The notes beneath the pieces are model-generated. The model did no database searches, had not been told where the DNA came from, and saw only the letters and a program-made list of their open reading frames with translations. This document shows positions 1 through 64,000 of a DNA stretch of 64,000 bases, piece after piece. Made by a program: the position numbers and the translations under genes. The stretch comes from Blattabacterium cuenoti (GTDB lineage Bacteria; Bacteroidota; Bacteroidia; Flavobacteriales; Blattabacteriaceae), in NCBI RefSeq assembly GCF_014252055.1, contig NZ_CP059208.1, positions 248,001-312,000 on the forward strand, in the 5' to 3' direction. Every line of letters starts with the position of its first letter. Position 1 is the stretch's first letter.

Positions 1-249
1 GAATCTATTAGCAAAGATTATAAAAATGATTTTGATATAGATTACGGTATTCTCATAAAAGAAATTAAAGAGGGGCGTCTTAGTTCTATAGGAATGGAAG
101 AAGGAGATATTATTTTATCTATTAATGGAAAAAAAATGAAAAAACCTAGTGATGTTGATAGAGTTTTAAAAAAATATTCAGGAGATGTTACCATAAAATC
201 TATTAAGCAAAATGGACAAGTATATATAGCTGGATTTGAAATGGACTAA
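1..249 (+). CDS. DegP/DegQ (HtrA)-like serine protease, C-terminal end only
   Basis: The window opens inside this gene; 82 codons and a TAA stop at 247-249 are seen. The fragment reads as the last PDZ domain of an HtrA/Deg periplasmic protease-chaperone: a YGILIKEIKEG strand is followed by the typical SIGMEEGDIILSINGKK carboxylate-loop/turn segment and a terminal beta strand. The family degrades or refolds misfolded envelope proteins. The catalytic domain lies upstream and cannot be checked here. It converges on lptF with a gap of only 6 bases. Another PDZ protein is possible, but the terminal PDZ layout fits Deg best. Confidence 0.7.
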   Translation, partial: ESISKDYKNDFDIDYGILIKEIKEGRLSSIGMEEGDIILSINGKKMKKPSDVDRVLKKYSGDVTIKSIKQNGQVYIAGFEMD

Positions 250-255
250 ATAAAA

Positions 256-1338
256 TTACTTAGTTATTTTTATATAATAATAAGTTGTTATTATTCCAAA
301 AAATATGTTTGGAATACAGACAGATAAATAAGGGGGAATATAATTTTTTATAGAATACACTTTTGTAAGTTCTATGAAGAATATATAAATGAAAGATAAT
401 ATAATTCCAATAATAATGTTTCCCCCTATTTCTCCTTTTTTTAGGGAAAGAGATAATCCTAAGATAGTAAATATAAAAGTCGAAAGAGGAAGACTTGTTC
501 TTTGATAAAATTCATTTAAATAAATATTTATATCCTTGTTTCCTCTTCTCTTTTCTATATCTATGAATTTTTTCAGTTCAGAAATATTCATATTTTCTGC
601 TATATATTCTTCTGGTAAAAACTCTTCAGGAGTGAGAGACAATTTTATAACTTTATAAAATCCTTTTACAAAAAAATCATTATTCTTATGAATTGTAGTT
701 TCTATATAATCATGTAAAACATATACTTTACTTTTTTTATTCCAGTAAATATTTTTAGATTTTAAAATATATATTAATTTATTTCCAATAAATTTTTGAT
801 ATACAAAATATTTTCCTATATTTTTTTCTCTTGAAAAATTTCTGATAAAAATATATTCTTTACTTGAAATTTGAGCACTTACATTTTGATCATTTTCGTA
901 TTTTTTTTTATAGTTTGAACTTAACAAATATTGATAATGAAATTTATTTTTATTTTTATTAGCTATTGGAAGAATATAATAATTGATCATTATAGAAGTC
1001 ATGCTTATGATAGTAGCTGATAGTAAATATGGAAAAGTTATTCTTTGAAAACTAATACCACTTGCTAAAAGTGCAGTTATTTCTGAGTTTTTTGTTAATT
1101 TAGATGTGAAAAATATAACAGATAAAAAAACAGATATAGGGCTGAAAGTATTAGCTAACCATACCGACCAAAATGGATAGTAATAAATCAAAGCATCTTT
1201 TATTGATCCATGATTACTTTCTAGACGATGCATTCTTTGAGAAAGATCTATAACTATAGATAATAACTGAAGAGAGATAGTTATGAATATAAAAGTTTTG
1301 ATCAAACTACGAAAAATATAACGGTCAATAATTTTCAT
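256..1338 (-). CDS. LptF/LptG-type lipopolysaccharide export permease (YjgP/YjgQ family)
   Basis: The 360-residue product has the YjgP/YjgQ layout: an N-terminal opening MKIIDRYIFRSLIKTF, three membrane helices in roughly residues 10-125, a central soluble beta-rich (periplasmic) domain at about 130-275, and three C-terminal helices at about 280-357. In the family the protein pairs with LptB2 and LptC to extract lipopolysaccharide from the inner membrane. It lies 15 bases downstream of tgt on the same strand, a pairing usual in flavobacteria, so the two are probably co-transcribed. Length is normal. Whether it is LptF or LptG cannot be told, and a single permease may serve here. Confidence 0.85.
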   Translation of the reverse strand: MKIIDRYIFRSLIKTFIFITISLQLLSIVIDLSQRMHRLESNHGSIKDALIYYYPFWSVWLANTFSPISVFLSVIFFTSKLTKNSEITALLASGISFQRITFPYLLSATIISMTSIMINYYILPIANKNKNKFHYQYLLSSNYKKKYENDQNVSAQISSKEYIFIRNFSREKNIGKYFVYQKFIGNKLIYILKSKNIYWNKKSKVYVLHDYIETTIHKNNDFFVKGFYKVIKLSLTPEEFLPEEYIAENMNISELKKFIDIEKRRGNKDINIYLNEFYQRTSLPLSTFIFTILGLSLSLKKGEIGGNIIIGIILSFIYIFFIELTKVYSIKNYIPPYLSVCIPNIFFGIITTYYYIKITK

Positions 1339-1353
1339 CTATATATAATAATA

Positions 1354-2478
1354 TTACAATCGTTGGCTTAATAATGGGACAATCGATCTTTTCCAAGATA
1401 AAAAATTATTGTTCATAATATGAAATCTTGCTTGTTTCAGTAAATTAGAATAAAAAGAAAGATTATGAATAGAAGCTATTTCTTTAGCTAAATTATCCTT
1501 AGAAAGAAAAAGATGTCTCACATAAGATTTACTATATAAATGATCTATATAAGAATTTCCAAATTCATCTAAACATGAAAAATCTTTTTTCCATTTGTTA
1601 TTTTTTATATTAATAATCCCATTCCATGTGAATAACATTCCATGACGTCCATTTCTTGTAGGTATTACACAATCAAATATATCTACACCTGTAGATATTC
1701 CTTCAAGAATATCTACAGGTGTTCCTACCCCCATTAAATACCTAGGTTTATTCTTAGGTAAAAAATCCGTTACCAAATTAGTGATATCATAAGTTTTTTC
1801 TTTTTTTTCTCCTAAACTTAATCCTCCTATAGCATATCCATCAACTTCTAATGAAGTAATTTTTTCTACAGAATATTTTCTCAAATCTGGATAAATACTA
1901 CCTTGTGAAATAGGAAAAAAACTTTGTTTATAGTTATATTTTTCCGGATTTTTTTTTAGATAAGAATAACATCTTTCTAACCATAAATGGGTTTTTTTCA
2001 AAGATTTTATAGCCATATTATAACTACAAGGGAAAGGAGGACAATCGTCAAAAGCCATTATTATGTCTCCTCCTATAAAACGTTGAATTTCCATAGATTT
2101 TTCTGGAGATAAAAAATGATAAGATCCATTTATAATGGATTTAAAAATTACACCATCTTCAGTTATTTTATTTAAGTTTCTCATAGAAAAAATTTGAAAC
2201 CCACCACTATCTGTTAAAATAGATTTTTTCCAGTTAATGAAAGAATGAATACCTCCTGCTTCGTATAATATATCTATTCCTGGTTGAAGATATAAATGAT
2301 AAGTATTACTAAGTATTATATTTGACATTTTGTATAGTTCAGCTATAGATACAGATTTAACATATCCTTTTGATGCTACTGGCATGAAAGCTGGAGTATT
2401 TATTTTTCCATGATCTGTCTTTATAATGCCTATTCTAGCTTTAGAATAATTATCTGTTTTTATTAAATTAAATTCCAT
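1354..2478 (-). CDS. tgt: tRNA-guanine(34) transglycosylase
   Basis: The product (374 residues) exchanges guanine 34 for the queuosine precursor preQ1 in tRNAs with GUN anticodons. The substrate-binding segment AFDDCPPFP and the nucleophile region GVDIFDCVIPTRNGRHG are intact. The usual C-terminal zinc ligands CxCxxC are not present: the matching segment reads EFGNSYIDHLYSKSY, although the final His of SIHNL is kept. From what I recall, flavobacterial Tgt proteins share this zinc-less form. Start at 2478 gives the expected N-terminus MEFNLIKTDNYSKARIG. It heads a two-gene unit with lptF and is divergent from rsmH across 70 bases. Confidence 0.95.
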   Translation of the reverse strand: MEFNLIKTDNYSKARIGIIKTDHGKINTPAFMPVASKGYVKSVSIAELYKMSNIILSNTYHLYLQPGIDILYEAGGIHSFINWKKSILTDSGGFQIFSMRNLNKITEDGVIFKSIINGSYHFLSPEKSMEIQRFIGGDIIMAFDDCPPFPCSYNMAIKSLKKTHLWLERCYSYLKKNPEKYNYKQSFFPISQGSIYPDLRKYSVEKITSLEVDGYAIGGLSLGEKKEKTYDITNLVTDFLPKNKPRYLMGVGTPVDILEGISTGVDIFDCVIPTRNGRHGMLFTWNGIINIKNNKWKKDFSCLDEFGNSYIDHLYSKSYVRHLFLSKDNLAKEIASIHNLSFYSNLLKQARFHIMNNNFLSWKRSIVPLLSQRL

Positions 2479-2548
2479 TTCAAAAAGTTTTTAAAACTTA
2501 TATAATGTATGTAACATTATAATTAATAATTTTTCATTATAGATAAAA

Positions 2549-3442
2549 ATGAATAAAAATTACCATCATAAACCAGTTCTTACAAAAGAAAGTATAGAAA
2601 ACTTGATCACAGATAAAAATGGAATTTATATAGACGCAACATTTGGAGGAGGTGGCCATTCTTATGCTATTTTAAATTCCTTAAATGAAAGAGGTAAACT
2701 TATATCCTTAGATCAGGATAAGGAATCCGTAAATATGAATTGCATTAAAGATAAAAGATTACACTTATTTCACAGTAGTTTTATTAAAATACTAAATATT
2801 TTAAATAAAAAAAATATTAGAAAAGTATCAGGAATATTAGTAGACTTAGGAATGTCTTCTTATCAATTAGATAATATTGAAAGAGGTTTTTCTAATCAAT
2901 CCAATTGCATTTTGGATATGAGAATGAATAAAGAGTCTACTTATTCAGCTAAAAATGTTATTAATGAATCTTCAAAAGAAAAACTATTTTTTATATTTAA
3001 GGAATACGGAGAATTTAAAAATGCAAAAAAAATTTCTTCTAAAATAATAGAAGCTCGTTCAAAAAATAATATACTATTTTCTTCAGATTTAGTTAATCTT
3101 TTTTTTATAAAAGGTACTTTTAAAAAACGAAAAAAATTTTTATCTAGACTTTTTCAGTCTATACGAATAGAAGTTAATGATGAGATCAATGCACTAAAAT
3201 ATTTTTTAGTTCAATCTTCTAAAATTCTTTTACCAAAAGGTAGAATAGCTGTGATTTCATATCACTCTATAGAAGATCGAATTACTAAATATTTTTTTAA
3301 GAAAGGAATTTTAAAAGAAAAAATATTTAAACCTCTTCCATTTAGAATGATACATAAAAAAGTTATAAAACCAAGTTTTCAAGAAATCATAAATAATCCA
3401 AGATCAAGAAGTGCTAGATTAAGAATAGCAGAAAAAATTTAA
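2549..3442 (+). CDS. rsmH: 16S rRNA (cytosine(1402)-N(4))-methyltransferase
   Basis: RsmH (MraW) methylates C1402 of 16S rRNA with S-adenosylmethionine. The SAM-binding motif DATFGGGGHS is at residues 29-38, GILVDLGMSSYQLD follows near residue 100, and the C-terminal NPRSRSARLRIAE signature closes the 297-residue product. It is the first gene of the dcw operon here; the regulator mraZ, which normally precedes it, is missing, and the gene before it is tgt in the opposite direction. ftsL follows after 11 bases. Length is normal for flavobacteria. Confidence 0.96.
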   Translation: MNKNYHHKPVLTKESIENLITDKNGIYIDATFGGGGHSYAILNSLNERGKLISLDQDKESVNMNCIKDKRLHLFHSSFIKILNILNKKNIRKVSGILVDLGMSSYQLDNIERGFSNQSNCILDMRMNKESTYSAKNVINESSKEKLFFIFKEYGEFKNAKKISSKIIEARSKNNILFSSDLVNLFFIKGTFKKRKKFLSRLFQSIRIEVNDEINALKYFLVQSSKILLPKGRIAVISYHSIEDRITKYFFKKGILKEKIFKPLPFRMIHKKVIKPSFQEIINNPRSRSARLRIAEKI

Positions 3443-3453
3443 GTGATAAAAAA

Positions 3454-3789
3454 ATGAAAAAAAATAAAATGATATTTATAAAAATTATTAAAGATCTTTT
3501 AAAAGGAAAATTTTTAGTAAAAGAAGATGCTTATCGCAATTGGAATTTTATTGTATTTCTTACTATACTATCTTTAATTAGTATTACTAGTTCTCATATG
3601 ATGGATAGAAAAATTAGAAAAATAACTAAAATTAGTGAAGAAATAAAGGAATTGAAATCTGAATATGTAGATTTACATAGTAAATGTATGCAAATGCAAT
3701 TGTCTTCGTTTATAAAAAAAAAATTAGTAAATGAATTAAAATATTTAGAATCACCTCCATATGAATTGGTTTTAAATGAAAAACAATAG
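3454..3789 (+). CDS. ftsL: FtsL-like cell division protein
   Basis: This 111-residue protein has one membrane helix at about residues 29-47 and a following coiled-coil segment rich in Lys and Glu, the layout of FtsL in the flavobacterial dcw cluster, where it sits between rsmH and ftsI as here. FtsL bridges FtsQ and the FtsW/FtsI synthase at the division site. Sequence conservation in this family is low, so the call rests mainly on position, size and topology. An A10 tract lies at 3714-3723 inside the gene, with the reading frame intact. ftsI follows after 14 bases. Confidence 0.8.
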   Translation: MKKNKMIFIKIIKDLLKGKFLVKEDAYRNWNFIVFLTILSLISITSSHMMDRKIRKITKISEEIKELKSEYVDLHSKCMQMQLSSFIKKKLVNELKYLESPPYELVLNEKQ

Positions 3790-3803
3790 TTAAGTAGACA
3801 AAA

Positions 3804-5798
3804 ATGAAACAAGAGAAAAAAGATAGATATACTTTGTTATATAAGTCTTACTTAATTAGTTTTATTTTCATGTTTATTGCAGCTTTGATTATTTTTAATT
3901 TATTGTATATTCAAAATTATTCAGAAGGATATAAAAAATCAGTTATAGAAAAAGCAATAAGAACAAATGTTATTAAAGCTAAACGTGGTAATATTTATGC
4001 ATCAGATAGTAGTATTTTGGCTATGTCTGTTATAAAATATGATATTCATATCGATTTCAAATCAATATCTAATAAATTATTTCAAGAAAATATTGTTTCT
4101 TTATGTAATTCATTGGAATTTTTATTTAAAAAACCAAAAATTATATTTTATAAAAAATTTTATGAAGAAAAAATAAAGGGAAATAGATATTTTTTATTAG
4201 CTAAAAATTTAGATTATCCGCATTATAAAATTTTACGAAATTTTCCCATTTTTAATAAAGGACAAATACGGGGTGGTTTTATTGTAGAAAAAAAATCATG
4301 TAGAATTCATACATTGGAAAGTATTGGAAAAAGAACTTTAGGATACGATGATCATAGAGGAAAAGCTGGATTAGAAGGAGCTTTTAGCAAATATTTAAAA
4401 GGTAAAGATGGAAAAAGATTAGAACAGAGAATCAGTTCTAAAGTATGGAAACCATTAAAATCAGAAAATAAAATTGATCCAGAAGATGGAAAAGATGTTT
4501 ATTCTACTATAGATATTTATCTACAAGACATTGCTTATCATGCATTATTACAAGAATTAACTATATCTCAAGCAGATCATGGATGTGTAATTATTATGGA
4601 TGTAAATAATGGAGAAATTCCTGCTATTATTAATCTTGAGAAAACTAAAAAAAATACTTATGAAGATTTAAGAAATTTTGCTGTATGGGAGGGGAATGAA
4701 CCAGGATCTACTTTTAAAACTATGGCAATTCTAGCAGCTATTGAAGATAAAAAAATAGATATAGATATGATTGTAAATATGAAAGGTGGAGTAATGAAAT
4801 TAAAAGGGAGAAAAATAAAGGATAGTCATTATAATGGATATATAGAAATGAATCCTAAACAAATTTTAGAACATTCTTCTAATGTTGGTATTGCAAAAAT
4901 CATTTATGATAATTATAAGGAAAATCCAAAAAAATTTATAAAACATCTATATGATTGGAAATTAGATAAAAAAATAGGAATAGATATCCCAGGAGAAGGG
5001 GTCCCATTTATACCAAACCCTGGAGATCCAAATTGGAGTAGTATTACATTGCCGTGGATGACTTTTGGATATAATATTAAATTAACTCCTTTACAAATTC
5101 TAACGTTTTATAATGCAATAGCAAATAACGGAAAAATGATTAAACCTGTATTTATTAAGGAAATAAAATATAAAGAAAAAAGCATTCGTAAAAATACAAA
5201 ACCTATCGTTATAATTCCTTCTATAGCTAGAGAATCTTCTTTAACAAAAATTCAAAATATGTTAAAAGGAGTTGTTAAAAATGGAACAGCCAAAAAATAT
5301 TATAATCCAGATTATCCATATGCAGGAAAAACAGGTACTACTCAATTAGAGTATTGGGTTAAAGGTAAACCTTTATCTTATAACAGTTCTTTTGTTGGAT
5401 ATTTTCCTGCAGATAATCCAAAATATTCTTGTATTGTGGTCATCTCCAAACCAAAGATAGGATACTATGGAATTGAAGTAGCGGTTCCAGTTTTTGATAA
5501 GATAGCTAGATCTATTTATCCAAGAATAGCTAAGAAAAAGTTATATATAAAAATAAAAAATAATAAAGAAAATTTATTAAGTAAAATCATAGAATCAAAA
5601 TCTAAAAACATCTTTAATAATAATAAATTAATTATGCCTAATATAATTTCTATTCCTGGAAAAGAAATCATTCCATTATTAGAAAATATGGGGTTTAACA
5701 TAATGTATACAGGAATTGGAAAAGTAATCGAACAATCTCCCTACCCTGGTAAAAAATTGAAGAAAAATCAAATTATATATTTGAAATTAGCAGAATGA
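3804..5798 (+). CDS. ftsI: Penicillin-binding protein 3-type transpeptidase with PASTA domain
   Basis: This class B PBP cross-links septal peptidoglycan. It has one N-terminal membrane helix (about residues 15-36), a dimerisation domain with KRGNIYASD and RGGFIVEKKSCRIHT, and a transpeptidase domain holding the SxxK nucleophile STFK at 302-305, SSN at 358-360 and KTGT at 509-512. A C-terminal PASTA domain (about 610-664) ends the 664-residue product; PASTA-bearing FtsI is normal in Bacteroidota. All catalytic motifs are intact. The stop overlaps the murE start as ATGA, suggesting coupled translation. Confidence 0.95.
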   Translation: MKQEKKDRYTLLYKSYLISFIFMFIAALIIFNLLYIQNYSEGYKKSVIEKAIRTNVIKAKRGNIYASDSSILAMSVIKYDIHIDFKSISNKLFQENIVSLCNSLEFLFKKPKIIFYKKFYEEKIKGNRYFLLAKNLDYPHYKILRNFPIFNKGQIRGGFIVEKKSCRIHTLESIGKRTLGYDDHRGKAGLEGAFSKYLKGKDGKRLEQRISSKVWKPLKSENKIDPEDGKDVYSTIDIYLQDIAYHALLQELTISQADHGCVIIMDVNNGEIPAIINLEKTKKNTYEDLRNFAVWEGNEPGSTFKTMAILAAIEDKKIDIDMIVNMKGGVMKLKGRKIKDSHYNGYIEMNPKQILEHSSNVGIAKIIYDNYKENPKKFIKHLYDWKLDKKIGIDIPGEGVPFIPNPGDPNWSSITLPWMTFGYNIKLTPLQILTFYNAIANNGKMIKPVFIKEIKYKEKSIRKNTKPIVIIPSIARESSLTKIQNMLKGVVKNGTAKKYYNPDYPYAGKTGTTQLEYWVKGKPLSYNSSFVGYFPADNPKYSCIVVISKPKIGYYGIEVAVPVFDKIARSIYPRIAKKKLYIKIKNNKENLLSKIIESKSKNIFNNNKLIMPNIISIPGKEIIPLLENMGFNIMYTGIGKVIEQSPYPGKKLKKNQIIYLKLAE

Positions 5799-7270
5799 AA
5801 AAAATGTTAAGAGATGTTTTAAAAAAAGTATCTATACTTAAGATAATAGGAATAGATACTGTATTTATTGAAGGAATTGCTATATCTTCTAAAGAAGTAA
5901 ATAAAAATATGATTTTTGTTGCAAAAAATGGAGAAAATACAGATGGACATAAATTTATCGTGGATGCTATAGAAAAAGGAGCTAACACAATCCTTTGCGA
6001 GGTAATTCCTGTTAATAACAGATATGAAAATGTAACCTATGTTTCCGTTACAGATTCCATGATTGCTTTAGGTATTATATCTTCTAATTTTTATGATCAT
6101 CCTACAAAAAAAATAAAATTAATAGGTGTAACCGGTACAAATGGAAAAACTTCCGTTGTAAACATATTACATCAATTATTTAATAGTATGGGTAAAAAAA
6201 GTATACTAATTTCCACTGTTGGTATAGTCATAATATCTAAAAAATATCCTACAACCCATACAACTCCAAATATTATTGATATTAATAAATATTTAAATTT
6301 ATCAATTAAAAAAGGATGCGAATATGCTTTTATGGAAGTAAGTTCACATGGAATTTATCAGAAAAGGATTTTTGGATTATTATTTATCGGTGGGATATTT
6401 ACTAATATAACACATGATCATTTAGATTATCATAAGAATTTTAATAATTATTTATCTACTAAAAAGTCATTTTTCGAAAGTTTATCGAAAGAATCATTCG
6501 CACTAATTAATTCTGATGATAAAAATTCAAAAAATATAATAAAAAATATTTTAGCGAAAACATTTTTTTATGGATTAAAAAAAGATGTAGATTTCAAAAT
6601 AAAGATTTTGGAAAATAGCATTAATGGAATTAAATTATTGATCAATGGAAAAAAAGCATATACAAAATTAATCGGAGAATTCAATGTCTATAACATATTA
6701 GCAAGTTATGCTACATCTATATTATTATTAGGAGAAAAACAAAACAATAAAATTATTGAAACAATAAAAAGTATAAAACCAATAAAAGGACGTTTTGAAC
6801 AATTTTCATCAAAATCTGGAATTAAAATAATTGTAGATTATGCTCATAATCCAGATGCATTAAATACAATATTTAATGCTATTAAAAAAATTAAAAAAAA
6901 TGAAAATAGATTAATTTGTGTAATAGGTTGTGGAGGGGATAGAGATAAAAAAAAACGTTCTTTAATGGGAAAATTAGTATATGAAAAATGTAACGTATCT
7001 ATTTTTACATCTGATAATCCTAGAAACGAGGATCCAGAAAAAATATTAATTGATATGAAAAATTTTAAATCATATCTAAAAAAAAATATTTTAACTTTTG
7101 TTAGCCGAAAAAAAGCTATTGAAACAGCAATAAAAATTGCAAAAAAAAAAGATATTATTTTGATAGCGGGAAAAGGACATGAAATTTTTCAAGAAGTAAA
7201 AGGAAAATATTATCCTTTTGACGATATGAAAATCGCTAAAGAAATATTAAGAAAATATTATCATTTGTAA
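5795..7270 (+). CDS. murE: UDP-N-acetylmuramoyl-L-alanyl-D-glutamate--2,6-diaminopimelate ligase
   Basis: MurE adds the third residue of the peptidoglycan stem peptide. The ATP loop GTNGKTS is at residues 114-120 and the substrate-selecting motif DNPR at 407-410, which marks the enzyme as specific for meso-diaminopimelate rather than lysine. The central ligase segment ITHDHLDYHKN is present. The 491-residue length is normal. The start ATG overlaps the ftsI stop by four bases and mraY begins one base after the stop. An A10 tract at 7141-7150 is in frame. Confidence 0.96.
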   Translation: MKKMLRDVLKKVSILKIIGIDTVFIEGIAISSKEVNKNMIFVAKNGENTDGHKFIVDAIEKGANTILCEVIPVNNRYENVTYVSVTDSMIALGIISSNFYDHPTKKIKLIGVTGTNGKTSVVNILHQLFNSMGKKSILISTVGIVIISKKYPTTHTTPNIIDINKYLNLSIKKGCEYAFMEVSSHGIYQKRIFGLLFIGGIFTNITHDHLDYHKNFNNYLSTKKSFFESLSKESFALINSDDKNSKNIIKNILAKTFFYGLKKDVDFKIKILENSINGIKLLINGKKAYTKLIGEFNVYNILASYATSILLLGEKQNNKIIETIKSIKPIKGRFEQFSSKSGIKIIVDYAHNPDALNTIFNAIKKIKKNENRLICVIGCGGDRDKKKRSLMGKLVYEKCNVSIFTSDNPRNEDPEKILIDMKNFKSYLKKNILTFVSRKKAIETAIKIAKKKDIILIAGKGHEIFQEVKGKYYPFDDMKIAKEILRKYYHL

Positions 7271-7271
7271 A

Positions 7272-8429
7272 ATGGTGAGGTTTTTGTCACTTTTTAGTGA
7301 AAATCATGTATTCAACAGATCTTTATTAGCTTTTTTTTTATCGTTTTGTATAGCTTTTATTCTTTATAAAAAGATTATCAATTGGAATCGTAATAAAAAA
7401 AATATAATAGGAGAAAATATAAGAAATTTAGATATTTTAGGACAAAAAGAAAAAGAAGGAACCCCAACAATGGGTGGAATTGTAATTATATTTTCTACGA
7501 TAGTTTCAACTATTCTATTTTCTTCATTAAAAAATATATATGTGATAATATTGATTATCACAACTATTTATATGGGAGGTATTGGATTTATAGATGATTA
7601 TATTAAAATAAAATATAATAAAGAAGGAATTAGTGTAATCAATAAATTATTAGGACAAATCATATTAGGATTTTTTATTGGAATTACAATTTATTTCAAT
7701 GATAATGTTCAAGACATAAATAATATTAAAAAAAATAATAATAAAGAACATATTACCACTTTTCCACTATTAAAAAGAAAATTTAGAAAAAAATTTGATT
7801 ATTCATCTATTTTAGAATGGTATAACAAAGGATTCAAAAAATACACATGGATTATTTTTATTCCTATTGTAATTTTTACTATGATATTCATATCTAATGG
7901 AGCTAACATTACAGATGGGATGGATGGATTGACAGCTGGAGTATCTTTGATTATTTTTATTACTTTATCTATTATATCTATTATTTCTAGCAATAGAATA
8001 TATTCTAATTATTTTAATTTTATATATATTCCTAATATCAAAGAAACAATTATTTTTTCTTTTTCTTTTATAGGATCTTTAATTAGTTTTATTTGGTACA
8101 ATACTTATCCTGCAAAAATATTTATGGGAGATACTGGAAGCTTAACGATAGGAGCGGTGATAGCTACACTAGCTATCATCAATAAAAAAGAATTGATCCT
8201 TCCTATTTTATGTGGTATTTTCTTTATAGAAAATATTTCTGTTATAATACAAGTATTATATTTTATGTATTATAAAAAAAAATATGGAGTAGGAAAAAGA
8301 ATTTTCCTTATGGCTCCTATACATCATCATTTTCAAAAACTTGGATATCACGAAAACACCATTTCCAATCGTTTTATTATCATACAAATAATGTTTTCAG
8401 TATTAGTATTGATTTTATTAATTTATTAA
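7272..8429 (+). CDS. mraY: Phospho-N-acetylmuramoyl-pentapeptide transferase
   Basis: MraY makes lipid I by moving phospho-MurNAc-pentapeptide onto undecaprenyl phosphate at the inner membrane. The 385-residue product is a polytopic membrane protein with the diagnostic motifs EGTPTMGG, the cytoplasmic loop ITDGMDGLTAG, the NTYPAKIFMGDTGSL segment and the HHHFQKLG triad near the C-terminus. A basic, Asn-rich insertion between helices (about residues 150-185) is typical of the Bacteroidota form. It sits between murE and murD, one and eleven bases away. Confidence 0.96.
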   Translation: MVRFLSLFSENHVFNRSLLAFFLSFCIAFILYKKIINWNRNKKNIIGENIRNLDILGQKEKEGTPTMGGIVIIFSTIVSTILFSSLKNIYVIILIITTIYMGGIGFIDDYIKIKYNKEGISVINKLLGQIILGFFIGITIYFNDNVQDINNIKKNNNKEHITTFPLLKRKFRKKFDYSSILEWYNKGFKKYTWIIFIPIVIFTMIFISNGANITDGMDGLTAGVSLIIFITLSIISIISSNRIYSNYFNFIYIPNIKETIIFSFSFIGSLISFIWYNTYPAKIFMGDTGSLTIGAVIATLAIINKKELILPILCGIFFIENISVIIQVLYFMYYKKKYGVGKRIFLMAPIHHHFQKLGYHENTISNRFIIIQIMFSVLVLILLIY

Positions 8430-8440
8430 TTAATATAATA

Positions 8441-9811
8441 ATGAAAAAAGAATTTATAGTTATACTTGGAGGAGGAGAAAGTGGGGTAGGAGCTGCTTTA
8501 CTAGCTAAAAAAAATGGATTAAAAGTATTTTTATCGGATTCTGGAATTATTTCAAATAAATACAAAAAAATTTTAATAAAAAATAAAATCTATTTTGAAG
8601 AGAAAGGACATACAGAAAAAATCATCATTCAAAATGCTTACAAAATAATCAAAAGCCCTGGAATTCCTAAAGAAAATTATTTAATAAAGAGAATACAATC
8701 CTTAAACATTCCTATTATTTCCGAAATTGAATTCGGTAAAAATTATCTAAATAATTCCTGTATAATAGGAATCACGGGAAGCAATGGAAAAACAACTACT
8801 AGTTCTATAGTATATCAAATACTTAAAAATAATAAATTAAATGTAGAGATAGCAGGAAATATTGGATCTAGCTTTTCTGGAAAAGCTATAAAAAAAAAGG
8901 ATATTTATGTGTTAGAAATAAGTAGTTTTCAGTTAGACGACTGTTTTAGTTTTCGATCAAATATTGCAGTTTTATTAAATATTACAAGAGATCATTTGAA
9001 TAGATATGATAATAATATCGAAAATTATATTTATTCTAAATTCAAAATAGCTACCCTTCAAAAAAAGGAAGATTTTTTTATTTATAATTATGACGATCCA
9101 ATTGTAAGACTTGGAGTTAAAAAATATCCAATTTTATCTAAATGTATTCCTTTTTCTATAAGAGAAAAATTAGATACTGGAGCTTACATAAATGAAAATA
9201 AAATATTAATACGAATACTAAAAAAAGAAAAAGAAATTTTTTTTATAAATTTAAATGATTTAAAAAATGTCTCCCTTGTAGGAGATCATAATTTATATAA
9301 TATAATAGCATCATTAATTATATCCAAAATTTTAAATATAAATAAGAACTCTATAATTTATAATTTGCTAAAATTAAAGCCTATAGAACATAGAATGGAA
9401 AATTTTGTAAATATAAATGGAGTAAGATTTATTAACGATTCTAAAGCTACTAATGTGCACTCAGCATTCTATGCTTTAAAAAGCATGAATAATCCTACAA
9501 TATGGATTGTAGGTGGAAAAGATAAAGGAAATAATTATACAGAGATAATCTCTTTAGTAAAAGAGAAAGTAAAAGCAATAATTTGCTTAGGAAAAAACAA
9601 TAAAAAAATTGTAGATTTTTTTAAAAATTTTACTTCTATTATTTTAGAAACAGAATCTATTAAAGAAGCAGTTCATATGGCATATGCATTATCTTCTCCT
9701 GGATACAATATTCTACTTTCTCCAGCTTGTTCAAGCTACGATTTATTTAAAAACTATAAAGAAAAAGGTAATAAGTTTAAAGAAGAAGTTATAAAACTTA
9801 TAAAAAATTAA
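8441..9811 (+). CDS. murD: UDP-N-acetylmuramoylalanine--D-glutamate ligase
   Basis: MurD adds D-glutamate to UDP-MurNAc-L-Ala in the cytoplasm. The N-terminal nucleotide-substrate domain starts with VILGGGESGVGAALLAKK, the ATP loop SNGKTTT lies at 114-120, the central NITRDHLNRY motif is present, and the C-terminal domain has NDSKATN and LLSPACSSYD. The 456-residue length is normal. It lies between mraY (11 bases) and ftsW (6 bases) in the dcw operon. Confidence 0.96.
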   Translation: MKKEFIVILGGGESGVGAALLAKKNGLKVFLSDSGIISNKYKKILIKNKIYFEEKGHTEKIIIQNAYKIIKSPGIPKENYLIKRIQSLNIPIISEIEFGKNYLNNSCIIGITGSNGKTTTSSIVYQILKNNKLNVEIAGNIGSSFSGKAIKKKDIYVLEISSFQLDDCFSFRSNIAVLLNITRDHLNRYDNNIENYIYSKFKIATLQKKEDFFIYNYDDPIVRLGVKKYPILSKCIPFSIREKLDTGAYINENKILIRILKKEKEIFFINLNDLKNVSLVGDHNLYNIIASLIISKILNINKNSIIYNLLKLKPIEHRMENFVNINGVRFINDSKATNVHSAFYALKSMNNPTIWIVGGKDKGNNYTEIISLVKEKVKAIICLGKNNKKIVDFFKNFTSIILETESIKEAVHMAYALSSPGYNILLSPACSSYDLFKNYKEKGNKFKEEVIKLIKN

Positions 9812-9817
9812 AAATAA

Positions 9818-10990
9818 ATGTTTTTTAATAAATATATAAAAGGAGATAAATATTTATGGGCTTTTATTTCTTTATTAGCTATATTTTCTTTTCTACCTGT
9901 ATACTCAGCAAGTACTAATTTAGTTACTACTTATGGAGGAACAAATACTGTATTCAGTTACTTATTAAAACATGCACTTTTTTTGTTTATTGGATTTTGC
10001 ATTCTTTTTTTTACTCAATTTATAGACTATAAATACTTTTATCGTATGTCTATTATTTCTATGCCAATAGTCTTAATTTTATTAGTATTTACTATTAGTC
10101 AAGGAAAAGAACTAGATGGAGTAAATGCTTCTCGTTGGTTGCATATACCGATTATTAATATATCTTTCCAAACTTCCAATATTGCTGGATTAGTTCTTTT
10201 TATTTATTGTGCTAAATACTTAGCCTTAGCTAAAAATAATAAAAAAAAAATGAGTTTAAAAAACTCATTTTTTACTTTATTATTTCCAATATTTTTTATT
10301 ATTGGACTAATTTTCCCAGCTAATGGATCAACTGCTGCTATTGTTTTTATTTCTGTTTTAATCTTACTTTTTATAGGAGGATATCCAATAATAGGTGTGA
10401 TAGGAATATTGTCTATAGGAGTTTTTTTTGCTAGTATATACATTTATTCTGTAATAACGTGGGGAGATAAAAACCCTGTAAACAGAGTTTATACATGGAA
10501 AAGTCGTATAGAAAATTTTTTGGATCATGGATCTGAAGAAAATTATCAAATAAAACAATCCAAAACCGCTATTGTTTTAGGAAATAAATTTGGTCGTGGT
10601 CCTGGAAAAAGCGTTTTAAAAGCATTCTTACCTCAATCTTCTTCAGATTTCATATACGCTATTATTATAGAAGAATACGGATCTTTCGGAGGAATCATAC
10701 TGTTATTTATTTACATTCTTATTTTGTTTAGAATTATAATTATAGCAACAAAAATACAAAATTATTTTTGTTCTTTATTGGTTTTATCTGTAGGTTTTCC
10801 TATTATAAATCAAGCACTAATTAATATGGGAATAGCTGTAGGTTTATTTCCTGTTACAGGACAAAATTTACCATTAATTAGTGCTGGAGGAACTTCTATG
10901 TGGGTTACTTTTTTTAGTTTTGGTATTATTTTAAGTGTAAGCAAAGAAATTATATATGAAAACTCTAACAATGAAATATTATCACAATAA
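9818..10990 (+). CDS. ftsW: Septal peptidoglycan glycosyltransferase FtsW (SEDS family)
   Basis: FtsW polymerises septal glycan from lipid II together with FtsI. The 390-residue protein has about ten membrane helices, beginning at WAFISLLAIFSFLPVYSAS. SEDS features are visible: NASRWLHIP with the conserved Arg-Trp, the large extracellular segment with YQIKQSKTAI and GRGPGKSVLKAFLPQSSSDF, and the end motif LPLISAGGTS. FtsW rather than RodA is inferred from its place between murD and murG. Its last 20 bases overlap the start chosen for murG. Confidence 0.94.
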   Translation: MFFNKYIKGDKYLWAFISLLAIFSFLPVYSASTNLVTTYGGTNTVFSYLLKHALFLFIGFCILFFTQFIDYKYFYRMSIISMPIVLILLVFTISQGKELDGVNASRWLHIPIINISFQTSNIAGLVLFIYCAKYLALAKNNKKKMSLKNSFFTLLFPIFFIIGLIFPANGSTAAIVFISVLILLFIGGYPIIGVIGILSIGVFFASIYIYSVITWGDKNPVNRVYTWKSRIENFLDHGSEENYQIKQSKTAIVLGNKFGRGPGKSVLKAFLPQSSSDFIYAIIIEEYGSFGGIILLFIYILILFRIIIIATKIQNYFCSLLVLSVGFPIINQALINMGIAVGLFPVTGQNLPLISAGGTSMWVTFFSFGIILSVSKEIIYENSNNEILSQ

Positions 10991-12086
10991 TATTTCCCCT
11001 AGAATAATTATTGGAAGTGGAGGTACTGGAGGCCATATATATCCTGGGATAGCTATTGCAGATGAATTAAAAAAAAAAGTTCCAAAAATAGATATTTTAT
11101 TCATTGGATCTAAAAATCATATGGAAATAAAAGAAATTCCAAAATTTGGATATCCTATTGAAGGATTTTCTATTTCTGGAGGAAGAAATAAAATATTTTC
11201 TATGTATGGATTTTCTTTATTAATAGAATTGATATATAGTTTTTTTTTAGCTAAAAATATTATTAAAAAATTTCGCCCAGATCTTGTTATTGGAACAGGA
11301 GGTTTTGTTAGCTTTCCGACTTTATATGCAGCAAAAATAAATAAAATACCTATTCTTATTCAAGAACAAAATTCTTATCCTGGATTAACCAATAGGATAT
11401 TTTCTCGTTACGCAAAAAAAATATGTGTGGCTTATGAACAAGCAAAAAATTATTTTCCAAAAGAAAAAACTATTCTTACAGGAAATCCTATTAGATCAGA
11501 AATACTTCAATTACCGAGTAAAAAAGAAGCTTGTATTCATCTTGGATTGAAGATAAAAAAACCTATAATTTTATCTATGGGAGGAAGCCAAGGATCCAAC
11601 AGGATTAATAATGCTTGGATAAAAGGTTTGGATAAACTGATAAAATTTAATATCCAACTTATTTGGCAAGTAGGAAAATTAGACATTCACAGAATAAAAA
11701 AAAACAAGACATCTCGTCATTCTAATTTTATTTTAATGGAATATATTGAAAATATACAAATATGTTATGCAGCTGCAGACATTATTGTATCTAGAGCAGG
11801 AGCTTTAACAATAGCTGAAACATGTATAATAGGAAAACCCTATATATTAATCCCTTTTCCTTGGTCTTCAGATGATCATCAAAATAAAAATGCTAAAATA
11901 CTATATGATCATGAAGCTGCATTGATTATAAAAGATGAAGAAGTAGAAAATAAATTAGTAGATTCAACTATTCAATTAATCCATGATACTATCATGAAAG
12001 AAAAAATGAGTAAAAATATTTTTCAGTTAGGAAAACCTAAAGCAACAAATGATATTGTCAATGAAATATTACAAATTATTTTATGA
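10971..12086 (+). CDS. murG: UDP-N-acetylglucosamine--lipid I N-acetylglucosaminyltransferase
   Basis: MurG turns lipid I into lipid II at the inner face of the membrane. The N-terminal GSGGTGGHIYPG loop and the C-terminal UDP-GlcNAc site with SRAGALTIAE and FPWSSDDHQNKNA are diagnostic. Another ATG lies five codons upstream at 10956, but the ATG at 10971 places the glycine-rich loop at the usual distance from the N-terminus. Either start overlaps the end of ftsW. The stop TGA is followed at once by the murC ATG. Confidence 0.95.
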   Translation: MKYYHNNISPRIIIGSGGTGGHIYPGIAIADELKKKVPKIDILFIGSKNHMEIKEIPKFGYPIEGFSISGGRNKIFSMYGFSLLIELIYSFFLAKNIIKKFRPDLVIGTGGFVSFPTLYAAKINKIPILIQEQNSYPGLTNRIFSRYAKKICVAYEQAKNYFPKEKTILTGNPIRSEILQLPSKKEACIHLGLKIKKPIILSMGGSQGSNRINNAWIKGLDKLIKFNIQLIWQVGKLDIHRIKKNKTSRHSNFILMEYIENIQICYAAADIIVSRAGALTIAETCIIGKPYILIPFPWSSDDHQNKNAKILYDHEAALIIKDEEVENKLVDSTIQLIHDTIMKEKMSKNIFQLGKPKATNDIVNEILQIIL

Positions 12087-13463
12087 ATGAATTTCAATTA
12101 CATTAAATATTTTTATTTTATAGGAATAGGAGGGATAGGAATGAGTTCTCTAGCTAGATATTTCCATAAAACAGGTAAAATTGTTCATGGACACGATAAG
12201 AATAGAACTTTTTTAACAAAAGAATTAGAAAAAGAAGGGATATTAATAAATTATTATGATTGCATAGAAATATTACCAGAATGGGTAACATCTAATAAAT
12301 GTTTAATCATATATACTCCAGCTATTCCTAGCAATCATAAACAATGGACTTTTTTAAAAAAACATGCAAAAAATATAAAAAAAAGATCACAAACACTAGC
12401 TATAATTACAGAAAATGAAACGTGCATTGCTATAGGAGGAACACATGGAAAAACAACTACTTCTATATTATTATGTCATATATTATATGTCTCCGGAGTA
12501 AGTTTTACTGCATTTTTAGGAGGTATTTCTGAAAATTACAATTCTAATATTATATTGAATGGAAAAAAATTCTTTTTAGTAGAAGCAGATGAATTTGATC
12601 ATTCCTTCTTATATCTATATCCTAATATAGCATGTATAACATCCTTAGATCAGGATCATATAGATATTTATCCAAAAAAAGAAGATTTAAAAAAAGCTTA
12701 TATAAACTTTTCCAATAAAATAAAGAAACCATATAAAAAAATCTTTTTATGTAAAGAAGACATAGATATATTTTTAAAAAAAAATGCTATTTATTATTCA
12801 ATAACAGAAAAAGAATCTTATTATTCAAATCATCTTCATGTAGAAGAAAATAAATGGTATTTTGATTTTCATACTCCTAAAGAAATATGGAAATTATTAC
12901 CATTACCTATACCAGGAAAACATAACTTAAAAAATATAACAGCTGCATTAGCTATATCTGATTATCTAAAAATTGATAGAAAAAAAATAAGAAAAGCTTT
13001 ATCCTCATTTCGAGGAATTAAAAGAAGATACTCCATACATTATCAATCTAAAAATAAAATATATATAGATGATTACGCACATCATCCTACAGAAATAAAT
13101 GCTCTAATTGACACTATAAGAGAATCTTTTCCCAATAAAGTCATATTAGGTATTTTTCAGCCTCATTTATTCAGTAGAACTAAATTTTTTGAAGATTATT
13201 TTGCAGAAAGTTTAGGAAAACTTGATATTTTAATTTTATTAGATATTTATCCTGCTAGAGAATTTCCTATTTACGGAGTAAATTCCGAAAGGATATTAGA
13301 AAAAGTAAAAATAAGTTATGAACATAAAGAAGTTTCTTCTATTTCAAAAGTTTTAGAAAAAATTGGAAAAAAAAATTTTGATATTATTCTTACAATAGGA
13401 GCTGGAAATATAGATACTTTAATTTTTCCCATAAAAGAATTTATGCATAAAAGATATGGATAA
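12087..13463 (+). CDS. murC: UDP-N-acetylmuramate--L-alanine ligase
   Basis: MurC adds the first stem-peptide residue, L-alanine, to UDP-MurNAc. Visible motifs are the N-terminal FIGIGGIGMSSLARY loop, the ATP loop GGTHGKTTTS at about 117-126, the central segment with EADEFDHSFL and SLDQDHIDIY, and the C-terminal IDDYAHHPTEI. The 458-residue length is normal. It abuts murG and ftsQ with no spacer on either side, which points to translational coupling in the dcw operon. Confidence 0.96.
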   Translation: MNFNYIKYFYFIGIGGIGMSSLARYFHKTGKIVHGHDKNRTFLTKELEKEGILINYYDCIEILPEWVTSNKCLIIYTPAIPSNHKQWTFLKKHAKNIKKRSQTLAIITENETCIAIGGTHGKTTTSILLCHILYVSGVSFTAFLGGISENYNSNIILNGKKFFLVEADEFDHSFLYLYPNIACITSLDQDHIDIYPKKEDLKKAYINFSNKIKKPYKKIFLCKEDIDIFLKKNAIYYSITEKESYYSNHLHVEENKWYFDFHTPKEIWKLLPLPIPGKHNLKNITAALAISDYLKIDRKKIRKALSSFRGIKRRYSIHYQSKNKIYIDDYAHHPTEINALIDTIRESFPNKVILGIFQPHLFSRTKFFEDYFAESLGKLDILILLDIYPAREFPIYGVNSERILEKVKISYEHKEVSSISKVLEKIGKKNFDIILTIGAGNIDTLIFPIKEFMHKRYG

Positions 13464-14192
13464 ATGAAAAAAAATACAATATTTTTCATATTTGTTTTGA
13501 TATTATATATCGCGTCCATGACATTGCTTCTTTTTTTCTCTAAAAAAATACATGAAAACAGACCTTTAACTAAATTTAATATTATTATTGATCCTATATC
13601 AAAGTATCATTTTGTAAATGAAGGAACTATTAAAAATATTTTATTCCATAAAACAGAAAAAATTGAAAAAAAAATTGGTCAATTATGTATATTGAAAATG
13701 GAAAAAAAATTAAATAATTACCATTTTATAAAAAAATCTGAGGTTTTTCTTAGTGTAGATGGAACACTAAATATTGAAGTATTACAAAAAGAACCCATAT
13801 TAAGAATAAAAAATGGAAATAAAGAATATTATCTAACTAAAGATGCTGAAGATTTAGAACTTTCTCCTTTTTATTCATTAAATGTGATTCTAGCAAAAGG
13901 ATATTTTTCTAAAGAAGAAAAAAAATGTTTAGCTAATTTAATTAAATTCATATTAACTGATGAGTTACTTAGAAATCAAATTATTAGTATTAAAAAAAAT
14001 AACATCAATGAGTTTATATTAATTCCTAAAGTAGGAAATCATAATATTATATTAGGAAACATTAAGGATTTTAAAAATAAATTGAATAAATTAAAAGCAT
14101 TTTATAAGCAATACCTAAATAAAATAGATATTGATCAATATAAAAATATTGATTTACAATATAAAGACCAAGTAGTCGCAAAAAAAAGATAA
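13464..14192 (+). CDS. ftsQ: FtsQ/DivIB-like cell division protein
   Basis: This 242-residue protein has a short cytoplasmic tail, one membrane helix at about residues 5-25 and an extracytoplasmic region with a POTRA-like part (YHFVNEGTIKNIL) followed by a beta domain with DGTLNIEVLQKEPILRI, as in FtsQ. The family links early and late division proteins. Overall identity is low, as usual for FtsQ in Bacteroidota, and the call also uses its position between murC and ftsA. It starts directly after the murC stop; ftsA follows after 4 bases. Confidence 0.85.
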   Translation: MKKNTIFFIFVLILYIASMTLLLFFSKKIHENRPLTKFNIIIDPISKYHFVNEGTIKNILFHKTEKIEKKIGQLCILKMEKKLNNYHFIKKSEVFLSVDGTLNIEVLQKEPILRIKNGNKEYYLTKDAEDLELSPFYSLNVILAKGYFSKEEKKCLANLIKFILTDELLRNQIISIKKNNINEFILIPKVGNHNIILGNIKDFKNKLNKLKAFYKQYLNKIDIDQYKNIDLQYKDQVVAKKR

Positions 14193-14196
14193 GTCT

Positions 14197-15579
14197 ATGG
14201 AATATCAAGATATAGCTATAGGTCTTGATGTAGGGACCACGAAGATTGTAGCTATGGTAGGAAGAAAAAATGAATATAATAAGATTGAAATCTTAGGTAT
14301 AGGCAGATCCAAAAGTATAGGTGTACATATAGGAGTTGTAAATAATATAACTCAAACAATTGAAGCTATACGTGAAGCTATATCTGAAGCTGAACATAGT
14401 TCAGGTATAAAAATAAAAGAAGTTATTGTTGGGATAGCAGGCCAACATATAAGAAGTTTACAGCACAATGACTATATAACTAGATTAGATTTTGAAAATG
14501 TAATCAATCAAAAAGATATACAAAAATTAATTGATCAAGTACATAAACTAGTTATGTTACCTGGTGAAGAAATAATTCATGTTCTTCCACAAGAGTATAA
14601 AGTGGATAGTCAAGCAGAAATAGGAGAACCAATAGGGATGTATGGAAGTCGTTTAGAAGCTAATTTTCATGTAGTAGTAGGACAGATTTCATCTATTCGT
14701 AATATTGGAAGATGTGTAAAATCTGCAGGATTAAATTTAGCTGGAATGACCTTAGAACCTTTAGCTTCAGCAGAAGCTGTGTTAAATAAAGAGGAAAGAG
14801 AAGCAGGTGTAGCTTTAGTAGATATAGGAGGAGGTACTACTGATGTAGCTATATTTAAAGATAATATTATCCGTCATACAGCAGTAATTCCTTTTGGAGG
14901 AAATGTGATAACAGAAAATATAAAAACCGATTGCTTAATTATTGAACGTCAAGCAGAATTATTAAAGATTAAATTTGGGTCAGCATGGCCTGGAGAAAAT
15001 AAAGAAACAGAAATTGTTTGTATTCCAGGATTAAGGGGAAGAGAACCTAAGGAAATTTCTTTAAAAAAATTGTCTAAAATTATCCATACTAGAGTATGCG
15101 AAATTTTAGAACAAGTAAATATAGAAATAAAAAATTATGGAGACGAAGAACAAAAAAAAAGACTTATTGCAGGATTAGTTATGACTGGAGGAGGTTCTCA
15201 ATTAAAACATATTCGTCCTCTAGCAGAATATATTACTGGAATGGATGTACGTGTAGGTTATTCTAATGAACATATCGCAGGCGGAGAAAATGGACTTATA
15301 AGTCATCCTGAATATGCTACTTCTATAGGTTTAGTAATAAAAGGACTTGATGATAAAAAAAAATATCTTTGTCTAAAAGATATGGATTACATCCACAATG
15401 AAAAAAATAATACTTCTGATTTTTTTTATAAAAAATTTTATAATAATAAAAATCATACTTCTTATGAAGAAAAACCGGAAGATTATTTAAAAATAAAGAA
15501 AAATACTAAGAAAAAATCAAAATCTTTTCTTGAAATTTGGGCAGATAAATTCCGTCAAATATTGAATGATACAGAATAA
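14197..15579 (+). CDS. ftsA: Cell division protein FtsA
   Basis: FtsA is the actin-like membrane anchor of the FtsZ ring. The ATPase core shows phosphate-1 GLDVGTTKIVAMVG near residue 8, phosphate-2 LVDIGGGTTDVAIF near residue 208 and the adenosine motif GLVMTGGGSQL near 327. After a Lys-rich linker the C-terminus ends with an amphipathic segment, SFLEIWADKFRQIL, the expected membrane-targeting helix. Length 460 is normal for the group. ftsZ begins at or just before the end of this gene. Confidence 0.96.
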   Translation: MEYQDIAIGLDVGTTKIVAMVGRKNEYNKIEILGIGRSKSIGVHIGVVNNITQTIEAIREAISEAEHSSGIKIKEVIVGIAGQHIRSLQHNDYITRLDFENVINQKDIQKLIDQVHKLVMLPGEEIIHVLPQEYKVDSQAEIGEPIGMYGSRLEANFHVVVGQISSIRNIGRCVKSAGLNLAGMTLEPLASAEAVLNKEEREAGVALVDIGGGTTDVAIFKDNIIRHTAVIPFGGNVITENIKTDCLIIERQAELLKIKFGSAWPGENKETEIVCIPGLRGREPKEISLKKLSKIIHTRVCEILEQVNIEIKNYGDEEQKKRLIAGLVMTGGGSQLKHIRPLAEYITGMDVRVGYSNEHIAGGENGLISHPEYATSIGLVIKGLDDKKKYLCLKDMDYIHNEKNNTSDFFYKKFYNNKNHTSYEEKPEDYLKIKKNTKKKSKSFLEIWADKFRQILNDTE

Positions 15580-15580
15580 A

Positions 15581-16927
15581 ATGAAAAAAGAACATTTTAT
15601 AATGCAAAAAAAAGATAGCGTTCAAGGATATCCAAAACATCGTTCAGCTGCAATTAAGGTAATAGGAGTAGGAGGAGGAGGAAGCAATGCTTTAAGTTAC
15701 ATGTTTGAACAAGGAATAGATGGTGTAGATTTTATAGCATGTAATACAGACGCACAAGCATTAAACAATAATCCAGTTCCTATAAAAATTCAGTTGGGAG
15801 CTTCTATTACGGAAGGATTAGGAGCTGGAGCAGATCCAGAGGTAGGAGAAAAAGCAGCATTAGAAAGTTTGGAAGAAATAAAAAGTATTTTAGATTCAAA
15901 TACTAAAATGACTTTTATTACAGCAGGAATGGGGGGGGGAACTGGAACTGGAGCAGCACCTATTATTGCAGGAATTTCTAAAGAAAAAGGAATCCTTACT
16001 GTAGGAATTGTAACAATTCCATTTCATTTTGAAGGAAAGATGAGGTTGCAACAGGCACAAAAAGGAATAGAATCGTTAAGAAGAAATGTAGATTCTTTAA
16101 TTGTTATTAATAATGATAAGTTGAGAGAACTATATGGAAATCTAGGTTTTAAAGCAGGATTTGCAAAAGCAGATGAAGTTTTAACTACTGCTGCTAAAGG
16201 TATCGCTGAAGTTATAACCCATCATTATAAACAAAACATAGATTTAAGAGATACAAGAACTGTTCTAAAAGAAAGTGGAACAGCTGTTATGGGATCTGCT
16301 GTTTCTGTAGGTGAAAATAGAGCTAAAGAAGCTGTTATTCAAGCATTAGATTCTCCATTATTAAATGATAACAAAATTACGGGAGCAAAAAACGTTCTCC
16401 TTCTTATTGTTTCAGGAAGAATTGAAATAACTATAGATGAAATAGGAATTATTAGCGATTATATTCAGACAGAAGCAGGTAATAATGCAAATATTATTAT
16501 GGGAATAGGAGAAGATGAAAATTTAGAAGAAAGCATTTCAGTTACCATAGTTGCTACAGGATTTCCTACAGAAGTACAAAGGGCAATAAACCATGAAGAA
16601 AAAAAAATATTTCATAGACTAGAGGAACCTTACGAACAAAGGTTAACAAAAAAAGAAGAAATTCATTCTTATTCTAAAAAACAAAGAGATCCATTTTATA
16701 ATGGTGGATCTTATTCAGTAATAAATAAGAATAGTAAGGATATGAATAATAATAAAAAAAATGTATTTGATAGTGTTATTAATCCTAATTCAGATATTTT
16801 AGAAAAAAAATACAAAAGATACCTCTTGGAAGATAGTTTTGATCTTCCTATTTCATATCATGAAAAGAATAAAATTAAACATATAGAAAAAAAAAATAAA
16901 AAAAATGAAGAGTTAAATGATTTTTGA
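15581..16927 (+). CDS. ftsZ: Cell division protein FtsZ
   Basis: FtsZ is the tubulin-like GTPase that forms the division ring. Seen are the N-terminal VIGVGGGGSNAL loop, the tubulin signature GGGTGTGAAP, and the T7 synergy loop region NIDLRDTRTVL with the GTPase-domain end. Three ATGs are possible (15566, 15581, 15602); 15581 follows the ftsA stop by one base and avoids overlap, so I chose it. The C-terminal linker is Lys/Asn-rich; the probable FtsA-binding peptide is around LLEDSFDLPISY, followed by an extra basic tail. Confidence 0.95.
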   Translation: MKKEHFIMQKKDSVQGYPKHRSAAIKVIGVGGGGSNALSYMFEQGIDGVDFIACNTDAQALNNNPVPIKIQLGASITEGLGAGADPEVGEKAALESLEEIKSILDSNTKMTFITAGMGGGTGTGAAPIIAGISKEKGILTVGIVTIPFHFEGKMRLQQAQKGIESLRRNVDSLIVINNDKLRELYGNLGFKAGFAKADEVLTTAAKGIAEVITHHYKQNIDLRDTRTVLKESGTAVMGSAVSVGENRAKEAVIQALDSPLLNDNKITGAKNVLLLIVSGRIEITIDEIGIISDYIQTEAGNNANIIMGIGEDENLEESISVTIVATGFPTEVQRAINHEEKKIFHRLEEPYEQRLTKKEEIHSYSKKQRDPFYNGGSYSVINKNSKDMNNNKKNVFDSVINPNSDILEKKYKRYLLEDSFDLPISYHEKNKIKHIEKKNKKNEELNDF

Positions 16928-16947
16928 TAAATTTATTGAAACTTTTT

Positions 16948-18366
16948 ATGCAGTATCCTAACATTCCTAAAGGAACCAGGGATTTCTCATTTAATGAGAT
17001 TAGTAGGAGGAATTATATAATTGAAACTATTCGAAAAAAATTTGAAATTTTTGGTTTTAATCCCATAGAAACTACTTCTATTGAATATATGTCCACCCTT
17101 ATTAATAAATATGGAGAGGAAGGAGATTATTTAATGTTCAAATTGCTTCATTCAGGAAATTCTTTAAAAAGAGGAATTTCAGATTTTATGAAAAAAATAA
17201 TTGAAAATTTCAAATTTAAAAAAAAACAAGTTGATTTTACAACATTATTAACTGAACATATATCTAATAAAGCACTCAGATATGACTTAACTGTTCCTCT
17301 TATACGGTATGTTGCAATGCATAGAAATACAATTATCTTTCCTTTTAAAAGATATCAAATACAACCTGTATGGAGAGCAGAAAGACCTCAAAAAGGAAGA
17401 TTTAGAGAATTCTATCAATGTGATGCAGATATTATAGGACATAATTATTTATCCTTATGGCAAGAAATAGAATTAATTCAACTTTGTGATGATATTTTTA
17501 CAAAATTAAATATTCCTATAGTTATTTCTATTAACCATAGGGATATCCTTAGAGGATTAGGAGAAATTTCTGGAATAAAAAACGATTTATGGAAAGATTT
17601 TACCACATCTTTGGATAAATGGAATAAAATAGGAAAAGATTCAGTAAGAAAAGAAATGATAAGAAAAGGAATATCTTCTAAATCTTTTGATAAGGTTGAA
17701 TTTTTTTTTGATATGAAAGAAAATTTCTATAAAAAAGAAAAATATTTAACTACTGCTTTTGAAAATTCTGAAAAAGGAAAAAAAGGAGTTAAAGATATTA
17801 GCTTTATATTCAATATGATAAATAATCTTTCTTTGCAAAAAACACAATTAGAATGGAATATTTCATTAGCAAGAGGAATGAATTATTATACAGGAACAAT
17901 ATTAGAAATTTTTCCATATAATAATAGGAAAGAAAATTCCATTGGAGGAGGAGGAAGATATGATCTATCAAATTTTTTTGGGATGAATAATACTTATGGA
18001 GTAGGAATTTCTTTTGGTTTAGATAGAATTTATCTAGTTATGGAAAAAGAAAACTTGTTTAAAAACATCTATAATACTTCTTCAAAAGTTTTATTTATTA
18101 ATTTTGGAGATGAAGAATCTTCTTATGCATATAAGATGATAAATTATTTGAGAAAGGAAGGTATTTCTACTCAGTTATATCCTAATCCTATAAAAATAGG
18201 AGCTCAGTTTAAATATGCTAGTGATAATCATATTCCATTTGCTATTATCGTAGGAAAAGATGAAATAAAAAAAAATAAAATAAAAGTAAAAAACATTAAA
18301 AAAAGAACAGAAAAAGAATATGATAATCTAAAAAAAGTTATAGAATCAATTAAAAAATTGAATTAA
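16948..18366 (+). CDS. hisS: Histidine--tRNA ligase
   Basis: HisRS charges tRNA-His, whose gene lies at 40121-40196 in this window. Class II motifs are present: the N-terminal IPKGTRDFSF, motif 2 with PVWRAERPQKGRFREFYQCD, the histidine-specific LARGMNYYTG, and motif 3 with GVGISFGLDRIYLVME, followed by an anticodon-binding domain. A TTG 24 bases upstream overlaps the ftsZ stop, but the ATG at 16948 gives the family N-terminus. It is the last gene of the dcw operon, 20 bases after ftsZ, and overlaps the convergent pnuC by 17 bases. Confidence 0.96.
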   Translation: MQYPNIPKGTRDFSFNEISRRNYIIETIRKKFEIFGFNPIETTSIEYMSTLINKYGEEGDYLMFKLLHSGNSLKRGISDFMKKIIENFKFKKKQVDFTTLLTEHISNKALRYDLTVPLIRYVAMHRNTIIFPFKRYQIQPVWRAERPQKGRFREFYQCDADIIGHNYLSLWQEIELIQLCDDIFTKLNIPIVISINHRDILRGLGEISGIKNDLWKDFTTSLDKWNKIGKDSVRKEMIRKGISSKSFDKVEFFFDMKENFYKKEKYLTTAFENSEKGKKGVKDISFIFNMINNLSLQKTQLEWNISLARGMNYYTGTILEIFPYNNRKENSIGGGGRYDLSNFFGMNNTYGVGISFGLDRIYLVMEKENLFKNIYNTSSKVLFINFGDEESSYAYKMINYLRKEGISTQLYPNPIKIGAQFKYASDNHIPFAIIVGKDEIKKNKIKVKNIKKRTEKEYDNLKKVIESIKKLN

Positions 18367-19009
18367 TTGCTTTTTTTTTCCAAATTATAAATCCATCAAT
18401 AGATAATAGAAATAGAATAATAAATAGAATACCTGTTAATATCAAACCTTTTAGAAAATAAAGAGGTACAGATATTATATTTCCTATCATCCAAAAAATC
18501 CAATTTTCTACTTTTTTAATAGACATTTGATACATTCCAGAAAAATAAATTCCCGTTGTAAATATATCCATCCAATCAGAATAACTTTTAAGTTTTCCAT
18601 TTAAATAATAAACTATCACACTGAAAATACAAGTAAAAAAAAATAAAATACTTGTATAAAAGTAATCTTTCGTATTACAATAAGTAATTCTTATTTTCTT
18701 ATTCTCTTTTTTTTTCCATAAAAACCATCCGTATAAACTTACTATAGTATAATATATATTTATAATAAAATCTCCATATAAAGAAGTAATAAAGGTTAAA
18801 TAACTATAAATCGTAGTCCCCAAGATTCCTACTGGGAATACTAGAACATTATTTCTTTGCGAAAATAAAACACTAATAATTGTTAATATAACAGCTATTA
18901 TTTCTAAAAAAAATTCTTTTAAACTACCTTTAGTATAATTAGTATAATTAGTATAATTAGTATAATAAGAAGATATAAGGATATCTATGTCGTAATTAAA
19001 AAAAAACAT
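18350..19009 (-). CDS. pnuC: PnuC-type nicotinamide riboside transporter
   Basis: This 219-residue membrane protein has about seven helices and the PnuC pattern: LEIIAVILTIISVLFSQRNN, FPVGILGTTIYSYL, GDFIINIYYTIVSLYGWFLW and W-rich later helices (YSDWMDIFTTGIYFSG, ENWIFWMIGNIIS). The family imports nicotinamide riboside as an NAD precursor, which suits an organism without de novo NAD synthesis. The N-terminus carries a run of NYT repeats coded by a 9-base tandem repeat (18932-18967). Its ATG shares one base with the stop of the upstream phosphopantetheinyl transferase, and its 3' end overlaps hisS. Confidence 0.85.
   Translation of the reverse strand: MFFFNYDIDILISSYYTNYTNYTNYTKGSLKEFFLEIIAVILTIISVLFSQRNNVLVFPVGILGTTIYSYLTFITSLYGDFIINIYYTIVSLYGWFLWKKKENKKIRITYCNTKDYFYTSILFFFTCIFSVIVYYLNGKLKSYSDWMDIFTTGIYFSGMYQMSIKKVENWIFWMIGNIISVPLYFLKGLILTGILFIILFLLSIDGFIIWKKKAINSIF
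18932..18967. repeat. 9-base tandem repeat inside pnuC
   Basis: The unit agtataatt occurs three times exactly (18932-18940, 18941-18949, 18950-18958) and a fourth time with one change (18959-18967). Read on the minus strand it encodes repeated Asn-Tyr-Thr near the N-terminus of PnuC, ahead of the first membrane helix. The unit is a multiple of three, so changes in copy number would keep the frame. Confidence 0.9.
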
Positions 19010-19635
19010 TATTTATCTATAATATAAACTAAGTAATGGTCTTCTATTTTTCTATAAAAAGCAAGAAATTTCTTACTATAGGAATCTTTTATTATCCAAC
19101 ATGATATGAAACGATCTTTTTCTATACAAAAAGGAGATACTCTGTAATGAGTTAAAAAATTATAATATATTCCTCCTTCTAGTTTATACAAACTTTCTTT
19201 TATGCCCCATATAATATGTAAATAATCCTCTTCATAATTTGTATTTATGAAAAAAGATTCATCATCTCTAATAAATTTTTTTTTTATTTTAATAATTTTC
19301 TTATCCTTACGCAATTTTTCTATATCTACACCTATCTGATAAGAACTTATACCTATAGCTATTCTATCAAAAGAATGACTAAAAGAGATATATTTTCCTT
19401 CAATAAAAAGGAAAGGTTTTCTTTTTTTATCATAAAAAATATTCACTTTTATTCCAAGATATTTTAATGCATAACGTACACCTAAAAATTCATTTTTACG
19501 TTTTTTTGATAAAGATAAAAAAAATACACTTTCTCTATCAGAAATAATTTTCTTTTTTGAAAACATAGTATTTAATAAATATTTCCATTTAAAAACTATA
19601 ATTTTCGTATGAAAACTACAGGTAAAAATATCCAT
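19009..19635 (-). CDS. 4'-phosphopantetheinyl transferase family protein (Sfp type)
   Basis: Enzymes of this superfamily move phosphopantetheine from CoA to a serine of acyl carrier protein. The two magnesium/CoA motifs are visible: IGVDIE (Asp104, Glu106) and WGIKESLYK (Trp143, Lys146, Glu147, Lys151), with FSHS before them for CoA binding. It is probably the holo-ACP synthase for fatty-acid synthesis here (fabI lies at 49.9 kb). The first ATG at 19635 gives 208 residues; the ATG at residue 24 is also possible. A T10 tract (19277-19286) is in frame. It is upstream of and coupled to pnuC, and divergent from mrp. Confidence 0.85.
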   Translation of the reverse strand: MDIFTCSFHTKIIVFKWKYLLNTMFSKKKIISDRESVFFLSLSKKRKNEFLGVRYALKYLGIKVNIFYDKKRKPFLFIEGKYISFSHSFDRIAIGISSYQIGVDIEKLRKDKKIIKIKKKFIRDDESFFINTNYEEDYLHIIWGIKESLYKLEGGIYYNFLTHYRVSPFCIEKDRFISCWIIKDSYSKKFLAFYRKIEDHYLVYIIDK

Positions 19636-19700
19636 GATAGAGTTTTTTATTATTAAATCTAGTCATTTTTTTCGTACTATTGTGATTAATTTCTTTAGTT

Positions 19701-20729
19701 ATGTCTTGTATAATGATAAGAATAAAAGAAAAAATTGAAAAAGCTTTAAAAAATATTATAGAAGCTGATTCTATAAAAAAAATAGATGTCATAAATAATA
19801 ACATGGTTACAATATATTTGAGTTTATATCATCCTACCATGCATTTAAAAAAGAAATTAACAATAGATATAAAAAATTATTTAATAGAAAAAAAAATATT
19901 CTCAAATGAAGAAAATATAAGTATAAAAATAGAAATGGAAGCTAAAAAAAATAAAAAATATGAAATAAAAAATATAATAGCTATAGCTTCTGGAAAAGGT
20001 GGAGTAGGGAAATCTACAATAGCAACAAATATTGCTGTTTCTTTGGTTAAAATGGGTTTTAAAGTTGGACTATTAGATGCTGATATTTATGGCCCTTCTA
20101 TTCCATTAATGTTCAATATTGAAAATGACTCTATTGAAAATATAGTAGTCCAAAAAAATGGAGTTATTCTCATAACTCCTATTATTAGTTATGAGGTAAA
20201 AATTCTATCTATAGGTTTTTTTTCAAAATATGGACAAGCTATTGTTTGGAGAGGGCCAATGGTAACTAAAGCTCTTAGACAATTAATTCATGAAACAGAT
20301 TGGGGGGAATTAGACTTCTTGATAGTAGATTTACCACCAGGAACAGGAGATATACATTTATCTCTTTTACAAGAAACTACATTAAAAGGAATAGTTATCG
20401 TAAGTACTTCTCAAAAAATAGCATTATCTGATGTAAATAGAACTATAGAAATGTTTCGAATTAAATCTATTTATGTTCCAATATTAGGTATTATTGAGAA
20501 TATGTCATATCTTATTATGAAAAATAGTAAAGAAAAAAGTTACTTTTTTGGTAAAAATGGAGTAAAAAATTTTGCTAATGAAATCAACATTCCTTATCTA
20601 GGGGAAATACCTATGTTACAAACAATACGAGAACATTCAGATATAGGAATTCCTGTAGTTTTAGAAAATAAACATATAAGAAATATTTTCATAGAGATAA
20701 CAAAAAATATTATTAAAAAACTTTTATAA
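19701..20729 (+). CDS. Mrp/NBP35-family ATP-binding protein (Fe-S carrier type)
   Basis: The product (342 residues) has an N-terminal MIP18/DUF59-like domain (about 1-90) and a P-loop ATPase with [13 protein letters not shown] near 98, LDADIYGPS and [11 protein letters not shown]. Proteins of this family carry Fe-S clusters to target enzymes. The CxxC pair found in many Mrp proteins after ENMSY is absent ([19 protein letters not shown]). I believe flavobacterial members share this. A second ATG at 19713 could be the start. It converges on the PNP-like gene with a 6-base overlap. Confidence 0.88.
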
Positions 20730-21536
20730 ACAAAACTTTATAAATTCTTTTATAATTAATATTAGAAGGCGCATAGATTTTTCTGTTTCGGTAAATGTAT
20801 TTAATAAGAAATTATTTGTTATTATTGAACCGGTATTTTTATCCTGAGATTTGCAATCAGATATAAGACCCATAAAAATAATTGTTATAGAAAAAACTCT
20901 TAAATTAATACATCTAGCTATTAATACATCTGTTAATATATTTATTCCAACACAGTCTCCTCCGATAGATCGTATCATAGAATTTTCTGCATATGTTTTG
21001 TAATTTGGATATGGAAAAGCTACATATATTCCTTTTTGAATAATAATGTTATGGGTCATTGCTATATTTTCTGCTATATCAAGCATTTTCTGATCATATA
21101 ATTCATTAATCTTGAATAAGTTATTTTTCATAATTTTTTTTACATTAAAATTTTCTGGAAAAAAATTAATGTGGTCTTTTACTAACATAATATCTCCCAT
21201 TTTGTAATTTGGATTAATTCCTGCAGAAATATTAATTAATATTAATTTTTCTATTCCTATTTTTTTGCACAATAAAATAGAATTTTCCCTGTTTTCTTCA
21301 AAAGAAGGTTCTATTAAAAAAACAATATTTTTTCCTTCTATTTTCCCGAACAAAAATTTTCCATACAAATTTTTTTCATGAAAAATAGGAATTTCTTCAT
21401 AGGAAATACATATGGGATTTTCTACTTCCTCTATGAGCTTATTAAATTGACTTTCTAATAATAAAATTCCAAAATCAGGTTTTTCTTTTATTATTTGTTG
21501 TATATATTTTTTTGATTTTTCTAAAGTAATGGACAT
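20724..21536 (-). CDS. Purine nucleoside phosphorylase-like protein, catalytic residues apparently lost
   Basis: The 270-residue product aligns along its length with trimeric class I PNPs: GEIP-like [34 protein letters not shown] (family TNAAGG...GDIM.I.DHIN), and [26 protein letters not shown] (family AE.R....GADAVGMSTVPEVI.A). Several catalytic or binding positions of the human enzyme differ: the GRFH segment (Arg84, His86) reads PSFE, Glu201 of FET is Lys in YKT, Met219 of GMST is Ile in GINI, and the Asn243 region ITN reads IIF. The fold is probably kept while ordinary phosphorolysis is doubtful. The frame is open over a normal length. It overlaps mrp at its 3' end. Confidence 0.75.
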
Positions 21537-21580
21537 AAAATTTATGTTTTTTTTAAATTATATGATAATAAAATAAAAAA

Positions 21581-21588
21581 CAAAGGTA
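21581..21588 (-). promoter_or_regulatory. Candidate -7 element of the PNP-like gene
   Basis: On the minus strand this reads TACCTTTG, an exact match to the Bacteroidota -7 consensus TAnnTTTG, 45 bases before the start codon. No TTG is seen at the right distance upstream, so the site is only a candidate. Confidence 0.3.
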
Positions 21589-21607
21589 TATTGTTAGCTT
21601 ATATCTA

Positions 21608-22624
21608 TTATTGTATGATATTCACTTCTCTTGATAAAGTAATTCCAAATTTTTTTTTTACGTTCTCAATTATTCTTTCTGAAAAAGAATAGACCTCCAT
21701 TCCAGTAGCTTTTCCATAATTAACTATTATTATAGGTTTCTTTTCGTAAACTCCAACGTTTCCAATCTTTTTCCCTTTCCATCCTATATTTTCAATTAAT
21801 GAATTAGCAGATATTTTTATCTTATTTACACAAAATTTGTATCCAACAATATTAGGATATATATGCTTGATTTTTTCAAAATCAATATTTTTTACTATAG
21901 GATTTATAAAAAAACTACCTGCATTTCCAATTTTTTTTGGATCTGGTAATTTTCTATATCTAATATTAAAAATAGCTTTATTTATATCTTCAATAGTAGG
22001 TTTTTTAATATTCATATTTTCTAATTCTTTTTCTACTTCTAGATAAGAAGAATTTCTTTTTTTGTATTCTTTTCTTAGAATAAAAAAAACGGAAAGTATG
22101 ATAAATTTATTTTTTAATTTTTTAAAAAAAGAATAACGATATTTAAGTCGACATTTTTCACGTGTGAATTCAATAACTTTTCCACTAAATACTTCATATG
22201 TTTTAACTTTAAGTAAAACATCTTTTACTTCTGTTCCATATGCTCCAATATTTTGAATTGGAGATGCACCAACTGTTCCAGGAATAAATGATAAATTCTC
22301 CAAACCACTAAATCCTTTTTTGATAGTCCAATAAACTAAATCATTCCATTTTTCTCCAGCATAAGCTTGAACAATTACCTGCTTATTATTTTCTTTAATA
22401 ATTTTTTTCCCTTTTATTCCTATTTTAAGTATTAAACCAGGATAATAATCTTTTAAAAAAAGTATATTACTTCCATTTCCTATTATAATAAATTTTGTAA
22501 TAGATGTATTTGAAAATATTTTATGAATATCTTCTATATTTTTTACTTCTACAAAATATCTTGTATAAGTATCGATCCCAAATGTATTTAATTTTCTAAG
22601 TGGAAAATCCTCTTTAATAAACAT
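21608..22624 (-). CDS. murB: UDP-N-acetylenolpyruvoylglucosamine reductase
   Basis: MurB reduces UDP-GlcNAc-enolpyruvate to UDP-MurNAc with FAD and NADPH, completing with the dcw genes the muramic-acid branch. FAD-binding segments IIGNGSNILFL and GLENLSFIPGTVGASPIQNIGAYG are visible, with the C-terminal domain GNAGSFFINPIV holding the catalytic serine. The open frame extends to 22660, but the ATG at 22624 gives the family N-terminus MFIKEDFPLRKLNTFGI, so I chose it. It is a single leftward gene, divergent from the YtxH gene. Confidence 0.95.
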   Translation of the reverse strand: MFIKEDFPLRKLNTFGIDTYTRYFVEVKNIEDIHKIFSNTSITKFIIIGNGSNILFLKDYYPGLILKIGIKGKKIIKENNKQVIVQAYAGEKWNDLVYWTIKKGFSGLENLSFIPGTVGASPIQNIGAYGTEVKDVLLKVKTYEVFSGKVIEFTREKCRLKYRYSFFKKLKNKFIILSVFFILRKEYKKRNSSYLEVEKELENMNIKKPTIEDINKAIFNIRYRKLPDPKKIGNAGSFFINPIVKNIDFEKIKHIYPNIVGYKFCVNKIKISANSLIENIGWKGKKIGNVGVYEKKPIIIVNYGKATGMEVYSFSERIIENVKKKFGITLSREVNIIQ

Positions 22625-22722
22625 AATATTAAAAATATTTCTATAAATACATAAATACAATTTTGTATGTAAAAATTGTATGATTAAATTTATTACGTAA
22701 AAATATAAAATTGTTATTCTTT

Positions 22723-23010
22723 ATGAAAAGAGGAGGAAATTTTTTTTGGGGCGTTCTTTTTGGTAGCATGGCTGGTTTAATAGTAGGAATGATGCTATCT
22801 CAAAAAAAAGAAGAAAAAATAAGAAATATTTTAGGAAAAAAAACAGAAGAATTAAAAGATAATTTTCAAATATTTGGAAAAAAAATAGGAGAAGAAGTGC
22901 AAAAAATAAAATCAAACATTGAAACAAAATGGAAGAATAAAATGAAAAATAAAATAGAAAAAACAAATCAATATAAACAAGATAAAGTCGAAGATGAATT
23001 AGGAACTTGA
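22723..23010 (+). CDS. YtxH-family small membrane-associated protein
   Basis: A 95-residue protein: a short N-terminal basic stretch (MKRGGNFFWG), one glycine-rich membrane helix with VLFGSMAGLIVGMMLS, then a long charged helix rich in Lys and Glu. This is the YtxH (gas-vesicle-like) pattern, common and uncharacterised in Bacteroidota. I took ATG 22723; a TTG 12 bases upstream is also open. Its TGA stop overlaps a TTG that seems to start the next gene, so both are probably translated together. Confidence 0.75.
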   Translation: MKRGGNFFWGVLFGSMAGLIVGMMLSQKKEEKIRNILGKKTEELKDNFQIFGKKIGEEVQKIKSNIETKWKNKMKNKIEKTNQYKQDKVEDELGT

Positions 23011-23372
23011 TAAAAAAATTTTCATTTTACTTGAAATGTTTTTTTTTTATTACGAATTTTCTTCATAGAAAATGGTCTCTTTTTAAAAAAGAGATATTGA
23101 GATTTTTTATTTCTGTTGTTACAGATATTTTTATTGTTTTATTTTCATTTATATTTTTAATTCTTATTTTATTTTTAGGAAGTATTTTATTATGTTTTTT
23201 TTTATCCTATTATTTTGATAATTATATTATAGGATTTGGAATTATTACTTTTTTATATCTTGTTTTCTTTATTTTCATATTTTTTTTATGTAAAAAAGTC
23301 ACAAGATATTTTATTAAAAATTTATTAAAAAAGTCTATTATTGAAATTTTAGGTAAAAATAAAAAGGATTAA
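23007..23372 (+). CDS. Holin-superfamily-like inner membrane protein of unknown role
   Basis: This 121-residue product has an amphipathic N-terminal part, two strong membrane helices (about 36-68 and 72-97) and a basic C-terminal tail, like the phage-holin 3/6-like proteins that follow YtxH genes in flavobacteria. There is no methionine codon in frame anywhere in the gene, so it must start at a non-ATG codon; the TTG at 23007 overlapping the YtxH stop (TTGA) is the best candidate. Function is not known. rlmB follows after 10 bases. Confidence 0.65.
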   Translation: MIKKFSFYLKCFFFITNFLHRKWSLFKKEILRFFISVVTDIFIVLFSFIFLILILFLGSILLCFFLSYYFDNYIIGFGIITFLYLVFFIFIFFLCKKVTRYFIKNLLKKSIIEILGKNKKD

Positions 23373-23382
23373 AAAAATTTTT

Positions 23383-24150
23383 ATGAAAATATGCAAAGAA
23401 GAAAAAATTATTGTTTATGGATTACATCCATTAATAGAGGCAATTAAAGCTAAAATAACTATTAGTAATATTTTTTTAAAAAGTGGAATAAAACTGACTT
23501 CCAATGCTTACAAAAAACTTCTTTTTCTTTCCAAAAAAGAAAATATTCCAATAAAAACTGTTCCAGAAAGTAAATTTTTTATATTAAAAAACAAGAATCA
23601 TCAAGGAGTTTTTGCTTTACTTTCACCTATAAGAACTTATCAAATAAAAGATTTGCTACCTGTCTTTTATGAAAGAGGAAAAAACCCAATTTTGATTATT
23701 TTAGATCGTATCACCGATGTAAGAAATTTTGGATCTATTATACGTACTTCTGCATGTGCAGGAGTAAACGCTATCATTATACCGAAAAAAGAAACAGCAA
23801 TGATTGGATCTGATTCTATTAAAACATCTTCAGGAGCTTTATTCAAAGTTCCAATATGTCAAGAAAAAAGTATAAAAAATACTATTAATTTTTTGACTAA
23901 AAATGGATTAAAAATAGTTTCTGCTACAGAAAAATCCAATATATATTGGTATAACATTGATTTCTCAAGTCCTACAGTTTTAATATTAGGAAATGAAGAA
24001 AAAGGGGTATCTCCTCAATATTTGGAAATCTCTGACGAGAGAGTAAAAATACCTTTAATAGGTGGTATTTCTTCTTTAAATGTATCTGTTGCTTGTGGTA
24101 TTATTTTATATGAAATTTTTAGACAAAGAGAATCAAATTTGTATATCTAA
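23383..24150 (+). CDS. rlmB: 23S rRNA (guanosine-2'-O-)-methyltransferase RlmB-type (SpoU family)
   Basis: The 255-residue product has the N-terminal L30e-like substrate domain (VYGLHPLIEAIKA) and a SpoU/TrmH methyltransferase domain with the three family motifs: ILDRITDVRNFGSIIRTSAC, LILGNEEKGVS and IPLIGGISSLNVSVACGI. RlmB methylates G2251 of 23S rRNA. TrmH-type tRNA activity is less likely because of the RlmB-like N-terminal domain. It ends two bases before the end of the convergent pheS. Confidence 0.92.
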   Translation: MKICKEEKIIVYGLHPLIEAIKAKITISNIFLKSGIKLTSNAYKKLLFLSKKENIPIKTVPESKFFILKNKNHQGVFALLSPIRTYQIKDLLPVFYERGKNPILIILDRITDVRNFGSIIRTSACAGVNAIIIPKKETAMIGSDSIKTSSGALFKVPICQEKSIKNTINFLTKNGLKIVSATEKSNIYWYNIDFSSPTVLILGNEEKGVSPQYLEISDERVKIPLIGGISSLNVSVACGIILYEIFRQRESNLYI

Positions 24151-24152
24151 AA

Positions 24153-25193
24153 CTAAAATTCACTCTTAAATTGTTCTAAAAAACGAATATCATTATTAAA
24201 ATAAATTCGAATATCTTTAATATTATATATCATTAAAGCTAAACGTTCTATTCCTATTCCAAAGGCAAATCCGGAATGAATTTCTGAATCTATATCTACG
24301 TTTTTTAAAACATTTGGATCGATCATCCCACAACCCATCACTTCTAACCATCCATTACTACTACTATATATATCTACTTCTGCGCTAGGCTCTGTAAATG
24401 GGAAGTAAGAAGGACGAAATCTTATTTTTACTTGTTTACCAAAAATAGAATTTATAAGATAAAAAATAGTTTGTTTTAAATCTGAAAAAGAAACTTTTTT
24501 GTCTATATAAAACCCTTCTGCTTGATGAAACATAAAATTAGAATGTGAAGAGACAGTTTCATTTCTATATACTTTCCCTATAGATAAAATTCGAAATGGA
24601 GGATGATGTTTTTTCATATATCGTATTTGAACAGATGAAGTATGTGTACGTAACAATATATCTGGATTTTTATATAAAAAAAATGTATCCTGCATCTCTC
24701 TAGATGGATGATCAGTCGGTATATTTAGAGCTGTAAAATTATGCCAATCATCTTCTATTTCAGGTCCATCTACATAAGAAAACCCTATTTTTATAAAAAT
24801 TTCTATGATTCTATTTTTTATAATGGATATTGGATGCATAGATCCTATTTCTATAAACTTTCCTGGTGAAGAAGGATCGAAATTTAATTTTTCTTCCTTG
24901 TTTTTAAAACACTTATGTTTTAACGAAAAAATTTCTATTTTTTCTTGAATTTCTTTTTTTAATTCGTTAATGATTTTTCCAAAAATTTTTTTTTCATGAA
25001 GTGTAAATTTTTTCAATTCTTTAAACAAAAGAGTTATCATTCCCTTTTTTTTTCCTAAAAATTTAATTCTTAACTTTTCTAAATCATAGTAATCTTTAGG
25101 ATTAAAATTTTTAATTTCTTTTTTTATATTATCTATTGTTTTTTCCATTTCATCATAATTATTTCTAGATTCCTTCAATAATTTCTTCATCAT
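24153..25193 (-). CDS. pheS: Phenylalanine--tRNA ligase alpha subunit
   Basis: PheS forms the catalytic half of the alpha2-beta2 PheRS; pheT is not in this window. The N-terminal coiled coil is followed by class II motifs: [13 protein letters not shown] (motif 1 area), [19 protein letters not shown] (motif 2), the phenylalanine pocket region with [13 protein letters not shown], and [14 protein letters not shown] (motif 3). Length 346 is normal. The first codon pair is Met-Met (25193, 25190), either of which may be used. The small gene at 25221 lies 27 bases upstream on the same strand. Confidence 0.96.
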
Positions 25194-25220
25194 TCATATA
25201 TCGAATAATTGCTTTTTTAA

Positions 25221-25517
25221 TTAAGAACAATTGTTTTTCCTGGTTAGAAGGAATTTTTTTTTTAAGATATAATGTGGCCACCCTTCTTTATCCCTTCCAA
25301 CAAAGATATAATAACCAAAAGGTTGTAATATTCTACATATTGCAATATGTAGAATATCTATTCTATCTATTCTATGTAATGGAATATTTGCTCCTTTTCC
25401 TAATTCTTGAATTCCAATAATAAATACAATTCCAATAACATCTATTTTTCTATCTATAGAAAAATTATTTTGTATGTATGAAATTACTTTATTCCAATTG
25501 ATATAAAATTCTTGCAT
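25221..25517 (-). CDS. Small conserved Bacteroidota-type protein of unknown function
   Basis: A 98-residue soluble protein with no signal or membrane segment. It contains SIDRKIDVIGIVFIIGIQELGKG, an ALHIA-like helix (ILHIAICRILQPFGYY) and the distinctive FVGRDKEGWPHY. I recall similar short proteins near pheS/cvpA in flavobacteria, all of unknown function, but cannot verify this here. It sits between pheS (same strand, 27 bases) and the divergent cvpA. Retention in so small a genome suggests a real role. Confidence 0.6.
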   Translation of the reverse strand: MQEFYINWNKVISYIQNNFSIDRKIDVIGIVFIIGIQELGKGANIPLHRIDRIDILHIAICRILQPFGYYIFVGRDKEGWPHYILKKKFLLTRKNNCS

Positions 25518-25554
25518 AAATTATTCTTTATTAATTAAAAAAATAGTGTATGAT

Positions 25555-26070
25555 ATGATATTTTTGGATATAATTATTACAACTATAGTTTTATATGGAG
25601 GATATAAAGGTTATCAAAATGGTATGATCTCGCAACTTTTGGGGTTTATGATTTTTTTGATTATTTTTTATAAAGGTGTATATATATATCATTTTTCAGA
25701 AGAACTTGTAAGTAAATTAAACATAAACATAAGATATTCAAAATTTTTTATAATTTATTCTGTAGCAATTTCATTTATATTCATAACTATACTATCTTTT
25801 TTATCTAAAAAGATTATAGAATTAATTTTGATTATTACATTTATGAAACCTATAGATAAGTTTTTAGGTGGAATATTGGGCATGGTAAAATATTTTTTTT
25901 ATATATCAATATGTATCTTTTTAATAAAAGAAACAAATCAAAAAACGAATATAATCCCTTACAACTTTTTCGAAAATTCATTTTCAAATATTATTAATAT
26001 TCTTATTCCCATATCTAAAAAAGAATTTTTATTTTATTTTAATAAATTTAAATTATTAATATATCATTAA
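25555..26070 (+). CDS. CvpA-family membrane protein
   Basis: The product has four membrane helices and the CvpA pattern: FLDIIITTIVLYGGYKGYQNGMISQLLG at the start, a middle helix pair, and DKFLGGILGMVKYFFYISICIFLI near residue 105. CvpA proteins were named for colicin V production; their role in other bacteria is unclear. A GTG three codons upstream (25546) is open, but the ATG at 25555 gives the usual N-terminus. The LuxE-like gene follows after 4 bases, so the two form an operon. Confidence 0.8.
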   Translation: MIFLDIIITTIVLYGGYKGYQNGMISQLLGFMIFLIIFYKGVYIYHFSEELVSKLNINIRYSKFFIIYSVAISFIFITILSFLSKKIIELILIITFMKPIDKFLGGILGMVKYFFYISICIFLIKETNQKTNIIPYNFFENSFSNIINILIPISKKEFLFYFNKFKLLIYH

Positions 26071-26074
26071 ATAA

Positions 26075-27043
26075 ATGAATTTTAAAGAAAAAATATTTTC
26101 TATTTCATCAAAAAATGAATTTGAAAATATAGCTATGGATATATTTCATTATCAAATAATGAATAATGAAGTTTATAGAAACTACGTTCATTCATTAAAA
26201 TTAAAATTAGTTAACATAAAAAATGTTTATGAAATTCCTTTTTTACCTATTTCCTTTTTTAAAACGCATCGTATTTTAAGTAGTAAAAAAAATAATACAG
26301 ACATACTTTTTAAAAGTAGTGGAACTACAGGATTAAAAAGCAAACATTTTATATCTGATTTAAGTATTTACACTAGTAGTATTTTAAAAGGATTTGAATA
26401 TTTTTATGGAACTATAGAAAAATTTAAATTCTTATGTTTTTTTCCACATCAAATAACTAACTCTTCTTTGATTTACATGGTAAATTATATGATAAATAGA
26501 ACCATTAAAAATGGAAGCCTTTTTATTTCTTCTTCTAGAAAATCTATTCATATAAAAAATGGGATAAATGTTTTTATTTTCGGACTTAGTTCCTCTTTAT
26601 TAGATTTTATAGAAAAAAAAAAAATTTTCATCAATGAACATAAAGAAAAATTAATTGTTATGGAAACAGGAGGAATGAAAGGGAAAAGAAAAGAATTAGT
26701 TAGAGAAGAACTACATTATATTTTAAAAAATTTCTTTTGCGTTAAATATATTCATTCGGAATATGGAATGACAGAATTGCTTTCTCAGGCATATGCAAAA
26801 AAAAATGGCATATTTCAATGCCCTCCCTGGATGAAAATATATATTAGAGATACGGAAAACCCATTTATGCATTTAGAAAATAATAAAATAGGAGGAATTG
26901 ATGTTATAGATTTATCCAATTATTTATCTTGTTCTTTTATTTCTACTGAAGATTTAGGAAAGAAAATAAACGAAGAAGAGTTTGAAGTATTAGGAAGAAT
27001 TGATTTTACTGATTTAAGAGGCTGTAATACAATGAATTACTAA
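26075..27043 (+). CDS. LuxE-like acyl-protein synthetase/acyltransferase family protein
   Basis: The 322-residue product resembles the LuxE acyl-protein synthetase family, relatives of adenylate-forming enzymes: LFKSSGTTGLKSKHFI (nucleotide loop), SEYGMTELLSQAYA, and a C-terminal STEDLGKKINEEEFEVLGRIDFTDLRGCN. LuxE activates fatty acids with ATP and passes them to a reductase; flavobacterial homologues have no known substrate. Its place after cvpA gives no clear hint. An A12 tract at 26613-26624 lies in frame. It ends 28 bases before the end of the convergent phosphate transporter. Confidence 0.75.
   Translation: MNFKEKIFSISSKNEFENIAMDIFHYQIMNNEVYRNYVHSLKLKLVNIKNVYEIPFLPISFFKTHRILSSKKNNTDILFKSSGTTGLKSKHFISDLSIYTSSILKGFEYFYGTIEKFKFLCFFPHQITNSSLIYMVNYMINRTIKNGSLFISSSRKSIHIKNGINVFIFGLSSSLLDFIEKKKIFINEHKEKLIVMETGGMKGKRKELVREELHYILKNFFCVKYIHSEYGMTELLSQAYAKKNGIFQCPPWMKIYIRDTENPFMHLENNKIGGIDVIDLSNYLSCSFISTEDLGKKINEEEFEVLGRIDFTDLRGCNTMNY
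26613..26624 (+). repeat. A12 homopolymer inside the LuxE-like gene
   Basis: Twelve consecutive A residues (codons for Glu-Lys-Lys-Lys-Ile). The frame is intact at this length. Such tracts are prone to polymerase slippage. Confidence 0.9.
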
Positions 27044-27071
27044 CAAATAATAAAATTAAACAAAAAAATTA

Positions 27072-29345
27072 CTAAAAAGATAGAAAAGAAGCATCTTTCT
27101 TAGAATGGAATATAGTCTCTTGAGATAAAAGCATAATGTCTTGTATACTTTCTGTTATTTTTTTTGATTGTAATAAAATATCTAACATTAAAAAGGTATT
27201 TTTTGTTCCATATTTATCATGGATAATACCTATTACTTGTTGATTTATTTGTTCTTCAATTTCTTTTATGATTCTAATTTGTATTGAACAAGGGAATTTA
27301 ATATCCTTAAAATTTTTTTCTTTGATTATTTTTTTCATTAGATCAAAATTTTCATTCATAAATTTTTCTAATTTTAATAAATTTTTTTTTTGTTTATTTT
27401 TTAATGGTTTATGACAATTAATCACATGAAATAGAGTATGATCGGTAATGATATCTGAGGATTCAATGATGTCTTTAGTCTTATTGTAAATATGTAGGTA
27501 AAATATACCAGTAGAAGGGTCACTATTTTTCCTAATTACCTTAGTTAGGGTATTATGTATATTATTAAAATTTTCTTTCAATTTTAAAAAATTTTTTCTG
27601 CTATATTGCAGATTTTTTAAATTTTCTTTAGTAATTCCTTTAATGCTATTTTTATAAATATTTTCTATCTTTGAAAGTATAAATTTTAGAATATCAAAAG
27701 TTTTATTTAAAGATATTTTTATTGGATATTCTAAGATCAAAAAATATTTATCTTCTTCTATATTTTCATGATATTTATTATATATTCTATATAATATTGT
27801 GAATATTATAAATAAAACAATAGATATAACTGCAAAACCTCTGAAATAATATAAAAATGTTGCAGTAATTCCGGATATGACAAAAGCAATAAACCCTGTT
27901 AAAAACCATCCTCTTATCACTTGTAAAACTCCTGAAACTCTATATACTGCACTTTCTCTATCCCATGCTCTATCTGAAAGAGAAGTTCCCATAGAGACCA
28001 TAAAAGTAACAAAGGTAGTAGATAATGGTAATCTTTGCACTGTAGCTATAGATATTAGAATACTAGATATGGTTAAGTTAGCAGAAGCTCTTACAAGGTC
28101 AAAAGCTTCATTTACTTCTTTTCTTGGTTTAAAATTTTTTTCTATTTTTACAAGAATTCGTTTTGGAAATAAAACAAAAATTTTCTTTTCAAGAAATAAA
28201 AAAAATCTAACAATTCCTCTAGAAAAAGAATTTGATAAAAACTTTTCTGGACCTTCATTTTGTCTACTTAAATTAATCTCTGTCCTGGTTATATTTTTTG
28301 TTTTATCAGAAAACCATAGAGTTAATATCATAATCATTCCTGAAATAATTAAAAATGAAGATGGAACTTGGACATTTCCGGATAAACTTTTCATATTGAA
28401 TTCTTCAGACGGTGGACTTCCAGCTTTTTTCCATATATTATAAGATTGTATACTAGCTATTGGAATTCCTATAAAATTTACTAAATCGTTTCCTGCAAAT
28501 GCCATAGCTAAAGAAAAAGTTCCATATAATACAACAAACTTTAATATATTATATCCTAAATAAACAAATATTTTTGCAATAACAATCCAAAATAAAAATA
28601 ATACAAGTAAAAAAATAAAGAAATTATGATGAATCCATTCTGTAAGAGATTTCATTAATAATGAAAAATATGTAAAATTATCATTCATAATTCCTTGTAA
28701 AGTACTATTCAATCCTCTTACAATAAGAAAATAAGTCATACTACTTAATGAAATAGCTGTCCATATCACACCTACATATTTTAATCTTTTTTCATATTCA
28801 AAACTAAAAAATAAACGAATAAAATAATGAATAATTGCTCCAGAAATGAAAGATATTATAATAGATAAAAAAATTCCTATGCTGATAGTCAATATTTTTT
28901 CTGCTTTTATATATAAACTTAAATTGTGAAAAGGCTCATTACTTGATAGTGAAGATATTTTTATCATTGCAATACTGAAAGCTCCTCCTAATAAACAAAA
29001 AACCATAGATACAGTAGTAGAAGTAGGTAATCCTAAAGTGTTAAAAATATCTAATAATATGATATCAGAGATCATAACTGCTAAAAAAATGAAAATAACA
29101 TCAGAGAAATAAAAATAAGAAGGATTAAAAACACCTTTTCTTGCTACTTCCATCATTCCGCTCGACAAAAAAGCTCCTAATAATATTCCTAAACTAGAAA
29201 AAATCATAATAATTCTACGAGAAGCAGCTCTGGATCCTATAGCAGAATTTAGAAAATTAACGGCATCATTAATCAATCCAACAATAAGATCAAATATTGA
29301 TAACAAAAAGAGAATCACTATAATTGATGGATAAAAAAGCTTCAT
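27072..29345 (-). CDS. Inorganic phosphate transporter, PiT family, with C-terminal PhoU-like domain
   Basis: A 757-residue membrane protein. The two inverted PiT repeats are seen: an N-terminal variant LINDAVNFLNSAIGSRAA and the second canonical FAGNDLVNFIGIPIAS, with LPTSTTVSM and LPLSTTFVTFMVS segments that follow each repeat. About 200 cytosolic residues at the end (from about 545) form a helical, charged region like PhoU/DUF47. The family takes up phosphate with a cation. It follows ruvA by 23 bases and der before it, so a der-ruvA-pit unit is likely. Confidence 0.88.
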   Translation of the reverse strand: MKLFYPSIIVILFLLSIFDLIVGLINDAVNFLNSAIGSRAASRRIIMIFSSLGILLGAFLSSGMMEVARKGVFNPSYFYFSDVIFIFLAVMISDIILLDIFNTLGLPTSTTVSMVFCLLGGAFSIAMIKISSLSSNEPFHNLSLYIKAEKILTISIGIFLSIIISFISGAIIHYFIRLFFSFEYEKRLKYVGVIWTAISLSSMTYFLIVRGLNSTLQGIMNDNFTYFSLLMKSLTEWIHHNFFIFLLVLFLFWIVIAKIFVYLGYNILKFVVLYGTFSLAMAFAGNDLVNFIGIPIASIQSYNIWKKAGSPPSEEFNMKSLSGNVQVPSSFLIISGMIMILTLWFSDKTKNITRTEINLSRQNEGPEKFLSNSFSRGIVRFFLFLEKKIFVLFPKRILVKIEKNFKPRKEVNEAFDLVRASANLTISSILISIATVQRLPLSTTFVTFMVSMGTSLSDRAWDRESAVYRVSGVLQVIRGWFLTGFIAFVISGITATFLYYFRGFAVISIVLFIIFTILYRIYNKYHENIEEDKYFLILEYPIKISLNKTFDILKFILSKIENIYKNSIKGITKENLKNLQYSRKNFLKLKENFNNIHNTLTKVIRKNSDPSTGIFYLHIYNKTKDIIESSDIITDHTLFHVINCHKPLKNKQKKNLLKLEKFMNENFDLMKKIIKEKNFKDIKFPCSIQIRIIKEIEEQINQQVIGIIHDKYGTKNTFLMLDILLQSKKITESIQDIMLLSQETIFHSKKDASFLSF

Positions 29346-29368
29346 GACAATTTATATTTTTTTGTGAT

Positions 29369-29962
29369 TTATAACTTTTTTATAGATTCTTTGATAAGAT
29401 TTTCTACAGAAAATTCTGGATGTTTATTTAAAATATTATCTAATACTTTCTCGGATTCTTTAACAGAAAAACCCAATACAATCAAAGCACTTAAGGCGTC
29501 TTTTTTTATTAACCCTACATCTTCTATAATTTTTACATGATTTTGTTTTTTTTCAGCAGGAATTATTTTATCCTTAAGTTCAAGAATAATTCTTTGAGCT
29601 GTTTTTTTTCCTATTCCTTTTACTTTATCAAAAACTTTTATGTCTTCTTTGTAGATAGATTCTTCTATTTTATTTGGAGTAAGAGTAGATAATAATGTAA
29701 TAGCGGAACTTGGACCTATACTATTTACAGATATCAAATAAGAGAATATATTTCTTTCTTTTTTATCAAAAAAACCATATAAAACTTTTTGATTTTCTTT
29801 CATGAAAAGAAAAGTGTATATATAGATATTTTCTCCTACTTCTTTTTTTAAAGAAGAATAGGTATATGAGGATATATAAATATAATATCCTACGCCATGA
29901 CAATCTATTATTAAATAAGATTGATTTTTTTCAACTAACTTTCCTCTTAAATGTGTTATCAA
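29369..29962 (-). CDS. ruvA: Holliday junction branch migration protein RuvA
   Basis: RuvA binds four-way DNA junctions and loads the RuvB motor. The 197-residue product has the N-terminal OB fold (MITHLRGKLVEKNQSYLIIDCHGVGYYI), two helix-hairpin-helix motifs (ISVNSIGPSSAITLLS and FDKVKGIGKKTAQRIILELK), and the C-terminal RuvB-binding three-helix domain (DALSALIVLGFSVKESEKVL). Length is normal. It lies 9 bases after der. Confidence 0.95.
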   Translation of the reverse strand: MITHLRGKLVEKNQSYLIIDCHGVGYYIYISSYTYSSLKKEVGENIYIYTFLFMKENQKVLYGFFDKKERNIFSYLISVNSIGPSSAITLLSTLTPNKIEESIYKEDIKVFDKVKGIGKKTAQRIILELKDKIIPAEKKQNHVKIIEDVGLIKKDALSALIVLGFSVKESEKVLDNILNKHPEFSVENLIKESIKKL

Positions 29963-29971
29963 ATCGAAAAG

Positions 29972-31303
29972 TTATTTTTTTCTGAAGAAAATTTGTATGG
30001 GTACTCCTTTGAAATTAAAGTGATAACGAATCTTATTTTCGACAAATCTTTTATAAGATTCTTTTATGTATTGTGGAAAATTAGAAAAGAAAATAAATTT
30101 TGGAGTTCGTGATGGTAACTGAGTACAATACTTTATCTTTATTAATTTCTTTTTTATAGAAGGAGGAGGATTATTTTTTAAAATAGGTAACATAATTTTA
30201 TTTAAAATATTTGTTTTTAATCTATTTTTTCTGGCTTTTAAAATAGCATAGGCAGTTGGAATAATATTATGTATTCCATTTTTATTTTTAGCAGATACAA
30301 AAAGAATAGGAACATTATTAAATGGAGCAATTTTTTTTCTAATTAAAGATTCAAAATCTTTTTGTAAAGAATCATTCTTTTTATAAAACAAATCCCATTT
30401 ATTAATAATAATTATAATCCCCTTATGATTTTTCTCCACTAATCTAAAAATATTCATATCTTGATTTTCCCATCCACGATTTGCATCTATCATTAAAAGA
30501 CAAATATCTGCATATTCTATCGTTTTTATTGTTCTTATAGAAGAATAAAATTCTATATTTTCTATTATTTTTGATTTTTTTCTAACACCAGGTGTGTCAA
30601 CTAAAATACATTCATATCCAAAATTTTTATAGATAACATCTAGACTATCTCTCGTTGTTCCAGGAATATTAGTTACAATATGATGATTTTTATTTAAAAA
30701 AGAATTAATCAATGTAGATTTTCCTACATTAGGACGCCCTACAACTGAAAATATAGGAAGAAATTTTTCTGTATCATTTCTATCTTTTTTATTGTCTTTA
30801 ATATTTTTTTTTAAGACTTCTATCACTTTATCTAATAATTCTCCTGTACCACTACCGTTTATAGCTGATATATAATAATATTCATTAAATCCTAAACAAA
30901 AAAAATCTGTGTCATGATACATGTATTTTCCATTATCTACTTTGTTTATTACCAATAGAATTATTTTTCTGTATTTTTTTCTTAATATTTGAGCCATTTC
31001 TATATCCGTATTCAATATTCCAATTTTGATATCTACCAAAAATAAAACAATATCGGACTCTTCAATAGCTATAAAAATTTGATTTTTTATTTCATCATCA
31101 AGATAATCGTTTTCTGAAATAGTAAAACCTCCTGTATCTACTACAGAAAATTTCACTCCATTCCATTCTGTTACTCCATAAATACGATCCCTTGTAACAC
31201 CGCTTGTAACATGAACAATCGCCTTTTTTCTTCCGACAAGACGATTAAAAAGAGTAGATTTTCCTACATTAGGACGTCCTACTATAGATACGATATAACT
31301 CAT
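29972..31303 (-). CDS. der: Ribosome-assembly GTPase Der (EngA)
   Basis: Der has two GTPase domains in tandem, both seen: GRPNVGKSTLFNRLVG near residue 8 with DTGG and NKVD, and GRPNVGKSTLINSFLN near residue 190 with DTPGVRKK and NKWD, followed by a KH-like domain. It acts in assembly of the 50S subunit. Length 443 is usual. It is the first gene of the leftward group with ruvA and the phosphate transporter and is divergent from trmD across 90 bases. Confidence 0.96.
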   Translation of the reverse strand: MSYIVSIVGRPNVGKSTLFNRLVGRKKAIVHVTSGVTRDRIYGVTEWNGVKFSVVDTGGFTISENDYLDDEIKNQIFIAIEESDIVLFLVDIKIGILNTDIEMAQILRKKYRKIILLVINKVDNGKYMYHDTDFFCLGFNEYYYISAINGSGTGELLDKVIEVLKKNIKDNKKDRNDTEKFLPIFSVVGRPNVGKSTLINSFLNKNHHIVTNIPGTTRDSLDVIYKNFGYECILVDTPGVRKKSKIIENIEFYSSIRTIKTIEYADICLLMIDANRGWENQDMNIFRLVEKNHKGIIIIINKWDLFYKKNDSLQKDFESLIRKKIAPFNNVPILFVSAKNKNGIHNIIPTAYAILKARKNRLKTNILNKIMLPILKNNPPPSIKKKLIKIKYCTQLPSRTPKFIFFSNFPQYIKESYKRFVENKIRYHFNFKGVPIQIFFRKK

Positions 31304-31393
31304 TTTTATAAATTATTCGCTAAAGTTAGAATTTTTTCATTAGTTTCATTACTAGATTATTACTATCTTGCTATATTTATATTTTAGTAAATA

Positions 31394-32047
31394 ATGCGTA
31401 TAGATATTATCAGCATATTTCCTGATATACTTAGGGGACCTTTTTCTAATTCTATCATTAAAAGAGCGATAAATAAAAATTTTATCAATATACAGATTCA
31501 TAATCTACGAAAATATGGTTTGGGAAAACGTAAAAAGATAGATGATTATTCTTATGGAGGAGGATCTGGAATGGTAATTAGAATCGAACCTGTGTATCAT
31601 TGTTTTTCTAAATTATTATCAGAAAGATATTATGATGAAAGGATTTTTATGACTCCTGATGGAGAACTTTTATCACAAAAAAATGCTCAATTTTTAACAA
31701 AAAAAAAAAATATTATCATTCTATGCGGACGTTACAAAGGAATAGACCAAAGGATTAGAGATAACTTAATTTCAAAAGAAATATCCATTGGTAATTATAT
31801 TTTATCGGGAGGAGAAATAGCTGCAGCTGTTTTAGTAGAAACTATAGTTAGATTATTGCCTGGAGTAATACATAATCAAGATTCTATTATTACAGATTCT
31901 TTTCAACAAGAATCATTTATCGCTCCTCCTATTTATACTCGTCCAGCAATTTATAAAGGATGGAAAGTTCCAGATATTCTTTTATCTGGAAATCATAAAA
32001 AAATTAAAGATTGGTTAAAACAAAAGTCCAGGAAAATAAAACCATAA
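31394..32047 (+). CDS. trmD: tRNA (guanine(37)-N1)-methyltransferase
   Basis: TrmD methylates G37 next to the anticodon. The knotted SPOUT domain shows SYGGGSGMVIRIEP, LCGRYKGIDQRI and IGNYILSGGEIAAAVLVE, the SAM-binding signature. The 217-residue length is slightly short but complete at the C-terminus. An A12 tract at 31699-31710 is in frame. The last 44 bases overlap the 3' end of the convergent argH. Confidence 0.95.
   Translation: MRIDIISIFPDILRGPFSNSIIKRAINKNFINIQIHNLRKYGLGKRKKIDDYSYGGGSGMVIRIEPVYHCFSKLLSERYYDERIFMTPDGELLSQKNAQFLTKKKNIIILCGRYKGIDQRIRDNLISKEISIGNYILSGGEIAAAVLVETIVRLLPGVIHNQDSIITDSFQQESFIAPPIYTRPAIYKGWKVPDILLSGNHKKIKDWLKQKSRKIKP
31699..31710 (+). repeat. A12 homopolymer inside trmD
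   Basis: Twelve consecutive A residues coding for the Thr-Lys-Lys-Lys-Asn stretch of TrmD. The frame is open at this length. Confidence 0.9.
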
Positions 32048-33425
32048 TATTAATAAATAATCCTTGGAATGGAATTCTATCATAGATTAGAAATTTTGTA
32101 ACTCTATCGATTTTATCAAAATTGAAACTTTTTATCACTTTTTTCATCATTTTTCTAATTTTTTCATTACATAAATTTCCTATACTTCCTTCATGAGAAT
32201 AATATACTTTATTTTTAAATGGTTTGAAATAATCATTTTGTATGTCTGATCCTACTTTTTTATAAGCTTCTCTGAAAGAATATCCTTCTTCAAGAACAAG
32301 TCTATTAACTACTTCTACACTAAATAAATAACGATATTTATCCTCTTTTAGTATATCTTTTCTTATTATGATATGATTTAACATATATTTAGACATAAAA
32401 AAACATTTTTTTAACTCATCAAAAATTGGGATAAATCTTTCTTTAATAATTTGATAATCTCTATGGTATCCAGAACATAAATTAGAAGTAATTAAAGATA
32501 TTTCATTTGGAAGAGAATTGATTCTATTACACTTAGCTCGTATAATTTCAAAAACATCCGGATTTTTCTTATGAGGCATAATACTAGATCCAGTAGTAAG
32601 ATAATCAGGAAAGCTGATGAAATTAAAATTTTGATTTAAATATAAACAAATATCTTGTGACATTTTACTTAAAGTTCTTGCTAAAGAAGCAAGAGCATCT
32701 GAAACAATTCTTTCCATTTTTCCACGACCCATTTGAGCATAGATAACATTGTAATTTAAATCATCAAATCCTAATAAATCTGTAGTCATCTTACGATTTA
32801 AAGGTAAAGAAGATCCATATCCGGCTGCAGAACCTAAGGGATTTTTATTAACGATGCGATATGCCGTATGAATTAATAATACATCATCTATTAAGCTTTC
32901 TGCATATGCAGCAAACCAAAGTCCAAAAGAAGAAGGCATCGCTATTTGATAATGTGTGTATCCAGGGATTAATACGTTTTTATATTGTTCACTCAATTTC
33001 AATAACAAATCAAATAAAGAATAAGTAATTGATATTATTTCTTTTATTTCTGTTCTAATAAATAATTTTAAATCTACTAATATTTGATCATTTCTAGATC
33101 TACCACTATGTATTTTTTTCCCTACCTCTCCTAAACGATTAGTTAGCAAAAATTCTATTTGAGAATGTATATCTTCTATTCCTTCGTCAATTTTAAAATT
33201 TTTTTTCAATATTTTTTCGACATATATATTACGTAATTCATAAATTAAAATTTTTAAATCATTTTTACTTAACAATCCAATACTTTCTAGCATGATAACA
33301 TGAGCTATTGTTCCTATAACATCATGTGGAGCTAAAAGTAGATCAACTTCCGAATCCTTACTTGAGGTAAAATTGATTATTTCTTTATCGACACCAGAAT
33401 TCGTTTTTTTTTCCCAAATTTTCAC
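32004..33425 (-). CDS. argH: Argininosuccinate lyase
   Basis: ArgH splits argininosuccinate into arginine and fumarate, the last step of arginine synthesis. Signature motifs HSGRSRNDQ, IPGYTHYQIAMPSSFG and GSSIMPHKKNPD are intact, and HEGSIGNLCNEKI marks the usual end of the conserved region. About 50 residues follow it, ending in a hydrophobic stretch (LFINIMVLFSWTFVLTNL) that I do not recognise from the family, and the last 44 bases lie antisense to the end of trmD. This looks like a read-through extension after loss of the old stop. Confidence 0.94.
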   Translation of the reverse strand: MKIWEKKTNSGVDKEIINFTSSKDSEVDLLLAPHDVIGTIAHVIMLESIGLLSKNDLKILIYELRNIYVEKILKKNFKIDEGIEDIHSQIEFLLTNRLGEVGKKIHSGRSRNDQILVDLKLFIRTEIKEIISITYSLFDLLLKLSEQYKNVLIPGYTHYQIAMPSSFGLWFAAYAESLIDDVLLIHTAYRIVNKNPLGSAAGYGSSLPLNRKMTTDLLGFDDLNYNVIYAQMGRGKMERIVSDALASLARTLSKMSQDICLYLNQNFNFISFPDYLTTGSSIMPHKKNPDVFEIIRAKCNRINSLPNEISLITSNLCSGYHRDYQIIKERFIPIFDELKKCFFMSKYMLNHIIIRKDILKEDKYRYLFSVEVVNRLVLEEGYSFREAYKKVGSDIQNDYFKPFKNKVYYSHEGSIGNLCNEKIRKMMKKVIKSFNFDKIDRVTKFLIYDRIPFQGLFINIMVLFSWTFVLTNL

Positions 33426-33452
33426 GTATAAAATATTTTTTTATATTTTCTA

Positions 33453-33460
33453 TATCTTTG
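33453..33460 (+). promoter_or_regulatory. Candidate -7 element of gyrB
   Basis: TATCTTTG matches the Bacteroidota -7 consensus TAnnTTTG exactly and lies 56 bases before the gyrB ATG. A clear TTG at -33 is not seen. Confidence 0.3.
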
Positions 33461-33516
33461 ATAAAACTATTAATTTTTTATGGAAAAAAGAAAAATTTAT
33501 AAATATTTAATGGATT

Positions 33517-35454
33517 ATGAATAATAATCATAATAATACAACAAAAGATTATACAGCAGACAGTATTAGATCTCTGGAGGGAATTGAACATATAAGATTA
33601 CGACCTTCTATGTATATTGGAGATATAGGACTTAGAGGTTTACATCATTTAGTATATGAGGTTATAGATAATTCTGTAGATGAAGCTTTGGCAGGTTTTT
33701 GCGATAGAATATGGGTAAAAATTCACAAAAATGGATTTATAAGTGTTCTTGATAATGGTCGTGGAATTCCAATAGGAATTCATAAAAAAGAAGGAAAATC
33801 TGCTCTTGAAGTTGTTATGACTAAAATTGGTGCAGGAGGAAAATTTGACAAAAATTCTTATAAAGTATCTGGGGGGTTACATGGTGTTGGTATTTCCTGT
33901 GTTAATGCTTTATCTAAAAAACTGATAGTCACAGTTTATCGTAACGGAAAAATCTATCAACAAGAATATTATAAAGGAACTGCTGCATTTCCTGTTAAAT
34001 GTATGGGAAATACCAATATGAGAGGAACCAGGATTCATTATATTGCTGATGATTCTATATTTAATAATATTACATATGATTATGAAATATTGTCCAATAG
34101 ATTGAAAGAACTCTCCTTTCTAAATAAAGGATTACATTTATTCTTAGAAGATGAGAGAAATAATAAAAAAGAATATTTTTTCTCTAAAAACGGATTAAAA
34201 GAATATATTACTATTTTAGATAAGAATCAAGTTCCCCTTACAAAAAATGTAATTTTTATTGAAGGGAATAGGGAAAATACTATTGTAGAAATAGCAATGC
34301 AATACAATACTTCTTATAAAGAAAGAATTTATTCTTATGTTAATAATATAAATACTTATGAAGGTGGAACTCATCTTTCCGGATTTAGACGAGCATTAAC
34401 AAGAACATTGAGAAAATATACAGATAGTTATGGATCTTCTAAAGATAAAATAGAATTAACTGGAGATGATTTTAGGGAAGGGATTACAGCTATTATATCT
34501 ATTCGAGTTATGGATCCTCAATTTGAAGGTCAAACCAAAACCAAATTGAGTAATCACGAAGTTGGAGGGATTGTAGACAAGATTGTAGGAGAAATGTTAA
34601 ATAGTTTTTTAGAAGAAAATCCTAGTGATAGAAAAAAAATTATTGATAAGATTATTTTAGCTGCTAAAGCACGTCAAGCTGCTAGAAAAGCACGTGAATT
34701 AATACAGAAAAAGAATCCTATAATAAGTGGAATTTTACCTGGAAAATTAGCGGATTGTTCCTTTAATGATCCAGAAAATTGTGAGATTTATTTGGTAGAA
34801 GGAGATTCTGCAGGAGGAACTGCTAAACAAGGTAGAGATAGAAACTTTCAGGCCATTTTACCTCTAAGAGGGAAAATACTTAATGTGGAAAAAGCAATGC
34901 AATATAAAATATTTGAAAATGAAGAAATAAAAAATATTTTTACCTCTCTAGGAGTTTCCATAGGAACAGAAGGAACAGAAGAAGATGAAAAAATTTTGAA
35001 TATAAAAAAACTTAGATATAATAAAATTATTATTATGACAGATGCAGATATAGATGGAAGTCATATTTCTACTTTAATTTTAACATTATTTTTCCGTTAT
35101 ATGAAACCTTTGATAGAAAAAGGGCATATTTATATCGCTACTCCTCCACTTTATTTAATTAGGAAAGGAAGTCATTCAAAATATGCTTGGAATGATCAAC
35201 AAAGAGAAAATATACTAAAAAAACTAGGAGGAAGAAAATATGTAAACATACAACGATATAAAGGATTAGGAGAAATGAATGCAGAACAACTTTGGGAAAC
35301 TACAATGAATCCAAAAAATAGAACTTTACGTAAAGTCAACATAGAAAATTATACTGAAGCTGATAAAATATTTTCTATTTTAATGGGCGACGATGTTCCG
35401 CCTAGAAGAAATTTTATAGAAGAAAATGCGATTTATGCAAAAATAGATGTATAA
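33517..35454 (+). CDS. gyrB: DNA gyrase subunit B
   Basis: GyrB provides ATPase and TOPRIM domains of gyrase. The GHKL ATPase shows YEVIDNSVDEA, DNGRGIP and VSGGLHGVGISCVNAL; the TOPRIM domain shows YLVEGDSAGGTAKQGRD and MTDADIDGSHI; the C-terminus has QRYKGLGEMNAEQLWETTM. Length 645 is normal. uppP and truB follow closely (gyrB-uppP 12 bases), so this may head a small operon. The gene is divergent from argH across 91 bases. Confidence 0.97.
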   Translation: MNNNHNNTTKDYTADSIRSLEGIEHIRLRPSMYIGDIGLRGLHHLVYEVIDNSVDEALAGFCDRIWVKIHKNGFISVLDNGRGIPIGIHKKEGKSALEVVMTKIGAGGKFDKNSYKVSGGLHGVGISCVNALSKKLIVTVYRNGKIYQQEYYKGTAAFPVKCMGNTNMRGTRIHYIADDSIFNNITYDYEILSNRLKELSFLNKGLHLFLEDERNNKKEYFFSKNGLKEYITILDKNQVPLTKNVIFIEGNRENTIVEIAMQYNTSYKERIYSYVNNINTYEGGTHLSGFRRALTRTLRKYTDSYGSSKDKIELTGDDFREGITAIISIRVMDPQFEGQTKTKLSNHEVGGIVDKIVGEMLNSFLEENPSDRKKIIDKIILAAKARQAARKARELIQKKNPIISGILPGKLADCSFNDPENCEIYLVEGDSAGGTAKQGRDRNFQAILPLRGKILNVEKAMQYKIFENEEIKNIFTSLGVSIGTEGTEEDEKILNIKKLRYNKIIIMTDADIDGSHISTLILTLFFRYMKPLIEKGHIYIATPPLYLIRKGSHSKYAWNDQQRENILKKLGGRKYVNIQRYKGLGEMNAEQLWETTMNPKNRTLRKVNIENYTEADKIFSILMGDDVPPRRNFIEENAIYAKIDV

Positions 35455-35466
35455 AAAAAACATTTG

Positions 35467-36276
35467 ATGAATTATATTCAATCAATTATACTAGGTTTTG
35501 TTGAAGGTCTTACAGAATTTTTTCCTATTTCTTCTACTGGACATATGATCCTTATAGCTTCTATTATGGGAATATTAGAAAAAAAGATAACAAATTTATT
35601 CCTAATTTCTGTTCAGCTTGGAGCTATATTTTCTGTATTTTTTATGTATAGAAAAAAATTATTTTATCAAAAATATGATTTCTATTTGAAAATTTTTCTA
35701 GCTATTATTCCCATAGGAATTTTTGGGTTTATGTTAAATCGTATAATTTATATTTTCTTAGAAAGTCCTATCATAGTATCTATATCACTTTTATTGGGTG
35801 GGGTAATTATTATTAAGTCAGAGAATTTATATAAAAAAAATTACTTTTATAAGAGAAATTATATTACTTATTTTAATGCTTTTGTTATCGGATTATGTCA
35901 GTGTTTTTCTTTAATACCAGGATTTTCTAGAAGTGCTACTACCATTATAGCTGGTTTATTGCAAAATATAAATAGAAAAGAAACTGTTGAATTTTCTTTT
36001 TTTTTATCTATTCCTGTTATTGGAATGGCTACATGCAAAAAATTACATGATTATTTTTTTCAATTAAATTATATTGATTTTCGCATTTTTTTTCATGATA
36101 TGAAATTATTATTAGTGGGAAATATAATATCTTTTATTACGGGAGTAATATCCATAAAATTTTTTATAAAGTATTTACAAAAATACAATTTTAAATTATT
36201 TGGATACTATAGAATTATTCTTGGAGTTTTCTTTATATTAATACATTATTTTGTAAAACCACTTAGAAAATTTTGA
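35467..36276 (+). CDS. uppP: Undecaprenyl-diphosphatase (BacA family)
   Basis: UppP recycles undecaprenyl diphosphate, the lipid carrier of peptidoglycan synthesis. The two family motifs are present: GFVEGLTEFFPISSTGHM at the N-terminus and LIPGFSRSATTIIAG near residue 155, with about eight membrane helices. I chose ATG 35467; the TTG just before it is also open. Its TGA stop overlaps the apparent TTG start of truB. Confidence 0.94.
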   Translation: MNYIQSIILGFVEGLTEFFPISSTGHMILIASIMGILEKKITNLFLISVQLGAIFSVFFMYRKKLFYQKYDFYLKIFLAIIPIGIFGFMLNRIIYIFLESPIIVSISLLLGGVIIIKSENLYKKNYFYKRNYITYFNAFVIGLCQCFSLIPGFSRSATTIIAGLLQNINRKETVEFSFFLSIPVIGMATCKKLHDYFFQLNYIDFRIFFHDMKLLLVGNIISFITGVISIKFFIKYLQKYNFKLFGYYRIILGVFFILIHYFVKPLRKF

Positions 36277-37055
36277 TTAAAGATTTATCTGAATTTAAAA
36301 ATGGAAAAACATTATTGGTGTATAAACCTTGGGGGTTTACTTCTTTTGAAATTGTGAAAAAAATAAAAAATGCCATTTTAGAAAAATATTCAAATTCAAA
36401 TAATCGTAAAGAAAATTTAAAAATAGGACATGCAGGGACTTTAGATCCTCTTGCTGATGGATTATTAATTGTTCTTACGGGAAAAAGTACTAAAAACGTA
36501 AAACATATTCATAATTATAAAAAAGTTTATACAGGGATTATAAAATTAGGTTGTGAAACGAAATCTTTCGATTCAGAAACAGAAGAATATAATTATTCTT
36601 CTACCTTCCATATTACTCCAAAACTTGTTATAAAAACATCAAAAAAATTTATAGGAGAAATAAATCAATATCCTCCTTATTTTTCTGCATTAAAAGTAAA
36701 TGGAAAAAAACTATATGAATATGCTAGAAAAAAAAAAGAATTTTCGTATCTTCTAAAACCTAGATTGGTTAAAGTATATCAGTTTCATATTCTAAAAATA
36801 TGCATTCCATACATAAGATTTTTTATAGAATGCGGGAAAGGAACTTATATTAGATCTATAGCGAAAGATTTTGGAAAAGAAATAGGAATTGGTTCATATC
36901 TTCTTTCTTTAAGAAGAGAACGTATAGGAAACTATACTATTAAGAGCTCTAAATATAAATTATTAAATTTATCAAAAGAATTTGTATGTTATTTATTAAA
37001 TTTTATATTTTTTATACCATATATTAAATTTTTCATAAGATTCTTCATTTGTTAA
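36273..37055 (+). CDS. truB: tRNA pseudouridine(55) synthase
   Basis: TruB makes pseudouridine 55 in tRNA. The catalytic Asp is Asp58 in [45 protein letters not shown] and [16 protein letters not shown] are also diagnostic. No in-frame ATG precedes the conserved N-terminus, so the TTG at 36273, overlapping the uppP stop as TTGA, is the likely start. The C-terminus runs through a hydrophobic tail ([20 protein letters not shown]) that overlaps the convergent rpsP gene by 60 bases and is probably not ancestral. Confidence 0.93.
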
Positions 37056-37334
37056 TGCTCCTTTCTTAACACCTTCTAACAAATGCTTTTTAAGTAAAAC
37101 TCCATTTTTAGAAAAAATAGATCTTACTGTTTCTGTAGGTCGTGCTCCTTTCATTAACCATGAAACTGCGTTATTCATTTTTAATACAGTAGATGGTGGA
37201 TCTGCATGAGGATTATATGTTCCCAGCTTCTCTATAAATTTCCCATCTCTAGGAGCACGAGAATCTGCTACAACTATATGATAAATTGGTTTATGTTTTT
37301 TTCCAATTCTTTTTAAACGTATTTTAACGGACAT
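36996..37334 (-). CDS. rpsP: 30S ribosomal protein S16
   Basis: S16 is an assembly protein of the small subunit. The N-terminus [26 protein letters not shown] is unmistakable and [10 protein letters not shown] and [20 protein letters not shown] follow. At 112 residues it has the core plus a short tail. It is a single leftward gene; its 3' end overlaps truB by 60 bases. Upstream lie 140 bases to tRNA-Gln with no clear promoter match, although a short hairpin (37367-37379) is present. Confidence 0.95.
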
Positions 37335-37474
37335 AATTATAATTAATTAAACTTTAAAAAAAAATTGACTTAAAAAGTCTATCATTTGTCTTCTACTATG
37401 GAAGAAACTAACTTAAATTTAGACATAAATATAATGTTTTTGAAAAAAAAATGGTATATATTTACATTTTTCAT

Positions 37475-37545
37475 AGACCCGTTGTGTAACGGTAGCACAG
37501 CAGATTTTGGTTCTGTTAGTTGGGGTTCGAGTCCCTACGGGTCTG
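37475..37545 (+). tRNA. tRNA-Gln (anticodon TTG)
   Basis: A full cloverleaf can be drawn: 7-base-pair acceptor stem AGACCCG/CGGGTCT (37475-37481 with 37538-37544), D arm with GTGT/GCAC, anticodon stem GCAGA/TCTGT with loop TTTTGGT and anticodon TTG, and T arm TGGGG/CCCTA around TTCGAGT. The discriminator is G and CCA is not encoded. It stands alone between rpsP and the symporter gene. Confidence 0.95.
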
Positions 37546-37598
37546 TTGCCTTACCTGCTTGTTACGTATTTATTGTCTCATGTTGAATTTTTTATAAA

Positions 37599-38996
37599 AT
37601 GAGTATTGGAATGAAAGTAAAAAAAGAAAAAGTTTTACTGATAGCTTTTCTAAGTTTTTTAGTATGTGCATTAATTCATTTCTATAGGTCCTTTTTAGGA
37701 TTAGATAAATCTACTCTTTGCATATTAAGATGTTCTGTCATATCTCTTTTTATATTGTATGCTTTTCTAAAAAAAGATTTAACTACTTGGATCTTAATTT
37801 CTATAATCATAGGTATAGAAATAGGGTTAGACTTGCCTAAAATAGCTGTAGAACTGAGATTTTTATCTCAAATTTTCTTGAGATTAATAAAGACTATTAT
37901 TGCTCCAATACTATTTTCAACTTTAGTTGTTGGAATAGCAAGTCATTCTAACATAAAACAATTAGGTAGTATGGGATGGAAATCCCTATTATATTTTGAA
38001 ATAGTAACAACCTTAGCTTTATTTATTGGACTTATTGCTATTAATATTTCTCAAGCTGGAGTAGGAATTGTTATGCCTTCTAATATTACAAAACAACAAT
38101 TGCCAATTGTAGAAAGCAGATCTTGGCAAGATACTATTCTTCATGTTTTTCCTGAGAATTTTATTAAATCTATATATCATGGGGATGTCCTCCCTATAGT
38201 AGTTTTTTCTGTAATATTTGGGATATCTATGGTCTTTCTAGAAGAAAAAAAACGAAACCCCATATTGATATTTGCAGAAAGTTTATCAGAAATAATGTTT
38301 AAGTTTACTAAAATAATCATGTATTTCGCTCCTATAGGAGTAGGATCTGCAATAGCTTATACTGTTGGTCATATGGGTTTAGATATTTTATATAACCTTT
38401 TTCAACTATTATTAACTCTTTATATTGCTTTATTTGCTTTTTTGATAGTAGTTTTATTTCCTATACTTTTGTGGATTAAAATTCCTTTAAAAGGTTTTGT
38501 GAAAGCATTGACTGAACCAGTTTCATTAGCATTTGCTACTACAAGTTCTGAGTCTGCTCTTCCTTTACTTATGGAAAATTTAGAAAAATTAGGTGTCCCT
38601 AGAAAAATTATTGCTTTTGTTATTCCTACAGGATACAGTTTTAACTTAGATGGAACTACTTTATATCTTTCTTTAGCTACAGTTTTTGTAGCACAAGCAT
38701 CTGGAATTCCTCTAAGTTTTAGTCAACAAATATTTATAGGTTTGACTTTAATATTAACTAGTAAAGGAGTAGCTGGTGTCCCTAGAGCTTCTCTCGTCAT
38801 TCTTTTAGCTACTGTTGCATCTTTTGGGTTACCTACTTGGCCTATATTAGCTATTATTGGAATAGATGAATTAATGGATATGGCTCGTACTACTGTAAAT
38901 GTTATAGGAAATGGATTAGCAAGTTGTGTTATTGCTCGTTCAGAAGGAGAATTTGATGATAAGAAAATGTTAGATTATATAAAAAATGATTTTTGA
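37599..38996 (+). CDS. Dicarboxylate/amino acid:cation symporter (DAACS, GltP/DctA type)
   Basis: The 465-residue membrane protein has the DAACS hallmarks: FATTSSESALPLLMENLEKLGVPRKI (the serine-rich re-entrant loop) and GYSFNLDGTTLYLSLATVF, with about eight helices and a C-terminal IIGIDELMDMARTTVNVIGN. The family imports C4-dicarboxylates, glutamate or aspartate with protons or sodium; the substrate cannot be told. An extra N-terminal hydrophobic stretch of about 60 residues precedes the usual start. Its stop overlaps the apparent TTG start of mvaD. Confidence 0.9.
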   Translation: MSIGMKVKKEKVLLIAFLSFLVCALIHFYRSFLGLDKSTLCILRCSVISLFILYAFLKKDLTTWILISIIIGIEIGLDLPKIAVELRFLSQIFLRLIKTIIAPILFSTLVVGIASHSNIKQLGSMGWKSLLYFEIVTTLALFIGLIAINISQAGVGIVMPSNITKQQLPIVESRSWQDTILHVFPENFIKSIYHGDVLPIVVFSVIFGISMVFLEEKKRNPILIFAESLSEIMFKFTKIIMYFAPIGVGSAIAYTVGHMGLDILYNLFQLLLTLYIALFAFLIVVLFPILLWIKIPLKGFVKALTEPVSLAFATTSSESALPLLMENLEKLGVPRKIIAFVIPTGYSFNLDGTTLYLSLATVFVAQASGIPLSFSQQIFIGLTLILTSKGVAGVPRASLVILLATVASFGLPTWPILAIIGIDELMDMARTTVNVIGNGLASCVIARSEGEFDDKKMLDYIKNDF

Positions 38997-40056
38997 TAAT
39001 TGTGAATTTTGAAAAAAAATATTTAGAAACAATATTTCCTAATGGAGTAATCACAAAAAAAAGTTATTCGAACATTGCTCTGATTAAATATTGGGGAAAA
39101 TATACTGATAGAATACAAATTCCATTAAATTCTTCTATTAGTTATTCTCTAAGTAAAGTATATACAAAAACACGGTTAATATATAGTATAAAGAAAAAAA
39201 AAATTTTTCGATAAAAATATTCCTAGATGGAAAAGAAGAAACAAGTTTTCTTCCAAAAACTTTAAAATTTTTTCATAGAGCTTCATTTTATTGTTCTTAT
39301 CTTAGATATTTTGATTTCGTTATTGAAACTTACAACAATTTTCCACATAGTAGTGGAATTGCATCATCTGCCTCTTCAATGAGTGCCTTAGCTTTATGTA
39401 TTATGGAAATGGAAAAAAAATTTTACTCTTCCTTAAAAGAAGAAAGTTTTTTTTTAAGAAAAGCTTCTTTTTTATCAAGATTAGGTTCAGGAAGCGCTTG
39501 CAGATCTATCTATCCTGGTTTAGTTGTTTGGGGGTATCATAAATCGATAAAAGGAAGTAATAATTTTTATGCTATTCCATATCCATATAAAATACATCCT
39601 ATATTTCAAAATATTTCAGATACTATATTAATAGTGGATAAAAATCCTAAAAAAATATTAAGTTCAAAAGGACATAAGTTAATGAATAACCATCCTTATG
39701 TTAAGGATAGAATTAAAAGTGCTAACAAGAATATGATAAAACTTATTTCTATATTAAAAACAGGAGACTTCCGTAAATTTGGAGAATTAATAGAACATGA
39801 GGCATTAACTCTTCATGCAATGATCATGACTTCTAGACCATATTTCTTATGGATAAAACCAAATACACTTCACATTATTTACACTATATGGGAATTCAGA
39901 ATTCAAAGCAAAAAAAATATCTATTTTACGCTAGATGCAGGTGCTAACGTTCATCTTCTATACCCCATTCAAGAAAGAAAATATATCATAAAATGGATAT
40001 ATAATAATCTTTTTTCTTATTGTGAAAAAATCATAGAAAGTTTTGTTCATAAATGA
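38993..40056 (+). pseudogene. mvaD: Diphosphomevalonate decarboxylase, frameshifted in an A10 tract (possibly rescued by slippage)
   Basis: The mevalonate-pathway enzyme makes isopentenyl diphosphate from diphosphomevalonate. The first part (to 39214) reads SYSNIALIKYWGKYTDRIQIPLN and ends early; the rest, in the frame one base back, continues with IFLDGKEETSFLPKTLKFF, the phosphate loop PHSSGIASSASSMSALALC, SRLGSGSACRSIYPG and LDAGANVHLLYP. All conserved parts are present. The break falls in A10 at 39194-39203; eleven A residues, or a -1 ribosomal slip, would give one product of about 354 residues. There is no in-frame ATG near the start: TTG 38993 (overlapping the symporter stop) or GTG 39002 is used. 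Confidence 0.85.
39194..39203 (+). repeat. A10 tract at the mvaD frameshift
   Basis: Ten consecutive A residues where the two halves of mvaD fall out of frame. With eleven, the codons read Lys-Lys-Lys-Lys-Asn-Phe-Ser-Ile and join the conserved parts smoothly. Confidence 0.9.
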
Positions 40057-40072
40057 ACTATAGCTATATTTG
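40043..40072 (+). promoter_or_regulatory. Promoter of tRNA-His (TTG-N19-TATATTTG)
   Basis: TTG at 40043-40045 and TATATTTG at 40065-40072 are separated by 19 bases, an exact match to the Bacteroidota -33/-7 promoter. The -33 element lies inside the last codons of mvaD. Transcription would begin near 40079, about 40 bases before the tRNA. Confidence 0.55.
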
Positions 40073-40120
40073 TTTTTGATATATTCATTCTTTTTTTCAT
40101 ATTTAGTAATTAATTACTAT

Positions 40121-40196
40121 GGTGGTCGTAGCTCAGTTGGTTTAGAGCATCAGATTGTGGTTCTGAGGGTCGCCGGTTCGAATCCGGTCGTCCACC
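40121..40196 (+). tRNA. tRNA-His (anticodon GTG)
   Basis: The anticodon arm TCAGA/TCTGA holds loop TTGTGGT with anticodon GTG at 40157-40159. The T arm is GCCGG/CCGGT around TTCGAAT. G at 40121 is the extra G-1 of tRNA-His, paired with the discriminator C at 40196. The acceptor stem (40122-40128 with 40089+100 to 40195, that is 40189-40195) has one T-T mismatch at its fifth pair. CCA is not encoded. Confidence 0.95.
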
Positions 40197-40211
40197 CTTA
40201 TTATTTTATTA

Positions 40212-41399
40212 TTATGATAATGCTTTTTTTATTCTCGTAAATGCCTCTATAATTTTTTCTTCTGAAGAAGCATAAGAAATACGTATACATCCACTATCTC
40301 CGAAAGCACTTCCACTAACAGTTGCTACATTAGCTTTTTCCAATAATAAATTAGAAAAATCATCAGAATCTTGAATAATTTTACCAAATAATCTTTCTCC
40401 AAAAAATTCTGAAACATTTGGAAAAATATAAAAAGCTCCATTAGGTTTATTAAATTGAAAACCAGGAATATCCTTGATCATATCTAAAACTAAATTTCTT
40501 CTTTTTTTAAATTCTTTTATCATGTATTCTATTTCAATAGGAGATGATTGTAATGCTGAAATAGCAGCTCTTTGTGCTATAGAGTTTGCACAAGAAGTCA
40601 TCTGTCCCTGAATCTTATCACAAGATTTTGAAATCCATTCTGGAGCTCCTATATATCCAATTCTCCATCCTGTCATTGAAAAAGCTTTGGATAAACCATT
40701 AAGTGTGATCACTTGATTATAAATATTAGGAAATACTGCAATACTAACATGTTTCCCAGAATAACGAATATGTTCATAAATTTCATCAGAAAGTATCATT
40801 ACATTAGGATATTTTCTAAAAACTTCAGCTAAATCTTTTAACTCTTCGTAAGAATAAACACTCCCCGTAGGATTACACGGACTACTAAAAATAAATAATT
40901 TAGTTTTAGATGTAATAACTTTTTCTAATTGTTCTGCATCAATCTTGAAATCATTATCTATTTTTGTAGAAACTATAACAGGAGATGCTTCACACAACTT
41001 CACCATTTGTAAATAACTTACCCAATAAGGAGAAGGAATAATGACTTCATCATCTCTATTTAGAAGAGATAGAAGTACGTTCATGATAGATTGTTTTGCT
41101 CCAGTAGAAACAACAATTTGGGATGTTGTATATTTCAATTTATTATCACGATAAAATTTTTTGCATATTATCTCTCTTAATTCTGTATATCCGGATACAG
41201 GAGTATAATAGTGATAACCTTCATCTATAGCTTTTTTTGCTGCATTCAAAACAAAATTAGGAGGAAAAAAGTCTGGTTCACCCAAACTCAAATTAATGAT
41301 ATCATAACCTTTATTTTTTAATGCTCTAGCTTTAGCAGACATGGCTATAGTTTGCGAATAAGATATATTCTGTAAACGATGAGATAATCTATTTTTCAT
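40212..41399 (-). CDS. Aspartate aminotransferase family protein (class I, subgroup Ib)
   Basis: This 395-residue PLP enzyme has the fold type I pattern: LSLGEPDFFPP, GYHYYTPVSGYTELRE, STGAKQSIMNVLLSL, SSPCNPTGSVYSYEEL, LSDEIYEHIRYSG and the PLP lysine in LNGLSKAFSMTGWRIGYIG. These are typical of bacterial Ib aspartate aminotransferases, which make aspartate or glutamate and may also act on prephenate or aromatic keto acids. It converges on tRNA-His (15 bases) and is divergent from rsmG. Confidence 0.9.
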   Translation of the reverse strand: MKNRLSHRLQNISYSQTIAMSAKARALKNKGYDIINLSLGEPDFFPPNFVLNAAKKAIDEGYHYYTPVSGYTELREIICKKFYRDNKLKYTTSQIVVSTGAKQSIMNVLLSLLNRDDEVIIPSPYWVSYLQMVKLCEASPVIVSTKIDNDFKIDAEQLEKVITSKTKLFIFSSPCNPTGSVYSYEELKDLAEVFRKYPNVMILSDEIYEHIRYSGKHVSIAVFPNIYNQVITLNGLSKAFSMTGWRIGYIGAPEWISKSCDKIQGQMTSCANSIAQRAAISALQSSPIEIEYMIKEFKKRRNLVLDMIKDIPGFQFNKPNGAFYIFPNVSEFFGERLFGKIIQDSDDFSNLLLEKANVATVSGSAFGDSGCIRISYASSEEKIIEAFTRIKKALS

Positions 41400-41452
41400 A
41401 GATGTATAAATAATTAATTTGAAATGATTACAAATCTAAATAAATTTATGAT

Positions 41453-41481
41453 CAAATTTATTTATCTATAAAAATCTGCAA
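41453..41481 (-). promoter_or_regulatory. Candidate promoter of the aspartate aminotransferase gene
   Basis: On the minus strand TTG (41481-41479) and TAAATTTG (41460-41453) are 18 bases apart, matching TTG-N17-23-TAnnTTTG. A second -7-like TAGATTTG lies at 41438-41431. The -33 element is just upstream of the rsmG ATG at 41484 on the other strand. Confidence 0.4.
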
Positions 41482-41483
41482 AA

Positions 41484-42107
41484 ATGGAATTAATAAAAAA
41501 ATATTTTCCATATTTATTAGATAAACAACTTAACCAATTGCACTCCTTACAAGATTTGTATTCCTATTGGAATTCCTATGTAAATGTCATATCTAGAAAA
41601 ACTTTCTATGATTTTTACCAACGACATGTTCTTTTTTGTTTAGGAATAGCAAAAGTATATTCTTTTTTTCCTGGATCATGCGTGATGGATTTAGGTACAG
41701 GAGGTGGGTTCCCTGGAATTCCTCTATCTATAGTATTTCCTAAAACAGAATTTATATTGGTAGATTCTATTATGAAAAAAATAAAAATTGTAAAAAATAT
41801 AGTAGATACTCTTCAATTAGAAAACGTAAGCACCATTTGTATTAGAGCAGAGAAATTAGAAAAAAAATTTGATTTTGTAGTAACCAGAGCCGTGAAAAAA
41901 ATAGAAACCATTCATCAATGGATAAAAAATAAATTTAAAGATAAATCTTATTCCAATTCCAAAATTATAAATGGAACCTTTTATCTAAAAGGAGGAGATA
42001 TTTCCGATGAGTTAAAAAAATTTCCTAATGCAATAGAATACTCTTTATATCATTATTTTAATGAACCATTTTTTATAACTAAAAAAGTTGTTTGGATTTC
42101 CAATTAA
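41484..42107 (+). CDS. rsmG: 16S rRNA (guanine(527)-N(7))-methyltransferase
   Basis: RsmG (GidB) methylates G527 of 16S rRNA. The SAM loop VMDLGTGGGFPGIPLSIVFP and the preceding YSYWNSYVNVISRKTFYDFYQRHV region (family W...NLIS......H..DS) are clear, with VTRAVKKI further on. Length 207 is normal. The amidohydrolase gene follows after 19 bases on the same strand. Confidence 0.94.
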   Translation: MELIKKYFPYLLDKQLNQLHSLQDLYSYWNSYVNVISRKTFYDFYQRHVLFCLGIAKVYSFFPGSCVMDLGTGGGFPGIPLSIVFPKTEFILVDSIMKKIKIVKNIVDTLQLENVSTICIRAEKLEKKFDFVVTRAVKKIETIHQWIKNKFKDKSYSNSKIINGTFYLKGGDISDELKKFPNAIEYSLYHYFNEPFFITKKVVWISN

Positions 42108-42126
42108 ATTAAAAAATTTATAAATA

Positions 42127-43092
42127 ATGAATCCTAAAAAAATTTTTCTAGAAAAAATTAAACAAGAAGGAGGATGGGTAAATGCTCATGCTCACTTAGA
42201 TAGAGCTTATACTCTAACGAAAAAAAATTTTCGATATTCTTATTTTCCTATCAAAAAAAAATGGTATTTAGTAGACGAAATGAAACGTTTAGCTACAGAA
42301 TCGGATATTTACATCCGTATGGAAAAAGCTCTAGAATATTTTTTACGACAAGGGACACAAGCTCTGTGTACATTTATTGATGTAGATGAAATAATAGAAG
42401 ATAAGGCTTTAAATGCAGCAAAAAAATTGAAAGATAATTATGGAAATTACATACATATTTGTTTTGCAAATCAAGTTCTCAAAGGAGTTTTAGATAAAAA
42501 TTCAAAATATTGGTTTGATAAGTCTATAGAATTTGTGGATATTATTGGGGGGCTTCCAGCTAAAGATTATGGTAAAGAAGATGAACATTTAAATATTTTA
42601 TTAAAAACAGCTAAGGAATATGGGAAAATAGTACATGTACATGTAGATCAATTTAACACAAGTGAAGAGAAAGAGACTGAGAAACTAGCAAAAAAAACAA
42701 TTGAACATGGAATGCAAGGAAAAGTGGTTGCTATACATAGTATCTCATTAGCTGCACATGCTAGATCATATCGTTATGAAATATACAAATTAATGAAAAA
42801 AGCAGATTTAATGGTAATATCTTGTCCAATAGCTTGGATAGATCATACTAGAAATGAACGTTTGACTCCTAGTCACAATTCCATTACTCCAGTAGATGAA
42901 ATGATCCCTGAAGGTATTTTAGTAGCTTTTGGAACAGATAACATATGCGATATATACAAGCCTTTTTCTGATGGAAATCTTTGGATAGAATTACGAGTTA
43001 TGTTAGAAGCTTGTCATTACTATGATATAGATAATTTAGTTAAAATAGCTACTGTAAATGGATTGAGAGTATTAGGATTAAAAAAAAAATAA
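42127..43092 (+). CDS. Cytosine deaminase-like amidohydrolase of unknown substrate
   Basis: The 321-residue product has the metal ligands of the amidohydrolase superfamily: HxH in NAHAHLDR (His21, His23), HVHVDQFN (His172), AIHSIS (His204) and FGTDNICD (Asp271). The segment order matches cytosine deaminase CodA most closely, including a CodA-like GITRVKEM/SITPVDEMIPEG segment. At the position of CodA catalytic Glu217 (HCDE) there is a Gln (HVDQ). Ammonia release from a ring compound is a reasonable guess, but the substrate is not known. It ends two bases before the end of lysS. Confidence 0.75.
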   Translation: MNPKKIFLEKIKQEGGWVNAHAHLDRAYTLTKKNFRYSYFPIKKKWYLVDEMKRLATESDIYIRMEKALEYFLRQGTQALCTFIDVDEIIEDKALNAAKKLKDNYGNYIHICFANQVLKGVLDKNSKYWFDKSIEFVDIIGGLPAKDYGKEDEHLNILLKTAKEYGKIVHVHVDQFNTSEEKETEKLAKKTIEHGMQGKVVAIHSISLAAHARSYRYEIYKLMKKADLMVISCPIAWIDHTRNERLTPSHNSITPVDEMIPEGILVAFGTDNICDIYKPFSDGNLWIELRVMLEACHYYDIDNLVKIATVNGLRVLGLKKK

Positions 43093-43094
43093 TT

Positions 43095-44597
43095 CTATTT
43101 TTTCCCTTTCTTTTCTGGACGCATTTGTGGAAAAAATAATACCTCTTGAATTGATTTTTTTTTAGTTAATAACATAACTAAACGATCTATTCCAATTCCA
43201 ACACCTGCAGTAGGAGGCATTCCAAACTCTAAAGCTCTTATAAAATCTCTATCTATGAACATGAATTCTTCCTCTGTTTTTTTTTTAGATAATTTCACTT
43301 GTTCTTTTAAACGATAGAGTTGATCTATAGGATCATTAAGCTCTGAATAAGCATTAGCAATTTCTTTCCCATTGATAATAAGTTCAAAACGTTCTGATAA
43401 ACTTTCATCACAACGGTGTTTTTTTGTTAAAGGACTCATTTCTATAGGATAATCAATAATAAAAGTTGGATTTTGATAATGTTTTTCACATTTTTCTTCA
43501 AAAATATTTTCAATAAGTTTAGCTTTACTCATTTTTATATTTTCTTCTATGTGTAATTTTTGACAAACTTTTCTTAAATCACCTTTATCCATACTTTTTA
43601 TATCAAATCCAGTATGTTTTTTGATAGCATCTAATATAGGAATTCTAGGAAAAGGTGTTTTAAAATTAATATTATCATTTTCTTCTTCATGAAAAAGATC
43701 GAAAAGATGCTTCATCATTTTTTCCGTAAAATCCATCATCCAATAATAATCTTTATAGGCAACATAAAGTTCTAAAACTGTAAATTCAGGATTATGAAAA
43801 CGATCCATCCCTTCATTTCTAAAATTTTTTGAAAATTCATATACTCCATGAAATCCTCCTACAATAAGTCTTTTTAAATAAAGTTCATTAGCTATACGTA
43901 AGTATAATGGTATTCCAAGTGTATTATGATAAGTTTCAAATGGACGAGCTATTGCTCCTCCTGGAATGGATTGTAAAACGGGAGTATCAACTTCTAGATA
44001 TTTTTTTTTATCGAAAAAATTTCGTATTTCTTGTATGATACGAGTTCGTTTTAAGAATATATTTTTAACGTCATCATTAACGATAAGATCTACATATCGC
44101 ATACGATAACGCTGTTCTACATTTGAGAAAGCGTCATATATTTTTTTATTTTTATCTACTTTTACTTGTGGTAGAGTTCGAATAGATTTAGATAACAAAG
44201 TTAATTTATGAACATGAATTGTTATTTCATCCATTTTTGTTTTAAATAAAAAACCTTCTACTCCAATAATATCTCCTATATCTAGAATCTTTTTTAAAAG
44301 AATATTATAAGTATCTTCTTTGTTAATTTTATTTGATGTTAAATCATTTTTGGTAAAGTATACTTGTAAACTACCTGTATGATCTTTAATCTCTCCAAAA
44401 GAAGCTTTTCCTAGAATACGTAAACGCATTAACCTACCAGCTATGGTTACATTTTCTTTTTCTAGAAAATTTTTTTGTATATTACGGATAGTGTTTGTTA
44501 TGGGATATTCTTCGGATGGATAAGGGTTTATTCCTAATAATTTTAACTGATCCAATTTTTTTCTTCGTATAATTTGTTGTTCTGATAAATAGGACAT
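43095..44597 (-). CDS. lysS: Lysine--tRNA ligase (class II)
   Basis: LysRS charges tRNA-Lys. The N-terminal OB fold (VTIAGRLMRLRILGKASFGEI.D) is followed by the class II core: motif 1 near FFDKKKYLEVDTPVL, motif 2 in FSKNFRNEGMDRFHNPEF, and motif 3 in AGVGIGIDRLVMLL; AYSELNDPIDQ is lysine-enzyme specific. Length 500 is normal. It is a single leftward gene, converging on the amidohydrolase and divergent from lipB. Confidence 0.96.
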   Translation of the reverse strand: MSYLSEQQIIRRKKLDQLKLLGINPYPSEEYPITNTIRNIQKNFLEKENVTIAGRLMRLRILGKASFGEIKDHTGSLQVYFTKNDLTSNKINKEDTYNILLKKILDIGDIIGVEGFLFKTKMDEITIHVHKLTLLSKSIRTLPQVKVDKNKKIYDAFSNVEQRYRMRYVDLIVNDDVKNIFLKRTRIIQEIRNFFDKKKYLEVDTPVLQSIPGGAIARPFETYHNTLGIPLYLRIANELYLKRLIVGGFHGVYEFSKNFRNEGMDRFHNPEFTVLELYVAYKDYYWMMDFTEKMMKHLFDLFHEEENDNINFKTPFPRIPILDAIKKHTGFDIKSMDKGDLRKVCQKLHIEENIKMSKAKLIENIFEEKCEKHYQNPTFIIDYPIEMSPLTKKHRCDESLSERFELIINGKEIANAYSELNDPIDQLYRLKEQVKLSKKKTEEEFMFIDRDFIRALEFGMPPTAGVGIGIDRLVMLLTKKKSIQEVLFFPQMRPEKKGKK

Positions 44598-44618
44598 AAA
44601 TTTTATATGATGTAAGTA

Positions 44619-44659
44619 TACAACACATTCACATTTTAAATAATAACGAATGTGGTGTA
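44619..44659. promoter_or_regulatory. Inverted repeat between lysS and lipB
   Basis: TACAACACATTC (44619-44630) and GAATGTGGTGTA (44648-44659) pair at 11 of 12 positions around a 17-base loop. It lies in the middle of the 94-base divergent region, where an operator acting on both genes or an RNA hairpin in the lipB leader is possible. No function is shown. Confidence 0.45.
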
Positions 44660-44691
44660 ATAAAGTAGATTTTATAAATTTATCAAAAATT

Positions 44692-45393
44692 ATGAAAAAA
44701 AGAACAATTTTTTTCGAAGATTTAGGAATAAAAGAATATCAAGAAACTTGGAAATATCAAAAAAAATTATTTAAGGACATCATACAAAAAAAAATAAACA
44801 GAGTTTCTTGTCAAAAAGTAGGTTATCTGCTTTTTGTAGAACATCCCAATGTATATACTATAGGAAAAAATGGAAAAAAAAATAAACATTTATTAGTACC
44901 ATCAGATTTCTTAAATAAAATAAATGCAACTTTTTATCAAACAGACAGAGGAGGGGATATCACTTTTCATGGACCTGGACAATTAATAGGATATCCTATC
45001 TTGAATATGGATTATTTTTTTACTGATGTTCATAAATATATTCGTCTATTAGAAGAAGTAATTATTCATTTTTTGAAATTTTATGGACTAGAAGGAGTAA
45101 GAAAAAAAGGAAAAACAGGAGTATGGATGAATAATGATATAGGAAAAAAATCAAGGAAAATATGTGCAATAGGAATTAGAATGAGCCGTTGGGTAACCAT
45201 GCATGGTTTTGCTTTGAATATAAATACGGATTTGCGATATTTTGATTATATAATTCCTTGTGGAATTCATGATCAAGAAGTCACCTCTTTAAGAAAAGAA
45301 TTAGAAAAAAAAGAAATTCCATTTGAAATAGTAAAAAACAAGGTTAAAAAATCTTTTCAAGATGTTTTTAACGTAGAATTTAACCACCTTTAA
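44692..45393 (+). CDS. lipB: Lipoyl(octanoyl) transferase
   Basis: LipB moves octanoate from ACP to lipoyl domains of 2-oxoacid dehydrogenases. The core motifs are RGGDITFHGPGQLIGYPIL, the catalytic Lys in KICAIGIRMSRWVTMHGFALN and the active Cys in IPCGIHDQEVTSL. The open frame begins at 44650, but the ATG at 44692 gives MKKRTIFFEDLGIKEY, close to the family start. Its end overlaps the convergent mtaB by four bases. Confidence 0.94.
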   Translation: MKKRTIFFEDLGIKEYQETWKYQKKLFKDIIQKKINRVSCQKVGYLLFVEHPNVYTIGKNGKKNKHLLVPSDFLNKINATFYQTDRGGDITFHGPGQLIGYPILNMDYFFTDVHKYIRLLEEVIIHFLKFYGLEGVRKKGKTGVWMNNDIGKKSRKICAIGIRMSRWVTMHGFALNINTDLRYFDYIIPCGIHDQEVTSLRKELEKKEIPFEIVKNKVKKSFQDVFNVEFNHL

Positions 45394-46742
45394 CCACCAA
45401 TAATTTTTTTATCAATTAGATCAGCTATCATAACTCCATCCTTATCTATCTTTCTTAAAAAAACATTTAATAATGTATTTTCATATAATGAATTATATGG
45501 GATTTTGGTTCTAATATAATTTTCTGTATAGCCATACATATATTCTTCATTTCTAGAGTTTTTTTCAAATAAAACAGTTTTTTTTGTATTAATTTGTTTT
45601 TCACAAAAAGAAATATATTTTTCTTTTGAAAGATTTCGTAAAACTTTATTTCGTTTCCATTGTATTTTTTTATATATATATCCTTCTGACATTTCCATTG
45701 TTATAGATTTTGTGTTTGGCCTAGGAGAATAGGTAAATATATGTAAGGATGAAATTTCTAATTTTTTCAAGAAAAAATAAGTATCCAAAAAATGTTTGTG
45801 TGATTCACCTGGATACCCAACAATAACATCTGAACCTATATAAGCATCTGGTATCAGTTCTCGTATTTTTTTTACTCTTTCTTCATATATTTCACGTTGA
45901 TAACGTCTTTGCATCTTTCTTAAAATAATGTTATTACCAGATTGTAAAGGAATATGAAAATGAGGGACAAAACGTTTACTTTTTGATAAAAATTCAATAC
46001 ATTCATTTTTCAATAAATTAGGTTCTATTGAGGATAAACGTATTCTTACATTTTCTTCAATTTCATCTATAGCCTGTATTAAATCAAAAAATGTGTATAA
46101 TCTACGATTGTATCCATAATATTTGTCATATATTTTTCCATAATCTCCTATATTAATACCTGTTAATACTATTTCTTTAACTCCTCTATTAAAAATAAAT
46201 CTTATCTTATCTAAGATATTTTGCATTTTTTCAGAACGAGAATTTCCTCTTGACATAGGAATTGAACAATAACTGCATTTATAATCACACCCATCCTGTA
46301 TTTTTAAAAAAGAACGGGTTCTATCTCCAATAGAAAAAGATGGAGAAAAAGAATAATGATTTTTTAATTTTGAAAAAATACTAATACTATTCTTGTGAAA
46401 AAAACTTTTATTAAGATAATCTACTATTTTAAATTTTTCTTCATTTCCTAATATTAGATTTACTCCAACAATAGTTGAAACTTTTTTTGGATTAAGCTGA
46501 GCATAACATCCTATTGCTACAATCATAGCTTCAGAATTTTTATTCCTAGCAGAACGTACAATACGCTTGAATTCTATTTCTGCATTTTTTGTAACAGAAC
46601 AACTATTAATTACATAAATATCAGCATAACTATTGAAAGAAACTTTTTGATAGTAATATTTATCGAATTTTTTTGATATAGTAGAGGTCTCTGCATAATT
46701 TAGCTTACAACCCATTGTATAAAATGCAACTTTTTTTTTCAA
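45390..46742 (-). CDS. mtaB: tRNA (N6-threonylcarbamoyladenosine(37)-C2)-methylthiotransferase MtaB
   Basis: This radical-SAM methylthiotransferase adds a 2-methylthio group to t6A37 of tRNA. The N-terminal domain begins VAFYTMGCKLNYAETS, with further cysteines in NSCSV and IGCYAQ that bind the second Fe-S cluster; the radical-SAM cluster motif is CDYKCSYCSIP; LTGINIGDYG and VGYPGES follow, with a TRAM-like end. The GCKLN N-terminus favours MtaB over MiaB or RimO. Its start overlaps the peroxiredoxin stop by four bases. Confidence 0.92.
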   Translation of the reverse strand: MKKKVAFYTMGCKLNYAETSTISKKFDKYYYQKVSFNSYADIYVINSCSVTKNAEIEFKRIVRSARNKNSEAMIVAIGCYAQLNPKKVSTIVGVNLILGNEEKFKIVDYLNKSFFHKNSISIFSKLKNHYSFSPSFSIGDRTRSFLKIQDGCDYKCSYCSIPMSRGNSRSEKMQNILDKIRFIFNRGVKEIVLTGINIGDYGKIYDKYYGYNRRLYTFFDLIQAIDEIEENVRIRLSSIEPNLLKNECIEFLSKSKRFVPHFHIPLQSGNNIILRKMQRRYQREIYEERVKKIRELIPDAYIGSDVIVGYPGESHKHFLDTYFFLKKLEISSLHIFTYSPRPNTKSITMEMSEGYIYKKIQWKRNKVLRNLSKEKYISFCEKQINTKKTVLFEKNSRNEEYMYGYTENYIRTKIPYNSLYENTLLNVFLRKIDKDGVMIADLIDKKIIGG

Positions 46743-47371
46743 TTTTTTGAAGAAAAGTAATTTATAATTCCACTATGACTAGCATCCATTCCTTTTTTTC
46801 CTTTTTCCCAATTTGCAGGACAAACCTCGCCACTTTTCTCATAGTATTGAAGCGCATCAATTATGCGAATAGCTTCATTGATATCTCTTCCTAAAGGAAA
46901 ATCATTTACTAAAAAATGTCTAATAATACCATTCTTATCTATTAAAAATAAACCTCTATAAGCGATTAGTTCTCCTGAAGCTTTCCATTCTTCTTCACAA
47001 AAGACCCAATCTCCAGATAAAACTCCATAGTTATGAGATATGGTTTTATTGATATCAGAAACTATGGGATAGGTTACTCCGTGTATTCCACCTTTTTCTT
47101 TTGGAATTTGTAACCAAGCCAAATGAGATTGTTCTGTATCTGTAGATACAGCGACAACCTGTACATCTCTTATTTTAAAATCTTTTATTTTATCTTGAAA
47201 TGCATATATTTCTGTTGGACAAACAAAAGTAAAATCCTTAGGATAAAAAAAAAGTAAAACGTATTTTAGCCCCCTAAATTGTTTTAAAGTAAAATTTTGT
47301 ACAATATCTTTTCCATTTAACACTGCACTAGCTGTAAAATCAGGTGCTTGTTTTGAGATAAAAGTTTTCAT
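46739..47371 (-). CDS. 2-Cys peroxiredoxin (AhpC/Prx1 type)
   Basis: Typical 2-Cys peroxiredoxin reducing hydrogen and alkyl peroxides. The peroxidatic cysteine is Cys51 in DFTFVCPTEI, and the resolving cysteine lies in GEVCPANWEKGKKGM near residue 180. GGIHGVTYPIVSDINKTISHNYGVL and RGLFLIDKNGIIRHF are usual for the Prx1/AhpC group. Length 210 is normal. No AhpF-like reductase is nearby. mtaB is coupled downstream, and dnaG lies 37 bases upstream on the same strand. Confidence 0.93.
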   Translation of the reverse strand: MKTFISKQAPDFTASAVLNGKDIVQNFTLKQFRGLKYVLLFFYPKDFTFVCPTEIYAFQDKIKDFKIRDVQVVAVSTDTEQSHLAWLQIPKEKGGIHGVTYPIVSDINKTISHNYGVLSGDWVFCEEEWKASGELIAYRGLFLIDKNGIIRHFLVNDFPLGRDINEAIRIIDALQYYEKSGEVCPANWEKGKKGMDASHSGIINYFSSKN

Positions 47372-47408
47372 TTTATTATATTTTTTTATACGAATTTACC
47401 AAAAAAAA

Positions 47409-49244
47409 TTATACATATCTGTGTAATTTTTTATTAATCTTATTTTTTATGTCAGTTAGATACATAATTCTCTTTAGAAAAGATTTATTTTCAATATTAT
47501 TATCATGTTTTATGATTTCCTCTTTAATCAATTTCAAAATATATTGAGATTTATATCTTAATAAAAGATCAACAATATATTGATCTATATGTTCCTCATG
47601 ATAAGTTACTTTTATTCCTTTTTTTTCCCATTTAGATAATGAATAAGATTTTTCATTTTCTTTAACGGTTAAATTTCTTATTTTTTCCCCATTTTTTGAA
47701 CAAATATTATCAAATATTTCTTGGTTTTTTTTTAAATAAAAACGTAAGTTGAAATCACTAAAAAAATTCAATAATTCCTGAATAATTGTTGTTTCATGCT
47801 TTCCTTTTTTTATTATCTTATCTCCATAAGATAAAATTAATTGCATTAATTTTATCTCAAGGGTTAGAAGAAAATTTTCCCTTTTTTTTTCTATTTTACG
47901 AATTTTATTTATTTCAACTAAATATTTTTCCTTTACATTTTTTTTTTCTATTTTTTCCAATTCTGAGTTTAGAATTTCTTGTTTAATATTTAGAACTCTG
48001 GAGGTTTCTTGCAAGAATAATTCTTTTTGAAGTATATTTTTTATTTTTGAAATGCTATTCAAAATATTTAAAATTAAAAGAGATTTTTTAATGGGTTCAT
48101 ATTTTTTTTTATAAAATTTATCATATATTTTCTTTTTGTAAGAAATGAAATTGTAACTTTTTTTCATTAAAAAATCTTTTAGTTGAGATCTAGAATATCT
48201 TCTAGATAAAGAATCTGGATCTTCTCCATTAGAAATAAATAAGATACGTATATTCATTTCTTTTTCTAACATCATATTAACCACTCTTAAAGATGCTTTA
48301 ATTCCAGATATATCTCCATCATAAAAAAGGATAACATTTTTTGTCAATCTCTTGATTGACAAAATTTGATCTACAGTAAGTGAAATTCCAGAGGATGAAA
48401 CAACATTTTTTATTCCATTCTGATGAAAAGAAATTACATCTGTATACCCTTCTACTAAATAACAAAAATTTTCTTTTATAATATATTTTTTAGATTGAAA
48501 TATCCCGTATAATATTTTACTCTTTTGAAATAGAGAACTTTCAGATGAATTTATATACTTTGTTATAAAATTATTAGAATCAATAGTTCTTCCACCAAAA
48601 CCTACTACTTTTCCTGATAAATTATGTATTGGGAACATAATCCTTTTACGAAAACAATCAAAATAGTTGTTATTTTTCTTAATAACAGTAAGACCAGATT
48701 TTTCTATTTCCTGTATTTCAAATCCTTTTTTTAAAGCCTTTTTAGTAAAATAATTCCAAGAAAAAGAAGCGTACCCTAATTCAAATTTCTGAATTGATTT
48801 TATATTGAATCCTCTTTTTTGAATTAAATAATTCAATCCATTTTTTTTTCCTTCTTCAGTTAAAAATAACTGTTTTATAAAAATATTTTTAGCATAATCT
48901 TGAATTAAATATAATCTTTCATTTCTTAAATTTTTATAGGATTTCTCTTCTGTATATTTTATATTTATGTTATATTTTTTAGCTAAAAAATGTAATGATT
49001 CTACATAAGAAAAATTTTCATGTTCCATAAGAAAAGTGATGAGATCACCTCCCTTTCCAGAGCTAAAATCTTTCCATATTTTTTTTGTTGGAGATACGAT
49101 GAAAGAGGGTGTTTTTTCATTAGAAAATGGACTTAATCCTCTATAATTGATTCCACTTTTTCTCAATTCTACGAAATTTCCAATAACATCCTCTATACAA
49201 GAAGCAGAAAGTATTTTTTTTTTAGTTTCTTTAGAAATAATCAT
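47409..49244 (-). CDS. dnaG: DNA primase
   Basis: DnaG lays down RNA primers for replication. The N-terminal CHC2-like domain keeps its framework (GLSPFSNEKTPSFIVSP...DFSSGKGGD) but lacks the Cys/His zinc ligands of the usual CPFH..C..C pattern. The TOPRIM core is complete: VEGYTDVISFHQNG with the catalytic Glu, and LFYDGDISGIKAS with the Asp pair. The C-terminal helical part (to residue 611) is Lys-rich and poorly conserved. It sits between the peroxiredoxin and rpe genes on the same strand. Confidence 0.94.
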   Translation of the reverse strand: MIISKETKKKILSASCIEDVIGNFVELRKSGINYRGLSPFSNEKTPSFIVSPTKKIWKDFSSGKGGDLITFLMEHENFSYVESLHFLAKKYNINIKYTEEKSYKNLRNERLYLIQDYAKNIFIKQLFLTEEGKKNGLNYLIQKRGFNIKSIQKFELGYASFSWNYFTKKALKKGFEIQEIEKSGLTVIKKNNNYFDCFRKRIMFPIHNLSGKVVGFGGRTIDSNNFITKYINSSESSLFQKSKILYGIFQSKKYIIKENFCYLVEGYTDVISFHQNGIKNVVSSSGISLTVDQILSIKRLTKNVILFYDGDISGIKASLRVVNMMLEKEMNIRILFISNGEDPDSLSRRYSRSQLKDFLMKKSYNFISYKKKIYDKFYKKKYEPIKKSLLILNILNSISKIKNILQKELFLQETSRVLNIKQEILNSELEKIEKKNVKEKYLVEINKIRKIEKKRENFLLTLEIKLMQLILSYGDKIIKKGKHETTIIQELLNFFSDFNLRFYLKKNQEIFDNICSKNGEKIRNLTVKENEKSYSLSKWEKKGIKVTYHEEHIDQYIVDLLLRYKSQYILKLIKEEIIKHDNNIENKSFLKRIMYLTDIKNKINKKLHRYV

Positions 49245-49256
49245 AAATAAAACTAA

Positions 49257-49910
49257 TTAAGTTAGTTCTTTCATTTTATGAATGATCTTTTTTGGATTGG
49301 AATTAGAAAAAATGGCAGTTCCTGCTACCAATATATCTGCTCCATTTTTAAATAATGAATAAGCATTTTCTAAATTAATACCTCCATCTACTTCTATAAG
49401 AGCAGAAGAATCTTTCTTTAGTATTAAATCTTTAGTTTCTTCTAATTTTTTATAGGTTTGGTTAATAAATTTTTGTCCACCAAAACCAGGATTTACGCTC
49501 ATCAATAAAACAAAATCAAGATATTTTATGATCTCTTGTAAAAGAAAAACTGGAGTATGCGGATTTATTGCTACACCTACTTTCATTCCATGTTCTTTAA
49601 TAGAAAAAACCGTTCTATTTAAATGTATGCAAGCTTCATAATGAACATGAACATGATCTGCTCCACAATCCCTTAATTGTTCTATGTATCTTTCCGGTTC
49701 CAATATCATTAAATGTATATCTATTGGTTTGTATGCATACTTTTTCACATATTTTGTAAACATAAATCCAAAGGAAATATTTGAAACAAAAGATGAATCC
49801 ATAATATCAAGATGAACCCAATCTGCTTCACTACCGTTCAGCATTTCTATCTCACTATATAAAAAAGCTAAATCAGCTGAAAGTAAAGATGGAGCTATAA
49901 TTTTATTCAT
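49257..49910 (-). CDS. rpe: Ribulose-phosphate 3-epimerase
   Basis: Rpe converts ribulose 5-phosphate to xylulose 5-phosphate in the pentose phosphate pathway. The TIM-barrel motifs are intact: APSLLSADLAFL, WVHLDIMDSSFV and IDIHLMILEPERYI (metal ligands His/Asp), LLMSVNPGFGGQKFI, and the C-terminal phosphate site IEVDGGINLENA. The frame opens at 49928, but ATG 49910 gives MNKIIAPSLLSADL, the family start. dnaG follows 12 bases downstream; fabI is upstream. Confidence 0.95.
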   Translation of the reverse strand: MNKIIAPSLLSADLAFLYSEIEMLNGSEADWVHLDIMDSSFVSNISFGFMFTKYVKKYAYKPIDIHLMILEPERYIEQLRDCGADHVHVHYEACIHLNRTVFSIKEHGMKVGVAINPHTPVFLLQEIIKYLDFVLLMSVNPGFGGQKFINQTYKKLEETKDLILKKDSSALIEVDGGINLENAYSLFKNGADILVAGTAIFSNSNPKKIIHKMKELT

Positions 49911-49941
49911 AAGATTTATTTTTATCAAAAATATGAATTAA

Positions 49942-50748
49942 TTATGATTCTATTATTTCACTAATTCCAATTCCAGTATTAGAAAAACCTCCATCGTGAT
50001 ATAAATTTTGCATAGTAACTTTTCTTGTTAAATCTGAAAAAAGTGTAATAATATAATTAGCACAATCTTGTGCAGAAGCATTACCTAACGGCGATACTTT
50101 TTCAGAAAAAAGGAAAAGTTGATCAAAACCTTTTATTCCTTTTGCTGATTTTGTTATGCTAGGAGATTGTGATACTGTATTTACTCTAACCTTTTCTTTT
50201 TTCCCCCAAAAATATCCAAAATTTCGTGTAACGCTCTCTAAATAAGATTTATAATCTGACATATCTCCATAATATGGAAAACTACGTTGGGAAGCAATAT
50301 ATGTAAGAGCAACAATGGACCCCCATTTATTCATAGCATTTTTATTCCAAGCTGTTTGCATTATTTTATGATAAGAAACAGCAGATATATCCCATCCTTT
50401 TCTTAAAAATTCATAATTTAGAGATGTATAAGTTAATCCTTTTCGGATATTTATTGACATGGCTATAGAATGTAATAAAAAATCTATTCTAGATCCAAAA
50501 AAATCTAATGTTTTTTCAAATAAAAAATCTAAATCTTTAATAGAAGTAGCATCAGCTGGAATAACTATAGATTTTGTTTTACGAGATAACTCATGAATAT
50601 TCCCAATTCGTATAGAAGCCGGAGTATTAGTTAATACAAAAGATGCTTTCTCTTCAAAAGCTTTTTCTGCTACTTTCCAAGCAATAGAATCTTCGTTTAA
50701 AGCTCCAAATATAATTCCTTTTTTGCCCTTCAATAAATTATAAGACAT
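49942..50748 (-). CDS. fabI: Enoyl-[acyl-carrier-protein] reductase (NADH)
   Basis: FabI reduces enoyl-ACP in the fatty-acid elongation cycle. This short-chain dehydrogenase shows GIIFGALNEDSIAWKVAEKA at the N-terminal cofactor site, LLHSIAMS, and the Y-x6-K catalytic pair in FPYYGDMSDYKSYLES, followed by VNTVSQSPSITKSAKGIKGF. Length 268 is normal for the Bacteroidota form. The phosphopantetheinyl transferase at 19 kb would supply holo-ACP for it. Confidence 0.94.
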   Translation of the reverse strand: MSYNLLKGKKGIIFGALNEDSIAWKVAEKAFEEKASFVLTNTPASIRIGNIHELSRKTKSIVIPADATSIKDLDFLFEKTLDFFGSRIDFLLHSIAMSINIRKGLTYTSLNYEFLRKGWDISAVSYHKIMQTAWNKNAMNKWGSIVALTYIASQRSFPYYGDMSDYKSYLESVTRNFGYFWGKKEKVRVNTVSQSPSITKSAKGIKGFDQLFLFSEKVSPLGNASAQDCANYIITLFSDLTRKVTMQNLYHDGGFSNTGIGISEIIES

Positions 50749-50767
50749 AAAGTTATAGTTTAATCAT

Positions 50768-52021
50768 CTATTTAAGATTAAAAACATTTTTTATTTCATA
50801 TAGATAATTTACTTTTTCCCAAGTAAATAAATCTACTTTTCGTTTTATCTTATTTCCCTTTATATCTGAGAAATATTTCCACACTTTTCTTGGATTCTTT
50901 CCCATGTGTCCATATACAGATGTCTCTTCATACATAGGTTGACGCAACTTTAATCTTTTTTCTATAGCATATGGACGTAAATCGAAAATTTTTTTTATAT
51001 TCAGTACTATATCTTCATTATTAATATTTGATCTACCATAAGTTTTTACAAAGATACTTATTGGTTCTGATATACCAGCTGCATAGGATATTTGTATAAG
51101 TATTTCATCAGAAATTCCTGCTGCTACAAGATTTTTAGCAATATGTCTAGCAGCATAAGCTCCAGATCTATCCATTTTAGATGGATCTTTGCCAGAAAAA
51201 GCTCCACCTCCATGAGCACCTCTACCTCCGTAGGTATCTACAATAATTTTTCTTCCGGTAAGTCCTGTATCCCCATGAGGTCCCCCTGTAACAAATTTTC
51301 CTGTAGAATTAATGTAATATTTTGTATTATCAGTAAATAATTTTTTTATTTTTTTTGATAAAATATTTTCTTTAACTCTCGGAATTAAAACATTTCTAAT
51401 GTCTTGAATAATTTTTTTATGCATTTTTTCTTTAGTATCAAATTCATCGTGCTGAGTTGAAATTACAATAGTATGTATATGTATTGGTTCCTTATTATCG
51501 GAATATTCTAAAGTAACTTGTGATTTTGAATCTGGACGTAAATAAGTCATTTCTTTTCCTTCATTTCGTATGCATGAAAGTTCCTTTAATAAACTATGTG
51601 ATATCTCTAATGATAATGGCATATAATTTTCCGATTCTTTCACCGCATAACCAAATATTATGCCCTGATCTCCAGCACCTTGTTCATCTTTATTTAATTT
51701 TTGTATTCCTTTTAATAGATCTAAAGATTGTTCTTGAATAGAAGAAATAATTCCACAAGAGTCAGCATGAAATCTATATTCATTTTTTGTATATCCTATT
51801 TTTTTAAGAACATCACGAGCTATTTTCTGAATATTTATCCAAGTATTAGAATTGATTTCCCCAGATAATATAATTTGTCCAGTTGTTACCAAAGTTTCTA
51901 CAGCTACTTTAGCATCTGGATCATTAGCTAAGAAATGATCTAATATTGCATCCGATATCTGATCGGAAATTTTATCCGGATGTCCTTCCGAAACAGATTC
52001 GCTAGTAAATAAATAAGTCAT
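50768..52021 (-). CDS. metK: S-adenosylmethionine synthetase
   Basis: MetK makes S-adenosylmethionine, used by the many methyltransferases of this window (RsmH, RsmG, TrmD, RlmB, PrmC, MtaB). Signatures are SEGHPDKISDQISDAILD, GAGDQGIIFGYA, and GGGAFSGKDPSKMDRSGAYAAR. Length 417 is the Bacteroidota size. It starts 28 bases after the DAHP synthase gene, too close for a SAM riboswitch, and none is seen. Confidence 0.96.
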   Translation of the reverse strand: MTYLFTSESVSEGHPDKISDQISDAILDHFLANDPDAKVAVETLVTTGQIILSGEINSNTWINIQKIARDVLKKIGYTKNEYRFHADSCGIISSIQEQSLDLLKGIQKLNKDEQGAGDQGIIFGYAVKESENYMPLSLEISHSLLKELSCIRNEGKEMTYLRPDSKSQVTLEYSDNKEPIHIHTIVISTQHDEFDTKEKMHKKIIQDIRNVLIPRVKENILSKKIKKLFTDNTKYYINSTGKFVTGGPHGDTGLTGRKIIVDTYGGRGAHGGGAFSGKDPSKMDRSGAYAARHIAKNLVAAGISDEILIQISYAAGISEPISIFVKTYGRSNINNEDIVLNIKKIFDLRPYAIEKRLKLRQPMYEETSVYGHMGKNPRKVWKYFSDIKGNKIKRKVDLFTWEKVNYLYEIKNVFNLK

Positions 52022-52049
52022 TTTTTTAGGACTTAGCTGTCTGTTTTTT

Positions 52050-53135
52050 TTATTTTATATTATTTTGAATTTTAATAGACTCTTCATGCAAAATTTTGAA
52101 AATTCCTTTTAGTAGTTCATCAGAAAGCCCAAAACTACTACCTAATTTTAGGGATTTTTCCATTATATTATCCCATCTTTTTGGCTGAAAAACAGCTATT
52201 TTTGAAGATTTTTTCAAAGAACCTAATTTTTTAGCAATATTCATTCTTTCGGCTAAAAGTGTAATAATATTCTCATCTAATTCATCAATCAAAATTCTTA
52301 AAGAATCTAAATCTCTTGCATCTTTTTGGTCACATGAATTTAATTTTAATTCTTTTATCATCTTTATAAGATTCTCTGGAGTAATTTGTTGTGCAGCGTC
52401 ACTCCAAGCTTGATCTGGAGAACAATGACTTTCTATCATTAAACCTTCACATTTAAAAATGTAATAAGCTTTTTTTGCTATGTCAAGTAACTCTTTTTTA
52501 TTTCCACAAATATGTGAAGGGTCACATATGATAGGAATTCTAGGAAGCATACTTCTTAAATTCAATAGCATGTTCCAATTTGGCTGATTTCTATATTTAG
52601 AACTTTTATAGGTATAAAAACCACGGTGTATCACTCCTAGTTTTCTAATACCTTTCACAAACAAACGTTCTAAAGAACCTATCCATAAATCTAAATCAGG
52701 ATGAATAGGATTTTTAACCAAAACAATTTTATCATTTTCTCCTTCTAAAGCTTCTGCTATTTCTTGAATGGTAAAAGGACTAGCAGTACTTCTAGCACCT
52801 ATCCACAGGACATCTATACCAAAAGATATTGATAGTCTAACATGTTCTGCATTTGCTATTTCTGTTGCTACCATTAATCCTGTATCTTTCTTTACTTTTT
52901 TTAACCAGGAAAGCCCTTTTTTTCCTATTCCTTCGAAGTTATTAGGTTTAGTCCTAGGTTTCCATATTCCTGCTCTAAATATTTGAACATATGAATTTTT
53001 TAGTCTATCAGCTGTTTCTAATATTTGTTCTTCACTTTCCGCACTACAAGGTCCAGATATGATTAAAGGTTTATTCCATTTATTATCAATCCAAGATCTA
53101 TCTATACTTTTATTTAGAATATTTTTTTCCATCAC
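52050..53135 (-). CDS. Bifunctional DAHP synthase / chorismate mutase
   Basis: The first about 260 residues are a KDPG-like type I-beta 3-deoxy-D-arabino-heptulosonate 7-phosphate synthase: ISGPCSAESEEQILETA, FRAGIWKPRTKPNNFEG, DVLWIGARST, LVKNPIHPDLDLWIG and PIICDPSHICG. The last about 90 residues are an AroQ-type chorismate mutase (SLRILIDELDENIITLLAERM). One protein thus opens the shikimate pathway and commits chorismate to prephenate. It is the last gene of the pheA-aminotransferase-tyrA group, 8 bases after tyrA, so aromatic synthesis is a unit here. Confidence 0.94.
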   Translation of the reverse strand: MMEKNILNKSIDRSWIDNKWNKPLIISGPCSAESEEQILETADRLKNSYVQIFRAGIWKPRTKPNNFEGIGKKGLSWLKKVKKDTGLMVATEIANAEHVRLSISFGIDVLWIGARSTASPFTIQEIAEALEGENDKIVLVKNPIHPDLDLWIGSLERLFVKGIRKLGVIHRGFYTYKSSKYRNQPNWNMLLNLRSMLPRIPIICDPSHICGNKKELLDIAKKAYYIFKCEGLMIESHCSPDQAWSDAAQQITPENLIKMIKELKLNSCDQKDARDLDSLRILIDELDENIITLLAERMNIAKKLGSLKKSSKIAVFQPKRWDNIMEKSLKLGSSFGLSDELLKGIFKILHEESIKIQNNIK

Positions 53136-53143
53136 AATTTAAT

Positions 53144-53992
53144 TTACACATATTTTTTATCTTTCATTTTATTTGCTTTTTTTATATATTGATCGACCTT
53201 ATCTAATTTTTCGCTTATCAAACAATCACGAAATATCTCTAAGTGATTAATATAAAAATTTATGGCTTTAATCAAATTTTTTCTATTAGAAATAAAAATA
53301 GGCAACCAAGTTTCAGGTTTACTTTTCGCTAAACGTGTAGTTGAATATAATCCGCTTCCCATCATATTATTAAATATTTTTTCTTTATTTTCAAATTCTT
53401 CTAAAACTGTACATGCTAAAGCAAAGGAAATAACATGAGGTAAATGAGAAACATAAGCAATATATAAATCGTGTTCTTTAGATGTAATAGAAATTATCTG
53501 CATGTCAATAGTAGAATATATTTTTTTAGCTATAGACATAGCATCAGGATCACTAAGTTCACAATCACAAATAATACAGTTTTTTTTATAAAAAAGATTG
53601 TGATGAGCAGATATAGCTCCAGATTTTTCAATACCAGCAATTGGATGTGTTGCAACAAAACGACTTCTTTTTGGATGAGAGTAAACTTTGTTACAAATAT
53701 CATATTTAGTAGATCCAGTATCTATAATAACTGTATCTCTACTAATTTCATTTAAAATACTTGGTAAAATTTTTTCTATTCCATCTACTGGAATGGATAA
53801 AATAATTACTGAAGATTGTATTATAAGATCTTGTAAAGGAATTATTTCATCTACTATTCCAAGTTTTATAGCATTAGAAGCATTTTCTTTATTAGAATCT
53901 GTTCCTATAAATTTATCTCCAAAATTAGATTTACGTAATCCTAATCCAATAGATCCTCCAATCAATCCTAATCCTATAATTCCAATATTCAT
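53144..53992 (-). CDS. tyrA: Prephenate dehydrogenase
   Basis: TyrA oxidises prephenate to 4-hydroxyphenylpyruvate, the tyrosine branch. The NAD site GIIGLGLIGGSIGLGL is at the N-terminus, followed by DTGSTK, THPIAGIEKSG and SHLPHVISFALA, all typical. The frame opens at 54040, but ATG 53992 starts exactly at the NAD loop (MNIGIIGLG) and overlaps the upstream aminotransferase stop by four bases, so I chose it. No ACT domain is seen at the C-terminus. Confidence 0.94.
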   Translation of the reverse strand: MNIGIIGLGLIGGSIGLGLRKSNFGDKFIGTDSNKENASNAIKLGIVDEIIPLQDLIIQSSVIILSIPVDGIEKILPSILNEISRDTVIIDTGSTKYDICNKVYSHPKRSRFVATHPIAGIEKSGAISAHHNLFYKKNCIICDCELSDPDAMSIAKKIYSTIDMQIISITSKEHDLYIAYVSHLPHVISFALACTVLEEFENKEKIFNNMMGSGLYSTTRLAKSKPETWLPIFISNRKNLIKAINFYINHLEIFRDCLISEKLDKVDQYIKKANKMKDKKYV

Positions 53993-55146
53993 GAAAAAAT
54001 TATATTTTTTGCTTTTTCCAAAATGTTTACAGGACAACACATAGAAAACCTTACATAACCTTTTCCATTTTTACCAAAAATGCTTCCAGGAGTAATGAAA
54101 ATGTGATATTTTTTAAGAATATTATCGGACCATTTATAATCATTAACTTTATGATCTATTATCTTTGCCCAAACAAAAATTCCACAACTTTTTACTGAAT
54201 ATTTTAAATTCAAATAATCACATATTTCCCATATAATTTTTCTACGTTTAGAATATTCTACATTAAGTTTCTTAAACCAATCATGATGATTTTTCATAGC
54301 TTCTATAGCTCCAATTTGAATTGGATAATACATACCGGAATCCATTTGACTTTTTGTTTTAGAAATATTATGAATAAATTCTTTTTTTCCTATTACCATT
54401 CCAACTCTCCATCCAGGCATATTATAACTCTTACTTAAAGAATTCAATTCTATAGCAATATCTTTAGCCCCTTTAATATTAAAAATACTTAAAGGACGTT
54501 CATTATTCAACATAAAACTATAAGGATTATCGTGAACTAACAATATATTATTTTTTTTAGCGAAAAAAACTATTTTTTCTAGTTTTTCTAAATTTATTAA
54601 AGCACCCGTAGGCATATGAGGATAATTTATCCACATAATCTTCACATTATCCATATTATTTTTATCTACTATAGATTGAATATCAGGGATCCACCCTTTT
54701 TTCTCATAAAGATCATAATAAATAATATCCGCTTCTATAAGTTTAGATATAGAGGAATATGTAGGATATCCAGGATCTGGAATTAATACTTTATCTCCTC
54801 TGTTTAAATAAGACATACTTATATGCATAATTCCTTCTTTAGATCCAATTAATGGTAAAATTTCATAATTATAATCTATACGTACTTGATACAATTTCCA
54901 ATACCAATTGGATATAGCAATACGTAGTTCTTCTATCCCTATATAACTTTGATAAGTATTAGCATGATCTAATTCTGATGCTTCTTTCATTTTTTGTATT
55001 ACCCCATTCGGGGGAAGAATATCCGGATTCCCAATTCCTAAATTGATGATATTCACTCCATTTTCCTCAAGAAGATAAATTTCTTTCATCTTTTTAGAAA
55101 AAAAGTATTCCGATATTTGATTCATTCTTTTTGCTTCTGTAATCAT
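53989..55146 (-). CDS. Class I aminotransferase of the aromatic operon
   Basis: A 385-residue PLP aminotransferase with NLGIGNPDILPPNGVI, YQSYIGIEELRIAISNWY, INYPHMPTGALINLEKLE, LVHDNPYSFML and the PLP lysine in LNSLSKSYNMPGWRVGMVIG. The fold resembles LL-diaminopimelate or aspartate aminotransferases. Lying between pheA and tyrA, it is the likely enzyme for the last step to phenylalanine and tyrosine, or it could transaminate prephenate; the sequence alone does not settle this. It is coupled with tyrA by a 4-base overlap. Confidence 0.88.
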   Translation of the reverse strand: MITEAKRMNQISEYFFSKKMKEIYLLEENGVNIINLGIGNPDILPPNGVIQKMKEASELDHANTYQSYIGIEELRIAISNWYWKLYQVRIDYNYEILPLIGSKEGIMHISMSYLNRGDKVLIPDPGYPTYSSISKLIEADIIYYDLYEKKGWIPDIQSIVDKNNMDNVKIMWINYPHMPTGALINLEKLEKIVFFAKKNNILLVHDNPYSFMLNNERPLSIFNIKGAKDIAIELNSLSKSYNMPGWRVGMVIGKKEFIHNISKTKSQMDSGMYYPIQIGAIEAMKNHHDWFKKLNVEYSKRRKIIWEICDYLNLKYSVKSCGIFVWAKIIDHKVNDYKWSDNILKKYHIFITPGSIFGKNGKGYVRFSMCCPVNILEKAKNIIFS

Positions 55147-55155
55147 AAAAAAACA

Positions 55156-55995
55156 TTAGGATCTAATTCTTCCATTCTTATATTCTCCCATAATAGATAA
55201 TTTATGAAGACATGTAATTTTTTGTATCCGTTGTTTCATTTTTTCATAATCTTTTATATTGTTAAATATTACATCTACATAAAACGAATATTCCCAAGGT
55301 CTTTGTATTATGGGAATAGATTGTATTTTAGTCATATTGATACCAATACTTGATATAATACTCAATATCTTAGAAAGGCTACCAGTAGTATGTAATATTT
55401 TAAATCTTAGAGAGGCTTTATTAAAAAAATCATTTTCATTTTGTTCATAACAATTTTTAATAATAAAAAATCTGGTAAAATTGCTTTCGATAGTTTGTAT
55501 GTTTTTATAAATAATTTCCAAACCATATTCTTTAGCTGCATTTTCAGAAGCTATTGCTGCTAAACCTCTTTTTTTATATATAGATATATGTTTAGCAGCG
55601 GAAGCAGTATCAAAGTATTCTGATATTTTTATCCAAGAATGAGCATCTATAAATGATTCACATTGTAATAACGCCATAGGATGAGAATAAATCTCTTTTA
55701 TATCTTCTATATCCTGTCCAGGATAAGCCATTAAATGATGTTTAATTGGCATATAAACCTCTCCAATAATCTTTAAATTATATTCTGATAAAAGACTATA
55801 ATTAGTCAATATCGTTCCAGCTATGGTATTTTCTATAGCCATAACTCCGATATCTACATTTGATTTAGCTACAGAAAAAGCTAATTTTCTAAAAGAAGAA
55901 CATTCCATTAACTTATATTTACATCCTACGAAATAAGTAGAAACAGCCGCATGATGGAAACACCCCTTCACACCTTGTATCGCTATTCTTTTCAT
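55156..55995 (-). CDS. pheA: Prephenate dehydratase
   Basis: PheA turns prephenate into phenylpyruvate. The catalytic domain shows IQGVKGCFHHAA, MAIENTIAGTILTNYSLL, SHPMALLQCESFI and IESNFTRFFII with the TRF motif. An ACT domain follows (about 195-272) with TGSLSKILSIISSIGINMTKIQS and WEYSFYVD, suggesting possible phenylalanine feedback; the usual ESRP reads QSIP, so sensitivity is uncertain. It is the first gene of the aromatic group and has a good promoter match upstream. Confidence 0.93.
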   Translation of the reverse strand: MKRIAIQGVKGCFHHAAVSTYFVGCKYKLMECSSFRKLAFSVAKSNVDIGVMAIENTIAGTILTNYSLLSEYNLKIIGEVYMPIKHHLMAYPGQDIEDIKEIYSHPMALLQCESFIDAHSWIKISEYFDTASAAKHISIYKKRGLAAIASENAAKEYGLEIIYKNIQTIESNFTRFFIIKNCYEQNENDFFNKASLRFKILHTTGSLSKILSIISSIGINMTKIQSIPIIQRPWEYSFYVDVIFNNIKDYEKMKQRIQKITCLHKLSIMGEYKNGRIRS

Positions 55996-56055
55996 GAAAC
56001 TAGAATTAAATTAATGTAAAAAGTTTCATTATCAAGCGGAAAAATAAATTCCGAG

Positions 56056-56086
56056 CAAATATAAAAAATTATTCTAATTAATGCAA
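56056..56086 (-). promoter_or_regulatory. Promoter of the pheA operon (TTG-N20-TATATTTG)
   Basis: On the minus strand TTG (56086-56084) and TATATTTG (56063-56056) are 20 bases apart, an exact match to the Bacteroidota primary promoter. A start near 56049 would leave a leader of about 54 bases before pheA. Confidence 0.55.
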
Positions 56087-56090
56087 TAAA

Positions 56091-56106
56091 CATCCATATT
56101 TGGATG
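56091..56106. promoter_or_regulatory. Perfect 6-base-pair inverted repeat between the pheA and mntH promoters
   Basis: CATCCA and TGGATG flank TATT. It lies between the outward-facing -33 elements of pheA and mntH. It may be an operator for either or may be chance. Confidence 0.35.
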
Positions 56107-56108
56107 GA

Positions 56109-56152
56109 TTGAACAAAAAAATTAAAACGGTTAACTTTATGTTTATGTTAAC
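56109..56152 (+). promoter_or_regulatory. Candidate promoter and operator of mntH
   Basis: TTG (56109-56111) is followed after 20 bases by TAACTTTA (56132-56139), seven of eight with the -7 consensus. Two GTTAAC hexamers, 56130-56135 and 56147-56152, straddle the -7 element and likely start site, an arrangement suited to a repressor such as MntR or Fur. The regulator is not known. Confidence 0.35.
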
Positions 56153-56205
56153 GTTATTTATTATACAGAATATATACGTTATACAATACGAACTAGATTT
56201 TTTCT

Positions 56206-57555
56206 ATGATACAAAAAAAAAGATCTCCTCTTATAGGATGGAGGAAAGAGAATAAACATCCTACCCTTTCGGAGGTTTTCTCTTCTATTTATGTACCTCA
56301 AAAAAAAGGAATGTGGAAAAAATTTTTTGCTTTTACAGGACCAGGATTCCTAATTGCTGTAGGATACATGGATCCTGGAAATTGGGCTACTGATATTTCT
56401 GGAGGTTCTAAATTTGGTTATATGCTGTTATCTGTTATTTTTATATCCAATTTATTTGCTATCATTTTACAACATTTAGCTCTAAAATTAGGAATTGTTT
56501 GTGAAAGAGATTTAGCACAAGCATGTAGAGATAACTATCCCCCATTTATTAGTTTTATATTATGGATTTTATGTGAGATAGCTATTGCTGCTTGTGATTT
56601 AGCAGAAATTATCGGTTGTTCGTTAGCATTAAAACTTCTTTGTAATATTCCTATTACATGGGGGGTATTAATTACCACTATAGATGTTTTAATTATTTTA
56701 TTTTTTCAATCTAAAGGATTTAGATATATTGAAAGTTTAGTTGCTACCCTAATATTTACAATTTTAATTTGTTTTAGTTTTGAAATTATAAGTTCAAAAC
56801 CAGAAATTATTCCTATATTAAAAGGAATAATCCCTAATCCTAGGATCATTCAAGATCCTCATGCTTTTTATATATCAATTGGAATATTAGGAGCAACAGT
56901 CATGCCTCACAATCTTTATTTACATTCAAGTATCATACAAACTAGAGATTATCCACGTACTATTGAAGGAAAAAAAATGGCTATAAAATATGCTACAATA
57001 GATAGCACTTTATCTCTATCTTTAGCATTTTTTATAAATGCAGCTATATTGATTGTATCTGCAGCTACTTTTCATAAATATGGACATACAGAAGTAGCAG
57101 ACATTATGGATGCGCATAAGCTTTTAACTCCAATATTAGGATCTAGTTTTGCTGGAGTTTTTTTTGCATTAGCTTTACTAGCTTCAGGACAAAATTCTAC
57201 ATTAACTGGAACATTAGCTGGACAAATAGTAATGGAAGGATTTCTAAATATAAGATTAAAACCTTGGATAAGGAGACTTATTACAAGATTAATCGCTATC
57301 GTACCAGCTATGATCACAGCCATTTTATATGGAGAAAAAGGGACGGCAGAATTACTAATCATTAGTCAAATAATACTATCCATACAGTTGATATTTGCTA
57401 TCATTCCATTAGTAAATTTTACAGGAGATTCAGAAAAAATGGGAATTTTTGTAAATGGCCAAATTTTAAAAATACTATCCTGGGTTATTACTTCTCTAAT
57501 AATACTACTAAATTCATTTTTATTATACAATACTTTCTATTTAGGATGGAGTTGA
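56206..57555 (+). CDS. mntH: Nramp-family divalent metal transporter
   Basis: MntH imports Mn2+ (and Fe2+) with protons. The 449-residue product has about eleven helices; TM1 has VGYMDPGNWATDISGGSKFGY with the DPGN metal motif and TM6 has ATVMPHNLYLHSSI with MPH. LASGQNSTLTGTLAGQIVMEGFL is the family consensus transport signature. The N-terminal 40 residues are cytosolic and basic. It is a single rightward gene after the longest spacer of the window and ends in a 19-base overlap with the convergent rplI. Confidence 0.94.
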   Translation: MIQKKRSPLIGWRKENKHPTLSEVFSSIYVPQKKGMWKKFFAFTGPGFLIAVGYMDPGNWATDISGGSKFGYMLLSVIFISNLFAIILQHLALKLGIVCERDLAQACRDNYPPFISFILWILCEIAIAACDLAEIIGCSLALKLLCNIPITWGVLITTIDVLIILFFQSKGFRYIESLVATLIFTILICFSFEIISSKPEIIPILKGIIPNPRIIQDPHAFYISIGILGATVMPHNLYLHSSIIQTRDYPRTIEGKKMAIKYATIDSTLSLSLAFFINAAILIVSAATFHKYGHTEVADIMDAHKLLTPILGSSFAGVFFALALLASGQNSTLTGTLAGQIVMEGFLNIRLKPWIRRLITRLIAIVPAMITAILYGEKGTAELLIISQIILSIQLIFAIIPLVNFTGDSEKMGIFVNGQILKILSWVITSLIILLNSFLLYNTFYLGWS

Positions 57556-58010
57556 AGATCTGAAGATGGCAATACTTCAAAATTTAATGTAAATTCTTTT
57601 TTTTGATGTAATCGTATATTTGCTTTATGTTTCCCTATTTTTTTAATTACTTTATTTCCAGGTATTCTAATAAGTTTTTTATCTATAGATATTCCTTCTT
57701 TATTTAAAATATTCATAAGGAAATGATTATTTATAGAACCGAAAAGCTTTCCCCCTTTTCCAACTTTAGCTGGAATTTTTATAGTTAATTTACTTAGTTT
57801 TTCTTCAATTTCTTTCCATTTTTCTATCAAAAAACGTTCTTTCTTAGAACGTTGTTTCAATATTTCACGAATACTTTTTATAGTTTCAGGTAATGCTAAA
57901 ACAGCATAACCCTTAGGAATTAGATAATTCCTAGCATATCCAGGTTTTACATCTATTTCATCATATTGAAAGCCTAAATTTTCTATGTCTTTTTTTAAAA
58001 TAATTTTCAT
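57537..58010 (-). CDS. rplI: 50S ribosomal protein L9
   Basis: L9 is a two-domain protein of the large subunit. The N-terminal MKIILKKDIENLGFQYDEIDVKPGYARNYLIPKGYA is diagnostic; a long connecting helix and a C-terminal domain (VGKGGKLFGSINNH...EGISIDKKLI) follow. Length 157 is normal. It is the third gene of the rpsF-rpsR-rplI cluster, three bases after rpsR. Its 3' end overlaps mntH by 19 bases. Confidence 0.96.
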   Translation of the reverse strand: MKIILKKDIENLGFQYDEIDVKPGYARNYLIPKGYAVLALPETIKSIREILKQRSKKERFLIEKWKEIEEKLSKLTIKIPAKVGKGGKLFGSINNHFLMNILNKEGISIDKKLIRIPGNKVIKKIGKHKANIRLHQKKEFTLNFEVLPSSDLQLHPK

Positions 58011-58013
58011 ATT

Positions 58014-58316
58014 TTATCTTAAATCATCTGTAACAAAGGGTAATAGACCAATATGTCTACATCTTTTTATAGCGGAATTTAATTTATTTTGATTTTTCTG
58101 CAAGGTTCCTGTAATACGACGTGGTAAAATTTTTCCTTGTGCATTAAGAAATTTTATTAAAAATGTAGGATCTTTATAATCTATATATTTAATATTTCTT
58201 TTTTCAAAATAACAATATTTTTTTTCTGTTTTTGTTTCTATTTTAAGAGGAGATAAATATCTCAAATCACTATCTTTTTTTGTTGTATTATTTTGATTAG
58301 ATTCTTCTAAAATCAT
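58014..58316 (-). CDS. rpsR: 30S ribosomal protein S18
   Basis: S18 pairs with S6 on the small-subunit platform. The core YIDYKDPTFLIKFLNAQGKILPRRITGT and the end LNSAIKRCRHIGLLPFV are diagnostic. At 100 residues it has a slightly long N-terminal lead of about 35 residues rich in Asn and Lys, usual for flavobacteria. It lies between rpsF (6 bases) and rplI (3 bases). Confidence 0.96.
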   Translation of the reverse strand: MILEESNQNNTTKKDSDLRYLSPLKIETKTEKKYCYFEKRNIKYIDYKDPTFLIKFLNAQGKILPRRITGTLQKNQNKLNSAIKRCRHIGLLPFVTDDLR

Positions 58317-58322
58317 AATTAA

Positions 58323-58688
58323 TTATTTATCCTTTTTTAATAATTTTTTTCTTCTTCTTTCAGCATATTCTATTCCATACTTATTTAATTTAACAGTTAA
58401 AAAACGAAGTATTCTTTCATCCTGTCTCAATTTTAATTCTAAATCAGAGATTAAATTGGAAGTTAATAAAAACTCAAATAAATGATAACAACCGCTCTGT
58501 TTTTTATGAATAGGATAAGCTAGTTTTTTTAGCCCCCAATGTTCCTGATGAACAATTTTCCCTTTCTTTATTAGAAGAAAATCTTCATACTCTTTTGCTG
58601 TATCTTTTGCTTGATCATCAGATAATATAGGAGTTATTATGATGATATTTTCATAGTGTTTAAGCATCGGATTATTTTTATTAAACAT
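58323..58688 (-). CDS. rpsF: 30S ribosomal protein S6
   Basis: S6 forms the platform heterodimer with S18. The product has LKHYENIIIITPILSDDQAKDTAKEYEDFL, WGLKKLAYPIHKKQSGCYHLFEF and DERILRFLTVKL, as in the family. The first codon at 58688 gives MFNKNNPMLKHYEN; the Met at residue 8 (MLKHYEN) is an equally likely start. It leads the rpsF-rpsR-rplI cluster, 42 bases after gltX. Confidence 0.95.
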   Translation of the reverse strand: MFNKNNPMLKHYENIIIITPILSDDQAKDTAKEYEDFLLIKKGKIVHQEHWGLKKLAYPIHKKQSGCYHLFEFLLTSNLISDLELKLRQDERILRFLTVKLNKYGIEYAERRRKKLLKKDK

Positions 58689-58730
58689 ATAAATCTATAT
58701 TTTTTATGTTGTTTTTTCAAAAAATATATT

Positions 58731-60251
58731 CTAAATCTTTTCTTTTATTTTATTAATTAAATTATCCAAACGTTGTATACTTTCTTCTTTTCCTATCATT
58801 TCAAAAATGATGAAAATATCAACTCCTTTTAAACTTCCTACCAAGGATAAACGAAATAATTGCATCATTTTAATTCTACACTTATTTTCTTTATAATTTT
58901 GAAAAAAAAGTTTCAAGTTTACAGATATAAATTTATTTATTTTGTATAATGATGATTTTGCGTCATTTAATTTTAATATGATTTTTTCATGATTATTTTT
59001 TATCTTGTTAAAAAAATAAGGATCATAAAAACTAGGTCTAATAAAGAAATAAAAAGAATGTTCCCATATTTCATGAATAAAATGAATTCTATTTATTGTT
59101 AAGTTTATTACTTTCCAAAAGTAATCTGTTTTATATTTTGAAATAGTATTTTTCTGTACTTTCTTACACAAAAAGGAAAAGACTTCTTCTTTTTTTTTTA
59201 TTAAATATCTTTTATTGAACCAATAAACCTTTTTTATGTCAAAAAAAACACCAGATTTTCTTATCCTTTTCAAGGAAAAGGATTTAATTAACTCTTGTAA
59301 AGAAAAAATTTCCCTTTCTCCTCCAGGATTCCATCCCAATAAAGCTAACATATTTACAAAAGCGTCTGGAAAATAACCTAATTCTTTATATCCTGGAATA
59401 ATAGTATTATTATTCATCCATTGCATAGGATATATAGGAAAATCCAACATATCTGCATCTCTTTTGCTAATTTTTCCCTTACCATCTTTTCTTAAAATTA
59501 AAGGTAAATGTGCAAAATTTGGAGACTCCCATCCAAAGGATCTATATAATAGTGAATGCAAAGCTAAAGACGATAACCATTCTTCTCCTCGAATAACATG
59601 AGTTATTTTCATCAAATGATCATCAACTGTGCTTGCTAAATGATAAGTAGCTCCTCCATATGATTTTAACAATATTTTATCATCTAAATGATCTGTATCA
59701 ACTGTTATGCATCCACGTATTATATCATGCATTTTTAATTTTTCTCCAGGATTTATTTTAAATCGAATAACATAGGAAGAACATGCTCCTAACTTTTTTT
59801 TTAATTGTTTATTGGTCATATTTAATGAATTATCTAGCTTATTTCTATTTTCATAGTTATATGAAAAAGTTAATCCTATCTCTTTATATTCTTTCCTTTT
59901 TCTATCAAGATCTTCATCTGTTTCAAAGGCATAGTATGCATCTCCCTTTTCTAACAATTTATTGATATAATAACGATAAATATTCAATCTTTTAGATTGA
60001 TGATAAGGATAATATGGGCCTCCATATCCAACTCCTTCATCTGGCTCAATATGACACCATTTTAATGTTTTTATAATATAAGATTCAGAATTAGGAACAA
60101 ATCTCTTTTGATCAGTATCTTCTATTCTAAGAACAAATGTTCCTCCATATTTTTTAGCAAATAGATAATTATATAATGCTGTTCTTATTCCTCCTAAATG
60201 AAGGGGGCCTGTAGGACTTGGAGCAAAACGGACCCTTACAAAATGTGACAT
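58731..60251 (-). CDS. gltX: Glutamate--tRNA ligase
   Basis: GluRS charges tRNA-Glu. The class I HIGH-type motif lies in VRFAPSPTGPLHLGGIRTALYN, the KMSKS-type motif in GKGKISKRDADM, and RIEDTDQKRFVP and HVIRGEEWLSSLALH are also seen. The C-terminal anticodon-binding part is diverged and Lys/Phe-rich. The frame opens at a TTG at 60260; the ATG at 60251 (MSHFVRVRFAPSPTG) is chosen. A T10 tract at 59190-59199 is in frame. mnmE is 27 bases or more upstream on the same strand. Confidence 0.95.
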   Translation of the reverse strand: MSHFVRVRFAPSPTGPLHLGGIRTALYNYLFAKKYGGTFVLRIEDTDQKRFVPNSESYIIKTLKWCHIEPDEGVGYGGPYYPYHQSKRLNIYRYYINKLLEKGDAYYAFETDEDLDRKRKEYKEIGLTFSYNYENRNKLDNSLNMTNKQLKKKLGACSSYVIRFKINPGEKLKMHDIIRGCITVDTDHLDDKILLKSYGGATYHLASTVDDHLMKITHVIRGEEWLSSLALHSLLYRSFGWESPNFAHLPLILRKDGKGKISKRDADMLDFPIYPMQWMNNNTIIPGYKELGYFPDAFVNMLALLGWNPGGEREIFSLQELIKSFSLKRIRKSGVFFDIKKVYWFNKRYLIKKKEEVFSFLCKKVQKNTISKYKTDYFWKVINLTINRIHFIHEIWEHSFYFFIRPSFYDPYFFNKIKNNHEKIILKLNDAKSSLYKINKFISVNLKLFFQNYKENKCRIKMMQLFRLSLVGSLKGVDIFIIFEMIGKEESIQRLDNLINKIKEKI

Positions 60252-60287
60252 AACTTCCAATATTTTATTTACTTTATAAAAAAAAAA

Positions 60288-61700
60288 TCATTTTCCAATA
60301 CAAAACTTAGAGAAAATATTTTTTAATATATCTTCATTTGTTGTCTCTCCCGTTATTTCTCCTAAATGACGTAATGCTTCTTTAATATGTATAGAAATTA
60401 AATCCTCTGAAAGTCCTTTATTTATCACATCATGCGCTAAACATATTTCTCTTAATGATAATTTCAAAGCTTCATAATGTCTACTTTGTGTAATAATGAC
60501 ATTTTTATCTTTCAATTTTTTAATAAATAAATGACTCAAAGTCCTAAGTATTTCATCTATTCCATGATTGTTTTTTGCAGAAACTTCAAAAAAATGAGAA
60601 AATCTAGATTTTAGATGTTTAAAATTTTTCAAATAGGAAATATCAGATTTATTCGCTACAATAAAAATATTTTTTGATGGATATTTTTTATAAATACTAT
60701 GAATATCATCAATAATTTCATTTTGACTTTTTATAGAAGAAAAATCAAAAACATATAATATCACTTCAGATTCTTCTATTTTTTTCATAGTTTTTTTTAC
60801 TCCAATAATTTCTATTGGGTCTTTAGATCTTCTAATTCCAGCTGTATCCATAAATCTAAAAAGAATTCCATTGAAAATAATTTCACCTTCTATACAATCC
60901 CTAGTTGTTCCTTCTTTATCAGATATAATAGAACGTTCTTCTTTAAGAATAGAATTGAATAAAGTAGATTTTCCTACATTTGGACTTCCAACTATTACAA
61001 CAATAATTCCTCTTTTTATCGCATTTCCTAACGAAAAAGATTCAATCAAATCTTTTAATGTTTTTTTTAATTCATCAAAAAATGATGAAAAATCAAACCT
61101 ATCATAAAAAATTAAATTTTCTTCTGAAAAATCCAATTCTAACTCCAAAATAGATGCAAAATCTAATAATTTATTCCTTAAATGTTTAATAGTATTAGAT
61201 AATGATCCTTTTATCTGTTGCAAGGATATATCATGAGAAACTTTATTTTCGGATGAAATAAGATCAGCTATAGCTTCGGCTTGCGATAAATCAATTTTTT
61301 TATTTAAAAATGCACGAAGTGTAAATTCTCCAGGTCTAGCTAAACGTATTCCTTTTTTTATTAATAATTGTAAAATTTTTTGTTGAATATAATAAGACCC
61401 ATGGCACGATATTTCTATCATATTTTCTCCAGTATAAGAAAAGGGAGTTTTAAAAACGGATATCAAAACTTGATCCAAAAAGTTTTCCTTTTCTACTTCT
61501 TTTTCTACTTTTTCTACTAGATAACCCATATGAATAGTGTGGGTAGATTGATGATCTAGTTTTTTTCCTGGTTTAACGGAAATAAAAACATCTTCAACAA
61601 TAGAAATAGAATTTTTTCCAGAAATACGAATAATAGAAATAGCTCCGGAACCAATAGTAGGAGTAGCTAAAGAAGCAATAGTATCATCATTTATCAGCAT
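60288..61700 (-). CDS. mnmE: tRNA uridine-5-carboxymethylaminomethyl modification GTPase
   Basis: MnmE with MnmG modifies wobble uridine 34. The N-terminal folate domain starts DTIASLATPTIGSGAISIIRISG and has SYTGENMIEISCHGS; the inserted GTPase domain has VGSPNVGKSTLFNSIL near residue 237, DTAGIRRS and NKSD; the C-terminus ends with the catalytic CIGK motif. Length 470 is normal. It is divergent from prmC across 80 AT-rich bases in which I see no clear promoter. Confidence 0.96.
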   Translation of the reverse strand: MLINDDTIASLATPTIGSGAISIIRISGKNSISIVEDVFISVKPGKKLDHQSTHTIHMGYLVEKVEKEVEKENFLDQVLISVFKTPFSYTGENMIEISCHGSYYIQQKILQLLIKKGIRLARPGEFTLRAFLNKKIDLSQAEAIADLISSENKVSHDISLQQIKGSLSNTIKHLRNKLLDFASILELELDFSEENLIFYDRFDFSSFFDELKKTLKDLIESFSLGNAIKRGIIVVIVGSPNVGKSTLFNSILKEERSIISDKEGTTRDCIEGEIIFNGILFRFMDTAGIRRSKDPIEIIGVKKTMKKIEESEVILYVFDFSSIKSQNEIIDDIHSIYKKYPSKNIFIVANKSDISYLKNFKHLKSRFSHFFEVSAKNNHGIDEILRTLSHLFIKKLKDKNVIITQSRHYEALKLSLREICLAHDVINKGLSEDLISIHIKEALRHLGEITGETTNEDILKNIFSKFCIGK

Positions 61701-61780
61701 ACATAGATAATATAAAATAATAGTAATATCAAAAAATTATTAACAAACAAAATAAATATTTTTTTTTAATTAGCATTATT

Positions 61781-62683
61781 ATGGTTTACATAAATGTATT
61801 TTATCATTGTTTTAAAAAACAACTTAATCCCTTATATTCTGAAAAAGAACTAGATAATATTTTTTTTTTACTAATAACTCACATATTAAAATGTGATAAA
61901 GTAACTGTACTTTTCTTACTAAATAAAAAGAAGAAAATAAGTTTTCTTGTCTATAAAGAACTAATGAAAAAATTATGGGAATTAAAAAATAATAGACCTA
62001 TTCAATATGTAATAGAACATGCTTATTTTTTTGGAATGAAATTCATAGTAAACGAAAAAGTTTTTATTCCAAGACCAGAAACAGAAGAATTAGTACATTG
62101 GATATTACAAGAAAACTATAATAAGGACCCTTATAAGGATAATTATGTTCAAATATTTGATATAGGAACAGGAAGTGGATGTGTAGCAATTACTTTAAAG
62201 AAGAGAAACCCTAAAATAGGACATATATATGCAATAGATTATTCTAATGAAATAATTTCCATAGCCAAAAAAAATAAGAGATTACATAATGTTATCATTT
62301 ATTTAATGAAATTAGACGTTTTAAATGATTTAATTTCCTATTGTCCAAAAACTAAAAATAATTCTATTAGTATTGTAGTTAGTAATCCTCCTTATATAAG
62401 ATTATCTGAAAAAAAAATCTTACATCCAAACATTATTCAGTACGAACCTTATAGAGCGTTATTCGTTCCTAATCATGATCCTCTAGTTTTTTACAAAAAA
62501 ATTTCTTTTTGGATAAAAAAAAGATTTAATGGAATCGTATATATTTATTTTGAGATAAATCAATTCATCTATTTGGATGTTCTTAATTTCCTAAGAAATA
62601 TAGGTTTTTTTAATATAGAAATAAAAAAAGATTATCAAGGGATATTCCGAATGATTCGTGCAATATACTATGGAAAAAAATAA
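61781..62683 (+). CDS. prmC: Release factor glutamine methyltransferase
   Basis: PrmC methylates the GGQ glutamine of release factors 1 and 2. Visible are the N-terminal helical domain, RPIQYVIEHAYFFGMKFIVNEKVFIPRPETEELVHW, the SAM loop FDIGTGSGCVAI, and the catalytic NPPY in VVSNPPYIRLSE. The end of the gene is followed after 7 bases by ligA. The 300-residue length is normal; the N-terminal domain is diverged, as is common in this gene. Confidence 0.94.
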   Translation: MVYINVFYHCFKKQLNPLYSEKELDNIFFLLITHILKCDKVTVLFLLNKKKKISFLVYKELMKKLWELKNNRPIQYVIEHAYFFGMKFIVNEKVFIPRPETEELVHWILQENYNKDPYKDNYVQIFDIGTGSGCVAITLKKRNPKIGHIYAIDYSNEIISIAKKNKRLHNVIIYLMKLDVLNDLISYCPKTKNNSISIVVSNPPYIRLSEKKILHPNIIQYEPYRALFVPNHDPLVFYKKISFWIKKRFNGIVYIYFEINQFIYLDVLNFLRNIGFFNIEIKKDYQGIFRMIRAIYYGKK

Positions 62684-62690
62684 ATTTATA

Positions 62691-64000
62691 ATGAAAATGA
62701 AGAAAAAAATAATAACAGAAAAAATAAATCAACTTAGAAAAGAATTAGCTAATCATAATTATAAATATTATGTATTAGATCATCCAGATATATCTGATTT
62801 TATTTTCGATAAAAAATTAAGAGAATTATCTTTTTTAGAAAAAAAATATCCTGAATTATATGATCATAACTCTCCAAGTATTAAAATCGGAGCAGAAATT
62901 CATAAAATAGATTATTCTTCTATTTACTATCATAAATATAAAATGTATTCTCTTAAAAATGTTTACTCCAAAAAAGAATTAATAATTTGGTTAAATAAAA
63001 TAAATAAATCAATAAATTTTAATACATCCTTTGTATGTGAACCAAAATATGATGGAGTTTCTATAAGTTTGATTTATCAAAACGGTAGTTTAACCCATGC
63101 AGTTACTCGTGGAGACGGAGAAAAAGGAGAAAATGTCACAAAAAATGTACAAACGATAAAATCTATCCCATTAAAATTAATAGGAAAAAATAACTATCCT
63201 TCGTACCTTGAAATACGTGGTGAAATATTTTTATCTGTAAAAAATTTATTAAAAATAAATGAAAGACGTATAAAAATAGGAAAAACTCCTTATAATAATC
63301 CAAGAAACACTGCTAGTGGGACTCTTAAAATTCATGATTACAAAGAAGTAGCTAAAAGAGAATTAGATTGTGTAGCATTTAATGCTTCAGGAAAAAATTT
63401 ACCTTTCCATACCCAATATGAAGCTTTAAAAGCTATTAATAATTGGGGTTTTATGACTCCAGAAACAACACGTTTTTGTAAAAATGTAGACGATGTTATC
63501 CACTTTATAGACTTTTGGGAAGTTTATAGAAAAAAAAGACCTTATCAAACAGATGGAATAGTTATAAAAGTAAATGAATATCAAAAACAATATGTTTTAG
63601 GTTATACCAACAAATATCCACGTTGGGCCATAGCTTATAAATTCAAACAAAAACCATCAGAAACAAAATTATTAAACCTTACTTTTCAAGTAGGAAGAAC
63701 AGGAATTATTACTCCTGTAGCTAATGTTGCCCCTGTATCAATTTCTGGAACAATCGTAAAAAGAGTAACGCTTTATAATAATAACTTCATCAAAAAAAAT
63801 GGAATTTATTACGGAGATACTCTTTTCTTGGAAAAAGGAGGTGATATTATTCCAAAAATGACAAAAATAAATTTTGAAAAAAGATCAAATAAGGCTTCTC
63901 CCATATTTTTCTTGAAAAAATGTCCATCATGTAATGATACTTTAATAAAAATAAATGAATTATACTACTGTATTAATAAAAATTGCCCTTCTAAAAGAAT
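62691..64000 (+). CDS. ligA: NAD-dependent DNA ligase, N-terminal part (runs off the window)
   Basis: The open frame continues to the last base, giving about 436 residues of a protein that is usually near 670. LigA seals nicks using NAD. The Ia domain for NMN binding (NYKYYVLDHPDISD), the adenylation lysine Lys119 in CEPKYDGVSISL, RGDGEKGENVT, EIRGEIF, NNPRNTASGTLK and the OB fold (QVGRTGIITPVANVAPV) are seen; the four-cysteine zinc finger is intact at CPSC and CINKNC. A second ATG two codons on (62697) may be the start. Confidence 0.96.
   Translation, partial: MKMKKKIITEKINQLRKELANHNYKYYVLDHPDISDFIFDKKLRELSFLEKKYPELYDHNSPSIKIGAEIHKIDYSSIYYHKYKMYSLKNVYSKKELIIWLNKINKSINFNTSFVCEPKYDGVSISLIYQNGSLTHAVTRGDGEKGENVTKNVQTIKSIPLKLIGKNNYPSYLEIRGEIFLSVKNLLKINERRIKIGKTPYNNPRNTASGTLKIHDYKEVAKRELDCVAFNASGKNLPFHTQYEALKAINNWGFMTPETTRFCKNVDDVIHFIDFWEVYRKKRPYQTDGIVIKVNEYQKQYVLGYTNKYPRWAIAYKFKQKPSETKLLNLTFQVGRTGIITPVANVAPVSISGTIVKRVTLYNNNFIKKNGIYYGDTLFLEKGGDIIPKMTKINFEKRSNKASPIFFLKKCPSCNDTLIKINELYYCINKNCPSKR

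Follow-up and report, generated by a model that had tools for sequence, protein, structure and literature searches.

In this study, we address the question of what the spacer between the divergent genes pheA and mntH holds in Blattabacterium, an obligate endosymbiont of cockroaches: an operator through which manganese uptake is controlled, or the promoters of the two genes. The spacer lies in a 64,000-base stretch of Blattabacterium cuenoti DNA (contig NZ_CP059208.1), referred to here as the window, and a preliminary description of this stretch had proposed that it contains a kept, perhaps metal-responsive operator. In the literature searched, nothing was recognisable as work on mntH or its promoters in Blattabacterium, and no paper contained both 'Blattabacterium' and 'mntH'. 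The reading that we favour, with a probability of roughly 0.62, is that the spacer consists of compact divergent promoters, that on the mntH side the context of the -7 box is fixed without a consistent -33 element, and that an ancestral metal control has been lost.

The genome that holds the window has 622,023 bases and encodes an MntH with 91% identity to that of Blattabacterium cuenoti ECTONUhan; the pheA product matches the NCBIfam models for prephenate dehydratase with scores under their cut-offs (Table 1). We found mntH in 42 of the 49 genomes of the genus, a count that includes one genome (G038) in which the gene is broken by stops, and in all 42 pheA lies divergently upstream of it, in one case (G016) as a remnant. 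This remnant, at about 1030-1318 of locus L083, retains residues 1-32, 163-185 and 255-279 only, and its promoter sequence and mntH remain. The 42 pheA-mntH spacers are 122 to 329 bases long with an A+T content of 71 to 89%. They fail to align over their whole length, and two blocks are kept, the pheA promoter and a core ahead of mntH. In the window the spacer covers positions 55996-56205, and the preliminary description was correct in its length of 210 bases; that it is the longest spacer of the window is uncertain, because a gap of 479 bases (62684-63162) exceeds it when only ORFs with support from 8 or more of 15 relatives are taken as its borders. A search of that gap gave no RNA family and no tRNA.

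Table 1. Genes and sequence elements at the pheA-mntH locus (positions in the window)
Feature	Position	Strand	Details
pheA, prephenate dehydratase	55156-55995	-	Pfam PF00800 (PDT domain), E 8.5e-57; ACT domain weak
pheA promoter	56056-56086	-	-33 TTG (56084-56086), N20, -7 TATATTTG (56056-56063)
CATCCA-TATT-TGGATG inverted repeat	56091-56106		CATCCA at 56091, TGGATG at 56101; in 1/42 spacers
Possible mntH -33 TTG, weakly supported	56109-56111	+	20 bases before TAACTTTA (56132-56139)
mntH promoter core AAAACGGTTAACTTTAT	56124-56140	+	Holds first GTTAAC and -7-like box TAACTTTA (56132-56139)
Alternative mntH -7 box TATGTTTA	56138-56145	+	Overlaps core; TAnnTTT there in 32/37 genomes
Second GTTAAC	56147-56152	+	Outside any kept element; pair in 1/42 spacers
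mntH, Nramp-family Mn2+ transporter	56206-57555	+	Pfam PF01566, E 5.9e-127; NCBIfam NF001923 MntH, 605 bits (cut-off 430)

Sigma-A promoters of Bacteroidota carry a -33 TTG and a -7 TAnnTTTG, as in motifs SM1-3 described for Flavobacterium psychrophilum (PMC9723704), and the pheA promoter agrees with these motifs in both sequence and spacing. The pattern TTG-N18..21-TAnnTTTG is present on the pheA side of 33 of the 42 orthologous spacers, as against 2.2% of shuffled spacers, and the earlier claim of a consensus pheA promoter, which lies on the minus strand, is thereby borne out. It is likely that sigma-A RNA polymerase reads pheA through this ordinary type of promoter.

On the mntH side, a 17-base core, AAAACRRTTAACTTTAT, is found with at most two mismatches in 37 of the 42 spacers. 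The form in the window recurs exactly in 29 spacers, with one mismatch in seven and with two in one, and five genomes have an mntH reading frame without the core. The bases that flank it vary among the spacers. A column-by-column comparison of 38 spacers, namely the 37 with the core and L089 (four mismatches), revealed no variation in AAAAC, in the C of TTAAC or in the TTT that follows it; the variable columns are mainly two G/A (R) positions. At the same threshold of two mismatches, the core was absent from all 174 non-orthologous spacers, and no second match was found in this genome. Near matches that recur in many genomes, around 240 kb and in the neighbourhood of lon, had made a regulon conceivable; however, the three loci that we opened (L142, L128 and L114) are coding, and we take the reading frames concerned to be malic enzyme and lon.

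The core is lost together with mntH. None of the seven genomes without mntH has it, and the best match within 700 bases of pheA shows four to six mismatches, although the pheA promoter block is still readable in three of these genomes (L217, L218 and L219). Conversely, the core is exact in G038 (locus L106) although mntH (1481-2781) is broken there by several stops, for which reason the loss of the gene in this genome looks recent. Taken together, these findings indicate that the core belongs to mntH and not to pheA. A PheA tree, from which L083 was left out as its pheA is a remnant, suggests several losses of mntH, with four changes of which two are forced by well-supported branches; many forks of the tree are weak.

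Which part of this region would act as the mntH promoter? TAnnTTT is intact in all 37 spacers with the core, and its distance from the gene is appropriate for a promoter, features that the mntH side shares with the sigma-A promoters of Bacteroidota. The end of the core lies 22-45 bases before most mntH starts and about 24 bases before them in many genomes, which fits a short leader such as those reported for Flavobacterium psychrophilum, where the median is 24 bases (PMC9723704). Unlike those sigma-A promoters, however, the mntH box ends in A and not in the final G of TAnnTTTG (37 of 37), it has no consistent -33 TTG, and a fixed AAAACRR stands upstream of it. Only 8 of the 37 genomes have a TTG that precedes the -7 box by 17-23 bases (spacings are counted to TAACTTTA; counts to AACTTTAT run one base longer). 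The preliminary description had spoken of a near-consensus mntH promoter, and this is apt for the TAnnTTT and for the TTG found here at a spacing of 20, but neither the final G (0 of 37) nor a consistent -33 element (8 of 37) is there. In 32 of the 37 genomes there is a further kept box, TATRTTTT, which could be the true mntH -7 element.

We infer an mntH start site for which sigma-A polymerase would use TAACTTTA as the -7 box, the overlapping TATRTTTT being the less likely choice. In extended -10 promoters, a contact beside the box supplies a missing one, and by analogy the fixed AAAACRRT just upstream of the mntH box most likely compensates, via close contacts, for a -33 element that is absent or has drifted. 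Since a TTG is found in only 8 of the 37 genomes, AAAACRRT probably supplies the missing contact. With repressor and operator gone, mntH would probably be expressed steadily and without manganese-dependent repression. Two other ways of transcribing the gene were considered and rejected: control by an ECF sigma factor, as the genome has a single sigma-70-type factor (one sigma-70 region-2 protein), and control by sigma-54, for which one gene is present, but by eye the core is unlike the -24/-12 GG-N10-GC elements of sigma-54 promoters.

The conservation of the core has to be seen against that of other promoters of the genus. For comparison, we scored the 14 window spacers of at least 40 bases against 15 of the 48 relatives, selected so as to be well spread. 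For the pheA-mntH spacer, the best 17-mer is found with at most one mismatch in 11 of the 15 relatives; four control spacers equal or exceed this (8/8, 14/15, 13/15, the last of these coding, and 12/15), and the two next are at 10/15. The divergent spacer at 41400-41483 holds an overlapping pair of consensus promoters that is nearly letter-for-letter the same in 15 relatives, its plus-strand promoter reading TTTG-N19-TAAATTTG in most of them, and is a good reference for the genus. The promoter in the spacer at 58689-58730, ahead of a presumably rpsF-like gene, has a -7 box, TAGATTTA, that likewise ends in A and whose context is kept. The mntH core is thus truly conserved, but no more so than other promoters of the window; its conservation is what a good promoter of this genus typically shows and is not exceptional.

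The sequence of the core nevertheless contains more than a bare -7 box needs, and this counts against a plain promoter. In spacers of such high A+T content two C positions are invariant: one that the sigma-A consensus leaves open and one that is not part of the box. Together with the lack of the final G and with the five core-less genomes, these positions leave room for another binding protein. A reading that we consider unlikely is that the core is bound by a retained transcription factor, of a family other than DtxR and Fur, that activates or represses mntH and has no other clear target, TATRTTTT then being the -7 element. Such a site would explain why the C positions and the AAAAC beyond the -7 box do not vary and why there is no consistent -33, and the uniqueness of the core in this genome is what a dedicated operator would lead one to expect. 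A protein of the HTH_AsnC type is present once in the genome, barely above the cut-off. However, the core is asymmetric, unlike most operators, and its GTTAAC is broken in some genomes; neither a Crp-type HTH nor a DtxR or Fur protein was found in this genome in a search of few families (DtxR, Fur, Crp-type HTH, AsnC-type HTH and sigma factors); and other window promoters show the same degree of conservation. Less probable again is that AAAACRRTTAACTTTAT is the single-target site of an unrecognised regulator, of neither the DtxR nor the Fur type, that controls manganese uptake. If this were true, manganese uptake would still be controlled in a symbiont without the standard metal sensors.

Slightly more doubtful still is the idea that the core is transcribed as part of the mntH leader and affects how the mRNA is translated or how stable it is. 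Its distance of about 24 bases from the start codon in many genomes would suit such a role, but no manganese riboswitch or other Rfam element was matched by covariance models in the window, in which only two tRNAs reached the gathering score. The possible pairing of AAAAC with RTTTT is without covariation as judged by eye, the C being fixed and its partner A or G.

Compact promoters, which we continue to prefer, also agree with what has become of metal control in the genus. The DtxR/MntR family (PF02742) is absent from all 49 Blattabacterium genomes and was detected in 11 of 14 control genomes; the Fur family (PF01475) is likewise absent from the 49 and was detected in 13 of the 14 controls. 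Outside the genus, a DtxR-family gene occurs in the available DNA of 20 of 59 mntH loci; in several of them, that of the symbiont L005 included, it is the immediate divergent neighbour of mntH. When one mismatch is allowed, the operator motif TTAGNNTNNNCTAA, of the TTAG..CTAA type, is found in 33 of 53 mntH upstream regions outside the genus, six of the 59 loci being omitted as they lack the upstream DNA, versus none of the 42 Blattabacterium spacers; as the motif was picked by eye from the relatives' loci, its frequency outside the genus is no independent test. L005, the nearest symbiont relative, has it only at two mismatches, as expected by chance. The DtxR/MntR operators of Bacteroidota relatives thus stand before the same gene and at a similar position as the Blattabacterium core, whereas Blattabacterium has neither the motif nor the regulator. 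This comparison suggests that the genus has lost the ancestral control of mntH, in which a DtxR/MntR repressor acted on an operator of the TTAG..CTAA type. One might suppose that the core is a relic of the ancestral MntR operator retained by chance, as its distance from mntH is about that of the operator in many relatives outside the genus; this is improbable, however, because near-perfect retention where the rest of the spacer is unalignable, and loss once mntH is gone, point to a present function.

The symmetries from which a kept operator had been proposed fare differently from the core. Of the paired GTTAAC hexamers said to lie over the mntH -7 element, both exist and the first, at 56130, is inside the kept core, but only the spacer of the window has two copies; 33 of the 42 have one and eight have none. 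The CATCCA/TGGATG repeat is present and perfect, yet it too is confined to the window among the 42 spacers, and the nearest relative, L066, has neither the pair nor the repeat. A kept element therefore exists and includes the first GTTAAC, while the hexamer pair and the repeat are not conserved in relatives. Even the single hexamer is lost in three core-bearing loci (L075, L083 and L090) through a change that spares TAnnTTT, from which we conclude that the palindrome is not what selection sees. The amount of symmetry, from which an operator had been suggested, is not unusual overall, as the spacer has four perfect 6-bp inverted repeats (loop 3-20) and 2000 dinucleotide shuffles averaged 5.0 (P = 0.64). 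Arms with at least three G/C (P = 0.035) and a repeated palindrome containing G (P = 0.007) were rarer in the shuffles, in tests framed after the features had been seen. The pair and the repeat are probably chance symmetries of this one genome. That MntR or Fur binds either or both of them, making the spacer metal-responsive, is very improbable: the repeats exist and those bearing G/C are rarer in shuffles, but non-conservation (each in 1 of 42 spacers, and missing even in L066) together with the lack of DtxR and Fur in 49 genomes rules such an operator out unless its regulator is private to the strain.

If compact promoters are indeed what the spacer holds, the locus shows clearly how promoter elements decay and persist when a genome is reduced: a regulator and its operator vanish and the transporter and its core promoter stay, the core vanishing in turn with the loss of the transporter. 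A further suggestion is that in Blattabacterium a -7 box in a fixed context may suffice even where no -33 is consistently present. Short functional blocks in the decaying spacers of an obligate symbiont have likewise been described for the reduced genomes of Buchnera (Degnan et al., 2011; PMC3164680), although Buchnera belongs to another phylum and the blocks described there are Shine-Dalgarno sequences, terminators, sigma-32 sites and sRNAs.

Elsewhere in the window, mvaD (diphosphomevalonate decarboxylase, 38993-40056) is split by a frameshift near an A-run at about 39194-39203, and TIGR01240 matches its 3' part with a score under the cut-off. The two parts share one frame in 12 of 15 relatives, the exceptions being G008, G040 and G043.
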